From Streptococcus sp. 29887 (lineage in GTDB: Bacteria; Bacillota; Bacilli; Lactobacillales; Streptococcaceae): 64,000 nucleotides of DNA. How positions within the stretch are numbered: the stretch's first letter is position 1; every line of letters begins with the position of its first letter. The stretch is from positions 896,001 through 960,000 of the forward strand of contig NZ_CP118735.1 in the NCBI RefSeq assembly GCF_032595075.1, written 5' to 3'. The translations under genes were made by a program, and so were the position numbers. The notes below the pieces were generated by a model that saw only the letters and a list, made by a program, of their open reading frames with translations, did not search any database and had not been told where the DNA came from. Positions 1-64,000 of this stretch are shown one piece after another.

Positions 1-2
1 AA

Positions 3-683
3 ATGATTGATAGTACGTTAGGGTCATTGAATGAATTCATTACCTCGAAAGAAGCAAAATTAGCTTTATCATCAAAAGTCAGAGGCTGTATGAATCATGC
101 AATTTCACAATGGACAAGATATCAACGAAATGGGTATTTTCATAAACATAATCTATATAAACAAGATAATAAAATCGATGAGATAAGATCGTTAACACTA
201 TTTTTATACTTTATCATATTAGGCGGGTTGGAGTTTTCAAATATACAACTGAAGGAGTTGGGAATACATGATGAAGAGGTAATAGTGAAAGAAAAGTTTA
301 ACATTGACTCAGTGTATATAAATTTCAAAAATTGGTTTAATAAAGCTTTAAAGTTTGATTTACCAATTGAAATTCCAGGTCTAGTGTTCATGGTAAGTTC
401 TCATAATGGGGAGTGGCAACTTAATGCATATTTGCTCAAAGTTTTTGATAGAAAAAAATATATCTCCCAAAAATATCAACTATTAAATGGAGAATATTTG
501 GAATTGAGTCACTCATATAATGTGCAATCTTTATATTTATGTGCTGCAGATATTGCTGAACTACAAGTAGTCGATTTGGTTGAGAAATTATTGGATATTT
601 ACAAAGCCGAACATAAGATTTTAATGAATAAAATAAGTGGGATTGTCCTATATTGTCGGAAAATTGAAAAACTAGTTCATTAA
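3..683 (+). CDS. Unknown protein, possibly 5'-truncated by the window edge
   Basis: Open frame of 226 codons beginning at an ATG two bases inside the window. No ribosome binding site can be judged, so this may be the C-terminal part of a longer gene. The protein is rich in Ile, Lys, Asn and Tyr and the DNA is clearly more AT-rich than the metabolic genes further right, which suggests an acquired gene. I see no signal peptide, clear membrane segment or catalytic motif. The middle (about residues 60-80) is hydrophobic but short. I do not recognise the family. It converges on a small peptide gene on the other strand, with one hairpin between them. Confidence 0.55.
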   Translation: MIDSTLGSLNEFITSKEAKLALSSKVRGCMNHAISQWTRYQRNGYFHKHNLYKQDNKIDEIRSLTLFLYFIILGGLEFSNIQLKELGIHDEEVIVKEKFNIDSVYINFKNWFNKALKFDLPIEIPGLVFMVSSHNGEWQLNAYLLKVFDRKKYISQKYQLLNGEYLELSHSYNVQSLYLCAADIAELQVVDLVEKLLDIYKAEHKILMNKISGIVLYCRKIEKLVH

Positions 684-713
684 AAAAAGACAAAGTCAGT
701 ATAGACTTTGTCT
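681..713 (-). terminator. Intrinsic terminator of the 39-residue peptide gene
   Basis: A perfect 10-bp stem (AGACAAAGTC at 688-697, GACTTTGTCT at 704-713) with a 6-base loop. Read on the minus strand it is followed by a run of seven U. The plus-strand side has no U-run, so it mainly serves the minus-strand gene. Confidence 0.8.
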
Positions 714-724
714 AGAGTTGAGCC

Positions 725-844
725 TTATCGTTTAAACATTTGGATGATATCCTTGACAGCATAAATGATGTCGCGAACACTACGAGTAGTATTCTGTATG
801 TCCTTGACGATATTAAGGATGTCCTGGTCACTTAAATTCTTCAT
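725..844 (-). CDS. Small amphipathic/coiled-coil peptide, 39 residues
   Basis: ATG at 844-842 on the minus strand, with a good Shine-Dalgarno (AAAGGAGA) about 7 bases upstream, a strong promoter and a terminator. It is therefore a complete ~200-nt monocistronic unit. The peptide starts MKNLSDQDILNIVKD and ends in DIIQMFKR. Residues I9, V13, I16, T20, V23, I27, V30, I34 and F37 follow an exact 4-3 heptad pattern, so one amphipathic or coiled-coil helix is expected. It has five acidic and seven basic residues, net about +2. There is no Gly-Gly leader, signal peptide or cysteine. It could be a leaderless bacteriocin-like, modulin-like or regulatory peptide. No homologue is recognised. Confidence 0.75.
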   Translation of the reverse strand: MKNLSDQDILNIVKDIQNTTRSVRDIIYAVKDIIQMFKR

Positions 845-898
845 GGAATTATTCTCCTTTCGAATAAGATAAAGAGAACATCGATACTCAACAGGAAC

Positions 899-927
899 AT
901 TATAATATATTTTTATCTAAATAACAA
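899..927 (-). promoter_or_regulatory. Sigma-A promoter of the 39-residue peptide gene
   Basis: On the minus strand: -35 TTGTTA (complement of 922-927), a 17-bp spacer and -10 TATAAT (complement of 899-904). This predicts a leader of about 48 nt before the ATG at 844. Confidence 0.75.
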
Positions 928-1482
928 TAGATTTAAGAGAGTAATGATTACGTTGCATAGTGTAATTTAAATTTTACCATGGTCATTTCGTTCCATAATA
1001 TGGGTAAAACCTATCACCACATATTGAAGTTGTGAGTTTGTTAGAGAAACGCAATTAGATTGTCCAGCCTGCTCTCTTGTTTTCTGGCAAGCTGCTTCAA
1101 AGGTCCGCAGGACCTTTGAACTCCCAAATACGCATCACGTGGAGGCAGTATCACTGCTTGTACGAGATGATTTATCACCGAAGTAAAAGCAGATGTTTTG
1201 CCCATGCGATAGCTGTCGGAGAGTGAGGAACGTAGTGATGATATGATGCGGTAACAGCGAACTGCTGAGTGTGTTGCTCTGCTCGTAAAAGCCTAGAAAC
1301 CTTTGAACGAAAGGGATACTGAAAAGCCTTGAAACCAAGGCTTTTTGTATTTTATGGCTCTGTAATACGTAGAGGCATTCTTTGCTCTAGCATAGTGGAG
1401 CTTTTTACATAAATTATCCTTTCCTATATCTTATACAATCACCAGCCAGTCCTGTGATTGAAAGAATAGAAAGCTTGTGGTA
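928..1482. other. Non-coding stretch with strong hairpins
   Basis: No convincing gene. There is a perfect 11-bp stem with a 3-base loop at 1096-1120 (TTCAAAGGTCC / GGACCTTTGAA). Weaker inverted repeats occur at about 1391-1411 and 1438-1462. The block 1060-1350 is more GC-rich than its surroundings and ends in a terminator, so it may be a dispersed repeat or an RNA gene. I see no clear promoter for it. Confidence 0.5.
1322..1346 (+). terminator. Intrinsic terminator-like hairpin
   Basis: Perfect 10-bp stem AAAAGCCTTG / CAAGGCTTTT with loop AAAC (1332-1335), ending in five T. It closes the GC-richer non-coding block upstream. Confidence 0.7.
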
Positions 1483-2013
1483 TTAAATACGCACAATGGA
1501 CAAGATATAACGCTGAATAGTTTCAGGTGATTCTTGACAACCATGTTGTATCCAATACTTGATGATACTGTCGATGGTTGAAACATAAACAGTTAAGGCA
1601 TACTCGTAAGGAATTTTATATGCCTGTTCAAGTTGTTTTGGAAGATTAGGAATACTGGAATTTTCAATAACTTCGGTAATATACTTGGTAACTTCTAAAG
1701 AAACATGAGGGAAAAAATGAACAAAGTCCACGGCTATTTCCTTATTTTTATAGAGAAACTGCAACATTTCTCCTACGACATTGTCATTTAGGGAGGGATC
1801 TTTTGCTAGAATAATACTGATTTCGTTCAGGATATATTCAAGGGATTCTTCTAGGAAGGTTTCCTTAGAGTTGTAGTAGTGATAGAAGACCCGACGGCTT
1901 AGTTTAGCACGGTCTGCAATTTGATTGATCGTAAAACTGTTATTGTCATCAGATTTTTTGAGTTCGAAAAAGGCTTTCAGAAATTTTTGGCTGGTTGTAA
2001 AATACTTTTCCAT
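1483..2013 (-). CDS. TetR/AcrR-family transcriptional regulator
   Basis: 176 residues, close to the usual size. The N-terminal ~50 residues carry the TetR helix-turn-helix, with the typical run FTINQIADRAKLSRRVFYHYY at about residues 28-48. The C-terminal part would be the ligand and dimer domain and has no recognisable signature. The gene is divergent from the giant collagen-like gene, and an inverted repeat lies between them, so auto-regulation and control of the adhesin are likely (inference). Oddly, the Shine-Dalgarno GGAG (complement of 2032-2035) is 18 bases from the ATG because an alternating AT tract fills the gap. This spacing is far too long for efficient initiation unless the tract length changes. 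Confidence 0.85.
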   Translation of the reverse strand: MEKYFTTSQKFLKAFFELKKSDDNNSFTINQIADRAKLSRRVFYHYYNSKETFLEESLEYILNEISIILAKDPSLNDNVVGEMLQFLYKNKEIAVDFVHFFPHVSLEVTKYITEVIENSSIPNLPKQLEQAYKIPYEYALTVYVSTIDSIIKYWIQHGCQESPETIQRYILSIVRI

Positions 2014-2030
2014 ATATATATATATATATA
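2012..2030. repeat. Alternating AT dinucleotide tract at the tetR start codon
   Basis: Nineteen bases of uninterrupted alternating A/T (9.5 units). It overlaps the tetR initiation codon (2011-2013) and separates it from the only Shine-Dalgarno-like sequence. Slippage would change that spacing in 2-base steps without touching the coding frame. Confidence 0.85.
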
Positions 2031-2066
2031 ACTCCGTAAAAATTTATTTAATAAAATTTATAAAAA

Positions 2067-2097
2067 AATAAATGCACTGCACAAAAATGTATTTATT
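2067..2097. promoter_or_regulatory. Candidate TetR operator (inverted repeat)
   Basis: AATAAATGCA (2067-2076) and TGTATTTATT (2088-2097) form an inverted repeat matching at 9 of 10 positions with an 11-base spacer. It is in the divergent intergenic region and reaches the -35 region of the adhesin promoter. Confidence 0.5.
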
Positions 2098-2123
2098 GTG
2101 AAACATTCATTTTATAGACATTA

Positions 2124-2129
2124 TATAAT
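2124..2129 (+). promoter_or_regulatory. -10 box of the collagen-like adhesin gene
   Basis: TATAAT, 62 bases before the chosen ATG at 2191. No good -35 is present at 16-18 bases, which fits a regulated promoter. Confidence 0.5.
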
Positions 2130-2190
2130 GTATTGTGTAATCATGCAACTATTTCTTTATAAAGTTGTTGGAATATGGAAAGGAATTCTT

Positions 2191-5100
2191 ATGTTTTTTG
2201 ATAATAAACAGCTTGAAAACGAAGCATTGCGCTCGAAGCAACGGTTTACCATTAAAAAGTTTAAATCGGGTGCAGCCTCAGTTTTAATCGGTTTCTTATT
2301 TATGTTCAGCGGTGGAGCCTTAAAAGCTGCTGCAGAAGAGCTTGAATCAGGTCAGTTGCCACAGACGACCGAGCTGGTGGACAAACCACTGGATTCAAGT
2401 GCTCAGGCAAACGAAGTAGTTTCTCATTCGGTACAGCAAGAAGCAGGAGAGGTTGTACAAACAGTAGAGCCAACTTCTGCCGTGCTTGCAACACCCCCAA
2501 GTTCCACTCAGCTAGTAGACGAACAGCCTAAAGAAACAGAGGAAACGATTGCTACTAAGTCAGCAACTGTTCCTAGTTCCGCTCAGGAAGTAGCAGAGCC
2601 TAAATCCCAGGAAATTGTGGAGGAGATTACTCCTGAACCAGCAGTATTGTCAACTTCATCGACAGAAGCAAAACCTGAGCAGAAGCAAGGAGTTGCAACA
2701 CAGCAAGCGACTGAAGAAAGTGTAACGAAGCTTGAACCTGTTTCTAATAATGTCCAAGCAGATGCTAGCAAGGAGAATGTAGCGAATGCAACAAGAGCCG
2801 CAGAAACTCAAATAGATGGACAAGCTTTGCCAACTCGTGATTTAAGTCAGTTAGATTTGGCCAATATGAGCTTTGCAGACTTGGAAACTTTAGGGCTTTC
2901 TGAAGAAGAGAAACTCACTCTGTTCAATCAAATTCTTGCTCAACAAACAGGATCGAATTCTGTTCAACTAACAGAGGAAGAAATAAGAAGTTTAGCTGGT
3001 TTCAGTGAAGCTGAGAAAAATTTCTATATTCAAAATAAATTAGGCAATACCAACCTTCCGCAACCACTCAATTTGGTAGTTATGTCAGAAACACTGATTA
3101 CGCCTAATAATCAGAACAAGTATGTGGTTAATGCAAAAGGGCAGACCTTTGCCTATGGTCCTGCAAACTACACCTTGACTGTGACGCCGAACCGAGCCAG
3201 AAATACCGTGGATTTCGAACTGAATTATAAATTAGACGGTATCAATGGTCGTTCGGGTACTCACGTGGCTGATTTTGTTGTCAATCTCGGAAGCGCTTAC
3301 GGTACACCTGGTGTTGCAACAGTGCGTGCTGGGAACAATACTACGACCACCGCTCTCGTTAATGGTGGGCGTCGAAATACCATTACTGGTTACAGTCCGA
3401 CATCGCCTATCCAATACACAAACGCCCAAGTGATGAATGGACCACTCAATGTGAAGTTCACAGTACCTGTTAGAAACTGGAATGGGGATTTGAGTATTGA
3501 TAACCACATTGGTATGTTCTCCGTTGACACTGGGGCTAACAACACGAAAGATTTCTTCTCTTCAGACAACTACTTCTGGAATAAGAGTGTCGTAACCATT
3601 GATCCTAATCCAAGTAGAAATGAAATCACAACGACCTTGCCTCCTATTGCGATGCCGATTCCATTTCAAACAGAATACCGCTTCGTTGTTATGCCTGACC
3701 AGGCTCCTGGTTTCACCAGACAAATTGAAGCCGGTGCAAATGGGGTGATGCAGATTCCTGTTAAACGGATTGCTTACATTGGTGCAAATGGTACAGAGGA
3801 ATCTCATCGTTATGAGTATGGTCAAGCGACTGTACATACACCGGCACGCAATCAAATCATTGAGGTTAATATCAAAGATGGCATAGAGGCACCAGTTGCA
3901 GCACCGAATATTGATGTGACTACAGTTCGAAAACAAGGTTCTGTAGATGGAGGGCCATTGGTCAATGGTACGGAATTGACCTTTAGAGATGGTCCGAACG
4001 GTAGAATTATCCGACAGGTCTTTATCCCAGATGGTTTACAAGGGGAACGAGGTCAAGATGGTCGAAATGCAGATATTACTGTTGAACCTGCACGAGCTGC
4101 GGATGGCACACCAGGATACAATATCACAGTTACTGGCGCTGATGGTAGCAGATATACTCGATTTGTTCGTGATGGAAAAGACGGTCGCGATGGTCGAAAT
4201 GCAGATATTAGTGTAACTCCTGCTGTTGCAACAGATGGAACAAAAGGTCACAATGTTACCGTTACTAGACCGAATGGTAGCAGTTTTACTACCTTTATCC
4301 GAGATGGAAAAGACGGTACCAATGGTCGTGACGGTCGTGATGGTATAGATGGTAAAACTCCGAGTGTAGATTTACAACCTTATACAGGTCAAGATGGCCG
4401 CATTCTTGGTACAACGGTTATTGTAAAAGATGGTGATGGTCAAATCATTTCCCGTAGAAATATCTTAAATGGTAGCGATGGTCAGGACGGCAAAACGCCA
4501 TCTATTGAACAATTACCAGTGATGGATGGTGGTAGAGTCATCGGCACCCTCATTATTGTTCGTGATGGTGATGGTCGTGAAATCAATCGCCAGACTATTT
4601 ACAACGGTCGCGACGGTGCCAAAGGTCAAGATGGTGCCAATGGTAGCTCCGTCATTTCCGAACGTCAAAATGACGGTACTGTTAAAGTTTACAATGTGTC
4701 TTCTACAGGTCAGCGTACTGAAGTCGCCACCATTCGCAACGGTGTCGACGGTACCAACGGTCGTGATGGTGCTAATGGTAGCTCCGTTGTTTCAGAACTT
4801 CAACCAGACGGTAGTGTAAAAGTTTACAATGTGTCTTCTACAGGTCAGCGCACTGAAATCGCCACCATTCGCAACGGTGTCGACGGTACCAACGGTCGTG
4901 ATGGAGCTAAAGGTCAAGATGGTACCAATGGTAGCTCCGTTGTTTCAGAACTTCAACCAGACGGTAGTGTAAAAGTCTACAATGTGTCTTCTACAGGTGA
5001 CCGCACTGAAATCGCCACCATCCGCAACGGTGTCGATGGTACCAACGGTCAGAATGGTGCCAATGGTAGCTCAGTTGTTTCAGAACTTCAACCAGACGGT

Positions 5101-8100
5101 AGTGTAAAAGTCTACAATGTGTCTTCTACAGGCGACCGTACTGAAATTGCCACCATTCGAAACGGTGTCGATGGTCGTGACGGCGCCAAAGGTCAAGATG
5201 GTACCAATGGTAGCTCCGTTGTTTCAGAACTTCAACCAGACGGTAGTGTAAAAGTTTACAATGTGTCTTCTACAGGTCAGCGCACTGAAATCGCCACCAT
5301 CCGCAACGGTGTCGATGGTCGTGACGGTGCCAAAGGTCAAGATGGTACCAACGGTCGTGATGGTGCCAATGGTAGCTCCGTCGTTTCTGAGCTTCAACCA
5401 GATGGCAGTGTAAAAGTTTACAATGTGTCTTCTACAGGCGACCGTACTGAAATTGCCACCATTCGCAACGGTGTCGATGGTGCCAATGGTAGCTCAGTTG
5501 TTTCAGAACTTCAACCAGACGGTAGTGTAAAAGTTTATAATGTGTCTTCTACAGGTCAGCGTACAGAAATCGCTACAATTCGCAACGGTATCGATGGTAC
5601 CAACGGTCGTGATGGTGCCAATGGAAGTTCAGTTGTTTCAGAACTTCAACCAGATGGTAGTGTAAAAGTCTACAATGTGTCTTCTACAGGCGACCGTACA
5701 GAAATCGCCACCATCCGCAACGGTGTCGATGGTCGTGACGGTGCCAAAGGTCAGGATGGTACCAACGGTCGTGATGGTGCCAATGGCAGCTCAGTTGTTT
5801 CAGAACTTCAACCAGACGGTACTGTAAAAGTCTACAATGTGTCTTCTACAGGCGACCGTACAGAAATCGCCACCATTCGCAACGGTGTCGATGGTGCCAA
5901 TGGAAGCTCCGTCGTTTCCGAACGTCAAAATGACGGTAGTGTAAAAGTTTACAATGTGTCTTCTACAGGTCAGCGTACAGAAATCGCCACCATCCGCAAC
6001 GGTGTCGATGGTCGTGACGGTGCCAAAGGTCAAGATGGTACCAATGGTAGCTCTGTTGTTTCACAACTTCAACCAGACGGTAGTGTAAAAGTCTACAATG
6101 TGTCATCTACAGGCGACCGTACAGAAATCGCCACCATCCGTAATGGTGTTGATGGTACCAACGGTCGTGATGGTGCCAATGGAAGTTCTGTTGTTTCAGA
6201 ACTTCAACCAGACGGTAGTGTAAAAGTTTACAATGTGTCTTCTACAGGCGACCGTACAGAAATCGCCACCATCCGTAATGGTGTAGATGGTCGCGACGGT
6301 ACCAAAGGTCAAGATGGCACAAATGGAAGTTCTGTTGTTTCACAACTTCAACCAGACGGTAGTGTAAAAGTCTACAATGTGTCTTCTACAGGTCAGCGCA
6401 CTGAAATCGCCACCATCCGCAACGGTGTCGATGGTCGTGACGGTGCCAAAGGTCAAGATGGTACCAACGGTCAAGATGGTACCAACGGTCGTGATGGTGC
6501 CAATGGTAGCTCCGTCGTTTCTGAGCTTCAACCAGATGGCAGTGTAAAAGTTTACAATGTGTCTTCTACAGGCGACCGTACTGAAATTGCCACCATTCGA
6601 AACGGTGTCGATGGTCGTGACGGTGCCAAAGGTCAAGATGGTACCAATGGTAGCTCCGTTGTTTCAGAACTTCAACCAGACGGTAGTGTAAAAGTTTATA
6701 ATGTTTCATCCACAGGTCAACGCACCGAAATCGCCACCATCCGCAACGGTGTCGATGGTCGTGACGGTGCCAAAGGTCAGGATGGTACCAACGGTCGTGA
6801 TGGTACCAATGGTAGCTCCGTTATTTCAGAACTTCAACCAGACGGTAGTGTAAAAGTTTATAATGTGTCTTCTACAGGTCAGCGTACAGAAATCGCTACA
6901 ATTCGCAGCGGTATCGATGGTACCAACGGTCGTGATGGTGCCAATGGAAGTTCAGTTGTTTCAGAACTTCAACCAGACGGTAGTGTAAAAGTTTACAATG
7001 TGTCTTCTACAGGTCAACGCACCGAAATCGCCACCATCCGCAATGGTGTAGATGGAACAAACGGTCGTGATGGTGCTAAAGGTCAAGATGGTACCAATGG
7101 AAGTTCAGTTGTTTCAGAACTTCAACCAGACGGTAGTGTAAAAGTCTACAATGTGTCTTCTACAGGCGACCGTACTGAAATTGCCACCATCCGCAACGGT
7201 GTCGATGGTCGTGACGGTGTCAAAGGTCAAGATGGTACCAATGGTAGCTCAGTTGTTTCACAACTTCAACCAGACGGTAGTGTAAAAGTTTACAATGTCT
7301 CATCTACAGGTGACCGCACTGAAATCGCCAGCATTCGCAACGGTGTTGACGGTACCAACGGTCGTGATGGTGCCAATGGTAGCTCCGTTGTTTCAGAACG
7401 TCAAAATGACGGTAGTGTAAAAGTTTACAATGTGTCTTCTACAGGCGACCGTACTGAAATTGCCACCATTCGAAACGGTGTCGATGGTCGTGACGGTGCC
7501 AAAGGTCAAGATGGTACCAATGGTAGCTCCGTTGTTTCAGAACTTCAACCAGACGGTAGTGTAAAAGTTTATAATGTTTCATCCACAGGTCAACGCACCG
7601 AAATCGCCACCATCCGCAACGGTGTCGATGGTCGTGACGGTGCCAAAGGTCAGGATGGTACCAACGGTCGTGATGGTGCCAATGGTAGCTCCGTTATTTC
7701 AGAACTTCAACCAGACGGTAGTGTAAAAGTTTATAATGTGTCTTCTACAGGTCAGCGTACAGAAATCGCTACAATTCGCAGCGGTATCGATGGTACCAAC
7801 GGTCGTGATGGTGCCAATGGAAGTTCAGTTGTTTCAGAACTTCAACCAGACGGTAGTGTAAAAGTTTACAATGTGTCTTCTACAGGTCAACGCACCGAAA
7901 TCGCCACCATCCGCAATGGTGTAGATGGAACAAACGGTCGTGATGGTGCTAAAGGTCAAGATGGTACCAACGGAAGTTCAGTTGTTTCAGAACTTCAACC
8001 AGACGGTAGTGTAAAAGTCTACAATGTGTCTTCTACAGGCGACCGTACTGAAATTGCCACCATCCGCAACGGTGTCGACGGTACCAACGGTCGTGATGGT

Positions 8101-11100
8101 ACCAATGGTAGCTCAGTTGTTTCAGAACTTCAACCAGACGGTAGTGTAAAAGTTTACAATGTGTCTTCTACAGGTCAGCGCACTGAAATCGCCACCATCC
8201 GCAACGGTGTCGATGGTCGTGACGGTGCCAAAGGTCAAGATGGTACCAACGGTCAAGATGGTACCAACGGTCGTGATGGTGCCAATGGTAGCTCCGTCGT
8301 TTCTGAGCTTCAACCAGATGGCAGTGTAAAAGTTTACAATGTGTCTTCTACAGGCGACCGTACTGAAATTGCCACCATTCGAAACGGTGTCGATGGTCGT
8401 GACGGTGCCAAAGGTCAAGATGGTACCAATGGTAGCTCCGTTGTTTCAGAACTTCAACCAGACGGTAGTGTAAAAGTTTATAATGTTTCATCCACAGGTC
8501 AACGCACCGAAATCGCCACCATCCGCAACGGTGTCGATGGTCGTGACGGTGCCAAAGGTCAGGATGGTACCAACGGTCGTGATGGTACCAATGGTAGCTC
8601 CGTTATTTCAGAACTTCAACCAGACGGTAGTGTAAAAGTTTATAATGTGTCTTCTACAGGTCAGCGTACAGAAATCGCTACAATTCGCAGCGGTATCGAT
8701 GGTACCAACGGTCGTGATGGTGCCAATGGAAGTTCAGTTGTTTCAGAACTTCAACCAGACGGTAGTGTAAAAGTTTACAATGTGTCTTCTACAGGTCAAC
8801 GCACCGAAATCGCCACCATCCGCAATGGTGTAGATGGAACAAACGGTCGTGATGGTGCTAAAGGTCAAGATGGTACCAATGGAAGTTCAGTTGTTTCAGA
8901 ACTTCAACCAGACGGTAGTGTAAAAGTCTACAATGTGTCTTCTACAGGCGACCGTACTGAAATTGCCACCATCCGCAACGGTGTCGATGGTCGTGACGGT
9001 GTCAAAGGTCAAGATGGTACCAATGGTAGCTCAGTTGTTTCACAACTTCAACCAGACGGTAGTGTAAAAGTTTACAATGTCTCATCTACAGGTGACCGCA
9101 CTGAAATCGCCAGCATTCGCAACGGTGTTGACGGTACCAACGGTCGTGATGGTGCCAATGGAAGTTCAGTTGTTTCAGAACTTCAACCAGACGGTAGTGT
9201 AAAAGTCTACAATGTTTCATCCACAGGTCAGCGCACTGAAATCGCCAGCATCCGCAACGGTGTCGACGGTACCAATGGTAGCTCAGTTGTTTCAGAACCT
9301 CAAAAAGATGGTAGTGTAAAAGTCTACAATGTGTCTTCTACAGGCGACCGTACTGAAATCGCCAGCATCCGCAACGGTGTCGATGGTGCCAAAGGTCAAG
9401 ATGGTACCAATGGTAGCTCAGTTGTTTCAGAACTTCAACCAGACGGTAGTGTAAAAGTTTACAATGTGTCCTCTACAGGTCAGCGCACTGAAATCGCCAG
9501 CATCCGCAACGGTGTCGATGGTGCCAACGGCAGCTCAGTTGTTTCAGAGCTTCAACCAGATGGCAGTGTAAAAGTCTACAATGTGTCTTCTACAGGTCAG
9601 CGTACAGAAATCGCCACCATTCGCAACGGTGTCGACGGTACCAACGGTCGTGATGGTGCCAATGGTAGCTCCGTCGTTTCAGAGCTTCAACCAGATGGCA
9701 GTGTAAAAGTTTACAATGTGTCTTCTACAGGTCAGCGTACAGAAATCGCCACCATTCATAATGGTGTAGATGGTCGCGATGGTAAGAATTCAGAAGTCAT
9801 AGTGACCCCAGGCACAGACCAAAATGGTAATACCGGTCAAACGATTACTATTGTCAAACCAGACGGTAGTCGCGAAACCACCTTTATCCGTGATGGTAAA
9901 GATGGTAGAGACGGTGTTGACGGTAAGGATGGCAAGTCTCCACTTGTAGAACAAATCGAAGTTCGTGAGGGAGACAAGGTTATCGGTACTACCATTATCA
10001 TCAAAGATGGTGATGGTCAGGAAATCAGCCGTCAAACCATTCTCAACGGCCGCGATGGTAAGAACTCAGAAGTCACAGTGACCCCAGGCACAGACCAAGA
10101 TGGTAATACCGGTCAAACGATTACTATTGTCAAACCAGACGGTAGTCGCGAAACCACCTTTATCCGTGATGGTAAAGATGGTAGAGACGGTGTTGACGGT
10201 AAGGATGGCAAGTCACCACTAGTAGAACAAGTCGAAGTTCGCGAAGGTGACAAGGTTATCGGCACTACTATTATCATCAAAGATGGCGATGGTAATGAAA
10301 TCAGTCGTCAAACCATCCTCAATGGTCAAGATGGTAAGAATGGTGCTGATGGTAAGAGTGCCGAAGTCACTGTTACTCCAGGCACAGACCAAAACGGTAA
10401 CCCAGGTCAAACGATTACTATTGTCAAACCAGATGGCAGTCGTGAAACTACCTTTGTCCGTGATGGTAAGAACGGTGTAGATGGTCGCGACGGAAAAGAT
10501 GGCAAGTCACCACTAGTAGAACAAGTCGAAGTTCGCGAAGGTGACAAGGTTATCGGCACTACTATTATCATCAAAGATGGCGATGGTAACGAAGTCAGCC
10601 GTCAAACTATCCTCAACGGTGTAGACGGTAAGAATGGTGCCGATGGTAAGAGTGCTGAAGTCACAGTAACCCCAGGCACAGACCAAAATGGTAACCCAGG
10701 TCAAACGATTACTATTGTCAAACCAGATGGCACTCAAGAAACCACCTTTATCCGTGATGGTAAAGATGGTGCCAAAGGTCAAGACGGCAAGTCACCACTA
10801 GTAGAACAAGTCGAAGTTCGCGAAGGTGACAAGGTTATCGGTACAACCATTATCATCAAAGATGGCGATGGTAACGAAGTCAGCCGTCAAACTATCCTCA
10901 ACGGTGTAGACGGTAAGAATGGTGCCGATGGTAAGAGTGCTGAAGTCACAGTAACCCCAGGCACAGACCAAAACGGTAACCCAGGTCAAACGATTACTAT
11001 TGTCAAACCAGATGGCACACGAGAAACTACCTTCATCCGCGACGGAAAAGATGGCGCTAAAGGTCAAGACGGTAAGAACGGTGCAGATGGTCGCGACGGA

Positions 11101-13257
11101 AAAGATGGCAAGTCACCACTTGTAGAACAAATCGAAGTTCGTGAAGGCGACAAAGTTATCGGTACTACCATTATCATCAAAGATGGTGATGGTCAGGAAA
11201 TCAGCCGTCAAACCATTCTCAACGGCCGCGATGGTAAGAATTCAGAAGTCACAGTGACCCCAGGCACTGACCAAGATGGTAATACCGGTCAAACGATTAC
11301 TATCGTTAAGCCAGATGGCAGTCATGAAACTACCTTTATCCGTGATGGTAAAGACGGTAGAGACGGTGTTGACGGTAAGGATGGCAAGTCTCCACTAGTA
11401 GAGCAAATCGAAGTTCGTGAAGGCGACAAAGTTATCGGTACTACCATTATCATCAAAGATGGTGATGGTCAGGAAATCAGCCGTCAAACCATTCTCAACG
11501 GTCGCGATGGTAAGAATTCAGAAGTCACAGTAACCCCAGGCACAGACCAAAACGGTAACCCAGGTCAAACGATTACTATCGTCAAACCAGACGGTAGTCG
11601 CGAAACCACCTTTATCCGTGATGGTAAAGATGGTAGAGACGGTGTTGACGGTAAGGATGGCAAGTCTCCACTAGTAGAACAAGTCGAAGTTCGCGAAGGT
11701 GACAAGGTTATCGGCACTACTATTATCATCAAAGATGGCGATGGTAATGAAATCAGTCGTCAAACCATCCTCAATGGTCAAGATGGTAAGAATGGTGCCG
11801 ATGGTAAGAGTGCTGAAGTCACAGTAACCCCAGGCACAGACCAAAATGGTAACCCAGGTCAAACGATTACTATCGTCAAACCAGATGGCACACGAGAAGC
11901 TACCTTCATCCGCGACGGTAAAGATGGAGCCAAAGGTCAAGATGGTAAGAATGGTGTAGATGGTAAAGACGGTCGCGATGGCAAGTCCCCACTAGTAGAA
12001 CAAGTCGAAGTTCGTGAGGGTGACAAGGTTATCGGTACAACCATTATCATCAAAGATGGCGATGGTAACGAAGTCAGCCGTCAAACTATCCTCAACGGTG
12101 TAGACGGTAAGAATGGTGCCGATGGTAAGAGTGCTGAAGTCACAGTAACCCCAGGCACAGACCAAAATGGTAACCCAGGTCAAACGATTACTATTGTCAA
12201 ACCAGACGGCACTCAAGAAACCACCTTTATCCGTGATGGTAAAGATGGTAGAGACGGTGTTGACGGTAAGGATGGCAAGTCTCCACTTGTAGAACAAATC
12301 GAAGTTCGTGAGGGAGACAAGGTTATCGGTACTACCATTATCATCAAAGATGGTGATGGTCAGGAAATCAGCCGTCAAACCATTCTCAACGGCCGCGACG
12401 GTAAGAATTCAGAAGTCACAGTAACCCCAGGCACAGACCAAAATGGTAACCCAGGTCAAACGATTACTATTGTCAAACCAGACGGCACACGAGAAACCAC
12501 CTTTATCCGTGATGGTAAAGACGGTAGAGACGGTAGAGATGGTAGAGACGGTAAAGACGGTAGAGACGGTGTAGATGGTCAAGATTGTGGTTGTGATCCA
12601 AATCTCCCAACCCCACCAGTAGTCCCAACTCCACCGGTAGTTCCAACTGTGCCAGCAGTTCCAACTCCACCAGCAGTTCCAACTCCACCGGTAGTCCCAA
12701 CTCCACCGGTAGTTCCAACTGTGCCAGCAGTTCCAACTCCACCGGTAGTTCCAACCCCACCAGTAGTCCCAACTCCACCGGTAGTTCCAACTGTGCCAGC
12801 AGTTCCAACTCCACCGGTAGTCCCAACTCCACCGGTAGTCCCAACTCCACCGGTAGTTCCAACTGTGCCAGCAGTTCCAACTCCACCAGTAGTCCCAACT
12901 CCACCGGTAGTTCCAACTGCGCCAGTAGTTCCAGCTCAACCGGCAGTTCCAACTGCGCCAGTAGTTCCAGCTCAACCGGCAGTTCCAACTGCGCCAGTAG
13001 TTCCAGCTCAACCGGCAGCTCCAACCCCACCAGTAGTTCCAATTCCTCCAGTTGCTTTGACTCCACCTACCCCACTGGTTACTCCAAGTGTTCCAGTTCA
13101 ATCAGAACCACTTAAAGTTGTGGTAACTCCAGGGACACAAGTAGCGGTATTGCCAAATACAGGTGAAACAGACTCAACATTCATATTGATTATGAGTGGA
13201 GGTGCTATTGTTGCTAGCTTATCTTTGGCTGGAACTTTAATAAGAAGAAATAACTAG
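2191..13257 (+). CDS. Giant collagen-like LPXTG-anchored surface protein
   Basis: About 3,688 residues from ATG 2191, chosen because GGAAAGGA precedes it and because the following FTIKKFKSGAASVLIGFLF is a YSIRK-like export signal. The frame is open back to GTG 2098, but that start would put 31 residues before the signal. Order: signal; low-complexity Pro/Glu/Ala/Thr stalk; a non-repetitive domain (about residues 300-590) that may be the ligand-binding head; then a very long Gly-X-Y-rich region; a pair of cysteines (QDCGCD); a Pro-rich wall-spanning segment; and an LPNTG sorting signal with a hydrophobic tail and RRNN. Sortase A would anchor it. It is probably an adhesin, but the ligand cannot be told. 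Gly-Asp-Gly triplets replace proline-rich collagen triplets. Confidence 0.93.
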   Translation: MFFDNKQLENEALRSKQRFTIKKFKSGAASVLIGFLFMFSGGALKAAAEELESGQLPQTTELVDKPLDSSAQANEVVSHSVQQEAGEVVQTVEPTSAVLATPPSSTQLVDEQPKETEETIATKSATVPSSAQEVAEPKSQEIVEEITPEPAVLSTSSTEAKPEQKQGVATQQATEESVTKLEPVSNNVQADASKENVANATRAAETQIDGQALPTRDLSQLDLANMSFADLETLGLSEEEKLTLFNQILAQQTGSNSVQLTEEEIRSLAGFSEAEKNFYIQNKLGNTNLPQPLNLVVMSETLITPNNQNKYVVNAKGQTFAYGPANYTLTVTPNRARNTVDFELNYKLDGINGRSGTHVADFVVNLGSAYGTPGVATVRAGNNTTTTALVNGGRRNTITGYSPTSPIQYTNAQVMNGPLNVKFTVPVRNWNGDLSIDNHIGMFSVDTGANNTKDFFSSDNYFWNKSVVTIDPNPSRNEITTTLPPIAMPIPFQTEYRFVVMPDQAPGFTRQIEAGANGVMQIPVKRIAYIGANGTEESHRYEYGQATVHTPARNQIIEVNIKDGIEAPVAAPNIDVTTVRKQGSVDGGPLVNGTELTFRDGPNGRIIRQVFIPDGLQGERGQDGRNADITVEPARAADGTPGYNITVTGADGSRYTRFVRDGKDGRDGRNADISVTPAVATDGTKGHNVTVTRPNGSSFTTFIRDGKDGTNGRDGRDGIDGKTPSVDLQPYTGQDGRILGTTVIVKDGDGQIISRRNILNGSDGQDGKTPSIEQLPVMDGGRVIGTLIIVRDGDGREINRQTIYNGRDGAKGQDGANGSSVISERQNDGTVKVYNVSSTGQRTEVATIRNGVDGTNGRDGANGSSVVSELQPDGSVKVYNVSSTGQRTEIATIRNGVDGTNGRDGAKGQDGTNGSSVVSELQPDGSVKVYNVSSTGDRTEIATIRNGVDGTNGQNGANGSSVVSELQPDGSVKVYNVSSTGDRTEIATIRNGVDGRDGAKGQDGTNGSSVVSELQPDGSVKVYNVSSTGQRTEIATIRNGVDGRDGAKGQDGTNGRDGANGSSVVSELQPDGSVKVYNVSSTGDRTEIATIRNGVDGANGSSVVSELQPDGSVKVYNVSSTGQRTEIATIRNGIDGTNGRDGANGSSVVSELQPDGSVKVYNVSSTGDRTEIATIRNGVDGRDGAKGQDGTNGRDGANGSSVVSELQPDGTVKVYNVSSTGDRTEIATIRNGVDGANGSSVVSERQNDGSVKVYNVSSTGQRTEIATIRNGVDGRDGAKGQDGTNGSSVVSQLQPDGSVKVYNVSSTGDRTEIATIRNGVDGTNGRDGANGSSVVSELQPDGSVKVYNVSSTGDRTEIATIRNGVDGRDGTKGQDGTNGSSVVSQLQPDGSVKVYNVSSTGQRTEIATIRNGVDGRDGAKGQDGTNGQDGTNGRDGANGSSVVSELQPDGSVKVYNVSSTGDRTEIATIRNGVDGRDGAKGQDGTNGSSVVSELQPDGSVKVYNVSSTGQRTEIATIRNGVDGRDGAKGQDGTNGRDGTNGSSVISELQPDGSVKVYNVSSTGQRTEIATIRSGIDGTNGRDGANGSSVVSELQPDGSVKVYNVSSTGQRTEIATIRNGVDGTNGRDGAKGQDGTNGSSVVSELQPDGSVKVYNVSSTGDRTEIATIRNGVDGRDGVKGQDGTNGSSVVSQLQPDGSVKVYNVSSTGDRTEIASIRNGVDGTNGRDGANGSSVVSERQNDGSVKVYNVSSTGDRTEIATIRNGVDGRDGAKGQDGTNGSSVVSELQPDGSVKVYNVSSTGQRTEIATIRNGVDGRDGAKGQDGTNGRDGANGSSVISELQPDGSVKVYNVSSTGQRTEIATIRSGIDGTNGRDGANGSSVVSELQPDGSVKVYNVSSTGQRTEIATIRNGVDGTNGRDGAKGQDGTNGSSVVSELQPDGSVKVYNVSSTGDRTEIATIRNGVDGTNGRDGTNGSSVVSELQPDGSVKVYNVSSTGQRTEIATIRNGVDGRDGAKGQDGTNGQDGTNGRDGANGSSVVSELQPDGSVKVYNVSSTGDRTEIATIRNGVDGRDGAKGQDGTNGSSVVSELQPDGSVKVYNVSSTGQRTEIATIRNGVDGRDGAKGQDGTNGRDGTNGSSVISELQPDGSVKVYNVSSTGQRTEIATIRSGIDGTNGRDGANGSSVVSELQPDGSVKVYNVSSTGQRTEIATIRNGVDGTNGRDGAKGQDGTNGSSVVSELQPDGSVKVYNVSSTGDRTEIATIRNGVDGRDGVKGQDGTNGSSVVSQLQPDGSVKVYNVSSTGDRTEIASIRNGVDGTNGRDGANGSSVVSELQPDGSVKVYNVSSTGQRTEIASIRNGVDGTNGSSVVSEPQKDGSVKVYNVSSTGDRTEIASIRNGVDGAKGQDGTNGSSVVSELQPDGSVKVYNVSSTGQRTEIASIRNGVDGANGSSVVSELQPDGSVKVYNVSSTGQRTEIATIRNGVDGTNGRDGANGSSVVSELQPDGSVKVYNVSSTGQRTEIATIHNGVDGRDGKNSEVIVTPGTDQNGNTGQTITIVKPDGSRETTFIRDGKDGRDGVDGKDGKSPLVEQIEVREGDKVIGTTIIIKDGDGQEISRQTILNGRDGKNSEVTVTPGTDQDGNTGQTITIVKPDGSRETTFIRDGKDGRDGVDGKDGKSPLVEQVEVREGDKVIGTTIIIKDGDGNEISRQTILNGQDGKNGADGKSAEVTVTPGTDQNGNPGQTITIVKPDGSRETTFVRDGKNGVDGRDGKDGKSPLVEQVEVREGDKVIGTTIIIKDGDGNEVSRQTILNGVDGKNGADGKSAEVTVTPGTDQNGNPGQTITIVKPDGTQETTFIRDGKDGAKGQDGKSPLVEQVEVREGDKVIGTTIIIKDGDGNEVSRQTILNGVDGKNGADGKSAEVTVTPGTDQNGNPGQTITIVKPDGTRETTFIRDGKDGAKGQDGKNGADGRDGKDGKSPLVEQIEVREGDKVIGTTIIIKDGDGQEISRQTILNGRDGKNSEVTVTPGTDQDGNTGQTITIVKPDGSHETTFIRDGKDGRDGVDGKDGKSPLVEQIEVREGDKVIGTTIIIKDGDGQEISRQTILNGRDGKNSEVTVTPGTDQNGNPGQTITIVKPDGSRETTFIRDGKDGRDGVDGKDGKSPLVEQVEVREGDKVIGTTIIIKDGDGNEISRQTILNGQDGKNGADGKSAEVTVTPGTDQNGNPGQTITIVKPDGTREATFIRDGKDGAKGQDGKNGVDGKDGRDGKSPLVEQVEVREGDKVIGTTIIIKDGDGNEVSRQTILNGVDGKNGADGKSAEVTVTPGTDQNGNPGQTITIVKPDGTQETTFIRDGKDGRDGVDGKDGKSPLVEQIEVREGDKVIGTTIIIKDGDGQEISRQTILNGRDGKNSEVTVTPGTDQNGNPGQTITIVKPDGTRETTFIRDGKDGRDGRDGRDGKDGRDGVDGQDCGCDPNLPTPPVVPTPPVVPTVPAVPTPPAVPTPPVVPTPPVVPTVPAVPTPPVVPTPPVVPTPPVVPTVPAVPTPPVVPTPPVVPTPPVVPTVPAVPTPPVVPTPPVVPTAPVVPAQPAVPTAPVVPAQPAVPTAPVVPAQPAAPTPPVVPIPPVALTPPTPLVTPSVPVQSEPLKVVVTPGTQVAVLPNTGETDSTFILIMSGGAIVASLSLAGTLIRRNN
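4630..9780 (+). repeat. Tandem A-type repeats of the surface protein (36 copies)
   Basis: Each unit reads NGSSVVSELQPDGSVKVYNV, then SSTGQRTEIATIRNGVDG, plus a variable collagen-like spacer of Gly-X-Y triplets (TNGRDGAKGQDG and variants). I count 36 copies of KVYNVSSTG. Copies alternate mainly between TGQR and TGDR. Spacer length varies between 0 and about 8 triplets. A higher-order block is present: copies 13-19 and 25-31 are nearly identical at a constant DNA offset of 1,782 bp, and copies 20-23 give a partial third copy at an offset of 873 bp. Confidence 0.9.
9781..12590 (+). repeat. B- and C-type repeats of the surface protein
   Basis: Two alternating modules separated by Gly-X-Y spacers. 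B contains SPLVEQVEVREGDKVIGTTI and the TILNG end (9 copies). C contains SEVTVTPGTDQNGNPGQTIT, then IVKPDG and TFIRDGKDG (10 copies). Diverged versions of both occur before the A block (about 4050-4620), so the A block seems to have expanded inside an older B/C array. Confidence 0.85.
12600..13085 (+). repeat. Proline/valine-rich wall-spanning repeats
   Basis: PTPPVVPTVPAV-type decapeptide and pentapeptide repeats, then PAQPAVPTAPVV units. The codons are highly uniform, so the DNA repeats closely as well. This is the usual cell-wall-spanning segment before an LPXTG signal. Confidence 0.85.
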
Positions 13258-13324
13258 TGCATTGAAACTACTTGTATTAAAGTTGCCCATTGTCAACCGA
13301 GTGGATTGTTGAAAGCTAGAGTTA

Positions 13325-13389
13325 GAGAGAGCGAATACTTTGCTCTCTCATTATTCATAAAAAAAAGAGTCGCGTCTGCGACTCTTTTT
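13325..13389. terminator. Two hairpins, the second a bidirectional terminator
   Basis: First stem GAGAGAGC / GCTCTCTC (13325-13349), without a T-run. Second stem AAAAAGAGTCGC / GCGACTCTTTTT (13362-13389), 12 bp with loop GTCT, A-run before and T-run after. The second would end the adhesin transcript and, before the insertion sequence arrived, was probably also the terminator of pgm. Confidence 0.8.
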
Positions 13390-13393
13390 GCTT

Positions 13394-13401
13394 ATAATTT
13401 T
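13394..13401. repeat. Left 8-bp target duplication of the insertion sequence
   Basis: ATAATTTT, identical to 14816-14823 at the other end of the element. Eight bases is the usual ISL3-family duplication. Confidence 0.9.
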
Positions 13402-14815
13402 GGCTCTTTGTCAACTGTAGTGGGTAGATGAAAAGCTAACACCTAGAGAGGACGAAGTTCGTTCTCTCTTTCTTTATGTTCAAAGCAATCAAAATACGTT
13501 TTTTAAAATTTTCAAAGTTCCTGAAACCAAAGGCATTTCTTTTAATGACTTTGATGAGATTGTTGGTAGCTTCCAGTTTGGCGTTCGAATAAGGCAATTC
13601 CATGGCGTTTAAAACCTTTTCTTTATCCTTTAGAAATGTCTTAAATACCGTCTGGAAAATAGGATTAACATTGGCTATTTCCTGTTCGATAAGGTCAAAG
13701 AAATGATCTGAGTTTTTCTCTTGGAAATGGAACAAGAGAAGCTGATAGAGTTCATAGTGCTGTCGTAGTTCCTCTGAAAAAGACAGTAGTTTTTCTAGGA
13801 TTTCCTTGTTAGTCAAGTGCATGCGAAACATAGGGCGATAAAATCGTTTATCGCTGAGTTTACGGCTATCTTGTTGTATCAATTTCCAGTAGCGTTTCAA
13901 GGACCGGTATTCCTGCGATTTTCTGTCGAATTGATTCATAATTAGAATACGAACGCGGTTCATAGCACGGCTAAGGTGCTGCACAATGTGAAAGCGGTCC
14001 AGAACAATCTTGGTGTTTGGAAATAGCTGTCTAGCCAATTTGTAGTAAGGACTAAACATATCCATGGTAATGACTTTGACTTGATTTCTAACCTTTCTAG
14101 GATAGCGTAGAAAGTGGTTTCGGATGGTTGCTTGTGTTCTTCCGTCTAGAATAGTTATGACATTTAGGGAGTTGAAATCTTGAGCGATAAAGCTCATTTT
14201 CCCCTTTTTGAAGGCATACTCATCCCAGCTCATCACCTCAGGTAAGGTATTCCAATCTGTTTCAAACTTGAACTCATTAAGCTTTCTCATAACTGATGAG
14301 GTTGAGATAGATAGCCTGTGTGCAATATGTGTCATTGCTTGATTTTCGATGAGTAATTGAGCAATCTTCTGGTTAACAGCGACGGAGATTTGGTGGTTCT
14401 TCTTGACAAGAGGAGTTTCAGCGACCGCTATTTTTCTGCAATCTTTACACTTGAAGCGACGCTTTCTAAGTCGGATAAGCAAGGGATAACCAGCAGTTTC
14501 TAGGTAGGGAATTTTGGAGGGTTTTTGGAAGTCGTATTTTGCCATTTGTCCCTTGCAGGAGGGACATTTAGGGGCTGTATAATCCAAATGACCATGAAGT
14601 TCTAAGTGAGTTCCCATATCATATTCATTAGAGATAGTGATATTTTTGTCTTTAATTCTGAGAAGATTTGTGATAAGATTTAGTTGTTCCATATGAGTCT
14701 TTCTAATGTGAGTTTGGTTGCTTTTCATTATAGGCCATATGGGACTTTTTTTCTACAATCAAAAAGACTCCATAATATCCATAGAGGATTTACCCACTAC
14801 AGATATTATAGAGCC
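13402..14815 (-). mobile_element. ISL3-family insertion sequence, 1,414 bp, intact
   Basis: Terminal inverted repeats begin GGCTCT and share CTGTAGTGGGTA (22 of the first 28 positions match). One transposase gene fills the interior. Perfect 8-bp target duplications (ATAATTTT) flank it, so it arrived in one event and has not rearranged since. The right duplication overlaps the first two plus-strand bases of the pgm stop codon. Confidence 0.93.
13436..14728 (-). CDS. ISL3-family transposase
   Basis: 430 residues, full length for the family. The N-terminal zinc finger (CPSC near residue 54, CKDC near residue 92) is followed by a helix-turn-helix (about residues 125-150) and the DDE_Tnp_ISL3 core. 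Likely catalytic positions are D in SWDEYAF, D in TMDMFSPYY and E in SNAKLEATNNLIK. The second methionine (MEQLNLITNLL, residue 13) matches the start I know from other ISL3 transposases and may be the true start. No frameshift is visible, so the element could still be active. Confidence 0.92.
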   Translation of the reverse strand: MKSNQTHIRKTHMEQLNLITNLLRIKDKNITISNEYDMGTHLELHGHLDYTAPKCPSCKGQMAKYDFQKPSKIPYLETAGYPLLIRLRKRRFKCKDCRKIAVAETPLVKKNHQISVAVNQKIAQLLIENQAMTHIAHRLSISTSSVMRKLNEFKFETDWNTLPEVMSWDEYAFKKGKMSFIAQDFNSLNVITILDGRTQATIRNHFLRYPRKVRNQVKVITMDMFSPYYKLARQLFPNTKIVLDRFHIVQHLSRAMNRVRILIMNQFDRKSQEYRSLKRYWKLIQQDSRKLSDKRFYRPMFRMHLTNKEILEKLLSFSEELRQHYELYQLLLFHFQEKNSDHFFDLIEQEIANVNPIFQTVFKTFLKDKEKVLNAMELPYSNAKLEATNNLIKVIKRNAFGFRNFENFKKRILIALNIKKERTNFVLSRC

Positions 14816-14823
14816 ATAATTTT
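14816..14823. repeat. Right 8-bp target duplication of the insertion sequence
   Basis: ATAATTTT, matching 13394-13401. It overlaps the pgm stop codon (complement of 14822-14824). Confidence 0.9.
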
Positions 14824-16540
14824 ACCCAACAAATTCGTTGATTTCTTTTTCGATGTTGGCGATTTTTTCTTCTGCTTCAGCAAGTGTTTCACCGACTGTT
14901 GCGATGTAGAATTTGATTTTTGGTTCTGTTCCTGAAGGACGAACAGCGAACCAAGAATCATCTGCCAAGGTGTATTTCAAGACATCTGATGGAGGAGTAG
15001 TGAGTTTTTCAACATTTCCATCTTTATCTGTTTTGGTTTGAAGGGCAAAGTCTTCGAATACTGCGATGTCTGTTGCATTGAATTGGGCTGGTGAATTATC
15101 GCGGAATTTAGCCATGATTGCCTTGATTTGCTCTGCACCGTCTTTACCAGAAAGAGTAACTGAAATTGTTTTCTCAGCAAAGTAGCCGTATTCTTTGAAG
15201 ATTTCATCGATACCGTCAGCCAAGGTCATGCCACGTGAACGGTAGTAGGCAGCAATTTCAGCAACCATAAGCACAGCCTGGATAGCATCCTTGTCGCGCA
15301 CGAATGGCTTGATGAGATAACCAAAGCTTTCTTCGAAACCAAACATGTAAGTATGGTTATGCTTTTCTTCAAACTCTTGGATTTTCTCAGCGATGAATTT
15401 GAAACCAGTCAAGACATTGAACATGGTAGCACCGTAGCTTTCAGCAATCTTAGTTACCAACTCAGTAGATACGATTGACTTAGCTAGGGCAGCGTTTGCT
15501 GGAAGAGTTCCAGCTTGCTTGTGAGCTTCAAGGATATATTTAGCAATGATAGCGCCAATTTGGTTACCAGAGAGGTTCCAGTACGAACCGTCAGCTTGAC
15601 GAACTTCAACACCCACACGGTCTGCGTCAGGGTCAGTGGCGAGAAGGACGTCCGCCCCGACTTCACGGCCCAATTCTTCCGCAAGGGCAAATGCAGCTTG
15701 GCTTTCTGGGTTTGGTGAAGCGACAGTTGAGAAGTCAGGGTCAGCAGTTGCTTGAGCTTCCACAACTTGAACAGACTCAAAACCAGCCTGTGCAAGAGCA
15801 CGACGAGCCAACATTTCCCCTGTACCATGAAGTGGTGTGTAAACAATCTTCATGTCTTTACCGTATTCAGCAATCAATTCAGGATTGATATTGAGGTCTT
15901 TGAGTTCTTCAAGATATTTAAGGTCAGTTTCTTCGCCAAGAACCGTAATCAAGCCGTTTTCCTTGCTGGCTTCAAGGTCAGCCAATTCAACTGCAAATGG
16001 ATTGTCAATGGCACGGATGAAGTTGGTAAGAGCATCTGCATCAGCAGGTGGCATTTGTCCGCCGTCTTCACCGTAAACTTTATAACCGTTGAATTCTTTC
16101 GGGTTGTGGCTGGCAGTCACCATGATACCTGCGATAGCATTGTAATGACGAACTGCAAATGACAACTCAGGAGTTGGACGAAGGCTTTCAAATACATAGG
16201 ATTTGATACCATGTGCTGCCAAAACTTGAGCAGATTCAAAGGCAAATTCTGGAGAGAAGTGACGTGAGTCGTAAGCGATGGCAACACCACGTTTTTTAGC
16301 TTCTTCACCTTTAGATTCTACCAATTTTGCCAAACCTTCGGTAGCTTGACGGACAACGAAAACGTTGATACGGTTGGTACCAGCACCAATATAACCACGC
16401 ATACCCGCTGTACCAAATTCAAGGTTTGTATAGAAGGCATCTTCTTTTGTTTTTTCATCCATTGAGACTAATTCTTCACGCAAGTAATCTGGAAGGTCCG
16501 CAAAGTCGAGCCATGTTTGATAGGTTTCTTGATAAGTCAT
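14822..16540 (-). CDS. pgm: Phosphoglucomutase (alpha-D-phosphohexomutase family)
   Basis: 572 residues, typical of the Gram-positive PgcA/Pgm type. It interconverts glucose 6-phosphate and glucose 1-phosphate and so supplies UDP-glucose for capsule, glycolipid and wall polymers. Visible landmarks are the phosphoserine loop TASHNPKEFNG (Ser144), the metal-binding loop TDPDADRVG, a sugar-binding loop GFEESFGY and the phosphate-binding RPSGTEPKIKFY near the C-terminus. A Shine-Dalgarno (AAGGAG) precedes ATG 16540. The insertion sequence abuts the stop codon but leaves the protein intact, because the duplication restored the stop. Confidence 0.95.
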   Translation of the reverse strand: MTYQETYQTWLDFADLPDYLREELVSMDEKTKEDAFYTNLEFGTAGMRGYIGAGTNRINVFVVRQATEGLAKLVESKGEEAKKRGVAIAYDSRHFSPEFAFESAQVLAAHGIKSYVFESLRPTPELSFAVRHYNAIAGIMVTASHNPKEFNGYKVYGEDGGQMPPADADALTNFIRAIDNPFAVELADLEASKENGLITVLGEETDLKYLEELKDLNINPELIAEYGKDMKIVYTPLHGTGEMLARRALAQAGFESVQVVEAQATADPDFSTVASPNPESQAAFALAEELGREVGADVLLATDPDADRVGVEVRQADGSYWNLSGNQIGAIIAKYILEAHKQAGTLPANAALAKSIVSTELVTKIAESYGATMFNVLTGFKFIAEKIQEFEEKHNHTYMFGFEESFGYLIKPFVRDKDAIQAVLMVAEIAAYYRSRGMTLADGIDEIFKEYGYFAEKTISVTLSGKDGAEQIKAIMAKFRDNSPAQFNATDIAVFEDFALQTKTDKDGNVEKLTTPPSDVLKYTLADDSWFAVRPSGTEPKIKFYIATVGETLAEAEEKIANIEKEINEFVG

Positions 16541-16565
16541 CGCATATCTCCTTAAAATTTTTTCT

Positions 16566-16584
16566 TTTAAACGCTTTCATTATA
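16566..16584 (-). promoter_or_regulatory. pgm promoter with cre-like CcpA site
   Basis: On the minus strand an extended -10 (TGG-TATAAT; box is the complement of 16579-16584) is directly followed by TGAAAGCGTTTAAA (complement of 16566-16579). This matches the catabolite-responsive element consensus except near its end. Its place at the transcription start predicts repression by CcpA. Confidence 0.55.
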
Positions 16585-16591
16585 CCATTTT

Positions 16592-16623
16592 CAAAAAAAA
16601 AAATCACGCTTTCACATGATTTT
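16592..16623 (-). terminator. Terminator of the coaB-coaC-panT operon
   Basis: On the minus strand: AAAATCATG (complement of 16615-16623), a 6-base loop and CGTGATTTT (complement of 16600-16608), followed by a long U-run. Confidence 0.75.
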
Positions 16624-16630
16624 CTGATAT

Positions 16631-17200
16631 TTATTTTTGAACTTTCTGCAAAACAGGAACAATGGTAAGGGTTAGAATGGTTGCAATGACCATTTCAGCG
16701 ATAGAATTGACAGAGACGATGGCTGCCAAAACAGCTTGAATATCTCCTTTGAAGACCCCACCGAAGAAGAAGAAAATTCCGGAAAGAACGAAGATGGTGT
16801 TGGTGAGCGTTCCGGTTAATCCTGCAAGTGCAAGACCCGCCTTATTTTGCCACAATTTGTAGATATAGTAGGGAGTAATCCCAATCAAAATCCGTGGTAC
16901 AAGTGCGATGAGCACTGAGTAGAGATTTCCATTCTCAACAAAAGGTGAGAAGACATAGCTCAAAGGTGAAAGAATAATACTATTGCGGATGATACTCATA
17001 ATCCCCATAAAACCACCCAGTTGAGCACCAATACGAGGTCCATAAATAATACTTGCAATGATAACAGGGATATGGGTAACAGTCGGTTTGACCGGGAGGA
17101 CAAAGGCTGCAAAGATAGCTTGACTGATGGTTTCGATGACGACCATAACAGCGATAAAAATAGCTAGGGTTGCGACTTGGTTGGCTTTCTTAGTTTTCAT
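16631..17200 (-). CDS. panT: ECF transporter substrate-binding subunit, probably for pantothenate (PanT)
   Basis: 189 residues with about six membrane segments and the small size of an ECF S component. The loop IIYGPRIGAQLGGFMGIM between early helices fits that family. S components bind a vitamin and share a common energy module (EcfA, EcfA', EcfT) encoded elsewhere. Specificity is inferred from place: the gene overlaps coaC by 11 bp in the same operon as coaB, so uptake of pantothenate, the precursor of coenzyme A, is the sensible role. Another related precursor is possible. Confidence 0.8.
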   Translation of the reverse strand: MKTKKANQVATLAIFIAVMVVIETISQAIFAAFVLPVKPTVTHIPVIIASIIYGPRIGAQLGGFMGIMSIIRNSIILSPLSYVFSPFVENGNLYSVLIALVPRILIGITPYYIYKLWQNKAGLALAGLTGTLTNTIFVLSGIFFFFGGVFKGDIQAVLAAIVSVNSIAEMVIATILTLTIVPVLQKVQK

Positions 17201-17735
17201 TCAGAATAGAACTCACTTTCTTTAAAATAATCTCGATTTCAGCTAGGGCACCTGTCCCAAAATCACCACAGGCCAGCAGGGCTTCGCGTGGTTTAATTTC
17301 CTCAAAGCCGTATTCTGTCAAGGTTTTGAGATTTTGCTGTGTGGCAGGATTCAGGTACATATTGGTATTCATGGCAGGGGCAACAAGTTTTTTGGTCCCA
17401 AGGGGTAGGGCCAGAGCTGTTGCGGTAACCATATTATCTGCCAAACCATGTGCCAATTTCGCGATGGTATTGGCAGAAGCAGGTGCCACGATGAAGAGGT
17501 CTGTCGCCTTGGCAATATCGATATGCTTGATTGAGCTAGGATTTTCTTCTAACATGACATCTGTGTGGACCAGATTTTTTGACAAGGATTGGAAGGTCAA
17601 GGGTGTGATAAAGTCCATAGCAGAGCGGCTCATGAGGACGGTCACCTGATGACCCAGTTTGGTTAATTGACTGGTCAAGTCAGCTGCCTTATAGGCGGAA
17701 ATGGAGCCAGTTACAGCCAGAGTAATGTTAGCCAT
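17190..17735 (-). CDS. coaC: Phosphopantothenoylcysteine decarboxylase
   Basis: 181 residues from ATG 17735, preceded by AAAAAAGGAG. The frame continues upstream, but that start lacks a ribosome site and would extend past the normal N-terminus (MANITLAVTGSISAYKAADL). CoaC is an FMN flavoprotein that decarboxylates 4'-phospho-N-pantothenoylcysteine. The active-site region KHIDIAK (His), the PAMNTNMY motif and the substrate clamp ACGDFGTGALAE are all present. Streptococci encode CoaB and CoaC separately, unlike the fused Dfp of many bacteria. It overlaps coaB by 8 bp and panT by 11 bp, so the three are translationally coupled. Confidence 0.93.
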   Translation of the reverse strand: MANITLAVTGSISAYKAADLTSQLTKLGHQVTVLMSRSAMDFITPLTFQSLSKNLVHTDVMLEENPSSIKHIDIAKATDLFIVAPASANTIAKLAHGLADNMVTATALALPLGTKKLVAPAMNTNMYLNPATQQNLKTLTEYGFEEIKPREALLACGDFGTGALAEIEIILKKVSSILNEN

Positions 17736-18429
17736 GTTTTTCTCCTTTTTTGAGGCTTGCCAAAATGAGTTGAGCAATTTCTTCTTTCGTCTGAGCTTGA
17801 ACTTCGGAAGTCTTGTCTACTAAATAGGCGATGTGTTGATTACCTTTGATATCTGTCAAGTCATTAGCAAGGATATAATCTGCACCATTGCGTTCAATGC
17901 TTTGGCGGGCAACAGCAAATAATTCTTCTTTTGGAACATCAACCAAGAGTTTAAATCCGATGAGCTGGATAGCTGGATTCCATTTTTTGACAAAGGAAAT
18001 AACCTTAGGTGTTTTTTTGAGGAAAAGGACTTGGTAGTCATCCTTGGAAGAAATCTTGCTCTCAGCATTTTTCTTATCCAATAAGCTAGTAATATCTTCG
18101 GTTGCCTGAACCTCATCCAAGCCAGTCATGTAAACAGGTGTATAATCCGATACGGCCATGCTATGAATGAGGACATGGTGGGTCTTGACCAAGGGTTCTA
18201 AAGTTGATTTTAAACTTTCAACATTTGTAATTTCGATAATGGTTAAATTCTTCTGTGGTTCAGGTTTAATAGCCTGCTTGGTAGTGACAAGCGTGACTTC
18301 ATGTCCAATCCTCAAAGCCTGTTCAGCAATGATTTTCCCAAGATTACCAGAGGCATGATTGGTAATAGCTCGAACTTGGTCAATGGCTTCACTGGTGCCA
18401 CCTGATGTAATCAATAGTTTCATGTTCAT
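17728..18429 (-). CDS. coaB: Phosphopantothenate--cysteine ligase
   Basis: 233 residues. It joins 4'-phosphopantothenate and cysteine in coenzyme A synthesis. The N-terminus MKLLITSGGTSEAIDQVRAI is the CoaB nucleotide-binding start, and DYTP and the IGFKLLVD strand are typical. Two in-frame ATGs lie close together (18429 and 18423) and the Shine-Dalgarno is weak (GGAAA), so either could be used. It is first in the coaB-coaC-panT operon and divergent from fhs. Confidence 0.9.
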   Translation of the reverse strand: MNMKLLITSGGTSEAIDQVRAITNHASGNLGKIIAEQALRIGHEVTLVTTKQAIKPEPQKNLTIIEITNVESLKSTLEPLVKTHHVLIHSMAVSDYTPVYMTGLDEVQATEDITSLLDKKNAESKISSKDDYQVLFLKKTPKVISFVKKWNPAIQLIGFKLLVDVPKEELFAVARQSIERNGADYILANDLTDIKGNQHIAYLVDKTSEVQAQTKEEIAQLILASLKKGEKHG

Positions 18430-18601
18430 ATTGTACTAGAATTTCCATTTTTCGTAAAGTTTCAGAGAAGATATTTTCACAAAGATTTATTAAATCATCT
18501 CCCTAACTGAAATGATTGTGCTTTCATCGGGATTAATTGTATCCAAAAACCGTACATTATCTGCAATAACTTCGGAAAATATGCGAAAATCATTTTTTCT
18601 A

Positions 18602-18610
18602 TGGTATAAT
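18602..18610 (+). promoter_or_regulatory. fhs promoter, extended -10
   Basis: TGG followed by TATAAT (18605-18610), 30 bases before the ATG. The -35 region is weak. The 210-bp divergent space to coaB otherwise shows no clear element. Confidence 0.6.
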
Positions 18611-18640
18611 GTTTGTGAAAAATATGGAAATGGAGCTCTC

Positions 18641-20311
18641 ATGAAAACAGATATTGAAATTGCACAAAGTGTGACCTTGAAACCTATTACTGAAATCGTT
18701 GAAAAAGTTGGTATCAGCTTTGATGATATTGAACTTTATGGAAAATACAAGGCAAAATTATCTTTTGATAAGATCAATGCGGTGAAAGACAATGAACCAG
18801 GTAAGTTGATTTTAGTAACAGCTATCAACCCAACACCTGCTGGTGAAGGTAAGTCAACTATTACCATCGGTTTGGCTGATGCACTATCAAAGATTGGCAA
18901 GAAAACCATGATTGCCCTTCGTGAGCCTTCTTTGGGACCTGTCATGGGGATCAAAGGTGGAGCTGCAGGTGGTGGCTATGCTCAGGTCTTGCCAATGGAA
19001 GACATCAACCTGCATTTTACAGGTGACATGCATGCCATTACCACGGCAAACAATGCTCTTTCAGCCTTGATTGATAACCATATCCACCAAGGAAATGCAA
19101 TCGGTATTGACCAACGTCGCATCATCTGGAAACGGGTGGTGGACCTCAACGACCGTGCTTTGCGTAAAGTAACTGTTGGCTTGGGTGGTCCGCTCAATGG
19201 TATTCCTCGTGAAGATGGTTTTGATATTACCGTTGCTTCTGAAATCATGGCGATTTTGTGTTTGGCGACAGACATCAATGACTTGAAAGAACGATTGGCC
19301 AATATCGTGATCGGTTATCGTTTCGATCGCAGTCCTGTCTACGTGCGTGATTTGGCGGTGGAAGGTGCTTTGACCCTCATTTTGAAGGATGCTATCAAAC
19401 CAAACCTTGTCCAAACTATCTATGGCACGCCAGCTTTTGTCCATGGCGGTCCATTTGCTAACATCGCTCATGGCTGTAACTCAGTCTTGGCAACCACAAC
19501 CGCTCTGCGATTGGCTGACTATACCGTCACAGAAGCAGGCTTTGGTGCTGACCTTGGAGCAGAGAAGTTCCTCGACATTAAGGTGCCGAACTTGCCTAAG
19601 GCTCCTGATGCAGTGGTTATTGTCGCAACACTTCGTGCCCTCAAGATGCACGGTGGTGTAGCTAAGTCAGAATTGTCAACTGAAAATGTAGAGGCAGTGA
19701 GAGCTGGTTTTGCCAACCTCAAACGTCACGTGGAAAATATCCAGAAGTATGGTATTCCAGCAGTTGTTGCTATCAACGAATTCGTCTCAGATACAGCTGA
19801 TGAAATCGCTGCTTTGAAAGAACTTTGCGCTGAAATTGGCGTACCTGTCGAGTTGGCTAGCGTTTGGGCAAACGGCGCTGATGGTGGTGTTGAACTAGCT
19901 GAAACAGTCGTTGCTACTATTGAAAATAATGTAGCCAATTACCAACGTCTTTATAAGGCTGAAGACAGCTTGGAAGAGAAAGTGACCAAGATTGTTACAC
20001 AAATCTACGGTGGTAGAGGTGTTGTCTTTGAAAAGAAAGCCCGCAATCAACTGGCTGAATTTGCTAAGAATGGTTGGGATAAGTTGCCAGTCTGCATGGC
20101 CAAGACCCAATACAGTTTCTCAGATGATCAGTTTGCCCTTGGTGCACCAACAGGTTTTGACATTACAGTCCGTGAATTTGTGCCAAAATTGGGAGCAGGT
20201 TTCATCGTTGCATTGACAGGTGATGTTATGACCATGCCAGGTCTTCCAAAAGCCCCTGCAGCCCTCAATATGGATGTGGCAGAAGATGGAACAGCTATTG
20301 GTTTGTTCTAA
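18641..20311 (+). CDS. fhs: Formate--tetrahydrofolate ligase
   Basis: 556 residues from ATG 18641, preceded by TGGAGCTC. The frame extends upstream to 18512, but that part has no homology-like start and runs through the promoter. The enzyme makes 10-formyl-tetrahydrofolate from formate and ATP for purine and initiator-tRNA formylation. The ATP-binding loop [14 protein letters not shown] is near residue 65, and [10 protein letters not shown] and [14 protein letters not shown] are characteristic stretches. A terminator follows directly. Confidence 0.96.
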
Positions 20312-20327
20312 TCTGATGAAATAGAAT

Positions 20328-20354
20328 AAAATCCGCTCGCTTGGGCGGATTTTT
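20328..20354 (+). terminator. fhs terminator
   Basis: AAATCCGC, 8-base loop, GCGGATTT, then T-run. Confidence 0.85.
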
Positions 20355-20359
20355 TTCTG

Positions 20360-21169
20360 TTACTCTGTTAACTGATCAACTGTTCGATAGGCAAGAAGTC
20401 CCAGCAAGACACTAGCCATCGGAAGCAGGGTTGTTAAAATACCTGTATGCAATGGTGAGTTAAAGAAGAAGTGCAGACCGATACTTGCCGCAATCCAAAG
20501 CACACCTTGAACTTTTGATATAGCTTTTTGTTTGGTAAAAAGTGCCACCATACCAATAGCAAAGAGCATGGTAAATACCCAGTGGGTCCAACCAGCCTGT
20601 CCAACACGACCGATAATGGTCTCAAACCCATCCAGTTTACCAATAAACATATCACGAAAAGTGAACATGATATCTTCAACGATTTGGAAACTAAGACCCG
20701 CGATGATACCACTGACCAAGGCATGTTTGAGCGTCATTTTTCTTGCAATGAGTAAAACCAAGAGAACAACCAGAGCCTTGCCAAACTCTTCTGCAAACGG
20801 GGCAGAAACAGCAGCCCCCCAGTCATAACGAAAATCATCACTGACCTTAACAATCTCTAGCAAAAAGTAACCGATAGCAGTGTGTCCATAGTCTGAAAAA
20901 GCCACTCCGGCAGTTAGTCCCAAAATCCAATTCAAATGACTGACTTTTTTAGAAATTGCATAGCGTTTTTCCAAGTAGCGGATAAAATAGACTAGGGGAA
21001 TGATATAAAGGGCAGCAACAGAGATAGTCAGTAAAAATAAGGGATACTTGGCTTCCATACCATTTGGTTGGGCCAACTCTTCAAATATCATTTGACAGCC
21101 TTTTACAAACCCAAAGCTGGCTAAAAGAATGGGGAAATAGGTTTTACAATAGTGTAATATGTTTCGCAT
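20360..21169 (-). CDS. PrsW-family intramembrane metalloprotease-like protein
   Basis: 269 residues with about seven to eight membrane segments. The conserved family positions are visible: a Glu pair in FAEEFGKALVV, a Glu in FQIVEDIMFTF, a His in GWTHWVFTM and a late His in GLHFFFNSPLH. In Bacillus PrsW cuts the anti-sigma factor RsiW. No anti-sigma factor is nearby, so the substrate is unknown. A good Shine-Dalgarno (AAAGGAG) precedes the ATG. A single-gene unit converging on fhs. Confidence 0.85.
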   Translation of the reverse strand: MRNILHYCKTYFPILLASFGFVKGCQMIFEELAQPNGMEAKYPLFLLTISVAALYIIPLVYFIRYLEKRYAISKKVSHLNWILGLTAGVAFSDYGHTAIGYFLLEIVKVSDDFRYDWGAAVSAPFAEEFGKALVVLLVLLIARKMTLKHALVSGIIAGLSFQIVEDIMFTFRDMFIGKLDGFETIIGRVGQAGWTHWVFTMLFAIGMVALFTKQKAISKVQGVLWIAASIGLHFFFNSPLHTGILTTLLPMASVLLGLLAYRTVDQLTE

Positions 21170-21271
21170 TGAAAACTCCTTTGTATTAACGAATTAGTGT
21201 ATGGATACATTGTAGCAAAAATTATGCCATCTTGTCTAATTTTTATCTGTTTTTTTGCTAAAGTAATTCAA

Positions 21272-21294
21272 AATTCTACTGCCGTAGCAGAATT
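21272..21294. promoter_or_regulatory. Inverted repeat upstream of the flavoprotein gene
   Basis: AATTCTACT / AGCAGAATT, 8 of 9 positions paired, 5-base centre. It lies between the divergent PrsW-like and flavoprotein genes, 58 bases before the latter, and may be an operator for a redox-responsive regulator. Confidence 0.4.
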
Positions 21295-21352
21295 GTGCCA
21301 AAAATTTTCTTTTTTGATAGACTAGGGTTGAAAACATTAAAAGGAGTATCTT

Positions 21353-22669
21353 ATGGAACAATTTGATTTGTTAGTTATCGGTTTTGGTAAGGCTGGAAAG
21401 ACCTTGGCAGGAAAGCTTTCTGCAGCTGGTAAAAAGGTAGCTTTGGTTGAGGAAAATCCTGCCATGTTTGGTGGCACCTGTATCAATATTGGCTGTATTC
21501 CAACTAAGACCCTCTTGGTAGCAGCGGATAAAAACTGGACTTTTGAGCAGGTCATGGAGCAAAAGGAAGCCGTTACTACTCGCTTGCGGAACAAAAACGA
21601 GGCAGTCTTGAAAGGCAGTGGAGCCCATCTCTATCAAGGTCACGCGCGTTTTGTGGCTGACAAGGTTGTGGAGGTAGTTGCTGGAGAAGAAAGCCTTCAG
21701 TTAACTGCTGAAACTGTTATCATTAACACAGGTGCCAAGTCGCGTGTTCTTCCAATTCCTGGCTTGTTGGATACGCCAAACGTTTATGACAGTACTGGCA
21801 TTCAGAATTTGGAGGTTCGTCCTGACAAGCTGGCAATTATCGGCGGAGGCAACATCGGACTGGAATTTGCTGGTCTTTATAGCAAACTCGGCAGTCAGGT
21901 GACAGTATATGAAGCCAGCTCTGCTATTTTACCAAGAGAAGAAGAAGTGGTTGCCAAGCTAGCCAAGGAGTATATGGAAGAAGCTGGCGTGACCTTCGCC
22001 TTGGGTGCTAAAATTGAGCAAGTCGCAGCAGCAGGTGATCAAGTTGCCCTGACTGTCAATGGTGAAACAGCTAACTTTGATGCTGTCCTCTATGCGACAG
22101 GTCGTGTGCCAAACACTGCTGACTTGGGCTTGGAAAATACAGCCATTGAGGTTTTGGAAAATGGTGCTGTTAAGGTGGATGACTACTGCGAAACGACTGT
22201 TCCAGGTGTCTATGCAGTGGGCGATGTCAATGGCGGTCCACAATTCACTTACACATCTCTAGACGACTTCCGTATCGTTTTTGGCAAGTTGACTGGGACT
22301 GGAACTTATAGCTTGAGCCAACGCAAGTCAATCCCAACCAGTGTCTTTATCACGCCTGTGCTTTCTCGTGTTGGTCTGACCGAGAAGGAAGCCAAGGAAG
22401 CAGGTTACGACTACATTGCCAATGAATTGCCTGTTGCCAATATGCCTCGTGCCCATGTTAATAATGACCTCAAAGGCATTTTCAAGGTTATCGTGGATAA
22501 GGAAAGTAAGCTTGTTCTTGGTGCAACTTTCTTTGGTCGCAATTCTGAAGAATTGATTAACCTGATTGCTATGGCGATTGATAATAAAATCCCTTATACC
22601 TACTTCAAAACGCAAATCTTCACCCATCCGACTATGGCTGAGAATTTGAATGATGTCTTTAATTTTTAA
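21353..22669 (+). CDS. Pyridine nucleotide-disulfide oxidoreductase, hypothiocyanous acid reductase (RclA/Har) type
   Basis: 438 residues. FAD-binding start DLLVIGFGKAGKTLAG, redox-active cysteines in GGTCINIGCIPTK (Cys43 and Cys48), the NAD-binding motif IIGGGNIGLEFAGLY and the C-terminal dimer domain with FTHPTMAENLND. Size and sequence style match the streptococcal enzyme that reduces hypothiocyanous acid, the oxidant made by lactoperoxidase and myeloperoxidase, rather than dihydrolipoamide dehydrogenase, whose partner genes are absent. It stands alone between a possible operator and its own terminator. Confidence 0.85.
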   Translation: MEQFDLLVIGFGKAGKTLAGKLSAAGKKVALVEENPAMFGGTCINIGCIPTKTLLVAADKNWTFEQVMEQKEAVTTRLRNKNEAVLKGSGAHLYQGHARFVADKVVEVVAGEESLQLTAETVIINTGAKSRVLPIPGLLDTPNVYDSTGIQNLEVRPDKLAIIGGGNIGLEFAGLYSKLGSQVTVYEASSAILPREEEVVAKLAKEYMEEAGVTFALGAKIEQVAAAGDQVALTVNGETANFDAVLYATGRVPNTADLGLENTAIEVLENGAVKVDDYCETTVPGVYAVGDVNGGPQFTYTSLDDFRIVFGKLTGTGTYSLSQRKSIPTSVFITPVLSRVGLTEKEAKEAGYDYIANELPVANMPRAHVNNDLKGIFKVIVDKESKLVLGATFFGRNSEELINLIAMAIDNKIPYTYFKTQIFTHPTMAENLNDVFNF

Positions 22670-22679
22670 TACTGTAATG

Positions 22680-22702
22680 ACCGTCCGATAGGGCGGTTTT
22701 TC
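22680..22702 (+). terminator. Terminator of the flavoprotein gene
   Basis: ACCGTCC / GGGCGGT with loop GATA, then TTTTT. Confidence 0.75.
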
Positions 22703-22745
22703 TTCTTCCATGTTACAATAAGGTATCAACCATTGGAGGTTTTAT

Positions 22746-23360
22746 ATGAAATGGAATAAAAAACTAGCACTTAGTGCTGTCTTAGTCACAAGTTTGTTTA
22801 CATTGTCAGCCTGTCAGTCGATTTCAAATTGGTGGAAAAATACCAAGGAAGAATGGATTGGTTTGGAAATGACAGTTCGGACATTTGATGAAAATTCTCA
22901 GTTAATCGATGAAATGTCTGGTAAATCCTTATCGATTTCGCGGAATGAAGAATTCGATTCCGTGGATGCCGAAGGCTATTCTAATGCGGATTCGTCTGTT
23001 TTGAAGGTGACACTCGGTAACTATGAAATTGACCATGTTGGTTCTTCCTTGATTGCTGCAGAAGAGGGCTTGGAGGATTTATTTGCCAAGTATCAATCTT
23101 CTGTAGATATGGTCAACTATGATCCTTCTATTCCCATTGTTAATCGGATGGTTTCTAGCTTGAAAAATGATTTTACAGGTAAAGCAAAGGTTGTTTTAAT
23201 TCGTTCGCAAAACGGAACTCCTCTTGCGACCTATGCTGGTGATAAGGTGTCCCTCTATGCTTCTGATGCGCCTAAGACTTCTGAACTCTTAATTGACGGC
23301 AAGCGTTTGATTATTTACCGCTGTGACTATACGATTTATGACAGAGAATTGTTGGAGTAA
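22746..23360 (+). CDS. Lipoprotein, DUF5052 family
   Basis: 204 residues with a lipoprotein signal (charged start, hydrophobic core, lipobox LSAC with Cys at about residue 23). The mature part (QSISNWWKNTKEEWIGLEMT and onward) matches what I know as DUF5052, streptococcal lipoproteins of unknown function. Good Shine-Dalgarno (TTGGAGG). It starts a tight run with the next three genes: 2 bases to the acetyltransferase, which then overlaps the repair gene. Confidence 0.85.
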   Translation: MKWNKKLALSAVLVTSLFTLSACQSISNWWKNTKEEWIGLEMTVRTFDENSQLIDEMSGKSLSISRNEEFDSVDAEGYSNADSSVLKVTLGNYEIDHVGSSLIAAEEGLEDLFAKYQSSVDMVNYDPSIPIVNRMVSSLKNDFTGKAKVVLIRSQNGTPLATYAGDKVSLYASDAPKTSELLIDGKRLIIYRCDYTIYDRELLE

Positions 23361-23362
23361 AA

Positions 23363-23872
23363 ATGATACACATTCGGTCAGTTAAGATAGAGGATGCTGC
23401 AGATTTGGTGGCTATCTACGCTCCTTATGTTGAAGGTACCGCCATTACTTTTGAAACAGAAGTGCCGACTGTGGCGGACTTTGCCGGTCGTATTGAAAAG
23501 ACTTTGGAGAAATTTCCCTATCTAGTCGCTGAAGAAGATGGGCGAGTTGTGGGCTATGCCTATGCATCGACCTACTATGCCCGTGCTGCATACGATTGGA
23601 CAGTGGAATTGTCTGTTTATGTCAGTAAAGAAGCTCGTGGAAAAGGGATCGGAAGTCTTTTATATGATGCCTTGGAAGAAGACCTAGCGGCGCGTGGCTT
23701 TATGAACTTTTTAGCCTGTATTGCCTTGCCTAACCCAGCCTCCCTTGCCCTCCATGAGAAGAGGGGGTATGAACAGGTAGCTCATTTCAAAAAAGTAGGT
23801 TATAAATTTGCTACCTGGCACGATATTGTCTGGCTACAGAAATCCTTGGTAGGTGAAATGGATGAAAATTGA
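23363..23872 (+). CDS. GNAT acetyltransferase, phosphinothricin/MnaT type
   Basis: 169 residues. GNAT fold with the acetyl-CoA loop VSKEARGKGIGSLLYDAL at about residues 91-108 and the subgroup motifs AIYAPYVEGTAITFE and NPASLALHEKRGYEQVAHFK. This subgroup N-acetylates amino acid-like compounds such as phosphinothricin, methionine sulfoximine or methionine. The natural substrate cannot be told. Translationally coupled to its neighbours. Confidence 0.88.
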   Translation: MIHIRSVKIEDAADLVAIYAPYVEGTAITFETEVPTVADFAGRIEKTLEKFPYLVAEEDGRVVGYAYASTYYARAAYDWTVELSVYVSKEARGKGIGSLLYDALEEDLAARGFMNFLACIALPNPASLALHEKRGYEQVAHFKKVGYKFATWHDIVWLQKSLVGEMDEN

Positions 23873-24515
23873 AGAATTAGAGGAACGGCTCAATGCTGTG
23901 GCAGATGTTAGTCAAGCCCAGCCTATGAAAGCTTATATGAAAAATAACTTTGAATTCTTAGGTGTACGAACGCCTGACCGCCGAAAAGTTGCCAAGCAGT
24001 TTTTCAAAGATTTCAAGGCTCAGGGAATTAACTGGGATTTTGTAGAGGCTTGTTGGGCAAGCTCCTACCGTGAGTTTCAATATATTGCTATTGATTATCT
24101 GGTGACAAAGAAAAAGGATTTGGTTTTAGCCGACCTACCCCGTTTGAAAAAATTAGCCCAGGCCAAGTCTTGGTGGGATAGCATTGACGGTCTTGATAAA
24201 TTAGTAGGCAAGATTGTTTTGGACAATCCTGAGGCCAAGCAGACCATTTTGGAATGGAGCCTTGATGATGATTTCTGGTTGAGGCGAATTGCCATTGACC
24301 ACCAACTCTTGCTAAAAGAAAAGACAGATACAGAACTTCTTGAGAAAATTATCGTTAACAATCTCAATCAGACTGAATTTTTCATTAACAAGGCAATTGG
24401 CTGGAGTTTGCGAGATTATTCCAAAACCAATCCTGACTGGGTACGAGCTTTTCTTGATAAATATAGTTCTCAAATGGCAGGCTTGTCCATTCGCGAAGCT
24501 AGTAAGTACATCTAG
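23862..24515 (+). CDS. DNA alkylation repair protein (AlkD-like)
   Basis: 217 residues from ATG 23862, or 220 from GTG 23853, which is closer to GGTAGGTG. It is built of HEAT-like helical repeats and contains the AlkD-type stretches FLGVRTPDRRKVAKQFFKDF, SSYREFQYIAIDYL, KSWWDSIDGLDKLVG and FINKAIGWSLRDYSKTNP. AlkD enzymes remove positively charged alkylpurines without base flipping. It overlaps the acetyltransferase gene by 11 bp and ends 8 bases before the DUF1905 gene. Confidence 0.9.
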   Translation: MKIEELEERLNAVADVSQAQPMKAYMKNNFEFLGVRTPDRRKVAKQFFKDFKAQGINWDFVEACWASSYREFQYIAIDYLVTKKKDLVLADLPRLKKLAQAKSWWDSIDGLDKLVGKIVLDNPEAKQTILEWSLDDDFWLRRIAIDHQLLLKEKTDTELLEKIIVNNLNQTEFFINKAIGWSLRDYSKTNPDWVRAFLDKYSSQMAGLSIREASKYI

Positions 24516-24523
24516 GAGGAATT

Positions 24524-24811
24524 TTGTCTAAAGTATATGAATTTGAAGCAATTATCCACCCTGTTCCAGATAAGGGAGGAGCCTATGTCATCTTTCCTTA
24601 TGATATTCGAGAGGAATTTGGCAAAGGCAGAGTAAAAGTCCATGCGACTTTTGATGAACATCCTTATGATGGTTCAATCGTAAATATGGGAGTTTGTGAT
24701 ATAGAAGGGAATATCTGCTATATTATCGGAATTCAGAAGGCTATTCGAGCTACCATAGGTAAACAGGCTGGTGATAGAGTTCAGGTGACTATTCAAGAAC
24801 GTACGGAGTAG
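24524..24811 (+). CDS. DUF1905 family protein
   Basis: 95 residues from a TTG start, fixed by TAGGAGG seven bases upstream. The body matches DUF1905: YEFEAIIHPV, GGAYVIFPYDIREEFGKGR and the ending GDRVQVTIQERTE. The function is unknown; the fold is a small beta-barrel. Fourth and last gene of the run that starts with the lipoprotein. Confidence 0.85.
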   Translation: MSKVYEFEAIIHPVPDKGGAYVIFPYDIREEFGKGRVKVHATFDEHPYDGSIVNMGVCDIEGNICYIIGIQKAIRATIGKQAGDRVQVTIQERTE

Positions 24812-24817
24812 TCAGAC

Positions 24818-24845
24818 TTGCAAATCCTAGAAATTATGTTAGAAT
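24818..24845 (+). promoter_or_regulatory. Promoter of the structured RNA
   Basis: -35 TTGCAA (24818-24823), 16-bp spacer, extended -10 TGT-TAGAAT (24840-24845). It predicts a start near 24852, just where the first helix of the RNA begins. Confidence 0.7.
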
Positions 24846-24851
24846 AGGTAC

Positions 24852-25002
24852 ATGCGATGAGCCGAGTAGTGACTTTGTCACATTCGACGCTAGGGAGGTC
24901 TTCATTAGATTGAAACGCAGGAGCGGACCTTGGTTAGATGCTGTGAACCTTCTAATCTCATCGGAAACGATGCCCTTGCCCACCCTTGAGGTGGGCTTTT
25001 TT
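24852..25002 (+). ncRNA. Structured non-coding RNA, possibly the streptococcal asd RNA motif
   Basis: About 150 nt with its own promoter and a strong terminator. Visible pairings: CGATGAG (24855-24861) with CTCATCG (24957-24963) closing the RNA; hairpin GTGAC-TTT-GTCAC (about 24869-24881); AGGTC with GACCT in the interior; hairpin CATCG-GAAA-CGATG (24959-24972); terminator GCCCACC-CTTGA-GGTGGGC-T6 (24978-25002). No open frame with a ribosome site. The next housekeeping gene downstream is asd, and an RNA motif named asd is known upstream of that gene in streptococci. Identity with that motif is inferred from synteny only. The rest of 25003-25175 is AT-rich leader of the sialidase gene with no other clear element. 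Confidence 0.65.
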
Positions 25003-25175
25003 CTTTTCTAGTAGTTCATGTTCCTTTTGCACCAAATGCTTCCTATAATCAATTTTTGATGATAGTCTAATACTAGATATATTCCTTGTTTTTAGTTGAG
25101 ATAAGGAATTAGTGTTTTTCTTTTACTACTTCCTGGTTGTGATTAACTAGGACGGAAAATAATTGTGGAGATTAT

Positions 25176-28100
25176 ATGAAAAAGATTACCAAATCATCAA
25201 TTTACAAGGTGTCCCTATTTTCAAGCATGATACTACCTGCTTTCTTCTGTATCGAGCAAGTTCAGGGGCAAGAGATTGTACCGACTGTTGAGAACCAGCA
25301 AGCAGTTGCTGTCCTCCAACCAGTAGTCGAAAATACGGAGTTAGATATTGAAGAGGTGGTAGACCCAGCTGCTGTTGGGGTAGAGGTTCCAGTATTTTCA
25401 GACCCTCATATCCAGCAACCACCAGTAGAAGAAGCTCCCCCTACCCCATCCGATACTTCAATGGAATTTCGTGGAGGATCCGTCACAATAAATGAAGATA
25501 GTCCAGCCAAGGAATTTGAAGCTAATGAAGTTACCAAGGTCGAATCTGTCCAATTAGATACCAGCAATGATAAACGCCATGTCCTAGACGAAGGCACTGA
25601 ACAGCTGATTAAGCAGTCTGAGAATGGTACTATTTATATGGAATATAAGGCTAGTCAAAATGCTGGTTTCCATAGTCTGTTTTCAACATCCAGTGATACA
25701 AAGGCTAATGAATATACGGCACTCATTGCAAAAGATAGCAGTATTATGCTTGAAAGCCGTGTAGATGGTGGACGGACCATTGCCAATGTCACGCAGATGG
25801 ATGCCAATATGGTCAACGGGGAATGGAATGCAGTTGCCATGACCTATGAAAAAGTCCTAAATAGTCAGGAGATGGATGTTAAGCTCTACATCAACGGTGA
25901 ATTTTCAGGTGGAACTAGAGCTAGTCAAGGAATTTTTACCAGCGCGACAGCTATGAACCATGCTCAACTTGGGGCAACCAAACGTGGAAGTGAACTACGT
26001 TGGGGTGTGGACCGCATGGATATTCGGAATTTTACCTTTTATAATAAGGTGTTGACAGCGGATGAAGTGGCACGACGTTCCGAATTATTTGTCCGTCAAA
26101 GTCCAGAGGTAAGCAGTCCAGCAACTGTGGGTATATCTGAGAAGGTAGCGGTTTTTGAAGGAGGTAGAGCTGGTCAGAAAGGTCCAGAAGGGGCAGCAAG
26201 TTTTCGTATTCCAGCTCTGTTAAGAACGGATAAAGGAACCTTGATTGCTGCTACAGATATGCGTCATGACCATTCAGGTGACTGGGGCGATATTGCGCAG
26301 GCTGTTAAACGGAGTTCGGATAATGGAACTACTTGGGGACCGACCATTAAAATAGTTGATTTAAAAAATAATGCCAAGGCAAGTAATCCGACGATTGGTG
26401 CTCCTTTAACCATCGATACAGCTCTTGTTCAAGACCCTACAACGAAACGAATTTTTGCTATTTACGATATGTATCCAGAAGGCCAAGCCTTATTTGGAAT
26501 GCCGTCTCAAAGAGAGGTAGAGTATACCGTCATCGATGGAAAATCCTATCTAAATCTTTATAGTAACAAGAATGATAGACCCTTTACTTTGAGAGAAAAT
26601 GGCTATATTTATACGCCAGATGGACAAATTACCCTCTACCGTGTTAATATTCGCGACACCAGTCCAGCCTATGCAAATATGGGTGACTTGTACTATGATC
26701 AAGAATTGATAGGGAATATCTATAATCAGACGGCTGATCCAGGTCTATTTCGTGTAGCAAATGCCAACTATATTTGGATGTCCTATAGTGATGATGATGG
26801 ACGAACTTGGTCTAGACCTACAGATATTACACCTAGTGTAAAAAAAGACTTTATGAAGTTTTTAGGTCTGGGTCCTGGTACAGGCATTGTCCTTCATACT
26901 GGTCCAAATAAAGGGCGTTTGGTTGTTCCTGCCTACTCTGCCAACTGGGTGACTGGTTTACATGGTTCTCAATCGGCTCTTGTACTCTATTCAGATGATC
27001 ATGGTAGGACCTGGAAATCTGGTAAAAGCTTCAATGATGATCGTCCCTTGGCTGATGGAACTGTTTTGCACTCTAGTACGATGAATAATCGAAAAGAACA
27101 GGGAACAGAAGCAAGCCTAGTGCAACTGGGGAATGGTCAGTTGAAAATGTTTATGCGTGGTTTAGCTGGTAAGGTACGTGTGGCAACAAGTTTAGATGGA
27201 GGTCAAACCTGGTTGAAAGAGCTAGAGGTGATGGAAGATGTTCATGATCCTTATGTTCAATTGTCGGCTATTCGTCACGTTCGTAATGGTAAAGAGTATG
27301 TTCTTTTAGCCAATGCAGCTGGTCCTGACCGTAATCGTACCAATGGTACTATCCATTTGGCAGAGGTAACGACTAATGGTCGTTTAATCTGGACCCATCA
27401 TACTCTTATTCAGGAAGGAAATTTCGCCTACAATTCCATTCAATATCTTGGCAATGATACCTTTGGTATTCTCTACGAGCATACGACTGGTAATCAGAAT
27501 GCCTATAGTTTATATTACAAAACGGTCACTTGGGATTATTTGACAAAACCTGTGAGTACAAGTTACGCCAGTGCCGTACAAACTGTTAGTTTGGGTCGTG
27601 ATAATCGGTTGTATCTGTCCTTCACTAAACCGGTGTTGGCCTTGGGACGTCCTCAATTACGGATCCAATCAGGTCACCAACTGAGCTACATCGGACAGTT
27701 GGATGCTAGGACCTTGGTTTATAACTGGAATTCTACGACAGGAGTGCTTGTTTTTGACGGGCTTGTTAGTGGGGCTATTGTGACACCGGAAAATCAACAG
27801 GTCTATTTAAAAGCTATTTTTGAACCGTCACTGGCGACGTCTAGTCAGAAAGTTACATCGGACCGCCTTTTAGTGAGAGGCGAAGATGTTTATGAGGATG
27901 GTCATCGACGCGGTCTGGCTAATTTGATGGATGGCAACCTAGATACACTAACAGAATTGCTATGGAATTTGAGTAATAGCAAGGTAAGACTTCCGCAAAC
28001 TATTTCTATCCAGACACGCGATAATCAGGTTATTCAGCTGGACAAGCTCTCTCTGTTTAAACGGATCAATAATTATGGTACAGTCACCAAGTATCGTATC

Positions 28101-29405
28101 AAAACATATACTGATACGGTGTTGACACATGATTCGGGTATGATTGAAGTTCCCTATGCTCAGACAGAAGATCATTATAAGTTTACAAGTAGAGTCTTTG
28201 CCAATAAGGTTGAGTTGATTATTTTAGAAGCTAAATTCCGTCCAGATGTTATCAATAATCGGACCATGACCATCAGGGAAGTTGAATTGTACGAGGTTGG
28301 AAATGCTGTCGAAGAGCTACCAGCATTTAGAGTAGAGAAGATTGACAGTTCTCGTCTAACGGTTCGTGGTGAAAATGTCTACGAGGATACCTTTGGGCGT
28401 GGCTTATCTAACTTGATGGATGGCAATAAGGAAAGTTTGACGGAACTTCGTTGGAATTTGAGCGATAGTCGGGTCACCTTGCCACAGACCATCACTATCC
28501 AGACTAGAAATGGCCAAGCAACTAGATTGCATAGTCTGGTCATGACCAAGCGTATCAATAACAACGGAACGGTCACTAAATATCGAATAAAGGCTTATAA
28601 TGGTGCTAACTTGGTTCATCAATCAACTGAAATTTCAGTGCCATATGAAAGAGAGATTGAAACTTATCAATTTACACGAGAGGTTCGAGCGGATAGAGTG
28701 GAGTTGATTATTCTGGAGGCGCGTGTGCGACCAAATCAGATCAATAATCGCATGATGACCTTGAAAGAGGTGGAATTATTTGAATACGTTCCAAGTCAAG
28801 CCGAACCTGCTTTTGCTAATCATCAGGTATTGAGTTTGGATCCTCTTCAGACAAATGCCCAAAATGGGAAACGCCTTGAATTAGATAGCAGTATCAAGGA
28901 TAACCTTTTAGCTATCAATAGTGGAACAATTTTCATGGACTTTAAAGCCAGCACAACTTCTGGTTTTTATAGCCTATTCTCAACATCAAGTGCCAGTCTA
29001 AAAAATGAGTACTCAGCTCTCATAGTGCGAGATGGAAAACTGATTTTTGAAAGCCGTATTGGCAGTGGTGGTCAGACAATCGGCCATATTACAGATGCCA
29101 GTCAGCGACTAATAAATGGAAATTGGAATACTGTGGCCATAACCTATGAACAAGTTGGGACAGGTAGCCAGTATCTAGTTAAATTATATGTAAATGGAAA
29201 ATTGTCTGGTCAGACGACCATGTCGCAAGCTCCATTTACCTCAGCAACAGCTATGGATCATGTCCAAGTTGGTGCAACCCGTCGTCAAACGGAACTTCGT
29301 TGGACGGTTGATGAGTTGAATCTCCGTCAATTTGTCCTTTATAATAGTGCTTTGACCCCAGAGGAAATTGAGCAACGTTCGCAGATGTTTGCCTACTCTG
29401 CATAA
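25176..29405 (+). CDS. Secreted sialidase (neuraminidase) with lectin domains at both ends
   Basis: 1,409 residues. Order: signal peptide (to about residue 36); acidic/proline-rich linker; concanavalin-like sialic-acid-binding domain (about 120-310); GH33 catalytic propeller (about 320-800) with FRIPALL (first Arg of the triad), DMRHDHSGDW (Asp), Asp boxes SSDNGTTW, SDDDGRTW, SDDHGRTW and SLDGGQTW, EASLVQLGNG (Glu) and FAYNSIQYL (nucleophile Tyr); two ~150-residue repeats containing VRGEDVYED and NLMDGN (about 890-1045 and 1055-1205), resembling discoidin-like modules; and a second copy of the lectin domain (about 1215-1405). There is no LPXTG motif, so it is released or held by the lectins. 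It would free sialic acid from host glycans. GGAG precedes the ATG. It lies alone, without sialic-acid uptake genes. Confidence 0.93.
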   Translation: MKKITKSSIYKVSLFSSMILPAFFCIEQVQGQEIVPTVENQQAVAVLQPVVENTELDIEEVVDPAAVGVEVPVFSDPHIQQPPVEEAPPTPSDTSMEFRGGSVTINEDSPAKEFEANEVTKVESVQLDTSNDKRHVLDEGTEQLIKQSENGTIYMEYKASQNAGFHSLFSTSSDTKANEYTALIAKDSSIMLESRVDGGRTIANVTQMDANMVNGEWNAVAMTYEKVLNSQEMDVKLYINGEFSGGTRASQGIFTSATAMNHAQLGATKRGSELRWGVDRMDIRNFTFYNKVLTADEVARRSELFVRQSPEVSSPATVGISEKVAVFEGGRAGQKGPEGAASFRIPALLRTDKGTLIAATDMRHDHSGDWGDIAQAVKRSSDNGTTWGPTIKIVDLKNNAKASNPTIGAPLTIDTALVQDPTTKRIFAIYDMYPEGQALFGMPSQREVEYTVIDGKSYLNLYSNKNDRPFTLRENGYIYTPDGQITLYRVNIRDTSPAYANMGDLYYDQELIGNIYNQTADPGLFRVANANYIWMSYSDDDGRTWSRPTDITPSVKKDFMKFLGLGPGTGIVLHTGPNKGRLVVPAYSANWVTGLHGSQSALVLYSDDHGRTWKSGKSFNDDRPLADGTVLHSSTMNNRKEQGTEASLVQLGNGQLKMFMRGLAGKVRVATSLDGGQTWLKELEVMEDVHDPYVQLSAIRHVRNGKEYVLLANAAGPDRNRTNGTIHLAEVTTNGRLIWTHHTLIQEGNFAYNSIQYLGNDTFGILYEHTTGNQNAYSLYYKTVTWDYLTKPVSTSYASAVQTVSLGRDNRLYLSFTKPVLALGRPQLRIQSGHQLSYIGQLDARTLVYNWNSTTGVLVFDGLVSGAIVTPENQQVYLKAIFEPSLATSSQKVTSDRLLVRGEDVYEDGHRRGLANLMDGNLDTLTELLWNLSNSKVRLPQTISIQTRDNQVIQLDKLSLFKRINNYGTVTKYRIKTYTDTVLTHDSGMIEVPYAQTEDHYKFTSRVFANKVELIILEAKFRPDVINNRTMTIREVELYEVGNAVEELPAFRVEKIDSSRLTVRGENVYEDTFGRGLSNLMDGNKESLTELRWNLSDSRVTLPQTITIQTRNGQATRLHSLVMTKRINNNGTVTKYRIKAYNGANLVHQSTEISVPYEREIETYQFTREVRADRVELIILEARVRPNQINNRMMTLKEVELFEYVPSQAEPAFANHQVLSLDPLQTNAQNGKRLELDSSIKDNLLAINSGTIFMDFKASTTSGFYSLFSTSSASLKNEYSALIVRDGKLIFESRIGSGGQTIGHITDASQRLINGNWNTVAITYEQVGTGSQYLVKLYVNGKLSGQTTMSQAPFTSATAMDHVQVGATRRQTELRWTVDELNLRQFVLYNSALTPEEIEQRSQMFAYSA

Positions 29406-29420
29406 TTATTTTAAATTGGT

Positions 29421-29453
29421 CCTGAGAAATTCAGTTTTCTCAGGGCTTTTCTT
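29421..29453 (+). terminator. Sialidase gene terminator
   Basis: Perfect 9-bp stem CCTGAGAAA / TTTCTCAGG with 6-base loop, followed by a T-rich run. Confidence 0.8.
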
Positions 29454-29465
29454 TTGAAAATATTA

Positions 29466-29474
29466 TGGTATAAT
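29466..29474 (+). promoter_or_regulatory. asd promoter, extended -10
   Basis: TGG-TATAAT; box at 29469-29474, about 55 bases before the ATG. asd therefore has its own promoter close by. Confidence 0.6.
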
Positions 29475-29529
29475 TATGAAATAACAAATTTTTAGAAAAT
29501 TTTGAAGAATTGACCTAAAGGAGATTTCT

Positions 29530-30606
29530 ATGGCTTATGTAGTAGCTGTTGTTGGTGCGACTGGTGCAGTTGGTGCCCAAATGATTAAAATGTTGGAAGA
29601 GTCAACTCTACCAATCGAGAAAGTACGTTTCTTGGCTTCTGCCCGCTCTGCAGGTAAGACCTTGCAGTTCAAGGGACAGGACATTATCATTGAAGAAACA
29701 ACAGAAACAGCTTTTGAAGGCGTGGATATTGCCCTCTTTTCAGCTGGTGGTTCTACGTCTGCTAAGTTCGCTCCTTACGCGGTTAAAGCTGGCGCAGTTG
29801 TAGTGGACAACACTTCTTATTTCCGTCAAAATCCAGATGTACCTTTGGTTGTTCCAGAAGTAAATGCTCACGCACTTGATGCCCACAATGGTATCATTGC
29901 TTGTCCTAACTGTTCGACCATTCAGATGATGGTTGCGCTTGAACCTGTTCGTCAGAAGTGGGGCTTGGAACGGATTATCGTATCGACCTATCAGGCAGTT
30001 TCTGGTGCTGGTATGGGGGCTATCTTGGAAACACAAGCTCAGCTTCGTTCTGTATTGAATGATGGAGTCGAGCCAAAAGCGGTAGAAGCAAACATTCTTC
30101 CTTCAGGTGGTGATAAGAAACACTACCCAATCGGCTTCAATGCCATTCCACAAATCGACCTCTTCACCGAAAATGACTACACTTATGAAGAGATGAAGAT
30201 GACAAAAGAAACCAAGAAAATCATGGAAGATGACAGCATTGCCGTTTCTGCAACCTGTGTCCGTATCCCAGTCTTGTCTGCCCACTCTGAGTCTGTTTAC
30301 ATTGAAACCAAGGAAATTGCTCCGATTGATGAAGTGAAAGCAGCTATCGCAGCCTTCCCAGGTGCAGTGTTGGAAGATGATGTGGCTAATCAAATTTATC
30401 CGCAAGCTATTAACGCAGTGGGTAGCCGTGATACTTTCGTTGGTCGTATTCGTAAGGATTTGGATAAGGAAAATGGTATTCACATGTGGGTTGTTTCAGA
30501 TAATTTGCTCAAGGGTGCAGCATGGAACTCAGTTCAAATCGCTGAAACTCTCCATGAACGTGGATTGGTTCGTCCAACTGCAGAATTGAAATTTGAATTG
30601 AAATAA
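29530..30606 (+). CDS. asd: Aspartate-semialdehyde dehydrogenase
   Basis: 358 residues. It reduces aspartyl phosphate to aspartate semialdehyde, the branch point to lysine, threonine and methionine. NADP-binding GATGAVG (residues 9-15), the active-site loop CPNCSTIQ (Cys128), [15 protein letters not shown] and the late [11 protein letters not shown] are all family signatures. Good Shine-Dalgarno (TAAAGGAGA). dapA follows 68 bases on, after a terminator. Confidence 0.96.
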
Positions 30607-30628
30607 GTTTGAGGACTTAGAAAAAATC

Positions 30629-30651
30629 AAAGGCTGGTTTCAGCCTTTTTT
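30629..30651 (+). terminator. asd terminator
   Basis: AAAGGCTG-GTTT-CAGCCTTT followed by T-run; it may be leaky, since dapA follows without an obvious promoter. Confidence 0.75.
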
Positions 30652-30674
30652 GTCAAGAGAAAGAGAGAAAATCT

Positions 30675-31610
30675 ATGTCTATTCAAGATTTACGCGATGT
30701 AAAAATCATTACAGCCATGATTACACCTTTTAAAGAAGATGGTGCAATTAACTATGATGTATTGCCAGAATTGGTCGAACATTTGTTGGCTCATCATACG
30801 GAAGGGATTTTGTTGGCAGGAACAACTGCCGAAAGTCCAACCCTTACACACGCAGAAGAGTTAGAATTATTTGCGGCGGTGCAAAAAATTGTTAATGGTC
30901 GTGTGCCTTTGATTGCTGGTATCGGTACTAATGATACCCGTGACTCCATCGAGTTTGCCAAGGAAGTTGCGGCCTTTGGTGGCTTTGCGGCAGGTCTTGC
31001 CATCGTGCCTTATTACAACAAGCCTTCACAAGAAGGTATGTACCAGCACTTCAAGGCTATTGCGGATGCTTCTGATTTGCCAATCATTATCTACAATATC
31101 CCAGGTCGTGTCGTGGTCGAAATGACGCCAGAAACCATGTTGCGTTTGGCGGAGCATCCAAATATCATTGGTGTAAAAGAGTGTACCAGCCTTGCCAATA
31201 TGGCTTACTTGATTGAAAACAAACCAGAGGATTTCTTAGTGTATACAGGTGAAGATGGCGATGCCTTTCATGCTATGAACTTGGGAGCAGATGGTGTAAT
31301 CTCCGTTGCTTCCCATACCAATGGCGATGAAATGTTTGAGATGTTTACTGCCATTGAGCAGCAAGATATCCGAACAGCGGCAGCCATTCAACGCAAGTTT
31401 ATTCCGAAAGTTAATGCTCTATTCTCCTATCCAAGTCCTGCACCAGTCAAGGCAGTTCTCAATTACATGGGATTTGAAGTTGGACCACTCCGCTTACCAT
31501 TGGTACCTTGTCGAGAAGAAGATGCAAAACGCATTATCAAAGTCGTCGTTGACGGCGACTACGAAGCAACCAAAGCAACTGTGACTGGTGTGGTTAGACC
31601 AGATTATTAA
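30675..31610 (+). CDS. dapA: 4-hydroxy-tetrahydrodipicolinate synthase
   Basis: 311 residues. It condenses aspartate semialdehyde (the product of the gene upstream) with pyruvate, the first step of lysine synthesis. The Schiff-base lysine lies in IIGVKEC (Lys168) and the catalytic tyrosine in IIIYNIPGR (Tyr140). [17 protein letters not shown] is the pyruvate-binding loop. The Shine-Dalgarno (AGAGAG) is modest. Its likely promoter is shared with asd through the terminator, or lies unseen in the 68-base gap. Confidence 0.95.
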
Positions 31611-31615
31611 AAATG

Positions 31616-32058
31616 TCTGGGGGAGTGAAACAGTTCGGGGAACTGTTTCAGCTGGTCACCAAGAAATACGAAAGTGACCACAGAAGACCCGAGCCTAGAA
31701 ATGCGAAAGCGAGGACAGTCGGGGAGTGACTATTTTAACGTGAGCCTTGAAATAAGAGAGCGAACAATGTCTGGTGGAGTGAAACAGTTCGGGGAACTGT
31801 TTCAGCTGGTCACCAAGAAATACGAAAGTGACCACAGAAGACCCGAGCCTGAAAATACGAAAGCGAGGCTTGTTCGGTGGACTATTCGTACCTGAGCCTG
31901 CAAACCAAAAAGCGAAGTATATCAGCTGGTCACCAAGAAATACGAAAGTGACCATAGAAGACCCGAGCCTAGAAATGCGAAAGCGAGGACAGTCGGGGAT
32001 AGACTGTTTTAACGCGAGCCAAGAAACAAGAGAGCGAGCAACGTCCAGTGGACGTTTT
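31616..32058 (+). repeat. Cluster of palindromic intergenic repeats (3 cores)
   Basis: The core TCAGCTGGTCACCAAGAAAT and about 25 further bases (…ACGAAAGTGACC…AGAAGACCCGAGCCT) occurs at 31648, 31802 and 31922. The cores are separated by swapped hairpin cassettes such as CAGTTC-GGG-GAACTG and ACGTCC-AGT-GGACGT. Repeated GAAAGCGAGG and GAGAGCGA tags sit between. No reading frame has a ribosome site. The same modules appear inverted at 45.5 kb and in part at 58.9 kb. Confidence 0.85.
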
Positions 32059-32137
32059 TAACCCGAGCCTATAAACTCAAATGTGAGGCCATCCAAGGCA
32101 TTAACTGCTATTTTCGACCTTTTATCTAAATTTATTC

Positions 32138-32167
32138 AAGCACATCATAAAATAGGTGTGCTTTTTT
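32138..32167 (+). terminator. Terminator after the repeat cluster
   Basis: AAGCACA / TGTGCTT with 12-base loop, then six T. Probably the native dapA terminator, now displaced by the repeats. Confidence 0.7.
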
Positions 32168-32241
32168 GTTTGGATGTGTAAACCTTTTCAATAAGAATTT
32201 GCCTTGTCAATGCTATAATGGAGAAGAAGGGAGGAAGCGGG

Positions 32242-33570
32242 ATGAATATTTTGATCATTGGTGCTTCATTCGCTGGTTTGACAGCTGCAATGGAATGCCA
32301 GAAACGCTATCCACAAGCGACTATTTACTTGATTGACAAGGAAGAAAGTATCGGTTATTTTCCCAATGCACTCAATTGGAAAGTAAAAGGAGAAATTTCA
32401 AGCTGGGAAGAAGCAAGGGTTGGCTATTTTGAGGGGCTAGAGCAGTCGGTCCTTCATTTCTTACTTGGATGGGAATGCATTTCCATAGAAGCTGTATCTA
32501 AAAAAATAAGGCTAAAAAAAGAAGAAAGCACGCGAGAATTATCCTACGACTATCTCATTTTAGCCATGGGAGCCCAACAAGTTTGGGAACATCAGTCGGT
32601 CGATCTATCAGAAAAAATTTTGACAAGTAAATCCCTTGGCCAAGCTAAAAAGAGCTTAGAAAAGCTCGGAGAGGCAGAGAATGTGACGGTAATAGGCGCT
32701 GGTCAAATTGGTCTTGAAAGCCTAGAGGCTCTCAGTCGTTTGCCTTTGAAGCTTAGATTGATAGAGTCGCAAGAATGGCCCTTGGCCAAGTATTTTGATC
32801 AGGAAATGGTCGACTTCATCTGGAATGAATTCGAACGGATAGGCTTGGACTATCATTTTTCGGAAACAGTTAATGAAGTTAACTTGAATGAGTTGGGTCA
32901 AGTCCAGTTAAGCAGTTTGCAGGGAACCTACCTGTCTGACTTTGTTCTTTTGGGTACCAACTTTAGACCCCATACAGATTTGGTGGAAGGATTAGTGGAC
33001 CTGAATACAGATGGTAGTATTCTGGTGGATGACTATCTTGAAACCAGTCAATCTGGAATTTTTGCGGTAGGAGATTTAATCCGGATGCCTGTTACTATGT
33101 TTGGGCAGGCCTATCTGCCCATGATTAACCATGCTATGTTGACAGGGCGTCTGGTTGCTGAAAATCTTCTGGCTAAGAAGAAGCGCTTAAAGCCTGTTCA
33201 ACGCATTGTTTCCACCCATGTGTTTGGCTATAATCTGACTAGCGTAGGTCTGACGGAAAGGGAAGCAAACCTGTGGTTGGACACAGACACTATTCGCATC
33301 CGACAACCATTCAGCCAGTGGGATGAAAAAGAAATAGACTTCAAAATGGTGGTCAGTCGAGAGGATGGACGTATTCTTGGTGGTCAATTGGTATCTTCCT
33401 CTGACCACATGGCACAGATGAATGTTCTTGCTCTTGCCATCTCTAAGGAAATGACGGTGGAAGATTTGCTACAAGAATCTTGGCTCTGTTTGCCAAGGAG
33501 GACAGATTTGCAACCATTCATTGTGGAGGCAGCCAATCAGTATTTGTGGCAAAATACGGACCAAGAATAG
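32242..33570 (+). CDS. FAD/NAD oxidoreductase of the NADH oxidase/peroxidase family, without redox cysteine
   Basis: 443 residues from ATG 32242, preceded by AGGGAGG; the frame runs further upstream without a ribosome site. FAD motif MNILIIGASFAGLTAA, NAD motif VTVIGAGQIGLESLEAL and the second FAD contact GIFAVGDLIR are intact. Where NADH oxidases have FLGCGMALW this protein has GYFPNALNW, so the catalytic cysteine is gone and the oxidase/peroxidase chemistry cannot be the same. It lies directly before the Mga-like regulator and the glycerol genes, so a role tied to glycerol or NADH balance is possible (inference). Confidence 0.85.
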   Translation: MNILIIGASFAGLTAAMECQKRYPQATIYLIDKEESIGYFPNALNWKVKGEISSWEEARVGYFEGLEQSVLHFLLGWECISIEAVSKKIRLKKEESTRELSYDYLILAMGAQQVWEHQSVDLSEKILTSKSLGQAKKSLEKLGEAENVTVIGAGQIGLESLEALSRLPLKLRLIESQEWPLAKYFDQEMVDFIWNEFERIGLDYHFSETVNEVNLNELGQVQLSSLQGTYLSDFVLLGTNFRPHTDLVEGLVDLNTDGSILVDDYLETSQSGIFAVGDLIRMPVTMFGQAYLPMINHAMLTGRLVAENLLAKKKRLKPVQRIVSTHVFGYNLTSVGLTEREANLWLDTDTIRIRQPFSQWDEKEIDFKMVVSREDGRILGGQLVSSSDHMAQMNVLALAISKEMTVEDLLQESWLCLPRRTDLQPFIVEAANQYLWQNTDQE

Positions 33571-33581
33571 GTGGTGATTGT

Positions 33582-35045
33582 GTGCATATTCTAGATTTAT
33601 TGGAAAAACGTGAGCGCGCCATTTACCAGCTCTTTCTTCTCTTGCGCAAGTCCATTGCACCTATTGGAATAAAGGAAGTTGCCCAGGAGCTCCATCTGTC
33701 TAAATCTACCTTGTTACGCTATATAGAAAGTTTCTCTGAAGAGGTTGAGCAGTTTGGTCTTTTCTTTCAGATTAAAGAAGAGGAAATTGTCTTACAACGC
33801 GGAGCTAATTTATCCAGTCAAGACCTGTTTGCCTATCTCTTTAGAACCAGTATCAAGTACCAGATTTTACTTTATTTTTTTGATAAAAATGAATGCTCCA
33901 TCCCCATGCTAGCTCAAGATTTATTGCTGAGTGAGGCTACTTTGAACAGACACCTTTCGTCATTAAACAAAGTCCTGAAAGAGTTTCAGGTGACCATACG
34001 GAACGGTCGTTTGCGGGGCAGTGAGTTGCAAATTCGCTATTTTTATTATCAATTATTCTGGTTGACCAAGCCTTTCAAGGAGTTAGAACAAGATCGGGTC
34101 TTTATGGAGCAACTTGGGCACCTGCCGATATTTGAACGCTTTTATCAATCCCAGTTTAATCCTCGGCAGGCCCATCAACTGGCTCTCTGGTTGATGATTG
34201 TCCAGAAAAGAATGCGATTGAAGGATTTGGATTTCCAGGCAGTTTATCAGTTAATGGCCCCCTATGAGCAGCATAAATTTTACCGTCACCTACGTCAGCT
34301 CTTTTTAACCATACGCCAGCAAGCGTCGGCTTCCTTTCAAGAGGGGGACACCATGTCGATTTTTGCATTCTTGTTTAGTCAAGGGATAGTGGCAGCCCAT
34401 CAATTAGAACAGGTCTTGGGCTTTGGTGGACCCATTATGGAAGCAACTAGTTGGGCCTTTCAACGTGTAAAAATTCTCTTGCAGACAGATTTGACAGTGG
34501 AAGAAGGCGAACTATATCATCTCAATCAGGTTTTTAGTCAGCTCTATTTTTTCACTTCCTGCATCGATAGTGGCTTTGATGAGTTGGATAGCTATGCTCC
34601 CTTCATGCAAGAGGCTGCTTCTAGTATCTTGCATCATGTATCTGAGGAGATTTTTGGAAGAAGGAAAGGGCTGGCTACCTGCCATTTGCTATCCTTGACA
34701 CAATTATTTTCTTATTTTATGCAGGTGGAGCCAACCATGGTAAAAATTGGGTGGGCATCCAGTTATCCGTCTGTCATTAGTTCTCCCATTTTACAAGTCC
34801 TTCGTCAGTCCTTAGAACGTAATCGGTCCATTCAAATCGAACCTATCCAATCAGACCAATACTATGATCTGGTTATTTGCCATGATTATCCTTGGCAGCA
34901 AGACCCATCTTATCATATCTATGGTCTACCAACTACTCAGGAGTTGAAGGATGTAAAGAGCCTTATTCAGATAATTCATCAGCGCAAGTTAGAGCAGTCA
35001 AAACGCTTGGTCGAACGAAAGCAGTTTCGGATTGAACGGCGGTGA
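33582..35045 (+). CDS. Mga-like helix-turn-helix regulator, probably of the glp operon
   Basis: 487 residues from GTG 33582, preceded by AGGTGGTGA. An in-frame ATG at 33480 lies inside the previous gene and is unlikely. Two N-terminal HTH segments are visible: IGIKEVAQELHLSKSTLLRY and SIPMLAQDLLLSEATLNRHL. The rest resembles the Mga/PRD-like core and a weak C-terminal EIIB-like region (YYDLVICHDYPW). In streptococci a gene of this type sits beside glpK-glpO, so it probably activates glycerol use. Eleven bases separate it from the flavoprotein gene, with which it is likely co-transcribed. Confidence 0.82.
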   Translation: MHILDLLEKRERAIYQLFLLLRKSIAPIGIKEVAQELHLSKSTLLRYIESFSEEVEQFGLFFQIKEEEIVLQRGANLSSQDLFAYLFRTSIKYQILLYFFDKNECSIPMLAQDLLLSEATLNRHLSSLNKVLKEFQVTIRNGRLRGSELQIRYFYYQLFWLTKPFKELEQDRVFMEQLGHLPIFERFYQSQFNPRQAHQLALWLMIVQKRMRLKDLDFQAVYQLMAPYEQHKFYRHLRQLFLTIRQQASASFQEGDTMSIFAFLFSQGIVAAHQLEQVLGFGGPIMEATSWAFQRVKILLQTDLTVEEGELYHLNQVFSQLYFFTSCIDSGFDELDSYAPFMQEAASSILHHVSEEIFGRRKGLATCHLLSLTQLFSYFMQVEPTMVKIGWASSYPSVISSPILQVLRQSLERNRSIQIEPIQSDQYYDLVICHDYPWQQDPSYHIYGLPTTQELKDVKSLIQIIHQRKLEQSKRLVERKQFRIERR

Positions 35046-35157
35046 AAAGCTTTCTAGTTATCTAGGAAGTTTTTCTTTTGCTCCTAAAAGACGATAACTT
35101 TATCAGTTTTTTTTGAAATAGTAAAAAAATTGATAAGATTATTTTCGAAAAATGGAT

Positions 35158-36737
<1,580 letters not shown>

Positions 36738-36758
36738 AAAGTTAGAAAGTGTGAAGAC

Positions 36759-38588
36759 ATGGAATTTTCAAAAGAAACACGTCGCTTGGCGATTGAAAAA
36801 ATGCAGGATAGACAGTTGGACCTTCTGGTTATCGGTGGTGGTATTACGGGGGCTGGTGTAGCCCTCCAAGCTGCTGCTAGTGGTATGGAAACAGCCTTGA
36901 TTGAAATGCAAGACTTTGCTGAGGGAACTTCAAGTCGTTCAACCAAATTGGTTCACGGTGGACTACGCTACCTTAAACAGTTTGATGTAGAGGTAGTTTC
37001 TGATACAGTTTCAGAACGTGCAGTAGTACAAAACATCGCTCCTCACATTCCAAAACCAGATCCAATGCTCTTACCCGTCTATGATGAAGAAGGATCTACC
37101 TTTAGCCTCTTCCGCTTGAAAGTGGCCATGGATCTCTATGATTTGTTGGCTGGTGTCAACAATACAGACCTTGCCAATAAGGTGTTAACAAGAGAAGAAG
37201 TGCTGGAACGTGCCCCGCATTTGAAAAAAGAAGGACTACTTGGTGGCGGTGTTTATCTGGACTTCCGTAACAATGATGCCCGTCTGGTAATTGAAAATAT
37301 CAAACGTGCAGCCAAAGACGGTGCATTGATTGCCAGCCGTGTCAAAGCGGAGAAATTCATCAAGGATGAGGCTGGAAAAGTAGTCGGAATCGTCGCTCGT
37401 GATTTGCTGACAGACAGCACCTTTGAAATCCGTGCGCGTTTGGTCATCAATACAACAGGACCATGGAGTGATGAAGTGCGTAATCTGGGTGGCGAAGGTT
37501 CAGGTGTCCTTCAGATGCGTCCAACCAAGGGTGTACACCTAGTTGTTGATAGCTCTCGCTTGTCTGTGCCACAGCCAACCTACTTTGACACTGGACACGC
37601 TGACGGCCGTATGGTTTTTGTCCTTCCTCGTGAAAATAAAACCTATTTTGGTACGACAGATACGGACTATACAGGCGATTTGGCAAATCCAATGGTCACT
37701 CAAGAAGATGTCGATTATCTCTTGGATATTGTCAATAATCGCTTCCCAGAAGCAAACTTGACCTTGGATGATATTGAAAGTGGCTGGGCAGGTCTTCGTC
37801 CACTCTTGTCAGGAAATGGTGCTTCTGACTACAACGGTGGTAACAATGGAAAACTCAGCGACGATAGTTTCAACAGCTTAATTGAAACAGTCAAAGGTTA
37901 CTTAAACAATGAAAAGACCCGTGATGATGTGGAACATGATTTGACCCATCTGGAAGGTAGCGTTTCTGAAAAACACTTGGATCCGTCTGCTGTATCGCGT
38001 GGTTCTGCCCTTGACCGTGATGACAATGGTTTGCTCACACTTGCTGGTGGTAAAATTACCGATTTCCGTAAGATGGCAGAGGGGGCTTTAGAAAAAGTAG
38101 CAGATATTCTCAAAGAAGAACATGGTCGCAGTTTCAAACTCATCAATTCTAAGACTTATCCTGTATCTGGTGGTGAATTGAACCCAGCTAATGTAGCAGA
38201 AGAAATCGAACACTTGGCTCAATTAGGTGTGAAAAAAGGTTTGGACTACGACGATGCCCTCTATCTTGCCAACTTGTACGGATCAAATGCTCCAAAAGTC
38301 TTTGCCTTGAACCATAAAGTAGAGGCTGTGTCTACCCTCAACAAGCGTGATTTGCTTTCTCTTCACTATGCTATGAAGGAAGAAATGACCTTGACAGTAG
38401 TGGATTACTTACTCCGTCGCACCAACTATATGCTCTTTATGCGTGAGCAATTGGATGCAATAGCACCTAAAATCATCAAGGAAATGGCAGCTTATTATGC
38501 TTGGTCTGAGGAAGAAGTGGCTCAACAGGAACAATTGCTAGCTGATACACTCGTTAAGAATGATTTGGCATATTTGAAACAAGCATAA
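36759..38588 (+). CDS. glpO: Alpha-glycerophosphate oxidase
   Basis: 609 residues, the length of streptococcal GlpO. FAD start LLVIGGGITGAGVALQAA, then EGTSSRSTKLVHGGLRYL. It oxidises glycerol 3-phosphate to dihydroxyacetone phosphate with oxygen and releases hydrogen peroxide, an important toxic product of streptococci. The ~50-residue insertion that separates GlpO oxidases from GlpD dehydrogenases is visible (NGGNNGKLSDDSF onward). 21 bases after glpK. Confidence 0.95.
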   Translation: MEFSKETRRLAIEKMQDRQLDLLVIGGGITGAGVALQAAASGMETALIEMQDFAEGTSSRSTKLVHGGLRYLKQFDVEVVSDTVSERAVVQNIAPHIPKPDPMLLPVYDEEGSTFSLFRLKVAMDLYDLLAGVNNTDLANKVLTREEVLERAPHLKKEGLLGGGVYLDFRNNDARLVIENIKRAAKDGALIASRVKAEKFIKDEAGKVVGIVARDLLTDSTFEIRARLVINTTGPWSDEVRNLGGEGSGVLQMRPTKGVHLVVDSSRLSVPQPTYFDTGHADGRMVFVLPRENKTYFGTTDTDYTGDLANPMVTQEDVDYLLDIVNNRFPEANLTLDDIESGWAGLRPLLSGNGASDYNGGNNGKLSDDSFNSLIETVKGYLNNEKTRDDVEHDLTHLEGSVSEKHLDPSAVSRGSALDRDDNGLLTLAGGKITDFRKMAEGALEKVADILKEEHGRSFKLINSKTYPVSGGELNPANVAEEIEHLAQLGVKKGLDYDDALYLANLYGSNAPKVFALNHKVEAVSTLNKRDLLSLHYAMKEEMTLTVVDYLLRRTNYMLFMREQLDAIAPKIIKEMAAYYAWSEEEVAQQEQLLADTLVKNDLAYLKQA

Positions 38589-38641
38589 AATAATTTATCT
38601 GATTTACAAGGTGGTAGATTAGAATATCCGAAGGAGGAAGT

Positions 38642-38995
38642 ATGAAATTTTTACGTTCAACAATCGGCTATATGATTGCCGGTATGATTGTCATGAGTGT
38701 TTGGGGAGCCTTTGCGGAAGCCTATGGCATAGCAGGTGGCTACTTTGCAGCCTTTATTATCATTGGACCTATGTGGTTTATGAACCACTATCTAGGTCTA
38801 ATCAAACACGATTCTGATTCAGCTTTTGTTGATATGGGATTGGGAATTGCCCTCTGTGGTATTTTCCGTGATGCCTTTCTCAATGGATTTGGAACACTGG
38901 CAGATTCTCTTCCAACCATTCTTCTTATTACAGTAGGTGCTGTTTTGGGTGGCTTGGTTGCTGCAAAAGTCGAAGAAGATATGGAAAAAGATTAA
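38642..38995 (+). CDS. Small membrane protein, putative glycerol transporter subunit 1 (Lin0368-type)
   Basis: 117 residues, about four membrane segments, Shine-Dalgarno GAAGGAGG. It contains WFMNHYLGL and FVDMGLGIAL, which recur in the next gene as WTLNHGVGL and WVDMGLAAGI, so the two are paralogues. It stands where most streptococci have glpF. I recall this family as Lin0368-type putative glycerol transporter subunits; the transport role is inferred from operon position. Confidence 0.78.
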   Translation: MKFLRSTIGYMIAGMIVMSVWGAFAEAYGIAGGYFAAFIIIGPMWFMNHYLGLIKHDSDSAFVDMGLGIALCGIFRDAFLNGFGTLADSLPTILLITVGAVLGGLVAAKVEEDMEKD

Positions 38996-39007
38996 GGAGG
39001 AGTAAAG

Positions 39008-39343
39008 ATGACAATTCAACAAGCAATCGCAACAATTGTAGGTGCTTTTATCTTCCCATTTGTCATTCGCATGATGTGGGGAAAAATGGTTGAGCACTGG
39101 GGTGCCATTGGAGGATGGATGGCAGCTTCTATGATTGTCGGAACAATTTGGACCCTTAACCACGGTGTTGGGCTCATGACCCAGTCTGGGGCAGTTTGGG
39201 TTGACATGGGATTGGCAGCAGGTATCGGCTTATTTGTTGCTTCGGCAGCCAGAGGCGGAAAAGTTGGTAAAGCGACAAATAATCTACTTGCAGCACTTGT
39301 AGGTGGAATCCTAGGTGGCTTAATCCTCTCCTTCATTTTATAA
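39008..39343 (+). CDS. Small membrane protein, putative glycerol transporter subunit 2 (Lin0368-type)
   Basis: 111 residues, about four membrane segments, Shine-Dalgarno AAGGAGGA, 12 bases after its paralogue. Shared motif N-H-x-x-G-L followed by V-D-M-G-L. The pair probably forms a heteromeric channel or carrier that takes the place of the aquaglyceroporin GlpF. A terminator follows. Confidence 0.78.
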   Translation: MTIQQAIATIVGAFIFPFVIRMMWGKMVEHWGAIGGWMAASMIVGTIWTLNHGVGLMTQSGAVWVDMGLAAGIGLFVASAARGGKVGKATNNLLAALVGGILGGLILSFIL

Positions 39344-39350
39344 TAGATAG

Positions 39351-39384
39351 AAACAGCTAGAACATTTTTTCTAGTTGTTTTTGA
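39351..39384 (+). terminator. glp operon terminator
   Basis: 12-bp stem AAACAGCTAGAA / TTCTAGTTGTTT with one G-U pair, then T-run. A further weaker hairpin (CACTTGA / TCAGGTG) lies at about 39450-39470. Confidence 0.8.
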
Positions 39385-39545
39385 TTTAGATTAGTTTAAG
39401 GAAAGTGTCTTATAATAAAACCATCTTTTTCATATAATCTCCTAGAAGCACTTGAGGTCATTCAGGTGTTTTCTTTGTGCATTTTTCTTGATTTTATAAC
39501 TAATTAGTGATAAAATGCATTCAAATTAAATATTGAGGTAAAGCT

Positions 39546-40496
39546 ATGAACAATACAGGTATTCATCACATTTCAAGTTTGGTAGGGAACATACACCAAG
39601 CCTATCATTTTTATCATCATATTCTTGGTTTGAAATTGACCTTGAAAACAGTCAACCAAGAAGATTCAAGCATGTATCATCTCTTTTTCGGTGATGATGA
39701 AGGTCGTTTTGGAACGGAATACACCATTTTTGATATGCCTAAGCATCCCAGTCGTCGAAACGGAACCAATCGTTTGGAAAGAACTGTTTTTCTGGTAAAA
39801 AATTTTGAGGCATTAGAATTTTGGCAGAAAAGGTTGACAGATTTGGAAGTGGAGAATGAAGGAATTCTTGCTTTTGGAAATGGGCATATTCTGAATTTCC
39901 AAGATGAAGATGGCCAGTTGCTTGGTTTGACCTATCATGAATCAATTGGAGAAATGTTTCCGTATGAAACAGATGAAATTCCGTCGGAATACGCTATTCT
40001 TGGCATCGCCAGTCTTCATATGCGTATCCGGGAGGAAAAGGAGTTGGTATCGTTGCTGACTGAAACATTCGGCTTTGTTGAGGAAGGTCGGTTTGTCTTT
40101 GAGGATAAGATGGTGATTTCTCTGCTCTTTGACAATAGCTTCCAGCATCGCCTTTATTTGATTTTAGACCAAGAGTCTTCAATCAGTGTATTGGGAGTTG
40201 GGGCTACTCATCATATTGCATTTGGTGTCTTAGATAAGTCTGATTTGGAAGATCTGATTAGCCGATTAAATCTCATCAATCGTCCACATTCTGGTATCAT
40301 TAATCGAGATTTCATTCATTCCTTATACTTCCGAGCGCCCAATTACCTCATGTTTGAGGTGGCAACTATGACTGGTGAGCGCGAATCGGAAATGCCAACT
40401 CAGAATGAAGAGTTGGATCAGGTAGACCTATTTTTGCCAAGTTTCTTTGAGGAGGACAGACAGGATATCGAAAAAAATCTCTCCCAACGTTATTAG
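39546..40496 (+). CDS. Ring-cleaving dioxygenase, VOC (glyoxalase) family, MhqO-like
   Basis: 316 residues made of two tandem VOC halves. Metal ligands are likely His8 in GIHHISSLVG, His in GATHHIAFGV (second half) and Glu in LMFEVATM. In Bacillus such proteins (MhqO, MhqA) open hydroquinone or catechol rings and are partnered with a hydrolase, as here. The next gene starts 12 bases on. No MarR-type regulator like MhqR lies beside it. Confidence 0.85.
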   Translation: MNNTGIHHISSLVGNIHQAYHFYHHILGLKLTLKTVNQEDSSMYHLFFGDDEGRFGTEYTIFDMPKHPSRRNGTNRLERTVFLVKNFEALEFWQKRLTDLEVENEGILAFGNGHILNFQDEDGQLLGLTYHESIGEMFPYETDEIPSEYAILGIASLHMRIREEKELVSLLTETFGFVEEGRFVFEDKMVISLLFDNSFQHRLYLILDQESSISVLGVGATHHIAFGVLDKSDLEDLISRLNLINRPHSGIINRDFIHSLYFRAPNYLMFEVATMTGERESEMPTQNEELDQVDLFLPSFFEEDRQDIEKNLSQRY

Positions 40497-40508
40497 GAGA
40501 AATGAAGT

Positions 40509-41111
40509 ATGGATTATCGCTTCATCAAAGGGACCAGTCCTCGTCTGTTGGTCTTTTTCCACGGCACAGGTGGAAACAAGGACTCCATGCTCTTTCTGCG
40601 CCAACAGTTGGATCCAAAAGCTTCTGTCCTTTCCTTCGATGGCAGTTGGGGCCAAGGCAGGGAAAGGCGGTTCTTTGCACCTCTCATTGACGGTCAGTTG
40701 GATCTTGTTGATTTTGAAAGGCGCTTGTCGGCTTTTCTGGATTTTTGGCAGGACTTGGACATCCGAGATTATCGTCAGATTACTTTCGTAGGTTTTTCAA
40801 ACGGTGCTAACTTTATCATGGGCTTGTTAACCAAGCAGTCAAACCTGGCGGACAATTATATCTTACTCCATCCCTCAGCCTTAGATTATGCTTTTCCTAT
40901 GGAAAATAGCAGAGCAGAACTTTTATTTACGTTAGGTCAGAATGATGTGTTAATTGACCCATTGGCTCTTGAAAATCTTGTAGTAGACTGGCGAGTGTCA
41001 GCCTTTCCCAGAGCCAACCTAGCTCGTTTTGACAAGGGACATTTTTTAAGTCAGGATGAATTGACCTATATCAAAAATTGGTATCAAGAAAGAATGAACA
41101 AAAAGACCTGA
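40509..41111 (+). CDS. Alpha/beta hydrolase (carboxylesterase/phospholipase family, MhqD-like)
   Basis: 200 residues. Oxyanion region LLVFFHGTGGNKDSMLF, nucleophile elbow FVGFSNGANF (Ser), acid in LGQNDVLIDP and His in DKGHFLSQDEL. It is the usual partner of the ring-cleaving dioxygenase and shares its operon, which suggests joint detoxification of quinone-like electrophiles (inference). Confidence 0.85.
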   Translation: MDYRFIKGTSPRLLVFFHGTGGNKDSMLFLRQQLDPKASVLSFDGSWGQGRERRFFAPLIDGQLDLVDFERRLSAFLDFWQDLDIRDYRQITFVGFSNGANFIMGLLTKQSNLADNYILLHPSALDYAFPMENSRAELLFTLGQNDVLIDPLALENLVVDWRVSAFPRANLARFDKGHFLSQDELTYIKNWYQERMNKKT

Positions 41112-41133
41112 ACAAAATAAGTTCAAGTCTTTT
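41101..41133. terminator. Bidirectional terminator between the hydrolase and pepF
   Basis: AAAAGACCTGAAC / GTTCAAGTCTTTT, one mismatch, 7-base loop; overlaps the hydrolase stop codon. Confidence 0.75.
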
Positions 41134-41140
41134 ATATGTC

Positions 41141-42931
41141 TTAGATAAGTGTTTTCAATTTATCCACCAAAGAACCGACATAAGCAATGGTTTCTTTAAG
41201 TGGTTGGTCAGTCGAAACATCGACACCTGCGTGTTTTGCAAGGTCTTGGGCAGAAAGACTAGCACCGAGTGACAAGGTTTCCAACCATTTGTCAACAACT
41301 TCTTCAGGATGTTCTTCCAATTGTTTTGCCATGGCTGTACCAATGGTCAAGCCAGCTGAGTAGGTATATGGATACAAACCAATGTAGTAGTGCGGTTGAC
41401 GCATCCAGATAAGACCTGCATCGTCACCGATTTCAAAGTCTTCACCCCAGAATTCCTTGATGACATCCAACTTGATTTGGCAGAGAATATCACCGTTGAG
41501 GTATTCTTCATTGTCCAAACGAGTGTAGACTTCACGTTGGAAGGCTGCTTCAAGCAAGTGAGTAACCATGTTGTGGAAGTAGGTACGGCTAATTAACTCG
41601 CTAATCAAGTAAGCCTGGAAGCCAGGGTCTTGGTTGTTTTTCAAAAGGGTGTTACATGTCAAGACTTCATTAGCAGTAGAAGGTGCCTCGATGAAGTAAA
41701 GTGAAGGTTCATAGCTGAGGACGCTTTGTTTTTTCGCCCATTGGAAATGACCAGCATGACCCAATTCGTGAGCCAATACTAAGACCTCGTTCATCAAACC
41801 TGTCCATGAAAGTAAGATATAGGATGGTCCATCGTAAAGAGTAGCACAGAAACCACCTGTTGCCTTGCCTTCGTTTTGAGCAAAGTCAATCCAACGCTCA
41901 TCAAATGATTGTTCAATCATTTTCACATAATCTTTACCAAGAATGCCTAAGCAGTCAATCAAGAATTGCTTAGATTCTTCAGGTGTGATGCGTTGGTTGT
42001 ATTCCGATGGCAAGCTGATTTTCAAATCGGCATGGGTAATTTTTTCCAAGCCATGAGCCTTGGCAACCAATTTCACATAACGGCGCATGTGTGGAGCCAA
42101 TTCCTTCATGATGACATCAATCTGTCGGTCGAAGAGGTCGCGAGATACGTTTTGACGATGCAAGAGGAAGTCAATGGTATTGTCAAATCCACGCAAGCGA
42201 GCTTCGATTTGCTCATTCTTGATATGAGATAGATATGTCGCTGCGGTAGTATTCTTGTATTTTTTCAAGGTTGAGTAGAAACCAGCAGCGGAATTGCGAC
42301 GGATTTCGGTATCATGGCTGAGTTCATAATCATTTTCAAAAAGTACATAGCTGTTTCCGAGCGTCTCGCCATTTGCCTCAAAGTTGTCAAAGGTCATATC
42401 TTCAAACTTAGTCACACCGTAATTGTTATAAGGCTGACCAAATGTTGGTGCAAAGTTTGAGAGAAGCTCTTCTTGAAGTGGGTGGAGTTGATGAGGTTTG
42501 TCACGTAGAATAGCATCAAAGAAAGCAGCCCATTGTGGTTGTTCTTCTTTTAATTCAAGAAGAAAGGCTTCATCTAACTGACCAAGTTCTGAATAGAGGA
42601 AATCTCGTTGAGGACGTGCCTTGGCAGAAACGAGGTCGTATTCGTTGGCTAGGCTAGCAAGCTCAGTGTTCATCTTATCGACTTCGAGTGGAAGAAACGC
42701 ATAGTGAGAAAGTCTGCTATCCAGAATAACAATTTTCTCATATTCTGTGAGAGCACTTACGATGGTTTCCTTGTCTGATAGTTTTCCTTTGAAGTTAGTT
42801 TCGAAGGCAGTAACTTGATTTGCATAAGCAATCAAATTTTCTTTGTAATTTTCAGGTGTTGGAAATAGCAAATCTGTATTCCAAGTTAATTGCACATCAA
42901 TTTCTTGACGCTTTGGCATTGCAGAAGTCAT
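41141..42931 (-). CDS. pepF: Oligoendopeptidase F (M3 family)
   Basis: 596 residues. Zinc motif VLAHELGHAGHFQW near residue 387 and the downstream Glu in YFIEAPSTANEVL are the M3B signature. PepF cuts cytosolic peptides of about 7-17 residues and can also trim signal peptides. Good Shine-Dalgarno (AAAAGGAG) and an extended -10 (TGT-TATAAT on the minus strand) precede it. The -35 side overlaps a NagR-like sequence shared with the divergent gene. Confidence 0.95.
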   Translation of the reverse strand: MTSAMPKRQEIDVQLTWNTDLLFPTPENYKENLIAYANQVTAFETNFKGKLSDKETIVSALTEYEKIVILDSRLSHYAFLPLEVDKMNTELASLANEYDLVSAKARPQRDFLYSELGQLDEAFLLELKEEQPQWAAFFDAILRDKPHQLHPLQEELLSNFAPTFGQPYNNYGVTKFEDMTFDNFEANGETLGNSYVLFENDYELSHDTEIRRNSAAGFYSTLKKYKNTTAATYLSHIKNEQIEARLRGFDNTIDFLLHRQNVSRDLFDRQIDVIMKELAPHMRRYVKLVAKAHGLEKITHADLKISLPSEYNQRITPEESKQFLIDCLGILGKDYVKMIEQSFDERWIDFAQNEGKATGGFCATLYDGPSYILLSWTGLMNEVLVLAHELGHAGHFQWAKKQSVLSYEPSLYFIEAPSTANEVLTCNTLLKNNQDPGFQAYLISELISRTYFHNMVTHLLEAAFQREVYTRLDNEEYLNGDILCQIKLDVIKEFWGEDFEIGDDAGLIWMRQPHYYIGLYPYTYSAGLTIGTAMAKQLEEHPEEVVDKWLETLSLGASLSAQDLAKHAGVDVSTDQPLKETIAYVGSLVDKLKTLI

Positions 42932-42973
42932 ATATTTCTCCTTTTCTTATTGATAGCTACATTATAACATAAG

Positions 42974-43015
42974 AATTGGTTTGAGGAAAAATAATGTTAG
43001 ACCAATTTATGAAAA
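42974..43015. promoter_or_regulatory. NagR (dre)-like element between pepF and the ATP-cone gene
   Basis: AATTGGTTT at 42974-42982 faces TTAGACCAATT (42997-43007). The stretch TAGACCAATTTATGAAAA (42998-43015) is identical over 18 bases to one at the glmS leader (61500-61517). Half-sites of the type TTGGTCTAG are bound by GntR-family NagR. Confidence 0.45.
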
Positions 43016-43021
43016 GAAAAC

Positions 43022-43050
43022 TTGACAAAATGCTTAAAAACGTAGATAAT
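43022..43050 (+). promoter_or_regulatory. Promoter of the ATP-cone gene
   Basis: -35 TTGACA (43022-43027), 17-bp spacer, -10 GATAAT (43045-43050). Confidence 0.75.
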
Positions 43051-43093
43051 TATAGTATGAAAGGGTTTACTGAAAACCGGAAAGGAGTTAGAT

Positions 43094-43432
43094 ATGCAGG
43101 TTATTAAACGAAGTGGTGAAGTTGTAGAATTTGACCCAGAAAAAATTTATCAAGCCATTATCAAGGCAGCTCAAACTGTATATGTAATCGACGATACATG
43201 GCGGAAAAACCTAGCTCAAGTGACGAAGAAAGTCGTGCTTGATTTGGAAGAAGCTCATACAGAACGTCCAACCATCAGCATGGTTCAGTCACAAGTTGAG
43301 CATCGTTTATTGGATGCCGGTTATATTACCATTGCTGAACATTATATTTCTTATCGTTTGCAACGTGATTTGGAACGTAATGGATATGCTGATAAGATTG
43401 TCGTTCATTTACGCTTTGAGCAAATTCGATAA
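43094..43432 (+). CDS. Stand-alone ATP-cone domain protein
   Basis: 112 residues. The whole protein is an ATP-cone: it opens with MQVIKRSGEVVEFDPEKIYQ and contains the long helix that ends in TIAEHYISYRLQRDLER. ATP-cones sense ATP/dATP in ribonucleotide reductases and in NrdR, but here there is neither a zinc ribbon nor a reductase body. Shine-Dalgarno AAAGGAG. It may act on a reductase in trans or be a separate nucleotide sensor. Annotation as ribonucleotide reductase would be misleading. Confidence 0.85.
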   Translation: MQVIKRSGEVVEFDPEKIYQAIIKAAQTVYVIDDTWRKNLAQVTKKVVLDLEEAHTERPTISMVQSQVEHRLLDAGYITIAEHYISYRLQRDLERNGYADKIVVHLRFEQIR

Positions 43433-43522
43433 AGAAAAGATATGGAGAGTGGTGAAGTTAGCTTTCTTCCCTGCTCTTTTTGTTATAGTCAAAAGCTATA
43501 ACAATCTATATTTAAAAAGTAT

Positions 43523-43551
43523 TTGTAAACAACGAACCATTAGCGTATAAT
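43523..43551 (+). promoter_or_regulatory. Promoter of a candidate small RNA
   Basis: -35 TTGTAA (43523-43528), 17-bp spacer, -10 TATAAT (43546-43551). TTTAAA-AAGTA-TTTGTA just before it loosely resembles the CiaR direct repeat. Confidence 0.65.
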
Positions 43552-43553
43552 CA

Positions 43554-43613
43554 AATTAGTTAATCCCAATCTAACTAGTTGAATCCCGTAGTTCGTGCCT
43601 ATGGGATTTTTTT
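43554..43613 (+). ncRNA. Candidate ~60-nt small RNA
   Basis: Starts just after a good promoter. The 5' hairpin AATTAGTTA / TAACTAGTT (43554-43580) is followed by a 10-bp terminator stem AATCCCGTAG / CTATGGGATT (43582-43608) and seven T. No open frame. AATCCC occurs both in the first loop and in the terminator stem. Two hairpins with a terminator is the layout of streptococcal csRNAs, but the CiaR box is imperfect. The rest of 43614-43786 shows nothing I can name. Confidence 0.6.
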
Positions 43614-43786
43614 GTGCATCCTATTTCTATAATAGAAAAAAGATATAGCTGCTGAGCTTGTATGCTAGGTCTACTTGGAATATGTCTTGCTAATAATAGA
43701 CAGAGGTAATTTTGACCTTATTTACACACTTTTTTTGATGGATAGTGAAATTTCTATTAAAAAATGTGATACTTTGAGCAAAATTT

Positions 43787-43816
43787 TTGAAATCGGTAAC
43801 AAATTTGTAGTATAAT
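43787..43816 (+). promoter_or_regulatory. nox promoter overlapping a cre site
   Basis: -35 TTGAAA (43787-43792), 18-bp spacer, -10 TATAAT (43811-43816). TTGAAATCGGTAACA (43787-43801) fits every fixed position of the cre consensus WTGNAANCGNWNNCW and covers the -35. Confidence 0.6.
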
Positions 43817-43859
43817 GGATGATGTAAAAAAATATTTATTTTGAAAGTGAGATTTTACT

Positions 43860-45227
43860 ATGTCTAAAATCGTTGTTGTCGGTGCTAACCACGCAGGTAC
43901 TGCCGCAATCAAAACTATGTTGACAAACTACGGTCAAGAAAACGAAATCGTTGTATTTGACCAAAACTCAAACATCTCATTCTTGGGTTGTGGTATGGCT
44001 TTGTGGATTGGTGAGCAAATTGCTGGTCCAGAAGGACTTTTCTACTCTGATAAAGAACAGTTGGAAAGCCTTGGCGCTAAAGTGTACATGGAGTCACCTG
44101 TTACAGCTATCGACTATGAAGCAAAAACAGTTACTGCACTTGTAAACGGTCAAGAGCATGTTGAAGCTTATGACAAACTTCTTTTCGCTACAGGTTCACA
44201 ACCAATCTTGCCACCAATCAAAGGTGCTGCAATCAAAGAAGGTTCTCTTGAATTTGAAGCAACTCTTGAAAACTTGCAATTCGTTAAATTGTACCAAAAC
44301 TCAGCAGATGTTATTGAAAAATTGAAAAACAAAGACATCAACCGCGTAGCAGTAGTTGGTGCTGGTTACATCGGTGTTGAGCTTGCAGAAGCATTCCAAC
44401 GTAAAGGTAAAGAAGTTATCCTTATCGACGTTGTAGATACATGTTTGGCTGGTTACTATGACCGCGACTTGTCAGACCTTATGGCTAAAAACATGGAAGA
44501 CAACGGTATCAAACTTGCCTTCGGGGAAACTGTTCAAGAAGTTGCTGGTGATGGCAAAGTTGAGAAAATCATCACTGACAAGAACGAATACGATGTTGAT
44601 ATGGTTATCTTGGCTGTTGGTTTCCGTCCAAATACTGCATTTGCAGGTGAAGGAATTGAGCGTTTCCGCAACGGTGCCTTCCTTGTAAACAAACGCCAAG
44701 AGACTTCAATCCCAGGCGTTTACGCTATCGGTGACTGTGCAACTATCTACGACAACGCTACTGGCGACACAAGCTACATCGCTTTGGCTTCAAACGCAGT
44801 ACGTACTGGTATCGTAGCAGCACACAACATCTGTGGTACTGACCTTGAAGGTATCGGTGTACAAGGTTCTAACGGTATCTCTATCTACGGTCTTAACCTT
44901 GTATCAACTGGTTTGACACTTGAAAAAGCTACTCGTCTTGGTTTGAACGCTGCTGTTACTGAAGTAACTGACAACCAAAAACCAGAATTCATGGAGCATG
45001 GTAACTTCCCAGTAACTATCAAGATCGTCTACGATAAAGATTCACGTCGTATCCTTGGTGCTCAAATGGCAGCTCGTGAAGATATCTCATTGGGTATCCA
45101 CCTCTTCTCATTGGCAATCCAAGAAGGTGTAACAATTGAGAAATTGGCATTGACTGACTTGTTCTTCTTGCCACACTTCAACAAACCATACAACTACATC
45201 ACAGTAGCTGCCTTGGGCGCAAAATAA
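43860..45227 (+). CDS. nox: Water-forming NADH oxidase
   Basis: 455 residues. It reduces oxygen to water with NADH, regenerating NAD for fermentation. FAD start [15 protein letters not shown], redox cysteine in [10 protein letters not shown] (Cys44), NAD motif [17 protein letters not shown] and [13 protein letters not shown]. The codon use is strongly biased toward the preferred set, as in highly expressed genes. A monocistronic unit with its own promoter and terminator. Confidence 0.96.
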
Positions 45228-45241
45228 TCAATAGAAATAGT

Positions 45242-45271
45242 AAAGCTCAGAGATGCCTCTGGGCTTTTTTG
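45242..45271 (+). terminator. nox terminator
   Basis: AAGCTCAGAG-ATGC-CTCTGGGCTT followed by T-run. Confidence 0.8.
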
Positions 45272-45313
45272 CTTGTCATCTATCATATTGCAACTGCCTA
45301 TCGAGAGATTTTT

Positions 45314-45322
45314 TGGTATAAT
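45314..45322 (+). promoter_or_regulatory. Extended -10 promoter, probably of pcrA
   Basis: TGG-TATAAT (box 45317-45322). It lies 460 bases before pcrA, on the far side of the repeat element. Confidence 0.5.
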
Positions 45323-45359
45323 GGAGAGAATGAAAATTAAGAACCTGTATTCACAGTGT

Positions 45360-45748
45360 AGCACTTCTATTCTAAAGCTAGTTTTTCAGCTACTCATCGT
45401 TAGTTTTTTCAAAATATAGTCTTTTAGTTTACTTTTAGTACTAGGCAACGAGCCGTAGGCATAACTCAATGCTTTCTTGTTTCTAGGTGACCAGCTGATG
45501 TACTTCGCTTTTTTGTTTTCAGGCTCAGGTACGAATAGTCCACCGGACTATTCGTATCCCCCAGACTGTTTCAATCAGGCAAGGCGAGATCAAACACTCC
45601 AGTGGAGTGTTTGAAGTTGGAAATAGGGAAACGAAGTTTTCTCGTACGTCGAAGTAATAAAAGAAAAACTAAATGACGATACAGTTGGTACTCCTTCAAA
45701 AAACTACCTTGATTAGCGAAAAACTATCTCTTATTTAAAAAGCACTTC
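45360..45748 (-). repeat. MITE-like intergenic element carrying palindromic repeat modules
   Basis: Flanked by AGCACTTC at 45360-45367 and 45741-45748, an 8-bp direct repeat that looks like a target duplication. Arms 45377-45419 (GCTAGTTTTTCAGCTA onward) and 45691-45728 are imperfect inverted repeats. Inside, 45480-45570 is the reverse complement of the 31.87-31.94 kb repeat, including GGACTATTCGTACCTGAGCC. The palindrome AAACACTCC-AGT-GGAGTGTTT is at about 45592-45612. No coding potential. Confidence 0.65.
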
Positions 45749-45783
45749 ACTTGTAAATACATATTCTAAGAAAGTATGAGAAA

Positions 45784-48063
45784 ATGAACCTATTATTAAA
45801 CGGAATGAATGACAGACAGGCGGAAGCGGTGCAGACAACTGAAGGTCCGCTTTTGATTATGGCAGGGGCTGGTTCGGGAAAAACCCGTGTTCTTACCCAT
45901 CGTATCGCTTACTTGATTGATGAAAAGATGGTAAACCCGTGGAACATCTTGGCCATTACCTTTACAAACAAGGCGGCACGGGAGATGAAGGAGCGGGCCT
46001 ATGCCCTCAATCCTGCAACTCAGGGTTGCTTGATTGCTACCTTCCACTCCATGTGTGTCCGTATTTTGCGCCGTGACGCCGACCATATCGGCTATAATCG
46101 TAATTTTACTATTGTAGACCCTGGTGAGCAGCGCACACTCATGAAACGGATTTTGAAAAATCTGAATTTAGATCCGAAAAAGTGGAGTGAACGTTCTATC
46201 CTGGGCACCATTTCCAATGCCAAAAATGACTTGCTTGATGACAAGGCTTATGAAGCACAGGCAGGCGATTTATACACGCAGATTGTTGCCAAATGCTATA
46301 CAGCTTACCAAAAGGAACTAAGGCAGTCAGAGGCTGTTGACTTTGATGACTTGATCATGTTGACGCTTCGCCTTTTTGACCAAAATCCAGAGGTCCTGAC
46401 CTATTACCAGCAGAAATTCCAGTACATCCATGTCGATGAATATCAGGATACCAACCATGCCCAGTATCAGTTGGTCAAACTCTTGGCATCGCGTTTCAAG
46501 AATATTTGCGTGGTCGGTGATGCGGACCAGTCGATCTATGGCTGGCGTGGGGCAGATATGCAGAATATCCTAGACTTTGAAAAGGACTATCCAGAAAGCA
46601 AGGTCGTTCTTTTGGAGGAGAACTACCGCTCTACCAAGACTGTTTTGCAGGCTGCCAATGAGGTCATCGAAAACAACCGCAACCGTCGTCCTAAGAAACT
46701 CTGGACCCAGAATGCCCAAGGGGATTTGATTACCTACTATCGTGCCAGGGATGAGAATGATGAAGCGATTTATGTTGCAGGGCAGATTGACCAGTTAAAT
46801 AGAGAAGGCAAGGCTTATAAGGATTTTGCCGTTCTTTATCGAACCAATGCCCAGTCCCGTACCATTGAAGAAGCCCTGCTCAAGTCCAATATCCCTTACA
46901 CCATGGTCGGCGGCACTAAGTTCTACAGCCGTAAGGAAATTCGGGACGTTATTTCCTACTTGAATATCATCGCCAACCCATCGGACAATATCTCTTACGA
47001 GCGCATTGTCAATGAGCCAAAGCGTGGCGTGGGACCAGGTACAGTCGATAAGATCCGCGATTTTGCCAACACACATGGTATGTCCTTGCTGGAGGCTTCG
47101 CAGGATATTATGTTGTCACCAGTCAAGGGCAAGGCAGCGCAGGCAGTATTCGACCTAGCCAACCTTCTCTATAAGCTCCGCAATCAACTGGATGACTTGA
47201 CCGTGACCCAAGTAGTCGAGGCTGTCTTGCGGCAAACAGGCTATGTCGATGCCCTTGCAGCTCAGAACACACTAGAAGCCAATGCCCGCATTGAAAACAT
47301 CCAAGAATTCCTATCTGTGACCAAAAACTTCGATGAGAAGAATACTGAGGAAGAAGAAACAGGTCTGGATCGCTTGACTCGTTTCCTGCTTGATTTGGCA
47401 TTGATTGCTGATACGGACGACGATAGCCGTGAGGCATCTGAGGTGACCCTCATGACCCTCCACGCAGCCAAAGGTTTGGAATTTCCTGTTGTCTTTCTAA
47501 TTGGTATGGAAGAAAATGTCTTCCCACTCAGTCGCGCAGCAGAAGATGAGGATGAGCTAGAAGAAGAACGTCGACTTGCCTATGTGGGTATCACACGGGC
47601 AGAGAAGACCCTTTATCTGACAAATGCCAATTCTCGACTCCTTTTTGGTCGCAGCAACTACAATCAGCCAAGCCGCTTTATTCGAGAAATCTCCAGCGAC
47701 CTATTGGACTATCAAGGTCTTGCTCGTCCAGCCAATACCAGCTTTAAGGCCTCTTATGTCAATGGCAGAGCGACACAGTTTGGACAAGGCATGAGCTTGC
47801 AAGAGGCCATGCAAGGCCGGAAAGCAACCGTCCAACCATCTGCCAAGCTCGGAGGCAGCATGCCCTTCGCATCAAGCAACAAATCGTCAGGCTCAGGCAC
47901 CAACTGGTCAGTTGGTGACATCGCTGTCCATAAGAAATGGGGGCGCGGAACTGTTCTTGAAGTATCAGGTACAGGCAGCAACCAAGAACTCAAAATCAAT
48001 TTCCCAGAGATGGGACTTAAGAAGGTCCTAGCAAGTCTGGCACCGATTAGTAAGGAAGAGTAG
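45784..48063 (+). CDS. pcrA: ATP-dependent DNA helicase PcrA (UvrD family)
   Basis: 759 residues. Superfamily 1 helicase motifs in order: Walker A AGAGSGKT (residues 27-34), ITFTNKAAREMKER, VDEYQDTN, GDADQSIYGWRGAD, VLLEENYRST, VTLMTLHAAKGLEFPVV and AYVGITRAEKTLYL. The C-terminal tail (GDIAVHKKWGRGTVLEVSG) is the RNA-polymerase-binding Tudor-like domain. It acts in repair, plasmid replication and removal of RecA filaments. The Shine-Dalgarno is poor (AGAAAG), and its promoter seems to lie beyond the repeat element. Confidence 0.96.
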   Translation: MNLLLNGMNDRQAEAVQTTEGPLLIMAGAGSGKTRVLTHRIAYLIDEKMVNPWNILAITFTNKAAREMKERAYALNPATQGCLIATFHSMCVRILRRDADHIGYNRNFTIVDPGEQRTLMKRILKNLNLDPKKWSERSILGTISNAKNDLLDDKAYEAQAGDLYTQIVAKCYTAYQKELRQSEAVDFDDLIMLTLRLFDQNPEVLTYYQQKFQYIHVDEYQDTNHAQYQLVKLLASRFKNICVVGDADQSIYGWRGADMQNILDFEKDYPESKVVLLEENYRSTKTVLQAANEVIENNRNRRPKKLWTQNAQGDLITYYRARDENDEAIYVAGQIDQLNREGKAYKDFAVLYRTNAQSRTIEEALLKSNIPYTMVGGTKFYSRKEIRDVISYLNIIANPSDNISYERIVNEPKRGVGPGTVDKIRDFANTHGMSLLEASQDIMLSPVKGKAAQAVFDLANLLYKLRNQLDDLTVTQVVEAVLRQTGYVDALAAQNTLEANARIENIQEFLSVTKNFDEKNTEEEETGLDRLTRFLLDLALIADTDDDSREASEVTLMTLHAAKGLEFPVVFLIGMEENVFPLSRAAEDEDELEEERRLAYVGITRAEKTLYLTNANSRLLFGRSNYNQPSRFIREISSDLLDYQGLARPANTSFKASYVNGRATQFGQGMSLQEAMQGRKATVQPSAKLGGSMPFASSNKSSGSGTNWSVGDIAVHKKWGRGTVLEVSGTGSNQELKINFPEMGLKKVLASLAPISKEE

Positions 48064-48121
48064 AAATAACAGACTTCTTTATGATAGAATGGACTATCTT
48101 CGAAAATGAGGTATGAAAATA

Positions 48122-48391
48122 ATGGAAAAATTTTGTCAATCTTGTGCCATGCCCTTAAATTTGCATGGTCAAGATGTTCGTGGATCAGAGAAAGACGGCA
48201 GCCACTCTAATTTCTTTTGCTCTTACTGCTATGCCAACGGTGAATTTTTAGAGCCAGATATTACCTTTGAACAAATGCTTGAAAAGGGGAAACATGCTAT
48301 TTCAAACGGCCAAGGAAATGCATTTATAAAATTCCTCATGAAAGCAAGCTATCCAATGATGTTGACGAAAACCCAACGCTGGAGAGCTTAA
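48122..48391 (+). CDS. Small zinc-ribbon protein
   Basis: 89 residues from ATG 48122, ten bases after GAGGT; ATG 48113 is also in frame but too close to it. Cys pairs CQSC and CSYC with the intervening AMPLNLHGQDVRGSEKDGS are typical of the putative zinc-ribbon family (PF12674) that occurs in many Firmicutes. The function is unknown. It may be co-transcribed with the phosphatase 43 bases downstream. Confidence 0.85.
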   Translation: MEKFCQSCAMPLNLHGQDVRGSEKDGSHSNFFCSYCYANGEFLEPDITFEQMLEKGKHAISNGQGNAFIKFLMKASYPMMLTKTQRWRA

Positions 48392-48434
48392 GCACGGAAA
48401 AGGCAGAAACACTAGTAAAAGAGAGGATATAAAG

Positions 48435-49121
48435 TTGTCATATAAATATTTATTATTCGATCTTGATCACACACTTTTGGATTTTAACCAAGGAGAAGAA
48501 GTGGCCCTCACTCAATTTTTGGAGTTCATGGATGTGGAGGATATAGAGGCCTTTAAAGCCATCTATCGTCCGCTCAACCAAGGTATGTGGAAGGAACTTG
48601 AAAAAGGTTTAATTACCAAGAAAGAATTGATCAACACGCGCTTTTCCAAAACCTTTGCACATTTTGGGAGGGAAGTGGATGGTCGTGAAATGGCCCTTCG
48701 CTATCAGGAATTTATTGGTCAGCAAGGTCAGATATTTGAAGGTGCAGACCTATTACTTAAAGAACTGGTTGACCGTGGTTACCAGCTCTATGCGGCGACC
48801 AACGGTGTGACCTATATTCAGGAAAATCGTCTCCTCAACTCCCCTATTCAGACCTATTTCAAGCAGGTCTTTATCTCAGAACAGATGGGAACACAGAAGC
48901 CTGCAGCTGATTTTTATGAAAAAATAGCAGAGCAAATTGGCTGTTCAGATATGTCCAAATTTCTCATGATTGGTGACAGCTTGACGGCTGATATCCAAGG
49001 CGCAAATAATGCGGGCATGGATTCGGTCTGGTATAATCCTAATCAGCTAGAAAAAAATAGCAAGATTACACCGACCTATACAATTTCAAATTATCAAGAC
49101 TTACTTGACATACTGCTATAA
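48435..49121 (+). CDS. HAD hydrolase, YjjG-type noncanonical pyrimidine nucleotidase
   Basis: 228 residues from TTG 48435, preceded by GAGAGGA. HAD motif I LLFDLDHTLLDF, motif II AATNGVTY, the lysine in GTQKPAADFY and motif III MIGDSLTADIQGANNAGMDS. Relatives dephosphorylate odd nucleotides such as dUMP or 5-halogenated forms and so clean the pool. The exact substrate is not shown by sequence. Confidence 0.88.
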   Translation: MSYKYLLFDLDHTLLDFNQGEEVALTQFLEFMDVEDIEAFKAIYRPLNQGMWKELEKGLITKKELINTRFSKTFAHFGREVDGREMALRYQEFIGQQGQIFEGADLLLKELVDRGYQLYAATNGVTYIQENRLLNSPIQTYFKQVFISEQMGTQKPAADFYEKIAEQIGCSDMSKFLMIGDSLTADIQGANNAGMDSVWYNPNQLEKNSKITPTYTISNYQDLLDILL

Positions 49122-49192
49122 AAGTATTCACTTTTTTAAGGGACGAATTATGATTTAGTAAATAAATGCAAACTATTATTCGCAAAAATAAA

Positions 49193-49960
49193 ATGATTAA
49201 AAAGGGGAAAGGTAAAAACTTGCTAAAGAAAATTCATCCGGAACGACCATTGAAAGAATTAAGGTGGTTTGATGTACTTATTTTGACTGCAACCATTTAG
49301 GTAGATTATATTATTATCTCAACTCGAATATGGGTTGCCTCTTTTTCGGTGACAGAGGATGTCAGCTTATTTCGTTTTTACGTTGACTGGTGGGCGATTG
49401 GTAATGAGGCTAAGCTTTTGGCAATTGCATTGGTTTATCTCGCAATTCGTCACTTTGATTTCAAGCAATTAAATGTGAAACTTCAGTGGGATGTGCTTTT
49501 TTGGGTGCTTGCAATCTTTTTAGGTGCAGGCTTACTAAGTGACTTGGCATTTGATTATTATGACTTGTTCCCCAGTTTGACGGATAATTTTACATATTTA
49601 GGTTACTTACCTTATTACGATTGGAATATTTTGACAGCCATAGATAAGTTTACTTCCCTCAGCCGTAGTCGCGTCCTTTTTTCCCTAATGAATGGATTCT
49701 ATGAAGAGTTCTTCTTAGGTTTGCTATTGAGTACCAATAAAAAGTATCGACCTTTGGTACTTTTGTTCTCAACTGTTGTACGGACATCCTTCCATACCTA
49801 TCAAGGGTTTCCATCAGCACTGGTTATCGGTGTTGTATTTGGTCTATTCTATTACTTCCTATATACACGTATGTATGACAACATCTTACCATTTTTCCTA
49901 GGGCATGCATTTGCAGATATGGTGGGAACAAGTTTTTTCTATCTATTTATCGCTAGTTAA
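49193..49960 (+). pseudogene. CPBP-family intramembrane protease gene with an in-frame stop
   Basis: The frame from ATG 49193 (or TTG 49220, eight bases after AAAGG) reads HPERPLKELRWFDVLILTA, then meets TAG at 49298-49300. It continues in the same frame through VDYIIISTRI into 203 further codons. The continuation (GTG 49349 onward) carries the CPBP signatures NGFYEEFFLGLLL, RTSFHTYQG and GHAFADMVG. No ribosome site precedes GTG 49349. Best read as a protease gene broken by one nonsense codon, unless the stop is read through. Confidence 0.7.
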
Positions 49961-50266
49961 GGGAAATATAGAATGGTATTTCTAATAGAAATGTTTCCAT
50001 TACTTTATCATACAATTTGATAAAATGTGGAAAGAATGATTTTTATTGCTTTGTTATTTGAATAACCTAACACAACCATTTTTTTCATGAAAATACCAAT
50101 ATAAAATACAAAGTATTTTCGTGTACTTTTATAAGATAGGAAGTTTCAATCTCCTTGAAATAGTAAAGTTAATCTAGTTTCAGTAATGATAATTACTGTA
50201 TTTATAAATTAAAATATGCTATAATTATTACGTGAATTTTCACAATAGAATAAAAGGAGTTTTTTT
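49961..50266 (+). other. AT-rich intergenic region with the envelope-operon promoter
   Basis: No gene. It is very AT-rich. The only clear elements are the inverted repeat and extended -10 near its end, listed separately. Confidence 0.6.
50181..50225 (+). promoter_or_regulatory. Promoter with perfect inverted repeat before the envelope operon
   Basis: CAGTAAT-GATA-ATTACTG (50181-50198) is a perfect 7-bp inverted repeat. The extended -10 TGC-TATAAT has its box at 50220-50225. The repeat covers the region just upstream of the expected -35 position, so it may be an activator site. Confidence 0.55.
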
Positions 50267-51226
50267 ATGAAAAAGATTGATTGGATTGAATACTTCGAAG
50301 CGGTTAATGGCCGTTCGCCAGAGGAGGCAGAGATTGCGGCAGCCTTGGCAGCAGGTGAATTCGAAGAGGAAGTAGTAGAAACTACTGAGGAAATAGCTCA
50401 AGATCAGGGGGCAACAGTGCAAGAACCTGTTCAAGTAACAACTCCTGTTCAAGAAACAAGTCAGGTAATCCCACCTGTACAAGAACCTAGGACCCAGCAC
50501 CCAGTCAACGATGCGGTGCAACAACAGGTACACCAACAACCTGCCCAGCCGTCAGCTTTTGGTATTTTCTTTAAACAATTCCGTGAATGGATTTGGTCAG
50601 CCGTAAAGGCTCCGACATCAGTAGTAACACAATCCCACAAGTATAATGGATGGGTCTCTTTAGCTTTGATTTCTCTTTTTGCAGCTTTGACGATTTATAT
50701 TCCTTTAAATGGAATTGCTTCGGGTGTGAATGATTTTTCAAGCAGCTTAACAGGCCTCTTGAATGGTGAATTTGGAAATGGTTCTTATGGATATCAAGCA
50801 CCACAAGTCAGCCTTGGTTTAGATATATTATTTAAGAGCTTTATCGGTATATTCTTAATTATTTTCTCAATTGTACTTGCAGGTTTTGTTGTAAAACGCT
50901 ACATCTACAAAGAAGAACAATATACATTTGCTTATTCACTAGAATATTATGGACGCTTATTTGCGGTAAATGCTTTCTTATATGCAATTGCAGCGGTGGC
51001 TTCTCTTCTTGGTTTGTTTACTATTTCAGGAATTGCTAGCTGGATGGCTCTAACCGCGATGAGTGCAGCTAGTGTTTATGCTTTGGCTAACTTTAAGAAT
51101 TCTAGCAACATGGATTCTTTATATCGTTATCTCATTGCAATCTTTGTTAATGGTTTGATTATTTTTATTTCATCATTAATCGCGTTTTCAATTATTGGAA
51201 GAATGTTCTTGGCAGGTTTATTTTAA
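50267..51226 (+). CDS. Multi-pass membrane protein with a WxEYFExVxGR N-terminal module
   Basis: 319 residues. The short N-terminal module KIDWIEYFEAVNGRSPEE is followed by a Glu/Gln/Pro/Val-rich linker (about residues 40-95) and a membrane region with about five to six helices from residue 120. The module recurs in the next gene. The membrane part resembles the DUF6574/Yip1-like type (low certainty). Shine-Dalgarno AAAAGGAG. First gene of a three-gene envelope operon. Confidence 0.75.
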   Translation: MKKIDWIEYFEAVNGRSPEEAEIAAALAAGEFEEEVVETTEEIAQDQGATVQEPVQVTTPVQETSQVIPPVQEPRTQHPVNDAVQQQVHQQPAQPSAFGIFFKQFREWIWSAVKAPTSVVTQSHKYNGWVSLALISLFAALTIYIPLNGIASGVNDFSSSLTGLLNGEFGNGSYGYQAPQVSLGLDILFKSFIGIFLIIFSIVLAGFVVKRYIYKEEQYTFAYSLEYYGRLFAVNAFLYAIAAVASLLGLFTISGIASWMALTAMSAASVYALANFKNSSNMDSLYRYLIAIFVNGLIIFISSLIAFSIIGRMFLAGLF

Positions 51227-51241
51227 TAAATAGGAGGCTAT

Positions 51242-52801
51242 ATGGCAACTAAAGAAAAATGGGTTGAATTATTTGAAAAGGTAGTCGGTCGTAAACCAAG
51301 TCCTGAGGAATTCATCAAAGCGAAAGATCTTGATTTCGATATTAAACAAATCAAGGCTATCGCAGGTTTGCCGGTTGAGGCTTCTCAAGAACTTGTTCAG
51401 GAAACAGTTGAGCAGGTAAAGGAAGTAGTAGTTCCTGCCTCAGAAGTTGTTGATGCTGTAGTTGAGCCTGCTCCGATCCCAGTTAGTCAAGTGCAGACGC
51501 AACCTCCTACACCTCAGTTTGCTCAAGCTAAACCTATTAGTCGTAAAAAGAAAATTGCTTTTGGTTTAGGTGCTGTAGCGGTACTAGGACTTGCAGCCGG
51601 TTATTATTACATGGACAAGACAACAGGAATGGATGTTGCCATAGAAGACTTTTCAACAGCAATTGAAAGTAATGATTATGATAGAATTGCCAACTTGCTA
51701 TCTACGAAAGAGGCAAAGTGGTCAAAAACAGAAGCGAAGTCTTTCATTTCTTATTTGAATGATGAAGGTGTTAATATCGAAACGGAATTGAAAGCCATTG
51801 AAGCTTCTGGAGGAAAAAACACTTATAATGATCAACGTGGTAACAAATTACTTGGTTTACAGGAAACTGGTAAAAAACTGGGCATCTTCTCGGAATACCA
51901 AGTTGTTAGCTATCCACTCGAAATTACTGTAAATAGTAATTTATCAGATTTGGTCATAAATGAAACAAAGATTGCAGCTAATAAAGAAACTTCTTTAGGC
52001 GAGTTTCGTTTTGCCAATCAATCTCTGAAAGCTAAGGGAACTACAAAGTTAGGCGCTTTTGAAACAGAATTGCAACCCAGCCTGAAACAAGCGTCAGAAA
52101 ATAAATTGAATTTAAATTTATCAACAGTTAAGAAACAATTAAAATTGAATCTTCCTACTGAAGTGACCGGTGCTACTGAAATTAAAGTAATAGCTAATGG
52201 CAAAGAGATTGCAACAGGCCTACAATCTGCGGTAGAAGTATTGGAGAATCAGAGACTCGATATTTCCGTTGAGTTTAAATACGAAGGTGGAGGCTATAAG
52301 ACGGAGACAGCAACAGTTTTAGTCGATCCAGCTTTAACTGAGCTTGAAGGAGAGTTGGCCTTGTCTTCAGATACAAGTAAGAAAATAGCAGAAGCTAAAA
52401 AGGCGAAGGAAGAGAAGGAAGCACAAGCTCGAGCTGAACAAGCACTCAAGAGCAATATCCAATCATTCATGTCAGAATATATTGAGTCAATGCGTTCATC
52501 TATCAATTCAAGGACAGTTCGCTTTGATAAGTATTTCGACACCTCTAGTCAGGTTTACCATGATTATGTCAACTATATTGAGAACGGTGGTGTTGCTGGA
52601 GCAAATATTAATTACCAATCGACAATCGATTATACCGTTACAGATGTAAGAAAAGATGGTGAGAATTATCTTGTTACTGTACATAATCAATTTAGGGAAG
52701 TATATCTCAATGGTAAGTCAGACACAGTTACGAAAAATCAGGTGTTTAATGTGAAACCGAATGGCGATTCTTTCTTGATATTTGGAGTGAATAAAGAGTA
52801 A
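51242..52801 (+). CDS. TcaA-like membrane-anchored protein
   Basis: 519 residues. N-terminal module EKWVELFEKVVGRKPSPEEF (the relative of the one upstream) where staphylococcal TcaA has a zinc ribbon; a linker; one membrane helix (about 102-122, KKKIAFGLGAVAVLGLAAGY); then TcaA-like extracellular repeats beginning AIEDFSTAIESNDYDRIANL; a charged helix (KKIAEAKKAKEEKEAQ); and a C-terminal NTF2-like domain. TcaA in Staphylococcus affects glycopeptide susceptibility and wall teichoic acid. The similarity here is one of layout. The stop TAA overlaps the next ATG by one base. Confidence 0.75.
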   Translation: MATKEKWVELFEKVVGRKPSPEEFIKAKDLDFDIKQIKAIAGLPVEASQELVQETVEQVKEVVVPASEVVDAVVEPAPIPVSQVQTQPPTPQFAQAKPISRKKKIAFGLGAVAVLGLAAGYYYMDKTTGMDVAIEDFSTAIESNDYDRIANLLSTKEAKWSKTEAKSFISYLNDEGVNIETELKAIEASGGKNTYNDQRGNKLLGLQETGKKLGIFSEYQVVSYPLEITVNSNLSDLVINETKIAANKETSLGEFRFANQSLKAKGTTKLGAFETELQPSLKQASENKLNLNLSTVKKQLKLNLPTEVTGATEIKVIANGKEIATGLQSAVEVLENQRLDISVEFKYEGGGYKTETATVLVDPALTELEGELALSSDTSKKIAEAKKAKEEKEAQARAEQALKSNIQSFMSEYIESMRSSINSRTVRFDKYFDTSSQVYHDYVNYIENGGVAGANINYQSTIDYTVTDVRKDGENYLVTVHNQFREVYLNGKSDTVTKNQVFNVKPNGDSFLIFGVNKE

Positions 52802-53589
52802 TGAATAAAACTATGAAAAAATTAACCGTAAGCCTTTTGTTATGTTCTAGCATGTTATTAGCTTCTTGTGGTGCAGTTGAAAATCAAACAGAATCTTCTA
52901 AAGTAAGTGAAACTAATCAAACGGTGAAGACGAGCGAGAGCTCTTCTCAAACGACGTCTAATAGCAATGCTGAAAGTTCCGAAACAGGTGATACTGAGAA
53001 CTCATCTACACAGCAAAGTACTGAGATAAATTCAGCAACAACTGCAACCTACAATGGCTCATATTACAGTGTACAAGGAAAATATGGAGAAGTCATTATC
53101 GCTAATAAGAAACACCCTCTTGCAGCTAGTTACGCTCCTGGTGAAGATCCTCAAGCCTTGGCGGCTTTCCAGCAGTTAATTGCAGATATGCAGGCACAAG
53201 GTTTTGCCATTTCCAACAACTATAGTGGTTTCCGCTCCTATGAAACACAGGCTGGTTTGTACCAATCCTATGTCAATCAAGATGGTCAAGCAGCAGCGGA
53301 TACCTATTCAGCGCGTGCGGGCTATAGCGAACACCAAACAGGTCTAGCATTCGATCTTATTGACAGCGCTGGTAATCTGTTGGAAGAACCAGTAGCTTCC
53401 CAGTGGTTGGCTGATAACGCCCATCATTATGGATTTATCGTACGTTATTTGCCTGGAAAAGAAAGCTCGACAGGTTACATGGCGGAAACCTGGCATGTCC
53501 GTTATATTGGACAAGAAGCGACGGATATTTATAATTCAGGACTAACATTAGAAGAATACTTCGGTGTACCTGGTGGCGGGTATGAATAA
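52801..53589 (+). CDS. Lipoprotein D,D/L,D-carboxypeptidase, VanY/LdcB family
   Basis: 262 residues. Lipobox LASC (Cys at about residue 23), a long Ser/Thr/Glu linker, then the VanY/M15B domain. Zinc and catalytic signatures GFRSYETQAGLYQSY, SARAGYSEHQTGLAFDL (His and Asp) and ETWHVRYIG (His) are complete. In pneumococcus the relative LdcB/DacB trims tetrapeptides of peptidoglycan to tripeptides. Coupled by a 1-base stop/start overlap to the TcaA-like gene, which ties that operon to the cell wall. Confidence 0.88.
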   Translation: MNKTMKKLTVSLLLCSSMLLASCGAVENQTESSKVSETNQTVKTSESSSQTTSNSNAESSETGDTENSSTQQSTEINSATTATYNGSYYSVQGKYGEVIIANKKHPLAASYAPGEDPQALAAFQQLIADMQAQGFAISNNYSGFRSYETQAGLYQSYVNQDGQAAADTYSARAGYSEHQTGLAFDLIDSAGNLLEEPVASQWLADNAHHYGFIVRYLPGKESSTGYMAETWHVRYIGQEATDIYNSGLTLEEYFGVPGGGYE

Positions 53590-53595
53590 AGTATA

Positions 53596-53627
53596 AGTTG
53601 AGTTGATGACAACTCAACTTTTTTAAA
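53596..53627 (+). terminator. Terminator of the envelope operon
   Basis: GTTGAGTT / AACTCAAC with a short loop, followed by TTTTTT. Confidence 0.8.
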
Positions 53628-53635
53628 CAAAAAAT

Positions 53636-53664
53636 TTGTCCGTATAACTAACTCGTGATATAAT
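53636..53664 (+). promoter_or_regulatory. Promoter of the PhnB-like gene
   Basis: -35 TTGTCC, 17-bp spacer, extended -10 TGA-TATAAT (box 53659-53664). Confidence 0.75.
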
Positions 53665-53691
53665 GGGCTATCAATGATTTGGAGGTATCCC

Positions 53692-54138
53692 ATGCTTAAA
53701 GCGATGGAAGTATATTTGGTAACAAATGGAAATGGTTTAGAAGCGATTGAATTCTACAAAAATGCACTTGGTGCAGAGGTGGAACAAGTAAACTTATACA
53801 AAGATTTCTTGCCAGACTGTCCAGCAGAATTAGAAAACCATGTCATGAATGCCCAATTCCGTTTGAACGGACAACGTTTCATGCTTTCTGACAATAACCC
53901 AGAAATGCCTTATTCAGTTGGCGACAACATTACTGTTGCCTTGATTACAGAAGACGCAGAAACCGCGAAAGACTTGTTCACAAAACTATCTGAAGGTGCT
54001 ATGAAAATTACAATGGACTTGCAAGCTGTGCCATGGTCACCTGCTTATGGTTCCTTGCAAGACAAATTCGGTATCCACTGGCAGGTCAACGCAGAAGTAG
54101 CAGGCTACGGTCAAGAATATTACGCAGAACAAAACTAA
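53692..54138 (+). CDS. VOC-family PhnB-like protein
   Basis: 148 residues from ATG 53692, fixed by GGAGGT seven bases upstream; an earlier in-frame ATG at 53674 has no site. One VOC domain of the PhnB/glyoxalase-like type with EAIEFYKNALGAEVEQ, MLSDNNPE and the typical end DKFGIHWQVN. The biochemical role of such stand-alone proteins is unknown. Confidence 0.85.
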   Translation: MLKAMEVYLVTNGNGLEAIEFYKNALGAEVEQVNLYKDFLPDCPAELENHVMNAQFRLNGQRFMLSDNNPEMPYSVGDNITVALITEDAETAKDLFTKLSEGAMKITMDLQAVPWSPAYGSLQDKFGIHWQVNAEVAGYGQEYYAEQN

Positions 54139-54147
54139 TAGCATTCA

Positions 54148-54184
54148 AAAACCAGATTTCGACGAGCGAAATCTGGTTTTTTTT
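54148..54184. terminator. Bidirectional terminator
   Basis: AAAACCAGATTTCG / CGAAATCTGGTTTT, then T-run; A-run on the other side. It serves the PhnB-like gene and the convergent exporter operon. Confidence 0.85.
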
Positions 54185-55787
54185 ACAATTTTTGCCAATA
54201 GGATTTATAGAGAAAGAATTGCAGTAATCCCGAAAGGACAAGAATCAAGGTTGCTAGTCCAGAGCTTACTAAGGTCGGACCAATGATGGTAGTCATTACA
54301 CTACTGATGACGAGCAAGATGAATCCGAAAATCATCGTTAGCAAGATGGAACCAGCAATCAGCCATTGACCCGCTCCGCGACCGAAAAGCTGGTTGGAGT
54401 TCTGCCAGTTGAGCATGAGTAGGCGTTGGTCCCTCCAGTAGTATATTTGTCCAGTTAGTAGGGCAGAAACAAGTATGCCTAGACCAAAGAAGAGGGCTAA
54501 GACCATGTTTACTTTCATGACAAATAGGGCTAACATGAGATAGAGCAAAGTCGGAACCAGGAATTGAACCGCAGCAATCACCCAAAACTTCTGAATCGTA
54601 AACTGTTTGAAGTTAATGGGTAAGGTTCGGATGAAGTGATAGTTTTCCTTTTCCAAGGACATAGCTGTTCCGATAAAGGTTGTAGCACCTGCGAACATGC
54701 TTCCTAACAAACAGCCGGCCAGTAAAGCAATTCCGAAATATTCCCATGAAAGAACACCCAGTCTACCACCTTCAGTAATTTTTGAAATTGAAGGGAGCAG
54801 GGCAACTCCTAGCACCAATGACTGTAAGAAGGTCTGTACCATCAGGTTGCTATCGTTGAGGGTAGATAAATGGTGTTTGATAAGGGCCTGATTTAAATTC
54901 TGAGGTAATTTCCTTGGTTTGCCGACCTTACGTTTTGATGAAGCAGTATCAATCGCCAAAACCTGTTGGAAATAATTCGGAATAACAGTTTTAAAGGCAA
55001 AGTGGACCAATCCCAACATGAAGAAAATAGGAAGGATGAGATTGATAACTGTCCCCAACGAAATTGGTTGGCTGATGATGTAGTGGAAACCGACAAAAAG
55101 TGGCAATTCTGGAAACTGAACAAAACCATCTGATTGGAGGGAAACAGTCTGCTGGGATTGGAGAAACATAAGCGCTCCCATTGAAACCAGAGATGAGCCT
55201 GTCAGAAGAATGGTAGAAATGGTTGTCTTATGTGGGCTCTTAGTCAAGATTTCTCCGATAAAGTGCATAAAAATCATATTGAGAAGATTGACTAGGAACC
55301 ATAGGAGAATAAAACTTGGCAAGGCAAAAAGTGCAAAGGCTGGTCCACCTATTTGCCAATAGGTAATGATAAGAAGAGAGAGGCAGGGGATGAGGAAGGG
55401 CAAGACCATACCTTGAGCCGATAAGAATTTGGCGATAAAAACCTCGCTTGCTTTTAAGGGAAGAGGTAGATAGAGTTTGGTGTCCTTGCTGTCGTAGAAG
55501 ACAGAAAAGAAGCCTGTGAAACCGTATACGGTTGCCAGTATAGCAAATTGGGCTAGTTGTAGGGAGAAGAAACCTGTGGACCGTTTGTAATCAATCCCTA
55601 GAAAGAAGACGGAGTAGAGAATAGCCATCATCAGAATGAGGAAGCCTTGTTGGATAAGGATGCTCCGATAGGCTGAAAAACGTCCATCTTTATTCTTATT
55701 TTGTTTTTTCTTGACGGAAGCTAGCAGTTGCGGGTTGGAGTAGAGGATATTGATTTTGACCAATTCCCAAATCAGAGATTTGTTCAT
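54183..55787 (-). CDS. ABC transporter permease (ABC-2 type)
   Basis: 534 residues with about 12 membrane segments in two groups. It begins with a cytosolic stretch (MNKSLIWELVKINILYSNPQ), then KKKQNKNKDGRFSAYRS. It resembles large ABC exporter permeases of Firmicutes without known substrate. It overlaps its ATPase gene by 4 bases, so the two form one transporter. The cargo cannot be inferred. Confidence 0.85.
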   Translation of the reverse strand: MNKSLIWELVKINILYSNPQLLASVKKKQNKNKDGRFSAYRSILIQQGFLILMMAILYSVFFLGIDYKRSTGFFSLQLAQFAILATVYGFTGFFSVFYDSKDTKLYLPLPLKASEVFIAKFLSAQGMVLPFLIPCLSLLIITYWQIGGPAFALFALPSFILLWFLVNLLNMIFMHFIGEILTKSPHKTTISTILLTGSSLVSMGALMFLQSQQTVSLQSDGFVQFPELPLFVGFHYIISQPISLGTVINLILPIFFMLGLVHFAFKTVIPNYFQQVLAIDTASSKRKVGKPRKLPQNLNQALIKHHLSTLNDSNLMVQTFLQSLVLGVALLPSISKITEGGRLGVLSWEYFGIALLAGCLLGSMFAGATTFIGTAMSLEKENYHFIRTLPINFKQFTIQKFWVIAAVQFLVPTLLYLMLALFVMKVNMVLALFFGLGILVSALLTGQIYYWRDQRLLMLNWQNSNQLFGRGAGQWLIAGSILLTMIFGFILLVISSVMTTIIGPTLVSSGLATLILVLSGLLQFFLYKSYWQKL

Positions 55788-56527
55788 CCGACCTCACCTG
55801 CCTCTCTTTGTTGGCGACCTGCTAATTCTAGGTAGATGGTTTCCAAGTCCTTGTCAGGATATTGGGATTTTAATTCTTCCAGACTGCCTACGAAGATGAG
55901 TCGTCCCTTTCTGAGAATGCCAATACGGTCACAGAGTTGTTCTGCAACAGACAAAACGTGGGTCGAAAAGAGAACGGTGTTGCCACCCTTGGCATGGTCC
56001 TTCATCATCTGCTTGAGGTCAAATGAGGCCTGGGGATCCAGTCCTGTCAAGGGTTCATCCAAAATCCAAATATCTGGCTTGGGAATGAGGGCGCCGATGA
56101 TAATGGTTTTCTGTCGCATACCGTGGGAGAAACTGTCAATGGGTTCGTGCTGACGGGCAGTTATGTCAAAAAGGCTGGCTAGCTTGTTGATACGTTGGTC
56201 AACAGTGTCTTTGTTCACTCCGTAAACCTTGCCCATAAAGTGCCAATATTCAAAAGCAGTCAAGTGAAGAAAAATATCAGGCGAGTCTGGTACATAGGCA
56301 ATCCGTTTTTTGACCTCATCTCGATTTTCTTCCAGATGAAGTCCGTCGACGGAGATGGTTCCATGACTGGCTTGAATAATAGAAGTGAGCAAACTGATTG
56401 TCGTTGTCTTACCAGCACCGTTATGTCCAATCAAGCCGAAAATTTCCCCACTTTCGATGGTCAAATCCAAATCATCAAGGGCTACTGTGTCGCCATAGGC
56501 TTTACTAACGTGGTTAAATTGAATCAT
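55784..56527 (-). CDS. ABC transporter ATP-binding protein
   Basis: 247 residues. Walker A LIGHNGAGKTTT (about 33-44), Q-loop SIIQ, signature region DSFSHGMRQKTIIIGAL, Walker B IWILDEPLTGLDP and switch His in VLFSTHVL. Partner of the overlapping permease. The signature LSGGQ is replaced by FSHGM, as in many bacitracin- or EcsA-like exporters. Shine-Dalgarno TAGGAGG. Confidence 0.92.
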   Translation of the reverse strand: MIQFNHVSKAYGDTVALDDLDLTIESGEIFGLIGHNGAGKTTTISLLTSIIQASHGTISVDGLHLEENRDEVKKRIAYVPDSPDIFLHLTAFEYWHFMGKVYGVNKDTVDQRINKLASLFDITARQHEPIDSFSHGMRQKTIIIGALIPKPDIWILDEPLTGLDPQASFDLKQMMKDHAKGGNTVLFSTHVLSVAEQLCDRIGILRKGRLIFVGSLEELKSQYPDKDLETIYLELAGRQQREAGEVG

Positions 56528-56645
56528 AAGAACCTCCTAGATAAATATAATAAATTACAGTTATTATACTACTATCTTAGTACAAATGCAATAGTTTTTT
56601 AGAAAAAAGTTAAGAAACTCACAAATCCTATCCACAAGAAAAATT

Positions 56646-56661
56646 TGCTATAATAGAACTA
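56646..56661 (+). promoter_or_regulatory. uvrB promoter directly abutting the start codon
   Basis: Extended -10 TGC-TATAAT (box 56649-56654) ends six bases before the ATG at 56661. The start of transcription should fall at or next to the A of ATG, and no Shine-Dalgarno is present. Confidence 0.65.
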
Positions 56662-58646
56662 TGATCAATCGAAATACTGAAAACCAATTTAAACTTGTAT
56701 CTAAATATTCACCGTCTGGTGACCAGCCCCAAGCCATCGAAACCTTGGTCGATAATATCGAGGGTGGCGAAAAAGCCCAGATTCTCATGGGGGCGACGGG
56801 TACGGGTAAGACCTACACCATGAGTCAGGTCATTGCCCGTGTTAATAAGCCGACCCTAGTCATCGCCCACAATAAGACCTTGGCTGGTCAGCTCTACAGT
56901 GAGTTCAAGGAGTTCTTCCCAGAAAATGCGGTCGAATACTTCGTATCTTACTATGATTACTACCAGCCAGAAGCCTATGTTCCGTCCAGCGACACCTATA
57001 TCGAAAAGGATAGTTCGGTCAATGATGAGATTGATAAACTCCGCCACTCAGCGACCTCAGCCCTGCTGGAGCGAAACGATGTTATTGTCGTGGCTTCAGT
57101 TTCCTGTATTTACGGTTTGGGGTCCCCCAAGGAATATTCTGACAGCGTGGTTAGTCTGCGACCAGGTCAGGAGATTTCCCGGGACCAGTTGCTCAATTCT
57201 CTGGTAGATATCCAGTTTGAACGCAACGACATTGACTTCCAACGGGGGCGCTTCCGTGTGCGTGGAGATGTGGTGGAGATTTTCCCAGCTTCTCGTGATG
57301 AACATGCCTTCCGTGTGGAATTTTTCGGGGATGAAATTGACCGCATTCGTGAGATTGAAAGCCTGACAGGTAAGGTCTTGGGCGATGTGGATCACTTGGC
57401 GATTTTCCCTGCCACCCACTTCGTGACCAACGATGACCACATGGAAACGGCTATTGCCAAAATTCAGGCAGAGCTGGAAGAGCAGCTCAAGGTCTTTGAA
57501 GCAGAAGGAAAACTCTTAGAAGCTCAGCGATTGAAACAACGAACCGACTACGACATCGAGATGCTTCGGGAAATGGGTTACACCAACGGAGTTGAGAACT
57601 ATTCACGACACATGGACGGGCGAAGCGAGGGCGAGCCTCCCTACACACTGCTGGACTTTTTCCCTCAAGACTACCTGATTATGATTGACGAGAGCCACAT
57701 GACCATGGGTCAGATTAAGGGCATGTACAATGGTGACCGCTCACGTAAGGAGATGTTGGTCAACTATGGTTTCCGCCTCCCGAGTGCACTGGACAACCGT
57801 CCGCTGCGCAGGGAAGAATTTGAGAGCCATGTCCACCAGATTGTCTATGTATCTGCGACGCCAGGTGACTATGAAATGGAGCAGACCGATACCGTTGTCG
57901 AGCAAATCATTCGGCCGACCGGGCTGTTGGATCCTGAGGTAGAAGTCCGTCCAACTATGGGCCAAATGGATGACCTATTGGGTGAGATCAATGCTCGTGT
58001 TGACAAAGGCGAGCGGACCTTTATCACTACCCTGACCAAGAAAATGGCAGAGGACTTGACCGACTATCTGAAAGAAACGGGCGTCAAGGTCAAGTATATG
58101 CACTCGGACATCAAGACCTTGGAGCGTACGGAGATTATCCGTGATTTGCGTTTGGGCGTCTTTGATGTCTTGATAGGGATTAACCTCTTGCGTGAAGGGA
58201 TTGACGTGCCAGAAGTTAGTCTGGTGGCAATCTTGGATGCTGATAAGGAAGGCTTCCTCCGTAATGAACGGGGGCTCATCCAGACAATTGGTCGTGCGGC
58301 CCGTAACTCTGAAGGGCATGTCATTATGTATGCGGACAAGGTCACCGAGTCCATGCGGAAGGCCATGGAGGAAACAGCCCGCCGCCGTCAAATCCAGATG
58401 GCTTATAATGAAGAGCATGGGATTATTCCACAGACCATTAAGAAGGAAATCCGTGACCTGATTAGTGTGACCAAGGCTGTCACTCAGGACAAGGAAGAAG
58501 TGGTGGACTTTAACGCCCTCAACAAAGACGAACGCAAGGCTATGATTAAGAAACTGGAAGGTCAAATGCAGGAAGCAGCAGAAGTGCTTGACTTCGAATT
58601 GGCAGCCCAGATTCGCGACATGGTCATCGAGTTGAAGAATATGTAA
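56661..58646 (+). CDS. uvrB: Excinuclease ABC subunit B
   Basis: 661 residues. DNA-damage-verifying helicase of nucleotide excision repair. Walker A GATGTGKT (residues 44-51), the DNA-binding beta-hairpin [18 protein letters not shown], the helicase end QTIGRAARN and the C-terminal UVR domain that binds UvrC ([20 protein letters not shown]). The N-terminus [16 protein letters not shown] is the normal streptococcal start, so the absent leader is real and not a start error. Confidence 0.97.
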
Positions 58647-58675
58647 AATCACTTTTTCTTGAAAAAAGATATAAA

Positions 58676-58960
58676 AAGAGGTTGGGCTCAAGCTCAACCT
58701 CACTTCTTAGGGTTCGTGCCACCATCTCAGCGCAGTGGTTAATTGGTAGATTTGTTCGTGTTTTACACTCCAAATCTGACCATTACGACTGTTGCGAACA
58801 AAGTTCGCTCTATTTCCAACCTCCAACAGTCACTACTCTGACTGTTGGAGCTATGCGGGGGTGGGAGTGAAACAGTCTGGGGATAGACTGTTTCAGCTCA
58901 ACAACATGAAATAATGACTTGTTGACGAACTCTTTTTTTACCAGTCGAGTTCTTTCCCGC
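58676..58960 (+). repeat. Intergenic palindromic repeat
   Basis: Opens with GAGGTTGGGCT-CA-AGCTCAACCTC; contains CTCCAACAGTC / GACTGTTGGAG (58821-58850, 11-bp stem) and AAACAGTCT / AGACTGTTT (about 58870-58893). GGGAGTGAAACAGT is shared with the 31.6-kb repeat cluster. No coding frame with a ribosome site. It fills the convergent gap between uvrB and the oxidase gene. Confidence 0.75.
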
Positions 58961-58975
58961 TCCCTTTTAGCTATA

Positions 58976-60085
58976 TTATAGTTTTTGAATGTAGTTATTA
59001 GGTGAATAGGCAGTACGGTCGAAGCTGGTTTCCTTTCCTAAAATTTCTTGAGCGATTTGCCAGCCGATGAATGGACCATTTGTCAAACCAGAGGAACCTA
59101 GACCGCTAGCAACCCAAACATTCTTCATGTCTTCGATATTGCCATAAAATGGTGCATAGTTTGAAGTGTAGGCACGGGTTCCGATACGTGTTCTGGCAAC
59201 GGGATAGTTGGCTAAGTCTGGCATAAACTCGGTTGCCTTATCTTGCATAGCTTGGATTTTTTCAGGGTCGAGTGTCAGGTCATAACCCATATCATCCTCG
59301 TGTGTAGCTCCCACGATGATTTTACCATTTTCAAATGGCAGTATATCAATTTGCCCATAGGGCATGCAGACTGGCCAGTTGTTTGTGTCGTATTGGGTAT
59401 CTAATTCCAACAATTGTCCTTTTTGTGGACGAATGTCCACCTGATAACCAAGAGGTTCTAGGATATGTGGTAACCAGGCTCCTGTAGCCAGGATGATGTG
59501 GTCGGCTGTCAGCTCTTGTCCATCTAGTTTGACAGTGTGAGCGTCTAGCAGTCTTGCTTGACCTTGAAGACGCGCTCCGCCATTTTTCAAAACTTCTTCT
59601 TGCAAAATGTCAATCAGACGCCCACCATCGATACGGCCGCCTCCTTCTAAATGAATGCCGTAAAAGTCAGGTTTGAGCGGTGGGAGATAATCGCTGATTT
59701 CTTCGCCTTGCAAGCTTGTAATTTGACCAATGGTGGGAGTATCTACACGGCGGTCTTCCGCAATCTTTTGGATTTTTTCTAGCAATTCTGGCTTGCTCTT
59801 CAGGCCGATAGTTCCAGTCTGTTTAAAAGGAATGTCCATGGCTCCAGTAGCCTCTAGATCTGCGACCAATTTGCGATAGAAGACTGCGCCTTCGGAAGTC
59901 AGTTTATACCAATCTTTATTTTTCTTTTGGGCCATCCAAGGGCATATAATCCCAGCAGCTGCACGAGTAGCGGTGCCGACACCATGGTCAATGAGGGTTA
60001 GGTTGACAGTTTCATCTTGGGAGAGGTAGAAGGCAGCTGTTGAGCCGACAATCCCTCCGCCTATAATCATCACGTTTTTTTCCAT
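58976..60085 (-). CDS. FAD-dependent amino-acid oxidase family protein (DadA/glycine oxidase-like)
   Basis: 369 residues. FAD motif NVMIIGGGIVGSTAAFYLSQ at the start, the central HIILATGAWLPHIL and the late WVASGLGSSGLTNGPFIGW belong to the DAO family. It would deaminate a D-amino acid, glycine or a similar imino compound. No dedicated pathway genes are adjacent, so the substrate is open. Divergent from the SGNH hydrolase gene with about 85 bp between them. Confidence 0.87.
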   Translation of the reverse strand: MEKNVMIIGGGIVGSTAAFYLSQDETVNLTLIDHGVGTATRAAAGIICPWMAQKKNKDWYKLTSEGAVFYRKLVADLEATGAMDIPFKQTGTIGLKSKPELLEKIQKIAEDRRVDTPTIGQITSLQGEEISDYLPPLKPDFYGIHLEGGGRIDGGRLIDILQEEVLKNGGARLQGQARLLDAHTVKLDGQELTADHIILATGAWLPHILEPLGYQVDIRPQKGQLLELDTQYDTNNWPVCMPYGQIDILPFENGKIIVGATHEDDMGYDLTLDPEKIQAMQDKATEFMPDLANYPVARTRIGTRAYTSNYAPFYGNIEDMKNVWVASGLGSSGLTNGPFIGWQIAQEILGKETSFDRTAYSPNNYIQKL

Positions 60086-60170
60086 ATGTTCATTATATCA
60101 CAAATTCAGAAGTTTATTTATTTTTTTCAAGATGGTACAATAGAATAATAAGAAAATCAGAGGAGTTCAC

Positions 60171-60791
60171 GTGTCAGATATTATGTATCCAGAGGTCCTA
60201 ACCGTTGGAAGTGGGGCCATAAAAGTTGCAACAGTTGGCGATAGCCTGACCTACGGTTACGGACTGGAGAACCGTGAAAAAGATGCCTATCCCTGTATTT
60301 TAGCAGAGAAGCTGGGGCATCTTTATCAGGTGTCCAATTTCGGCTTAAGTGGTCGTTCGCTTCAGTCGACGTCGGATTATCCCTATTTTAAAGAGAAAAA
60401 TGCCCAGTTATCACTTGAGAGTGAGGCGGATATTGTCATTATCATGATTGGTAGCAATGACAGCCGTGGTCCATACTGGAATAAGGAGCGATTTATTAGC
60501 GAATATAGGGAAATGGCAGAGCGGTACTTGAGTTTGCCTAGCCAACCAGATCTTTACTTGGTCATTCCACCATTCGTGCCAACCAGTCGCTTCGGGCTCA
60601 ATAATCAGATTATAGAAGACGAATTGCAAACCATTATTACAGCCATTGGTCAGGAATTGGATGTGCCAGTTATCAACCTCTATCCCTTAACCAAGGGGCA
60701 TTTGGAATATTATAGCGATGGCTTGCACTTGACACCTCTTGGAAATCAAGTCATTGCAGAGGAAATATACCGTCATCTTATCAATGGATAA
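60171..60791 (+). CDS. SGNH/GDSL-family esterase
   Basis: 206 residues from GTG 60171, preceded by AGAGGAG. Block I GDSLTYGYG (Ser25), block III IGSNDSRG and block V SDGLHLTPLG (Asp and His) complete the catalytic set. No signal peptide, so it acts in the cytosol. The substrate is unknown; deacylation of lipids or acetylated sugars is typical for the family. Confidence 0.88.
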   Translation: MSDIMYPEVLTVGSGAIKVATVGDSLTYGYGLENREKDAYPCILAEKLGHLYQVSNFGLSGRSLQSTSDYPYFKEKNAQLSLESEADIVIIMIGSNDSRGPYWNKERFISEYREMAERYLSLPSQPDLYLVIPPFVPTSRFGLNNQIIEDELQTIITAIGQELDVPVINLYPLTKGHLEYYSDGLHLTPLGNQVIAEEIYRHLING

Positions 60792-60801
60792 CCTGAGTTT
60801 A

Positions 60802-60810
60802 TGGTATAAT
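60802..60810 (+). promoter_or_regulatory. Extended -10 promoter before the signal-peptidase-like gene
   Basis: TGG-TATAAT, about 20 bases before the ATG at 60830, so the leader is very short but includes GGAGAG. Confidence 0.6.
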
Positions 60811-60829
60811 AGTATTGATTGGAGAGATT

Positions 60830-61372
60830 ATGGTAAAGAGAGATTTAGTAAAGCAGATAAGTTTGGTCATTCTGTTGATTTTTGGATTGATTGGTTTGAG
60901 AGTATGGTTCTTTGAACCAGTAACCATCACATCCCAGATGGCAAATAACTATATCAAAGAAGGCGACTTTATTGTAACAGTTCGCAAGGCTGACTTAACA
61001 CATGGGGATTTCGTTCTCTATAGGCATGAAGGTAAAGAATATGTCAGTCGTATTATTGCCATGGAAGACGAAACCGTTACATATATGGATGATGTCTTAT
61101 ATAAAAACGATGTGATTGTTTCGGAGAATTATTTGCAGACTCCGCATTCTCAGGAGAGTTATACAGAAGATTTCAATCTCGCAACCTTGACTGGTGGCCA
61201 ACATATCAGTATTCCAAAAAAGCATTATCTGGTTCTGAACGACGTTCGGACAAATAGACAGGACAGCCGTAGCTTTGGTTTAATTGCTGAAAAACATATT
61301 ATTGGGCGACTGACCTTCCGTTTAAGTCCCCTCTCAGAATTTGGTTTTATTAAGACAGGACTGGTCCAGTAG
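60830..61372 (+). CDS. Signal peptidase I-like (S26) protein lacking catalytic residues
   Basis: 180 residues from ATG 60830, preceded by TTGGAGAG; the TTG at 60815 is in frame but lacks a site. One N-terminal membrane anchor (about residues 10-26), then the S26 fold. At box B, where active enzymes read SMxPT, this one reads SQMANN (residues 35-40). At box D, where the catalytic lysine stands in KRVIGxPGD, it reads SRIIAMEDE with Ser73. The fold markers GDFVLY, the YMDDVLYKND hairpin and box E VLNDVRTNRQDSRSFG are kept. It is therefore probably a pseudo-protease or a non-canonical peptidase like pilus SipA (known for Ser/Lys substitutions). Confidence 0.8.
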   Translation: MVKRDLVKQISLVILLIFGLIGLRVWFFEPVTITSQMANNYIKEGDFIVTVRKADLTHGDFVLYRHEGKEYVSRIIAMEDETVTYMDDVLYKNDVIVSENYLQTPHSQESYTEDFNLATLTGGQHISIPKKHYLVLNDVRTNRQDSRSFGLIAEKHIIGRLTFRLSPLSEFGFIKTGLVQ

Positions 61373-61416
61373 GGCTGGTCTTTTTTCAATCAATTTTCTG
61401 GCTTATTTTCAAAATC

Positions 61417-61431
61417 TGACTAGACCAATTT
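61417..61431. promoter_or_regulatory. NagR (dre)-like box 1 upstream of the glmS promoter
   Basis: TGACTAGACCAATTT, an exact direct repeat of 61496-61510 and a good match to one arm of the TTGGTCTAGACCAA-type palindrome bound by GntR-family NagR. Confidence 0.6.
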
Positions 61432-61436
61432 TTTTC

Positions 61437-61465
61437 TTGACAACACATATGACTTGTTATATACT
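61437..61465 (+). promoter_or_regulatory. glmS promoter
   Basis: Consensus -35 TTGACA (61437-61442), 17-bp spacer, -10 TATACT (61460-61465). The predicted leader is about 85 nt with a small hairpin (CGATGTT / AACATCG) just before the ribosome site. Confidence 0.8.
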
Positions 61466-61495
61466 GATTTCACTGGTCTTTTTCTGAAAAAAAGT

Positions 61496-61510
61496 TGACT
61501 AGACCAATTT
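61496..61510. promoter_or_regulatory. NagR (dre)-like box 2 downstream of the glmS promoter
   Basis: Second exact copy of TGACTAGACCAATTT, 79 bases from the first; together they bracket the promoter, which suits looping or roadblock repression. Confidence 0.6.
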
Positions 61511-61557
61511 ATGAAAAAATGAAAGCCGATGTTAAGAAACATCGTAGGTGAAATGAT

Positions 61558-63369
61558 ATGTGTGGAATCGTTGGTGTTGTTGGAAATACAAACGCAACTG
61601 ATATTTTGATTCAAGGACTTGAAAAATTAGAATACCGTGGTTATGATTCAGCAGGTATTTTTGTGACAGGTGGTGAGCAAGCTCATCTTGTGAAAGCAGT
61701 AGGTCGCATTGCAGAATTGTCTGAAAAAGTTGGCGATAAGACTGAAGGGACAACAGGGATCGGTCATACTCGTTGGGCGACTCATGGTAAGCCAACTGAG
61801 AACAACGCTCATCCACATACTTCTCAAACTGCTGGACATATCCTAGTTCACAACGGTGTGATTGAAAACTACGCAGAAATCAAAGAGGAATATCTTGCAG
61901 GTCATGACTTGAAAGGTCAGACGGACACAGAAATTGCTGTACACTTGATTGGTCAATTTGCTGAGGAAGGCTTGTCTACTTTGGAAGCCTTCAAAAAAGC
62001 TCTTCATATCATCCAAGGTTCATACGCCTTTGCCTTGATTGATGCTACGGATGCAGATACAATCTACGTTGCCAAAAATAAATCGCCACTTTTGATTGGT
62101 TTGGGTGATGGTTACAACATGGTCTGCTCAGATGCCATGGCGATGATTCGTGAAACAAGTGAATATATGGAAATCCATGACAAAGAATTGGTTATCGTGA
62201 AGAAAGATAGCGTAGAAGTTATGGACTATAATGGTAATGCTATTGAGCGCGGTAGCTACACAGCTGAATTGGACTTGTCAGACATCGGCAAAGGAACTTA
62301 TCCCTACTACATGCTCAAGGAAATTGATGAGCAGCCAACTGTTATGCGTAAATTGATTAGCGCATACACAAATGAAGAAGGTAAAGTGACAGTTGATGCG
62401 GATATTATCAAGGCGGTACAAGAAGCTGACCGTATCTATATCTTGGCTGCTGGAACATCTTACCACGCAGGATTTGCCGCAAAAGACTTCTTGGAGAAGT
62501 TGACTGATACACCAGTGGAATTGGGTATTTCTTCTGAGTGGGGTTACAACATGCCACTCTTGAGCAAGAAACCTCTCTTTGTCATGATCAGCCAGTCTGG
62601 TGAAACAGCTGATAGCCGTCAGGTATTGGTGAAAGCAAATGAAATGGGCATCCCAAGCTTGACTGTGACCAACGTTCCAGGTTCTACCCTATCACGTGAG
62701 GCGACTTACACCATGTTGCTCCATGCAGGTCCAGAAATTGCGGTAGCTTCTACAAAAGCCTACACTGCACAGATTGCGACATTGGCAATCTTGGCTAAGG
62801 CTGTCGGTGATGCCAATGGCAATGCCTACGCGAAAGAATTTGACTTGGTGCATGAATTGTCCATCGTAGCTCAATCTATCGAGGCCAGCTTGTCAGAAAA
62901 AGATGTGATTGCTGAAAAAGTTGAAAAACTCTTATCAACTACTCGCAACGCATTCTATATCGGTCGTGGTAGTGACTACTACGTTTCTATGGAAGCCAGC
63001 TTGAAATTGAAAGAAATTTCATACATCCAATGTGAAGGCTTTGCGGCAGGTGAATTGAAACACGGTACCATTTCATTGATTGAAGACGGTGTTCCTGTCT
63101 TGGCCTTGATTTCAAATCATCCACACCTTGCAAGCCATACTCGAGGCAATATTCAGGAAGTAGTGGCGCGTGGTGCCAATGTCTTGACAATTGTAGATGA
63201 AGCAGTAGCTAAGGAAGAAGATGACATCACTGTTACAACAGTTCATCCATTCTTGTCAGCTATTGCAATGGTTGTTCCAACTCAGTTGATTGCCTACTAT
63301 GCAACTTTACAACGTGGTTTAGACGTTGATAAGCCACGTAACTTGGCAAAATCGGTTACTGTTGAGTAG
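61558..63369 (+). CDS. glmS: Glutamine--fructose-6-phosphate aminotransferase (isomerizing)
   Basis: 603 residues. It makes glucosamine 6-phosphate for peptidoglycan and amino-sugar polymers. Cys2 ([10 protein letters not shown]) is the glutaminase nucleophile; [11 protein letters not shown] and NNAHPH complete that domain. Two SIS isomerase domains follow ([21 protein letters not shown] and the C-terminal [12 protein letters not shown]). Not preceded by a glmS ribozyme: the ~85-nt leader is too short, and regulation seems to be by NagR-like boxes. Confidence 0.97.
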
Positions 63370-63375
63370 AAGGAA

Positions 63376-63400
63376 GGTCGAATTTATCGACCTTTTTTGC
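63376..63400 (+). terminator. glmS terminator
   Basis: AAGGTCGA-ATTTA-TCGACCTT followed by TTTT. Confidence 0.85.
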
Positions 63401-63449
63401 AATTTTATACAATTTTTAGGGAAATTATTCGAAAATTGAAAACTATTCT

Positions 63450-63478
63450 TTGAAATACAAGATATTTTCTGCTATACT
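63450..63478 (+). promoter_or_regulatory. Promoter of the amino-acid ABC permease gene
   Basis: -35 TTGAAA (63450-63455), 17-bp spacer, extended -10 TGC-TATACT (box 63473-63478). Confidence 0.75.
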
Positions 63479-63508
63479 AGAACCTAATCATTCTTTTAGG
63501 AGAATTCT

Positions 63509-64000
63509 ATGGATTATGTTTTAGAAGTTCTGCCCAGTCTATTAAATGGAGCGGTGGTTTCCCTGCAAGTATTTTTTCTAGTTTTGATACTATCCTTGCC
63601 TCTGGGAGCTGTTCTTGCCTTTTTAATACAAATAAAATTTAAACCCTTGCAATGGCTATTGCATTTCTACGTTTTAATTATGCGTGGAACTCCCTTGCTC
63701 TTGCAACTGATTTTTGTCTATTATGTTTTACCTAGTGTTGGTATCACTTTTGACCGTATGCCTGCTGTTATCTTGGCTTTTACGCTTAATTATGCAGCCT
63801 ATTTTTCAGAAATTTTCCGTGGTGGTATAGAGGCGATTCCTAAAGGTCAGTATGAAGCTGCTAAGGTCTTGAAATTTACTCCTGTTCAGACCATTCGTTA
63901 TATCGTCTTGCCACAGGTGGTGAAAATTGTCTTGCCAAGTGTATTCAATGAAGTAATGACCTTGGTCAAGGATACATCCTTGGTATATGCCTTAGGGGTT
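63509..64000 (+). CDS. Amino-acid ABC transporter permease, 3'-truncated by the window
   Basis: 164 codons visible from ATG 63509 (Shine-Dalgarno TTTAGGAG), open to the window end. The HisM/GlnP type is clear: LPSLLNGAVVSLQVFFLVL, MRGTPLLLQLIFVYYVLP, NYAAYFSEIFRGGIEAIPKG and the ATPase-contact loop YEAAKVLKFTPVQTIRYIVLPQ. It forms the membrane channel of a polar-amino-acid importer (glutamine, glutamate, histidine or arginine class). The ATPase and binding protein probably follow outside the window. Confidence 0.92.
   Translation, partial: MDYVLEVLPSLLNGAVVSLQVFFLVLILSLPLGAVLAFLIQIKFKPLQWLLHFYVLIMRGTPLLLQLIFVYYVLPSVGITFDRMPAVILAFTLNYAAYFSEIFRGGIEAIPKGQYEAAKVLKFTPVQTIRYIVLPQVVKIVLPSVFNEVMTLVKDTSLVYALGV

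What the first reader, a model, noticed from the sequence alone, without database searches (positions are those of the whole stretch)
2012..2030. Alternating AT tract sets the Shine-Dalgarno to start-codon distance of the TetR gene beside a giant adhesin
A 19-bp uninterrupted AT tract begins inside the tetR start codon and fills the space to its only GGAG, giving a spacing of 18 bases. Loss or gain of 2-bp units would retune translation of the presumed repressor in steps and so switch the neighbouring 11-kb adhesin gene. Phase variation by spacing change in a regulator, not in the adhesin, would be an economical switch.
Basis: partly seen in the sequence, partly recalled or inferred. Interest (0 to 1): 0.7.

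Follow-up and report, generated by a model that had tools for sequence, protein, structure and literature searches.

The report
Length-variable repeat before regulator's start codon
[quoted passage not shown] its length differs between related genomes in two-base steps, so it could act as a heritable dial on that regulator, though no change in expression has been measured.

Summary
A 19-bp AT tract (2012-2030) fills the 18 bases between GGAG and the ATG of a TetR-family gene, divergent from a 3,688-aa YSIRK/collagen-like surface protein; shuffled windows give 0 matches. Of 284 Streptococcus genomes, eight (own included) encode a close TetR. Six carry the tract: 19, 17, 17, 11, 19, 17 bp. Two have none and a 7-base spacer. 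Two pairs differ by one TA unit within otherwise identical flanks. TetR is conserved (dN/dS at or below 0.14 in 13 of 15 pairs). An inverted repeat TTYACA-N13-TGTRAA, at most one mismatch, lies upstream of 17 of 30 related TetR genes (shuffled mean 0.33), suggesting TetR control of the divergent gene; sign unknown. Best reading: a slippage-driven rheostat on TetR translation, passed on to the adhesin. Not shown: switching within a culture, any expression effect, direction. Folding predictions are mixed. In passing: AT-tract promoter-like spacers occur in 37 of 284 genomes and vary in 2-bp steps at shared promoters, so AT tracts may be unstable in these genomes generally.

The parts
2012..2030 (-). 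AT dinucleotide tract (9.5 units) that fills the Shine-Dalgarno to start-codon spacer and supplies the first two bases of the ATG
   Evidence: length 11, 17 or 19 bp among six genomes
2032..2035 (-). GGAG, the only Shine-Dalgarno-like element seen by eye close upstream of tetR; 18 bases from the ATG
   Evidence: present in 6 of 6 tract-bearing genomes
1483..2013 (-). TetR-family regulator, 176 aa (TetR_N + TetR_C_8)
   Evidence: pairwise dN/dS 0.07-0.39 in the 15 pairs of tract-bearing genes
2078..2102 (.). operator-like inverted repeat, TTCACA-N13-TGTGCA read on the - strand, between the divergent genes
   Evidence: same spacing and half-sites with at most 1 mismatch in 17 of 30 TetR loci; single-base shuffles mean 0.33, maximum 2
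2124..2129 (+). TATAAT, possible -10 of the adhesin promoter, 21 bases after the inverted repeat; no good -35 (by eye; not among the sites of the scan)
   Evidence: present in 8 of 8 aligned loci when read on the + strand (alignment)
2180..2184 (+). AAGGA, Shine-Dalgarno of the adhesin, 6 bases from its ATG
   Evidence: sequence; the same in 8 of 8 aligned loci
2191..13257 (+). giant surface protein, 3,688 aa: YSIRK signal, collagen-like GXX tracts, collagen-flanked surface repeats, LPNTGE anchor
   Evidence: LPNTGE read in the translation

Best explanation
The (TA)n tract is a contingency element placed not in the adhesin gene or its promoter but in the translation-initiation spacer of the adjacent TetR-family regulator. 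Replication slippage adds or removes TA units. Because the last AT of the tract is part of the ATG, the start codon survives every change; what changes is the SD-to-AUG distance (10, 16 or 18 observed) and the folding of the (UA)n leader. TetR synthesis should therefore be stepped up or down heritably, predicted highest in the 10-base allele. TetR acts through the inverted repeat between the divergent genes, so the level of the giant adhesin would follow. Shown: tract, whole-unit length differences with identical near flanks, conserved TetR, conserved gene pair, conserved inverted repeat. Inferred: slippage as the cause, effect on TetR translation, binding of TetR to the repeat, effect on the adhesin and its sign, selective advantage.
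For: Tract lengths 19/17/17/11/19/17 bp in G000/G261/G258/G257/G259/G057. G258 and G259 are identical for 279 bases upstream and 466 bases downstream yet differ by one unit; G000 and G261 are identical for 296 and 96 bases yet differ by one unit. Tract-less relatives G264 and G265 have 7 bases between GGGGG and GTG. dN/dS of 0.07-0.39 among the six tract-bearing tetR genes, 13 of 15 pairs at or below 0.14. The same adhesin start lies opposite in 8 of 8 close loci; 18 of 30 TetR loci have a YSIRK-type motif in the divergent ORF. TTYACA-N13-TGTRAA with at most one mismatch in 17 of 30, other spacings 0-4. [quoted passage not shown] the paper is not held).
Against: No reads, no isolates of one clone, no expression data. 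Only six alleles, each from a separate species-level genome, and five of the six are 17-19 bp. Recombination is evident (G000 and G261 share the near flanks but have 41 differences in 528 coding bases), so alleles could have been imported rather than slipped. Folding does not give a clean length series: the AUG is unpaired with probability 0.09-0.28 (19 bp), 0.03-0.32 (17 bp) and 0.29-0.39 (11 bp), and in the tract-less relatives the AUG-equivalent is free (0.96-0.99) but the SD is mostly paired (unpaired 0.05-0.13). A hairpin could also loop out the spacer and keep the effective distance short. No tetR promoter was found (no - strand site; 3 sites in all against 2.9 in shuffles), so it is not shown that the tract lies in the mRNA leader. 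12 of 30 TetR homologues have no YSIRK-type neighbour.
Confidence: 0.5

Rival explanations
1. The tract is a tolerated, neutral microsatellite. It is unstable, but TetR translation is insensitive to its length, because the (UA)n leader folds and brings GGAG next to the AUG, or because little TetR suffices.
For: TetR intact and conserved at all observed lengths. A (UA)n hairpin is in the printed minimum-energy fold of 4 of the 5 long alleles (G000, G261, G259, G057; not G258). Three other long AT tracts exist in the genome and related loci vary too, so AT tracts seem to arise and change here generally.
Against: Alternating AT runs above 6 bp are otherwise absent from the window. Where the hairpin is predicted it pairs the AUG itself, which should hinder rather than help. 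Six genomes with divergent tetR genes keep a tract exactly between GGAG and ATG.
Confidence: 0.27
2. The tract acts at the DNA level rather than on translation: as part of a promoter for tetR or for a transcript towards the adhesin, as AT tracts appear to do elsewhere in this genome.
For: Two other AT tracts of the genome lie between TTGAC(A/G) and TATAAT. TTTACG lies just 5' of the tract on the tetR strand.
Against: No TATAAT follows the tract; it runs into ATGG. GGAG and ATG are present at its two ends in 6 of 6. A transcript from such a promoter would begin near or after the start codon. The scan found no - strand promoter-like site.
Confidence: 0.13
3. The length differences were spread or fixed by recombination between lineages and are now static alleles; no switching happens in a population.
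For: Mosaic divergence around the tract; the sampled genomes are separate species-level representatives.
Against: Two pairs with identical near flanks differ by exactly one unit; G257 and G258 differ by three units with the nearest other differences 104 bases upstream and 47 bases into the gene.
Confidence: 0.1

Closest known systems
Synthetic ribosome-binding-site repeats (Egbert and Klavins 2012)
   Same: SD-start spacer length used to tune a repressor circuit (review passage and reference entry in PMC3749727); that AT repeats were among those tested is recalled
   Different: Engineered in E. coli; here a natural tract before a regulator beside a surface-protein gene. The original paper was not seen (not held)
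H. influenzae F3031 T12 tract 3 bp upstream of a YadA-domain gene (table row in PMC2651432, passages seen)
   Same: A natural repeat close enough to a start codon to lie in the ribosome-binding region
   Different: Homopolymer, in front of the surface-protein gene itself rather than a regulator; its effect is not stated in the passages seen
hifA/hifB (TA)9-11 tract of H. influenzae (PMC2651432, passages seen)
   Same: TA dinucleotide tract between divergent genes whose length changes expression of a surface structure
   Different: The hif tract is proposed to space -35 and -10; this one spaces SD and AUG. The tracts at L006 and L007 are the closer match to hif
NadA/NadR phase variation in N. 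meningitidis (PMC2791445, abstract seen)
   Same: Repeat-length variation together with a repressor sets the level of an adhesin
   Different: There the repeats lie in the adhesin promoter and change operator spacing; here they lie before the regulator's start codon. NadR is recalled as MarR-like, not TetR
Phase-variable methyltransferases (ModS and others) of S. suis (PMC6265453, PMC8125046; search listing and start of abstracts seen)
   Same: A phase-variable regulator, rather than a surface gene, in S. suis
   Different: DNA methyltransferases; this is a TetR regulator with a spacer change

Membership tests
Simple-sequence-repeat contingency (phase-variable) locus | Uninterrupted short tandem repeat beyond chance in a position able to affect expression | tested here: met
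Simple-sequence-repeat contingency (phase-variable) locus | Length differs in whole units among related genomes, flanks conserved | tested here: met
   (six genomes, three lengths)
Simple-sequence-repeat contingency (phase-variable) locus | Reversible, high-frequency change within a clone | not testable with these tools
   no read sets or clone series held
Simple-sequence-repeat contingency (phase-variable) locus | Length change alters expression of the gene | not testable with these tools
   only folding predictions, with mixed outcome
TetR family of transcriptional regulators | TetR_N helix-turn-helix and a TetR C-terminal domain above curated cut-offs | tested here: met
   TetR_N 30.1 bits (cut-off 24), TetR_C_8 31.4 bits (cut-off 26.1); solved relative 3kkc, E 6.6e-7
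TetR family of transcriptional regulators | Repressor rather than activator | not testable with these tools
   weak matches, all below NCBIfam cut-offs, to a repressor (BetI) and an activator (DhaS) model; DhaS chain 2iu5 at E 0.0026
YSIRK/LPXTG collagen-like surface protein | YSIRK signal, collagen-like and collagen-flanked repeats, LPXTG anchor | tested here: met
   LPNTGE read. The SclB equivalog cut-off is not met (149.5 of 325 bits)
Promoter-spacer repeat of the hif type | Tract lies between -35 and -10 hexamers | tested here: not met
   no TATAAT after the tract; met instead by pattern at L006 and L007

The most novel reading that the evidence does not exclude
A natural ribosome-binding-site repeat: an AT tract recruited as a hypermutable, start-codon-safe rheostat on the translation of a TetR regulator, which makes the amount of a giant collagen-like adhesin vary heritably in steps; and AT dinucleotide tracts form a wider contingency system in streptococci (SD spacer, promoter spacers, upstream regions) that our literature searches did not find described.
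Probability: 0.42. Interest if true: 0.75.

Novelty: new variant of a known kind. Interest (0 to 1): 0.6.

Why it matters
Repeat-driven phase variation is best known from repeats that break a reading frame or respace a promoter (recalled). Here a repeat would tune translation of a regulator, so that one small unstable element controls an 11-kb gene without putting that gene at risk. Together with the variable AT-tract promoter spacers of the same genome it suggests that streptococci use AT dinucleotide tracts as expression dials. That can be tested in existing read sets and matters for interpreting surface antigens of a pig and human pathogen.

Tried and rejected
Found nothing: the plasmid and phage collections (near mode) and an exact pattern in viral contigs hold no further copy, so no isolate series could be had. 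A genus-wide pattern GGAG-(TA)n-ATGR hit 5 of 284 genomes, all at this locus, against 3 matches of the reversed control pattern; G257's 11-bp tract is too short for that pattern. The promoter scan was uninformative (3 found, 2.9 expected).

Rejected: that the other long AT tracts of the genome are also SD spacers. Two lie between promoter-like hexamers. The third, L005 5244-5265, lies about 130 bp upstream of a second YSIRK-type gene; in the 7 of 11 related loci whose ORFs were listed I saw no divergent regulator beside it.

Dropped rows: 12 of 28 dN/dS pairs (one member G264 or G265) were misaligned (dN near 2, dS above 2 or undefined) and are not used; the pair G264/G265 itself (0.08) is not tract-bearing. 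In one search, the fold of L013 took a wrong region; one search replaces the folds. One search mixed two query proteins; one search replaces it for tetR. Two of the 32 TetR matches were not given loci and not examined; among the 30 examined, one (L036) has an internal stop and one (L039) is partial.

The half-site of the inverted repeat was chosen after looking at the sequences, and the 30 loci are related, so the shuffle comparison overstates the strength of evidence. The 17 loci include two (L025, L040) without a YSIRK-type neighbour.

Literature: the nine searches in the held open-access library listed no paper whose title or abstract start describes a natural repeat between SD and start codon in a streptococcus, or AT-tract promoters in streptococci. 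Most listed papers were not opened and subscription papers are missing. In a 2025 phase-variation review the words ribosome, Shine-Dalgarno and dinucleotide do not occur (PMC11868660, word search). One paper says that dinucleotides are not likely to be phase-variable in Neisseria (PMC5320596, passage).

Full report
Observation. The + strand at 2012-2030 is a 19-bp alternating AT run. On the - strand the order is GGAG (2035-2032), T, the tract, and G; the final AT plus G is the ATG of a 176-aa ORF (1483-2013). The spacer is 18 bases. I saw no other SD-like element close upstream. The run is far beyond chance: 0 matches in 100 dinucleotide-preserving shuffles with up to 2 mismatches allowed; the longest run in each of 300 Markov windows was 6-11 bp, and the next longest run listed for the window is 6 bp.

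The genes. The ORF is a TetR-family regulator (TetR_N and TetR_C_8 above cut-off; closest solved chain 3kkc, E 6.6e-7). The divergent ORF from 2191 encodes 3,688 aa with a YSIRK signal, collagen-like and collagen-flanked repeats, and an LPNTGE anchor. The window belongs to a 2.3-Mb genome in two contigs. Four of the close relatives carry the record name Streptococcus suis; by equal contig coordinates they are G258, G259, G257 and G057. The window is therefore taken to be of the S. suis group (inference).

Variation of the tract. TetR was sought in 284 Streptococcus genomes; 29, the own genome included, have a match at E 1e-20 or better. Of 32 listed matches 30 were given as loci and examined. 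Eight are close (78-100% identity). Six of the eight carry the tract: 19 (G000, the window), 17 (G261), 17 (G258), 11 (G257), 19 (G259) and 17 bp (G057), that is spacers of 18, 16, 16, 10, 18 and 16 bases. G264 and G265 have none: there GTG follows GGGGG after 7 bases. All differences are whole TA units. G258 and G259 show no other difference for 279 bases upstream and 466 bases downstream; G000 and G261 none for 296 and 96 bases. G257 and G258 differ by three units, with the nearest other differences 104 bases upstream and 47 bases into the gene. Slippage explains this most simply. Against it, the region is mosaic (G000 and G261 have 41 differences in the 528-base gene), so recombination also acts here; five of six alleles are 17-19 bp; and each allele comes from a different species-level genome.

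Is TetR kept? Among the six tract-bearing genes, 15 pairs give dN/dS of 0.07-0.39, 13 of them at or below 0.14, and all six frames are intact. Twelve further pairs, with G264 or G265, were misaligned in that call and are not used. The start lies at the same place in the tract-less relatives, which argues against a mis-called start.

Does TetR act on the adhesin? In 8 of 8 close loci the same adhesin start lies opposite, 169-177 bases away. A YSIRK-type motif was found in the divergent ORF of 18 of 30 TetR loci; 12 of 30 have other neighbours. An inverted repeat TTYACA-N13-TGTRAA was found exactly in 9 of 30 upstream regions and with at most one mismatch in 17 of 30; for other spacings from 4 to 20 the counts are 0-4, and single-base shuffles give a mean of 0.33, maximum 2, at spacing 13. 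The half-site was picked after inspection and the loci are related, so this is strong but not independent evidence; 15 of the 17 have the YSIRK-type neighbour. In the window the repeat is TTCACA-N13-TGTGCA at 2078-2102, 21 bases before a TATAAT (2124-2129) on the adhesin strand, with no good -35. TetR could repress, or could activate the adhesin promoter: weak matches below cut-off go both to a repressor (BetI) and to an activator (DhaS). The sign is open.

What length should do. Folding predictions (six fold windows for each of eight leaders) are mixed. The AUG is unpaired with probability 0.09-0.28 in the 19-bp alleles, 0.03-0.32 in the 17-bp alleles and 0.29-0.39 in the 11-bp allele. In the tract-less leaders the start is free (0.96-0.99) but the SD is mostly paired (unpaired 0.05-0.13). 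A (UA)n hairpin is in the printed fold of 4 of the 5 long alleles and not in that of G258. Such a hairpin could hide the AUG or loop out the spacer. The fold energy of the window's leader is not exceptional against dinucleotide shuffles (z -0.83), which keep the AT steps.

Specificity of the architecture. The genus-wide pattern GGAG-(TA)n-ATGR hit 5 of 284 genomes, all at this locus; the reversed control hit 3. At the sensitivity of that pattern, the SD-spacer tract is confined to this locus.

Wider context, in passing. The own genome has three other AT tracts of 14 bp or more. Two lie between promoter-like hexamers (TTGACG to TATAAT, 23 bases, L006; TTGACA to TATAAT, 19 bases, L007). Such patterns occur in 37 of 284 genomes; I saw one match to the reversed control pattern. 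Before the L006 gene and its relatives the spacer is 23, 15, 21, 21 and 13 in G000, G256, G258, G263 and G264; at L007-like promoters it is 19, 19, 17, 19, 17, 17, 25 and 15 in G000, G050, G246, G251, G261, G250, G262 and G249, though the gene behind is not always the same (19 loci examined). The third tract lies upstream of a second YSIRK-type gene and is 22, 10, 12, 24, 21 and 22 bp in 6 of 11 loci examined; the other 5 have no alternating AT run of 10 bp or more. AT tracts are thus probably unstable in these genomes in general. That supports instability here but also weakens the claim that this one is special.

Comparison with the known. In working it resembles synthetic SD-spacer tuning (passages in a review), the hif TA tract of H. 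influenzae and NadA/NadR (abstract). By position it is none of these: it is neither a promoter spacer nor in the adhesin promoter. The nearest natural neighbour by position that I came across is a T12 tract 3 bp upstream of a YadA-domain gene in H. influenzae F3031 (table row). As a contingency locus this one meets the two features that can be tested here (tract, whole-unit length variation); the two decisive ones (switching in a clone, effect on expression) could not be tested.

Verdict. Observation confirmed; interpretation partly supported and strengthened by comparative data. My judgement: about 0.9 for a truly unstable tract, 0.7 for an effect on TetR translation, 0.75 for TetR control of the adhesin, and 0.5 for the whole chain (the steps are not independent).

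Noticed in passing
L006 9335-9359 and L007 8764-8782 (same genome); L098-L114: AT tracts between -35-like and -10-like hexamers before a gene with a hydrophobic N-terminus and a lipoprotein-like gene (no Pfam match for either); spacers from 13 to 25 at shared promoters; 37 of 284 Streptococcus genomes hold such patterns.
   Followed up: partly
L005 5244-5265: AT tract about 130 bp upstream of a second YSIRK-type surface gene; 10-24 bp in 6 of 11 related loci, flanked by CA/GT repeats in one.
   Followed up: partly
L062, L103, L107: AT-tract promoter-like patterns in other streptococcal genomes lie before a YSIRK-type gene (L062) and before genes with signal-peptide-like starts (L103, L107, by eye).
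   Followed up: no
window 2078-2102 and 16 further TetR loci: Shared TTYACA-N13-TGTRAA inverted repeat upstream of TetR genes in several Streptococcus genomes, 15 of 17 beside a divergent YSIRK-type ORF.
   Followed up: partly
L007, L098-L100, L102, L104-L106: A similar AT-tract promoter, in 7 of 8 followed by a leader that reads LEDYM or LEVYM, stands before different lipoprotein- or membrane-like genes, as if genes were exchanged behind a fixed leader.
   Followed up: no
window 2225-2243, - strand: One terminator-like site (0.1 expected in shuffles) upstream of tetR, inside the start of the adhesin gene.
   Followed up: no
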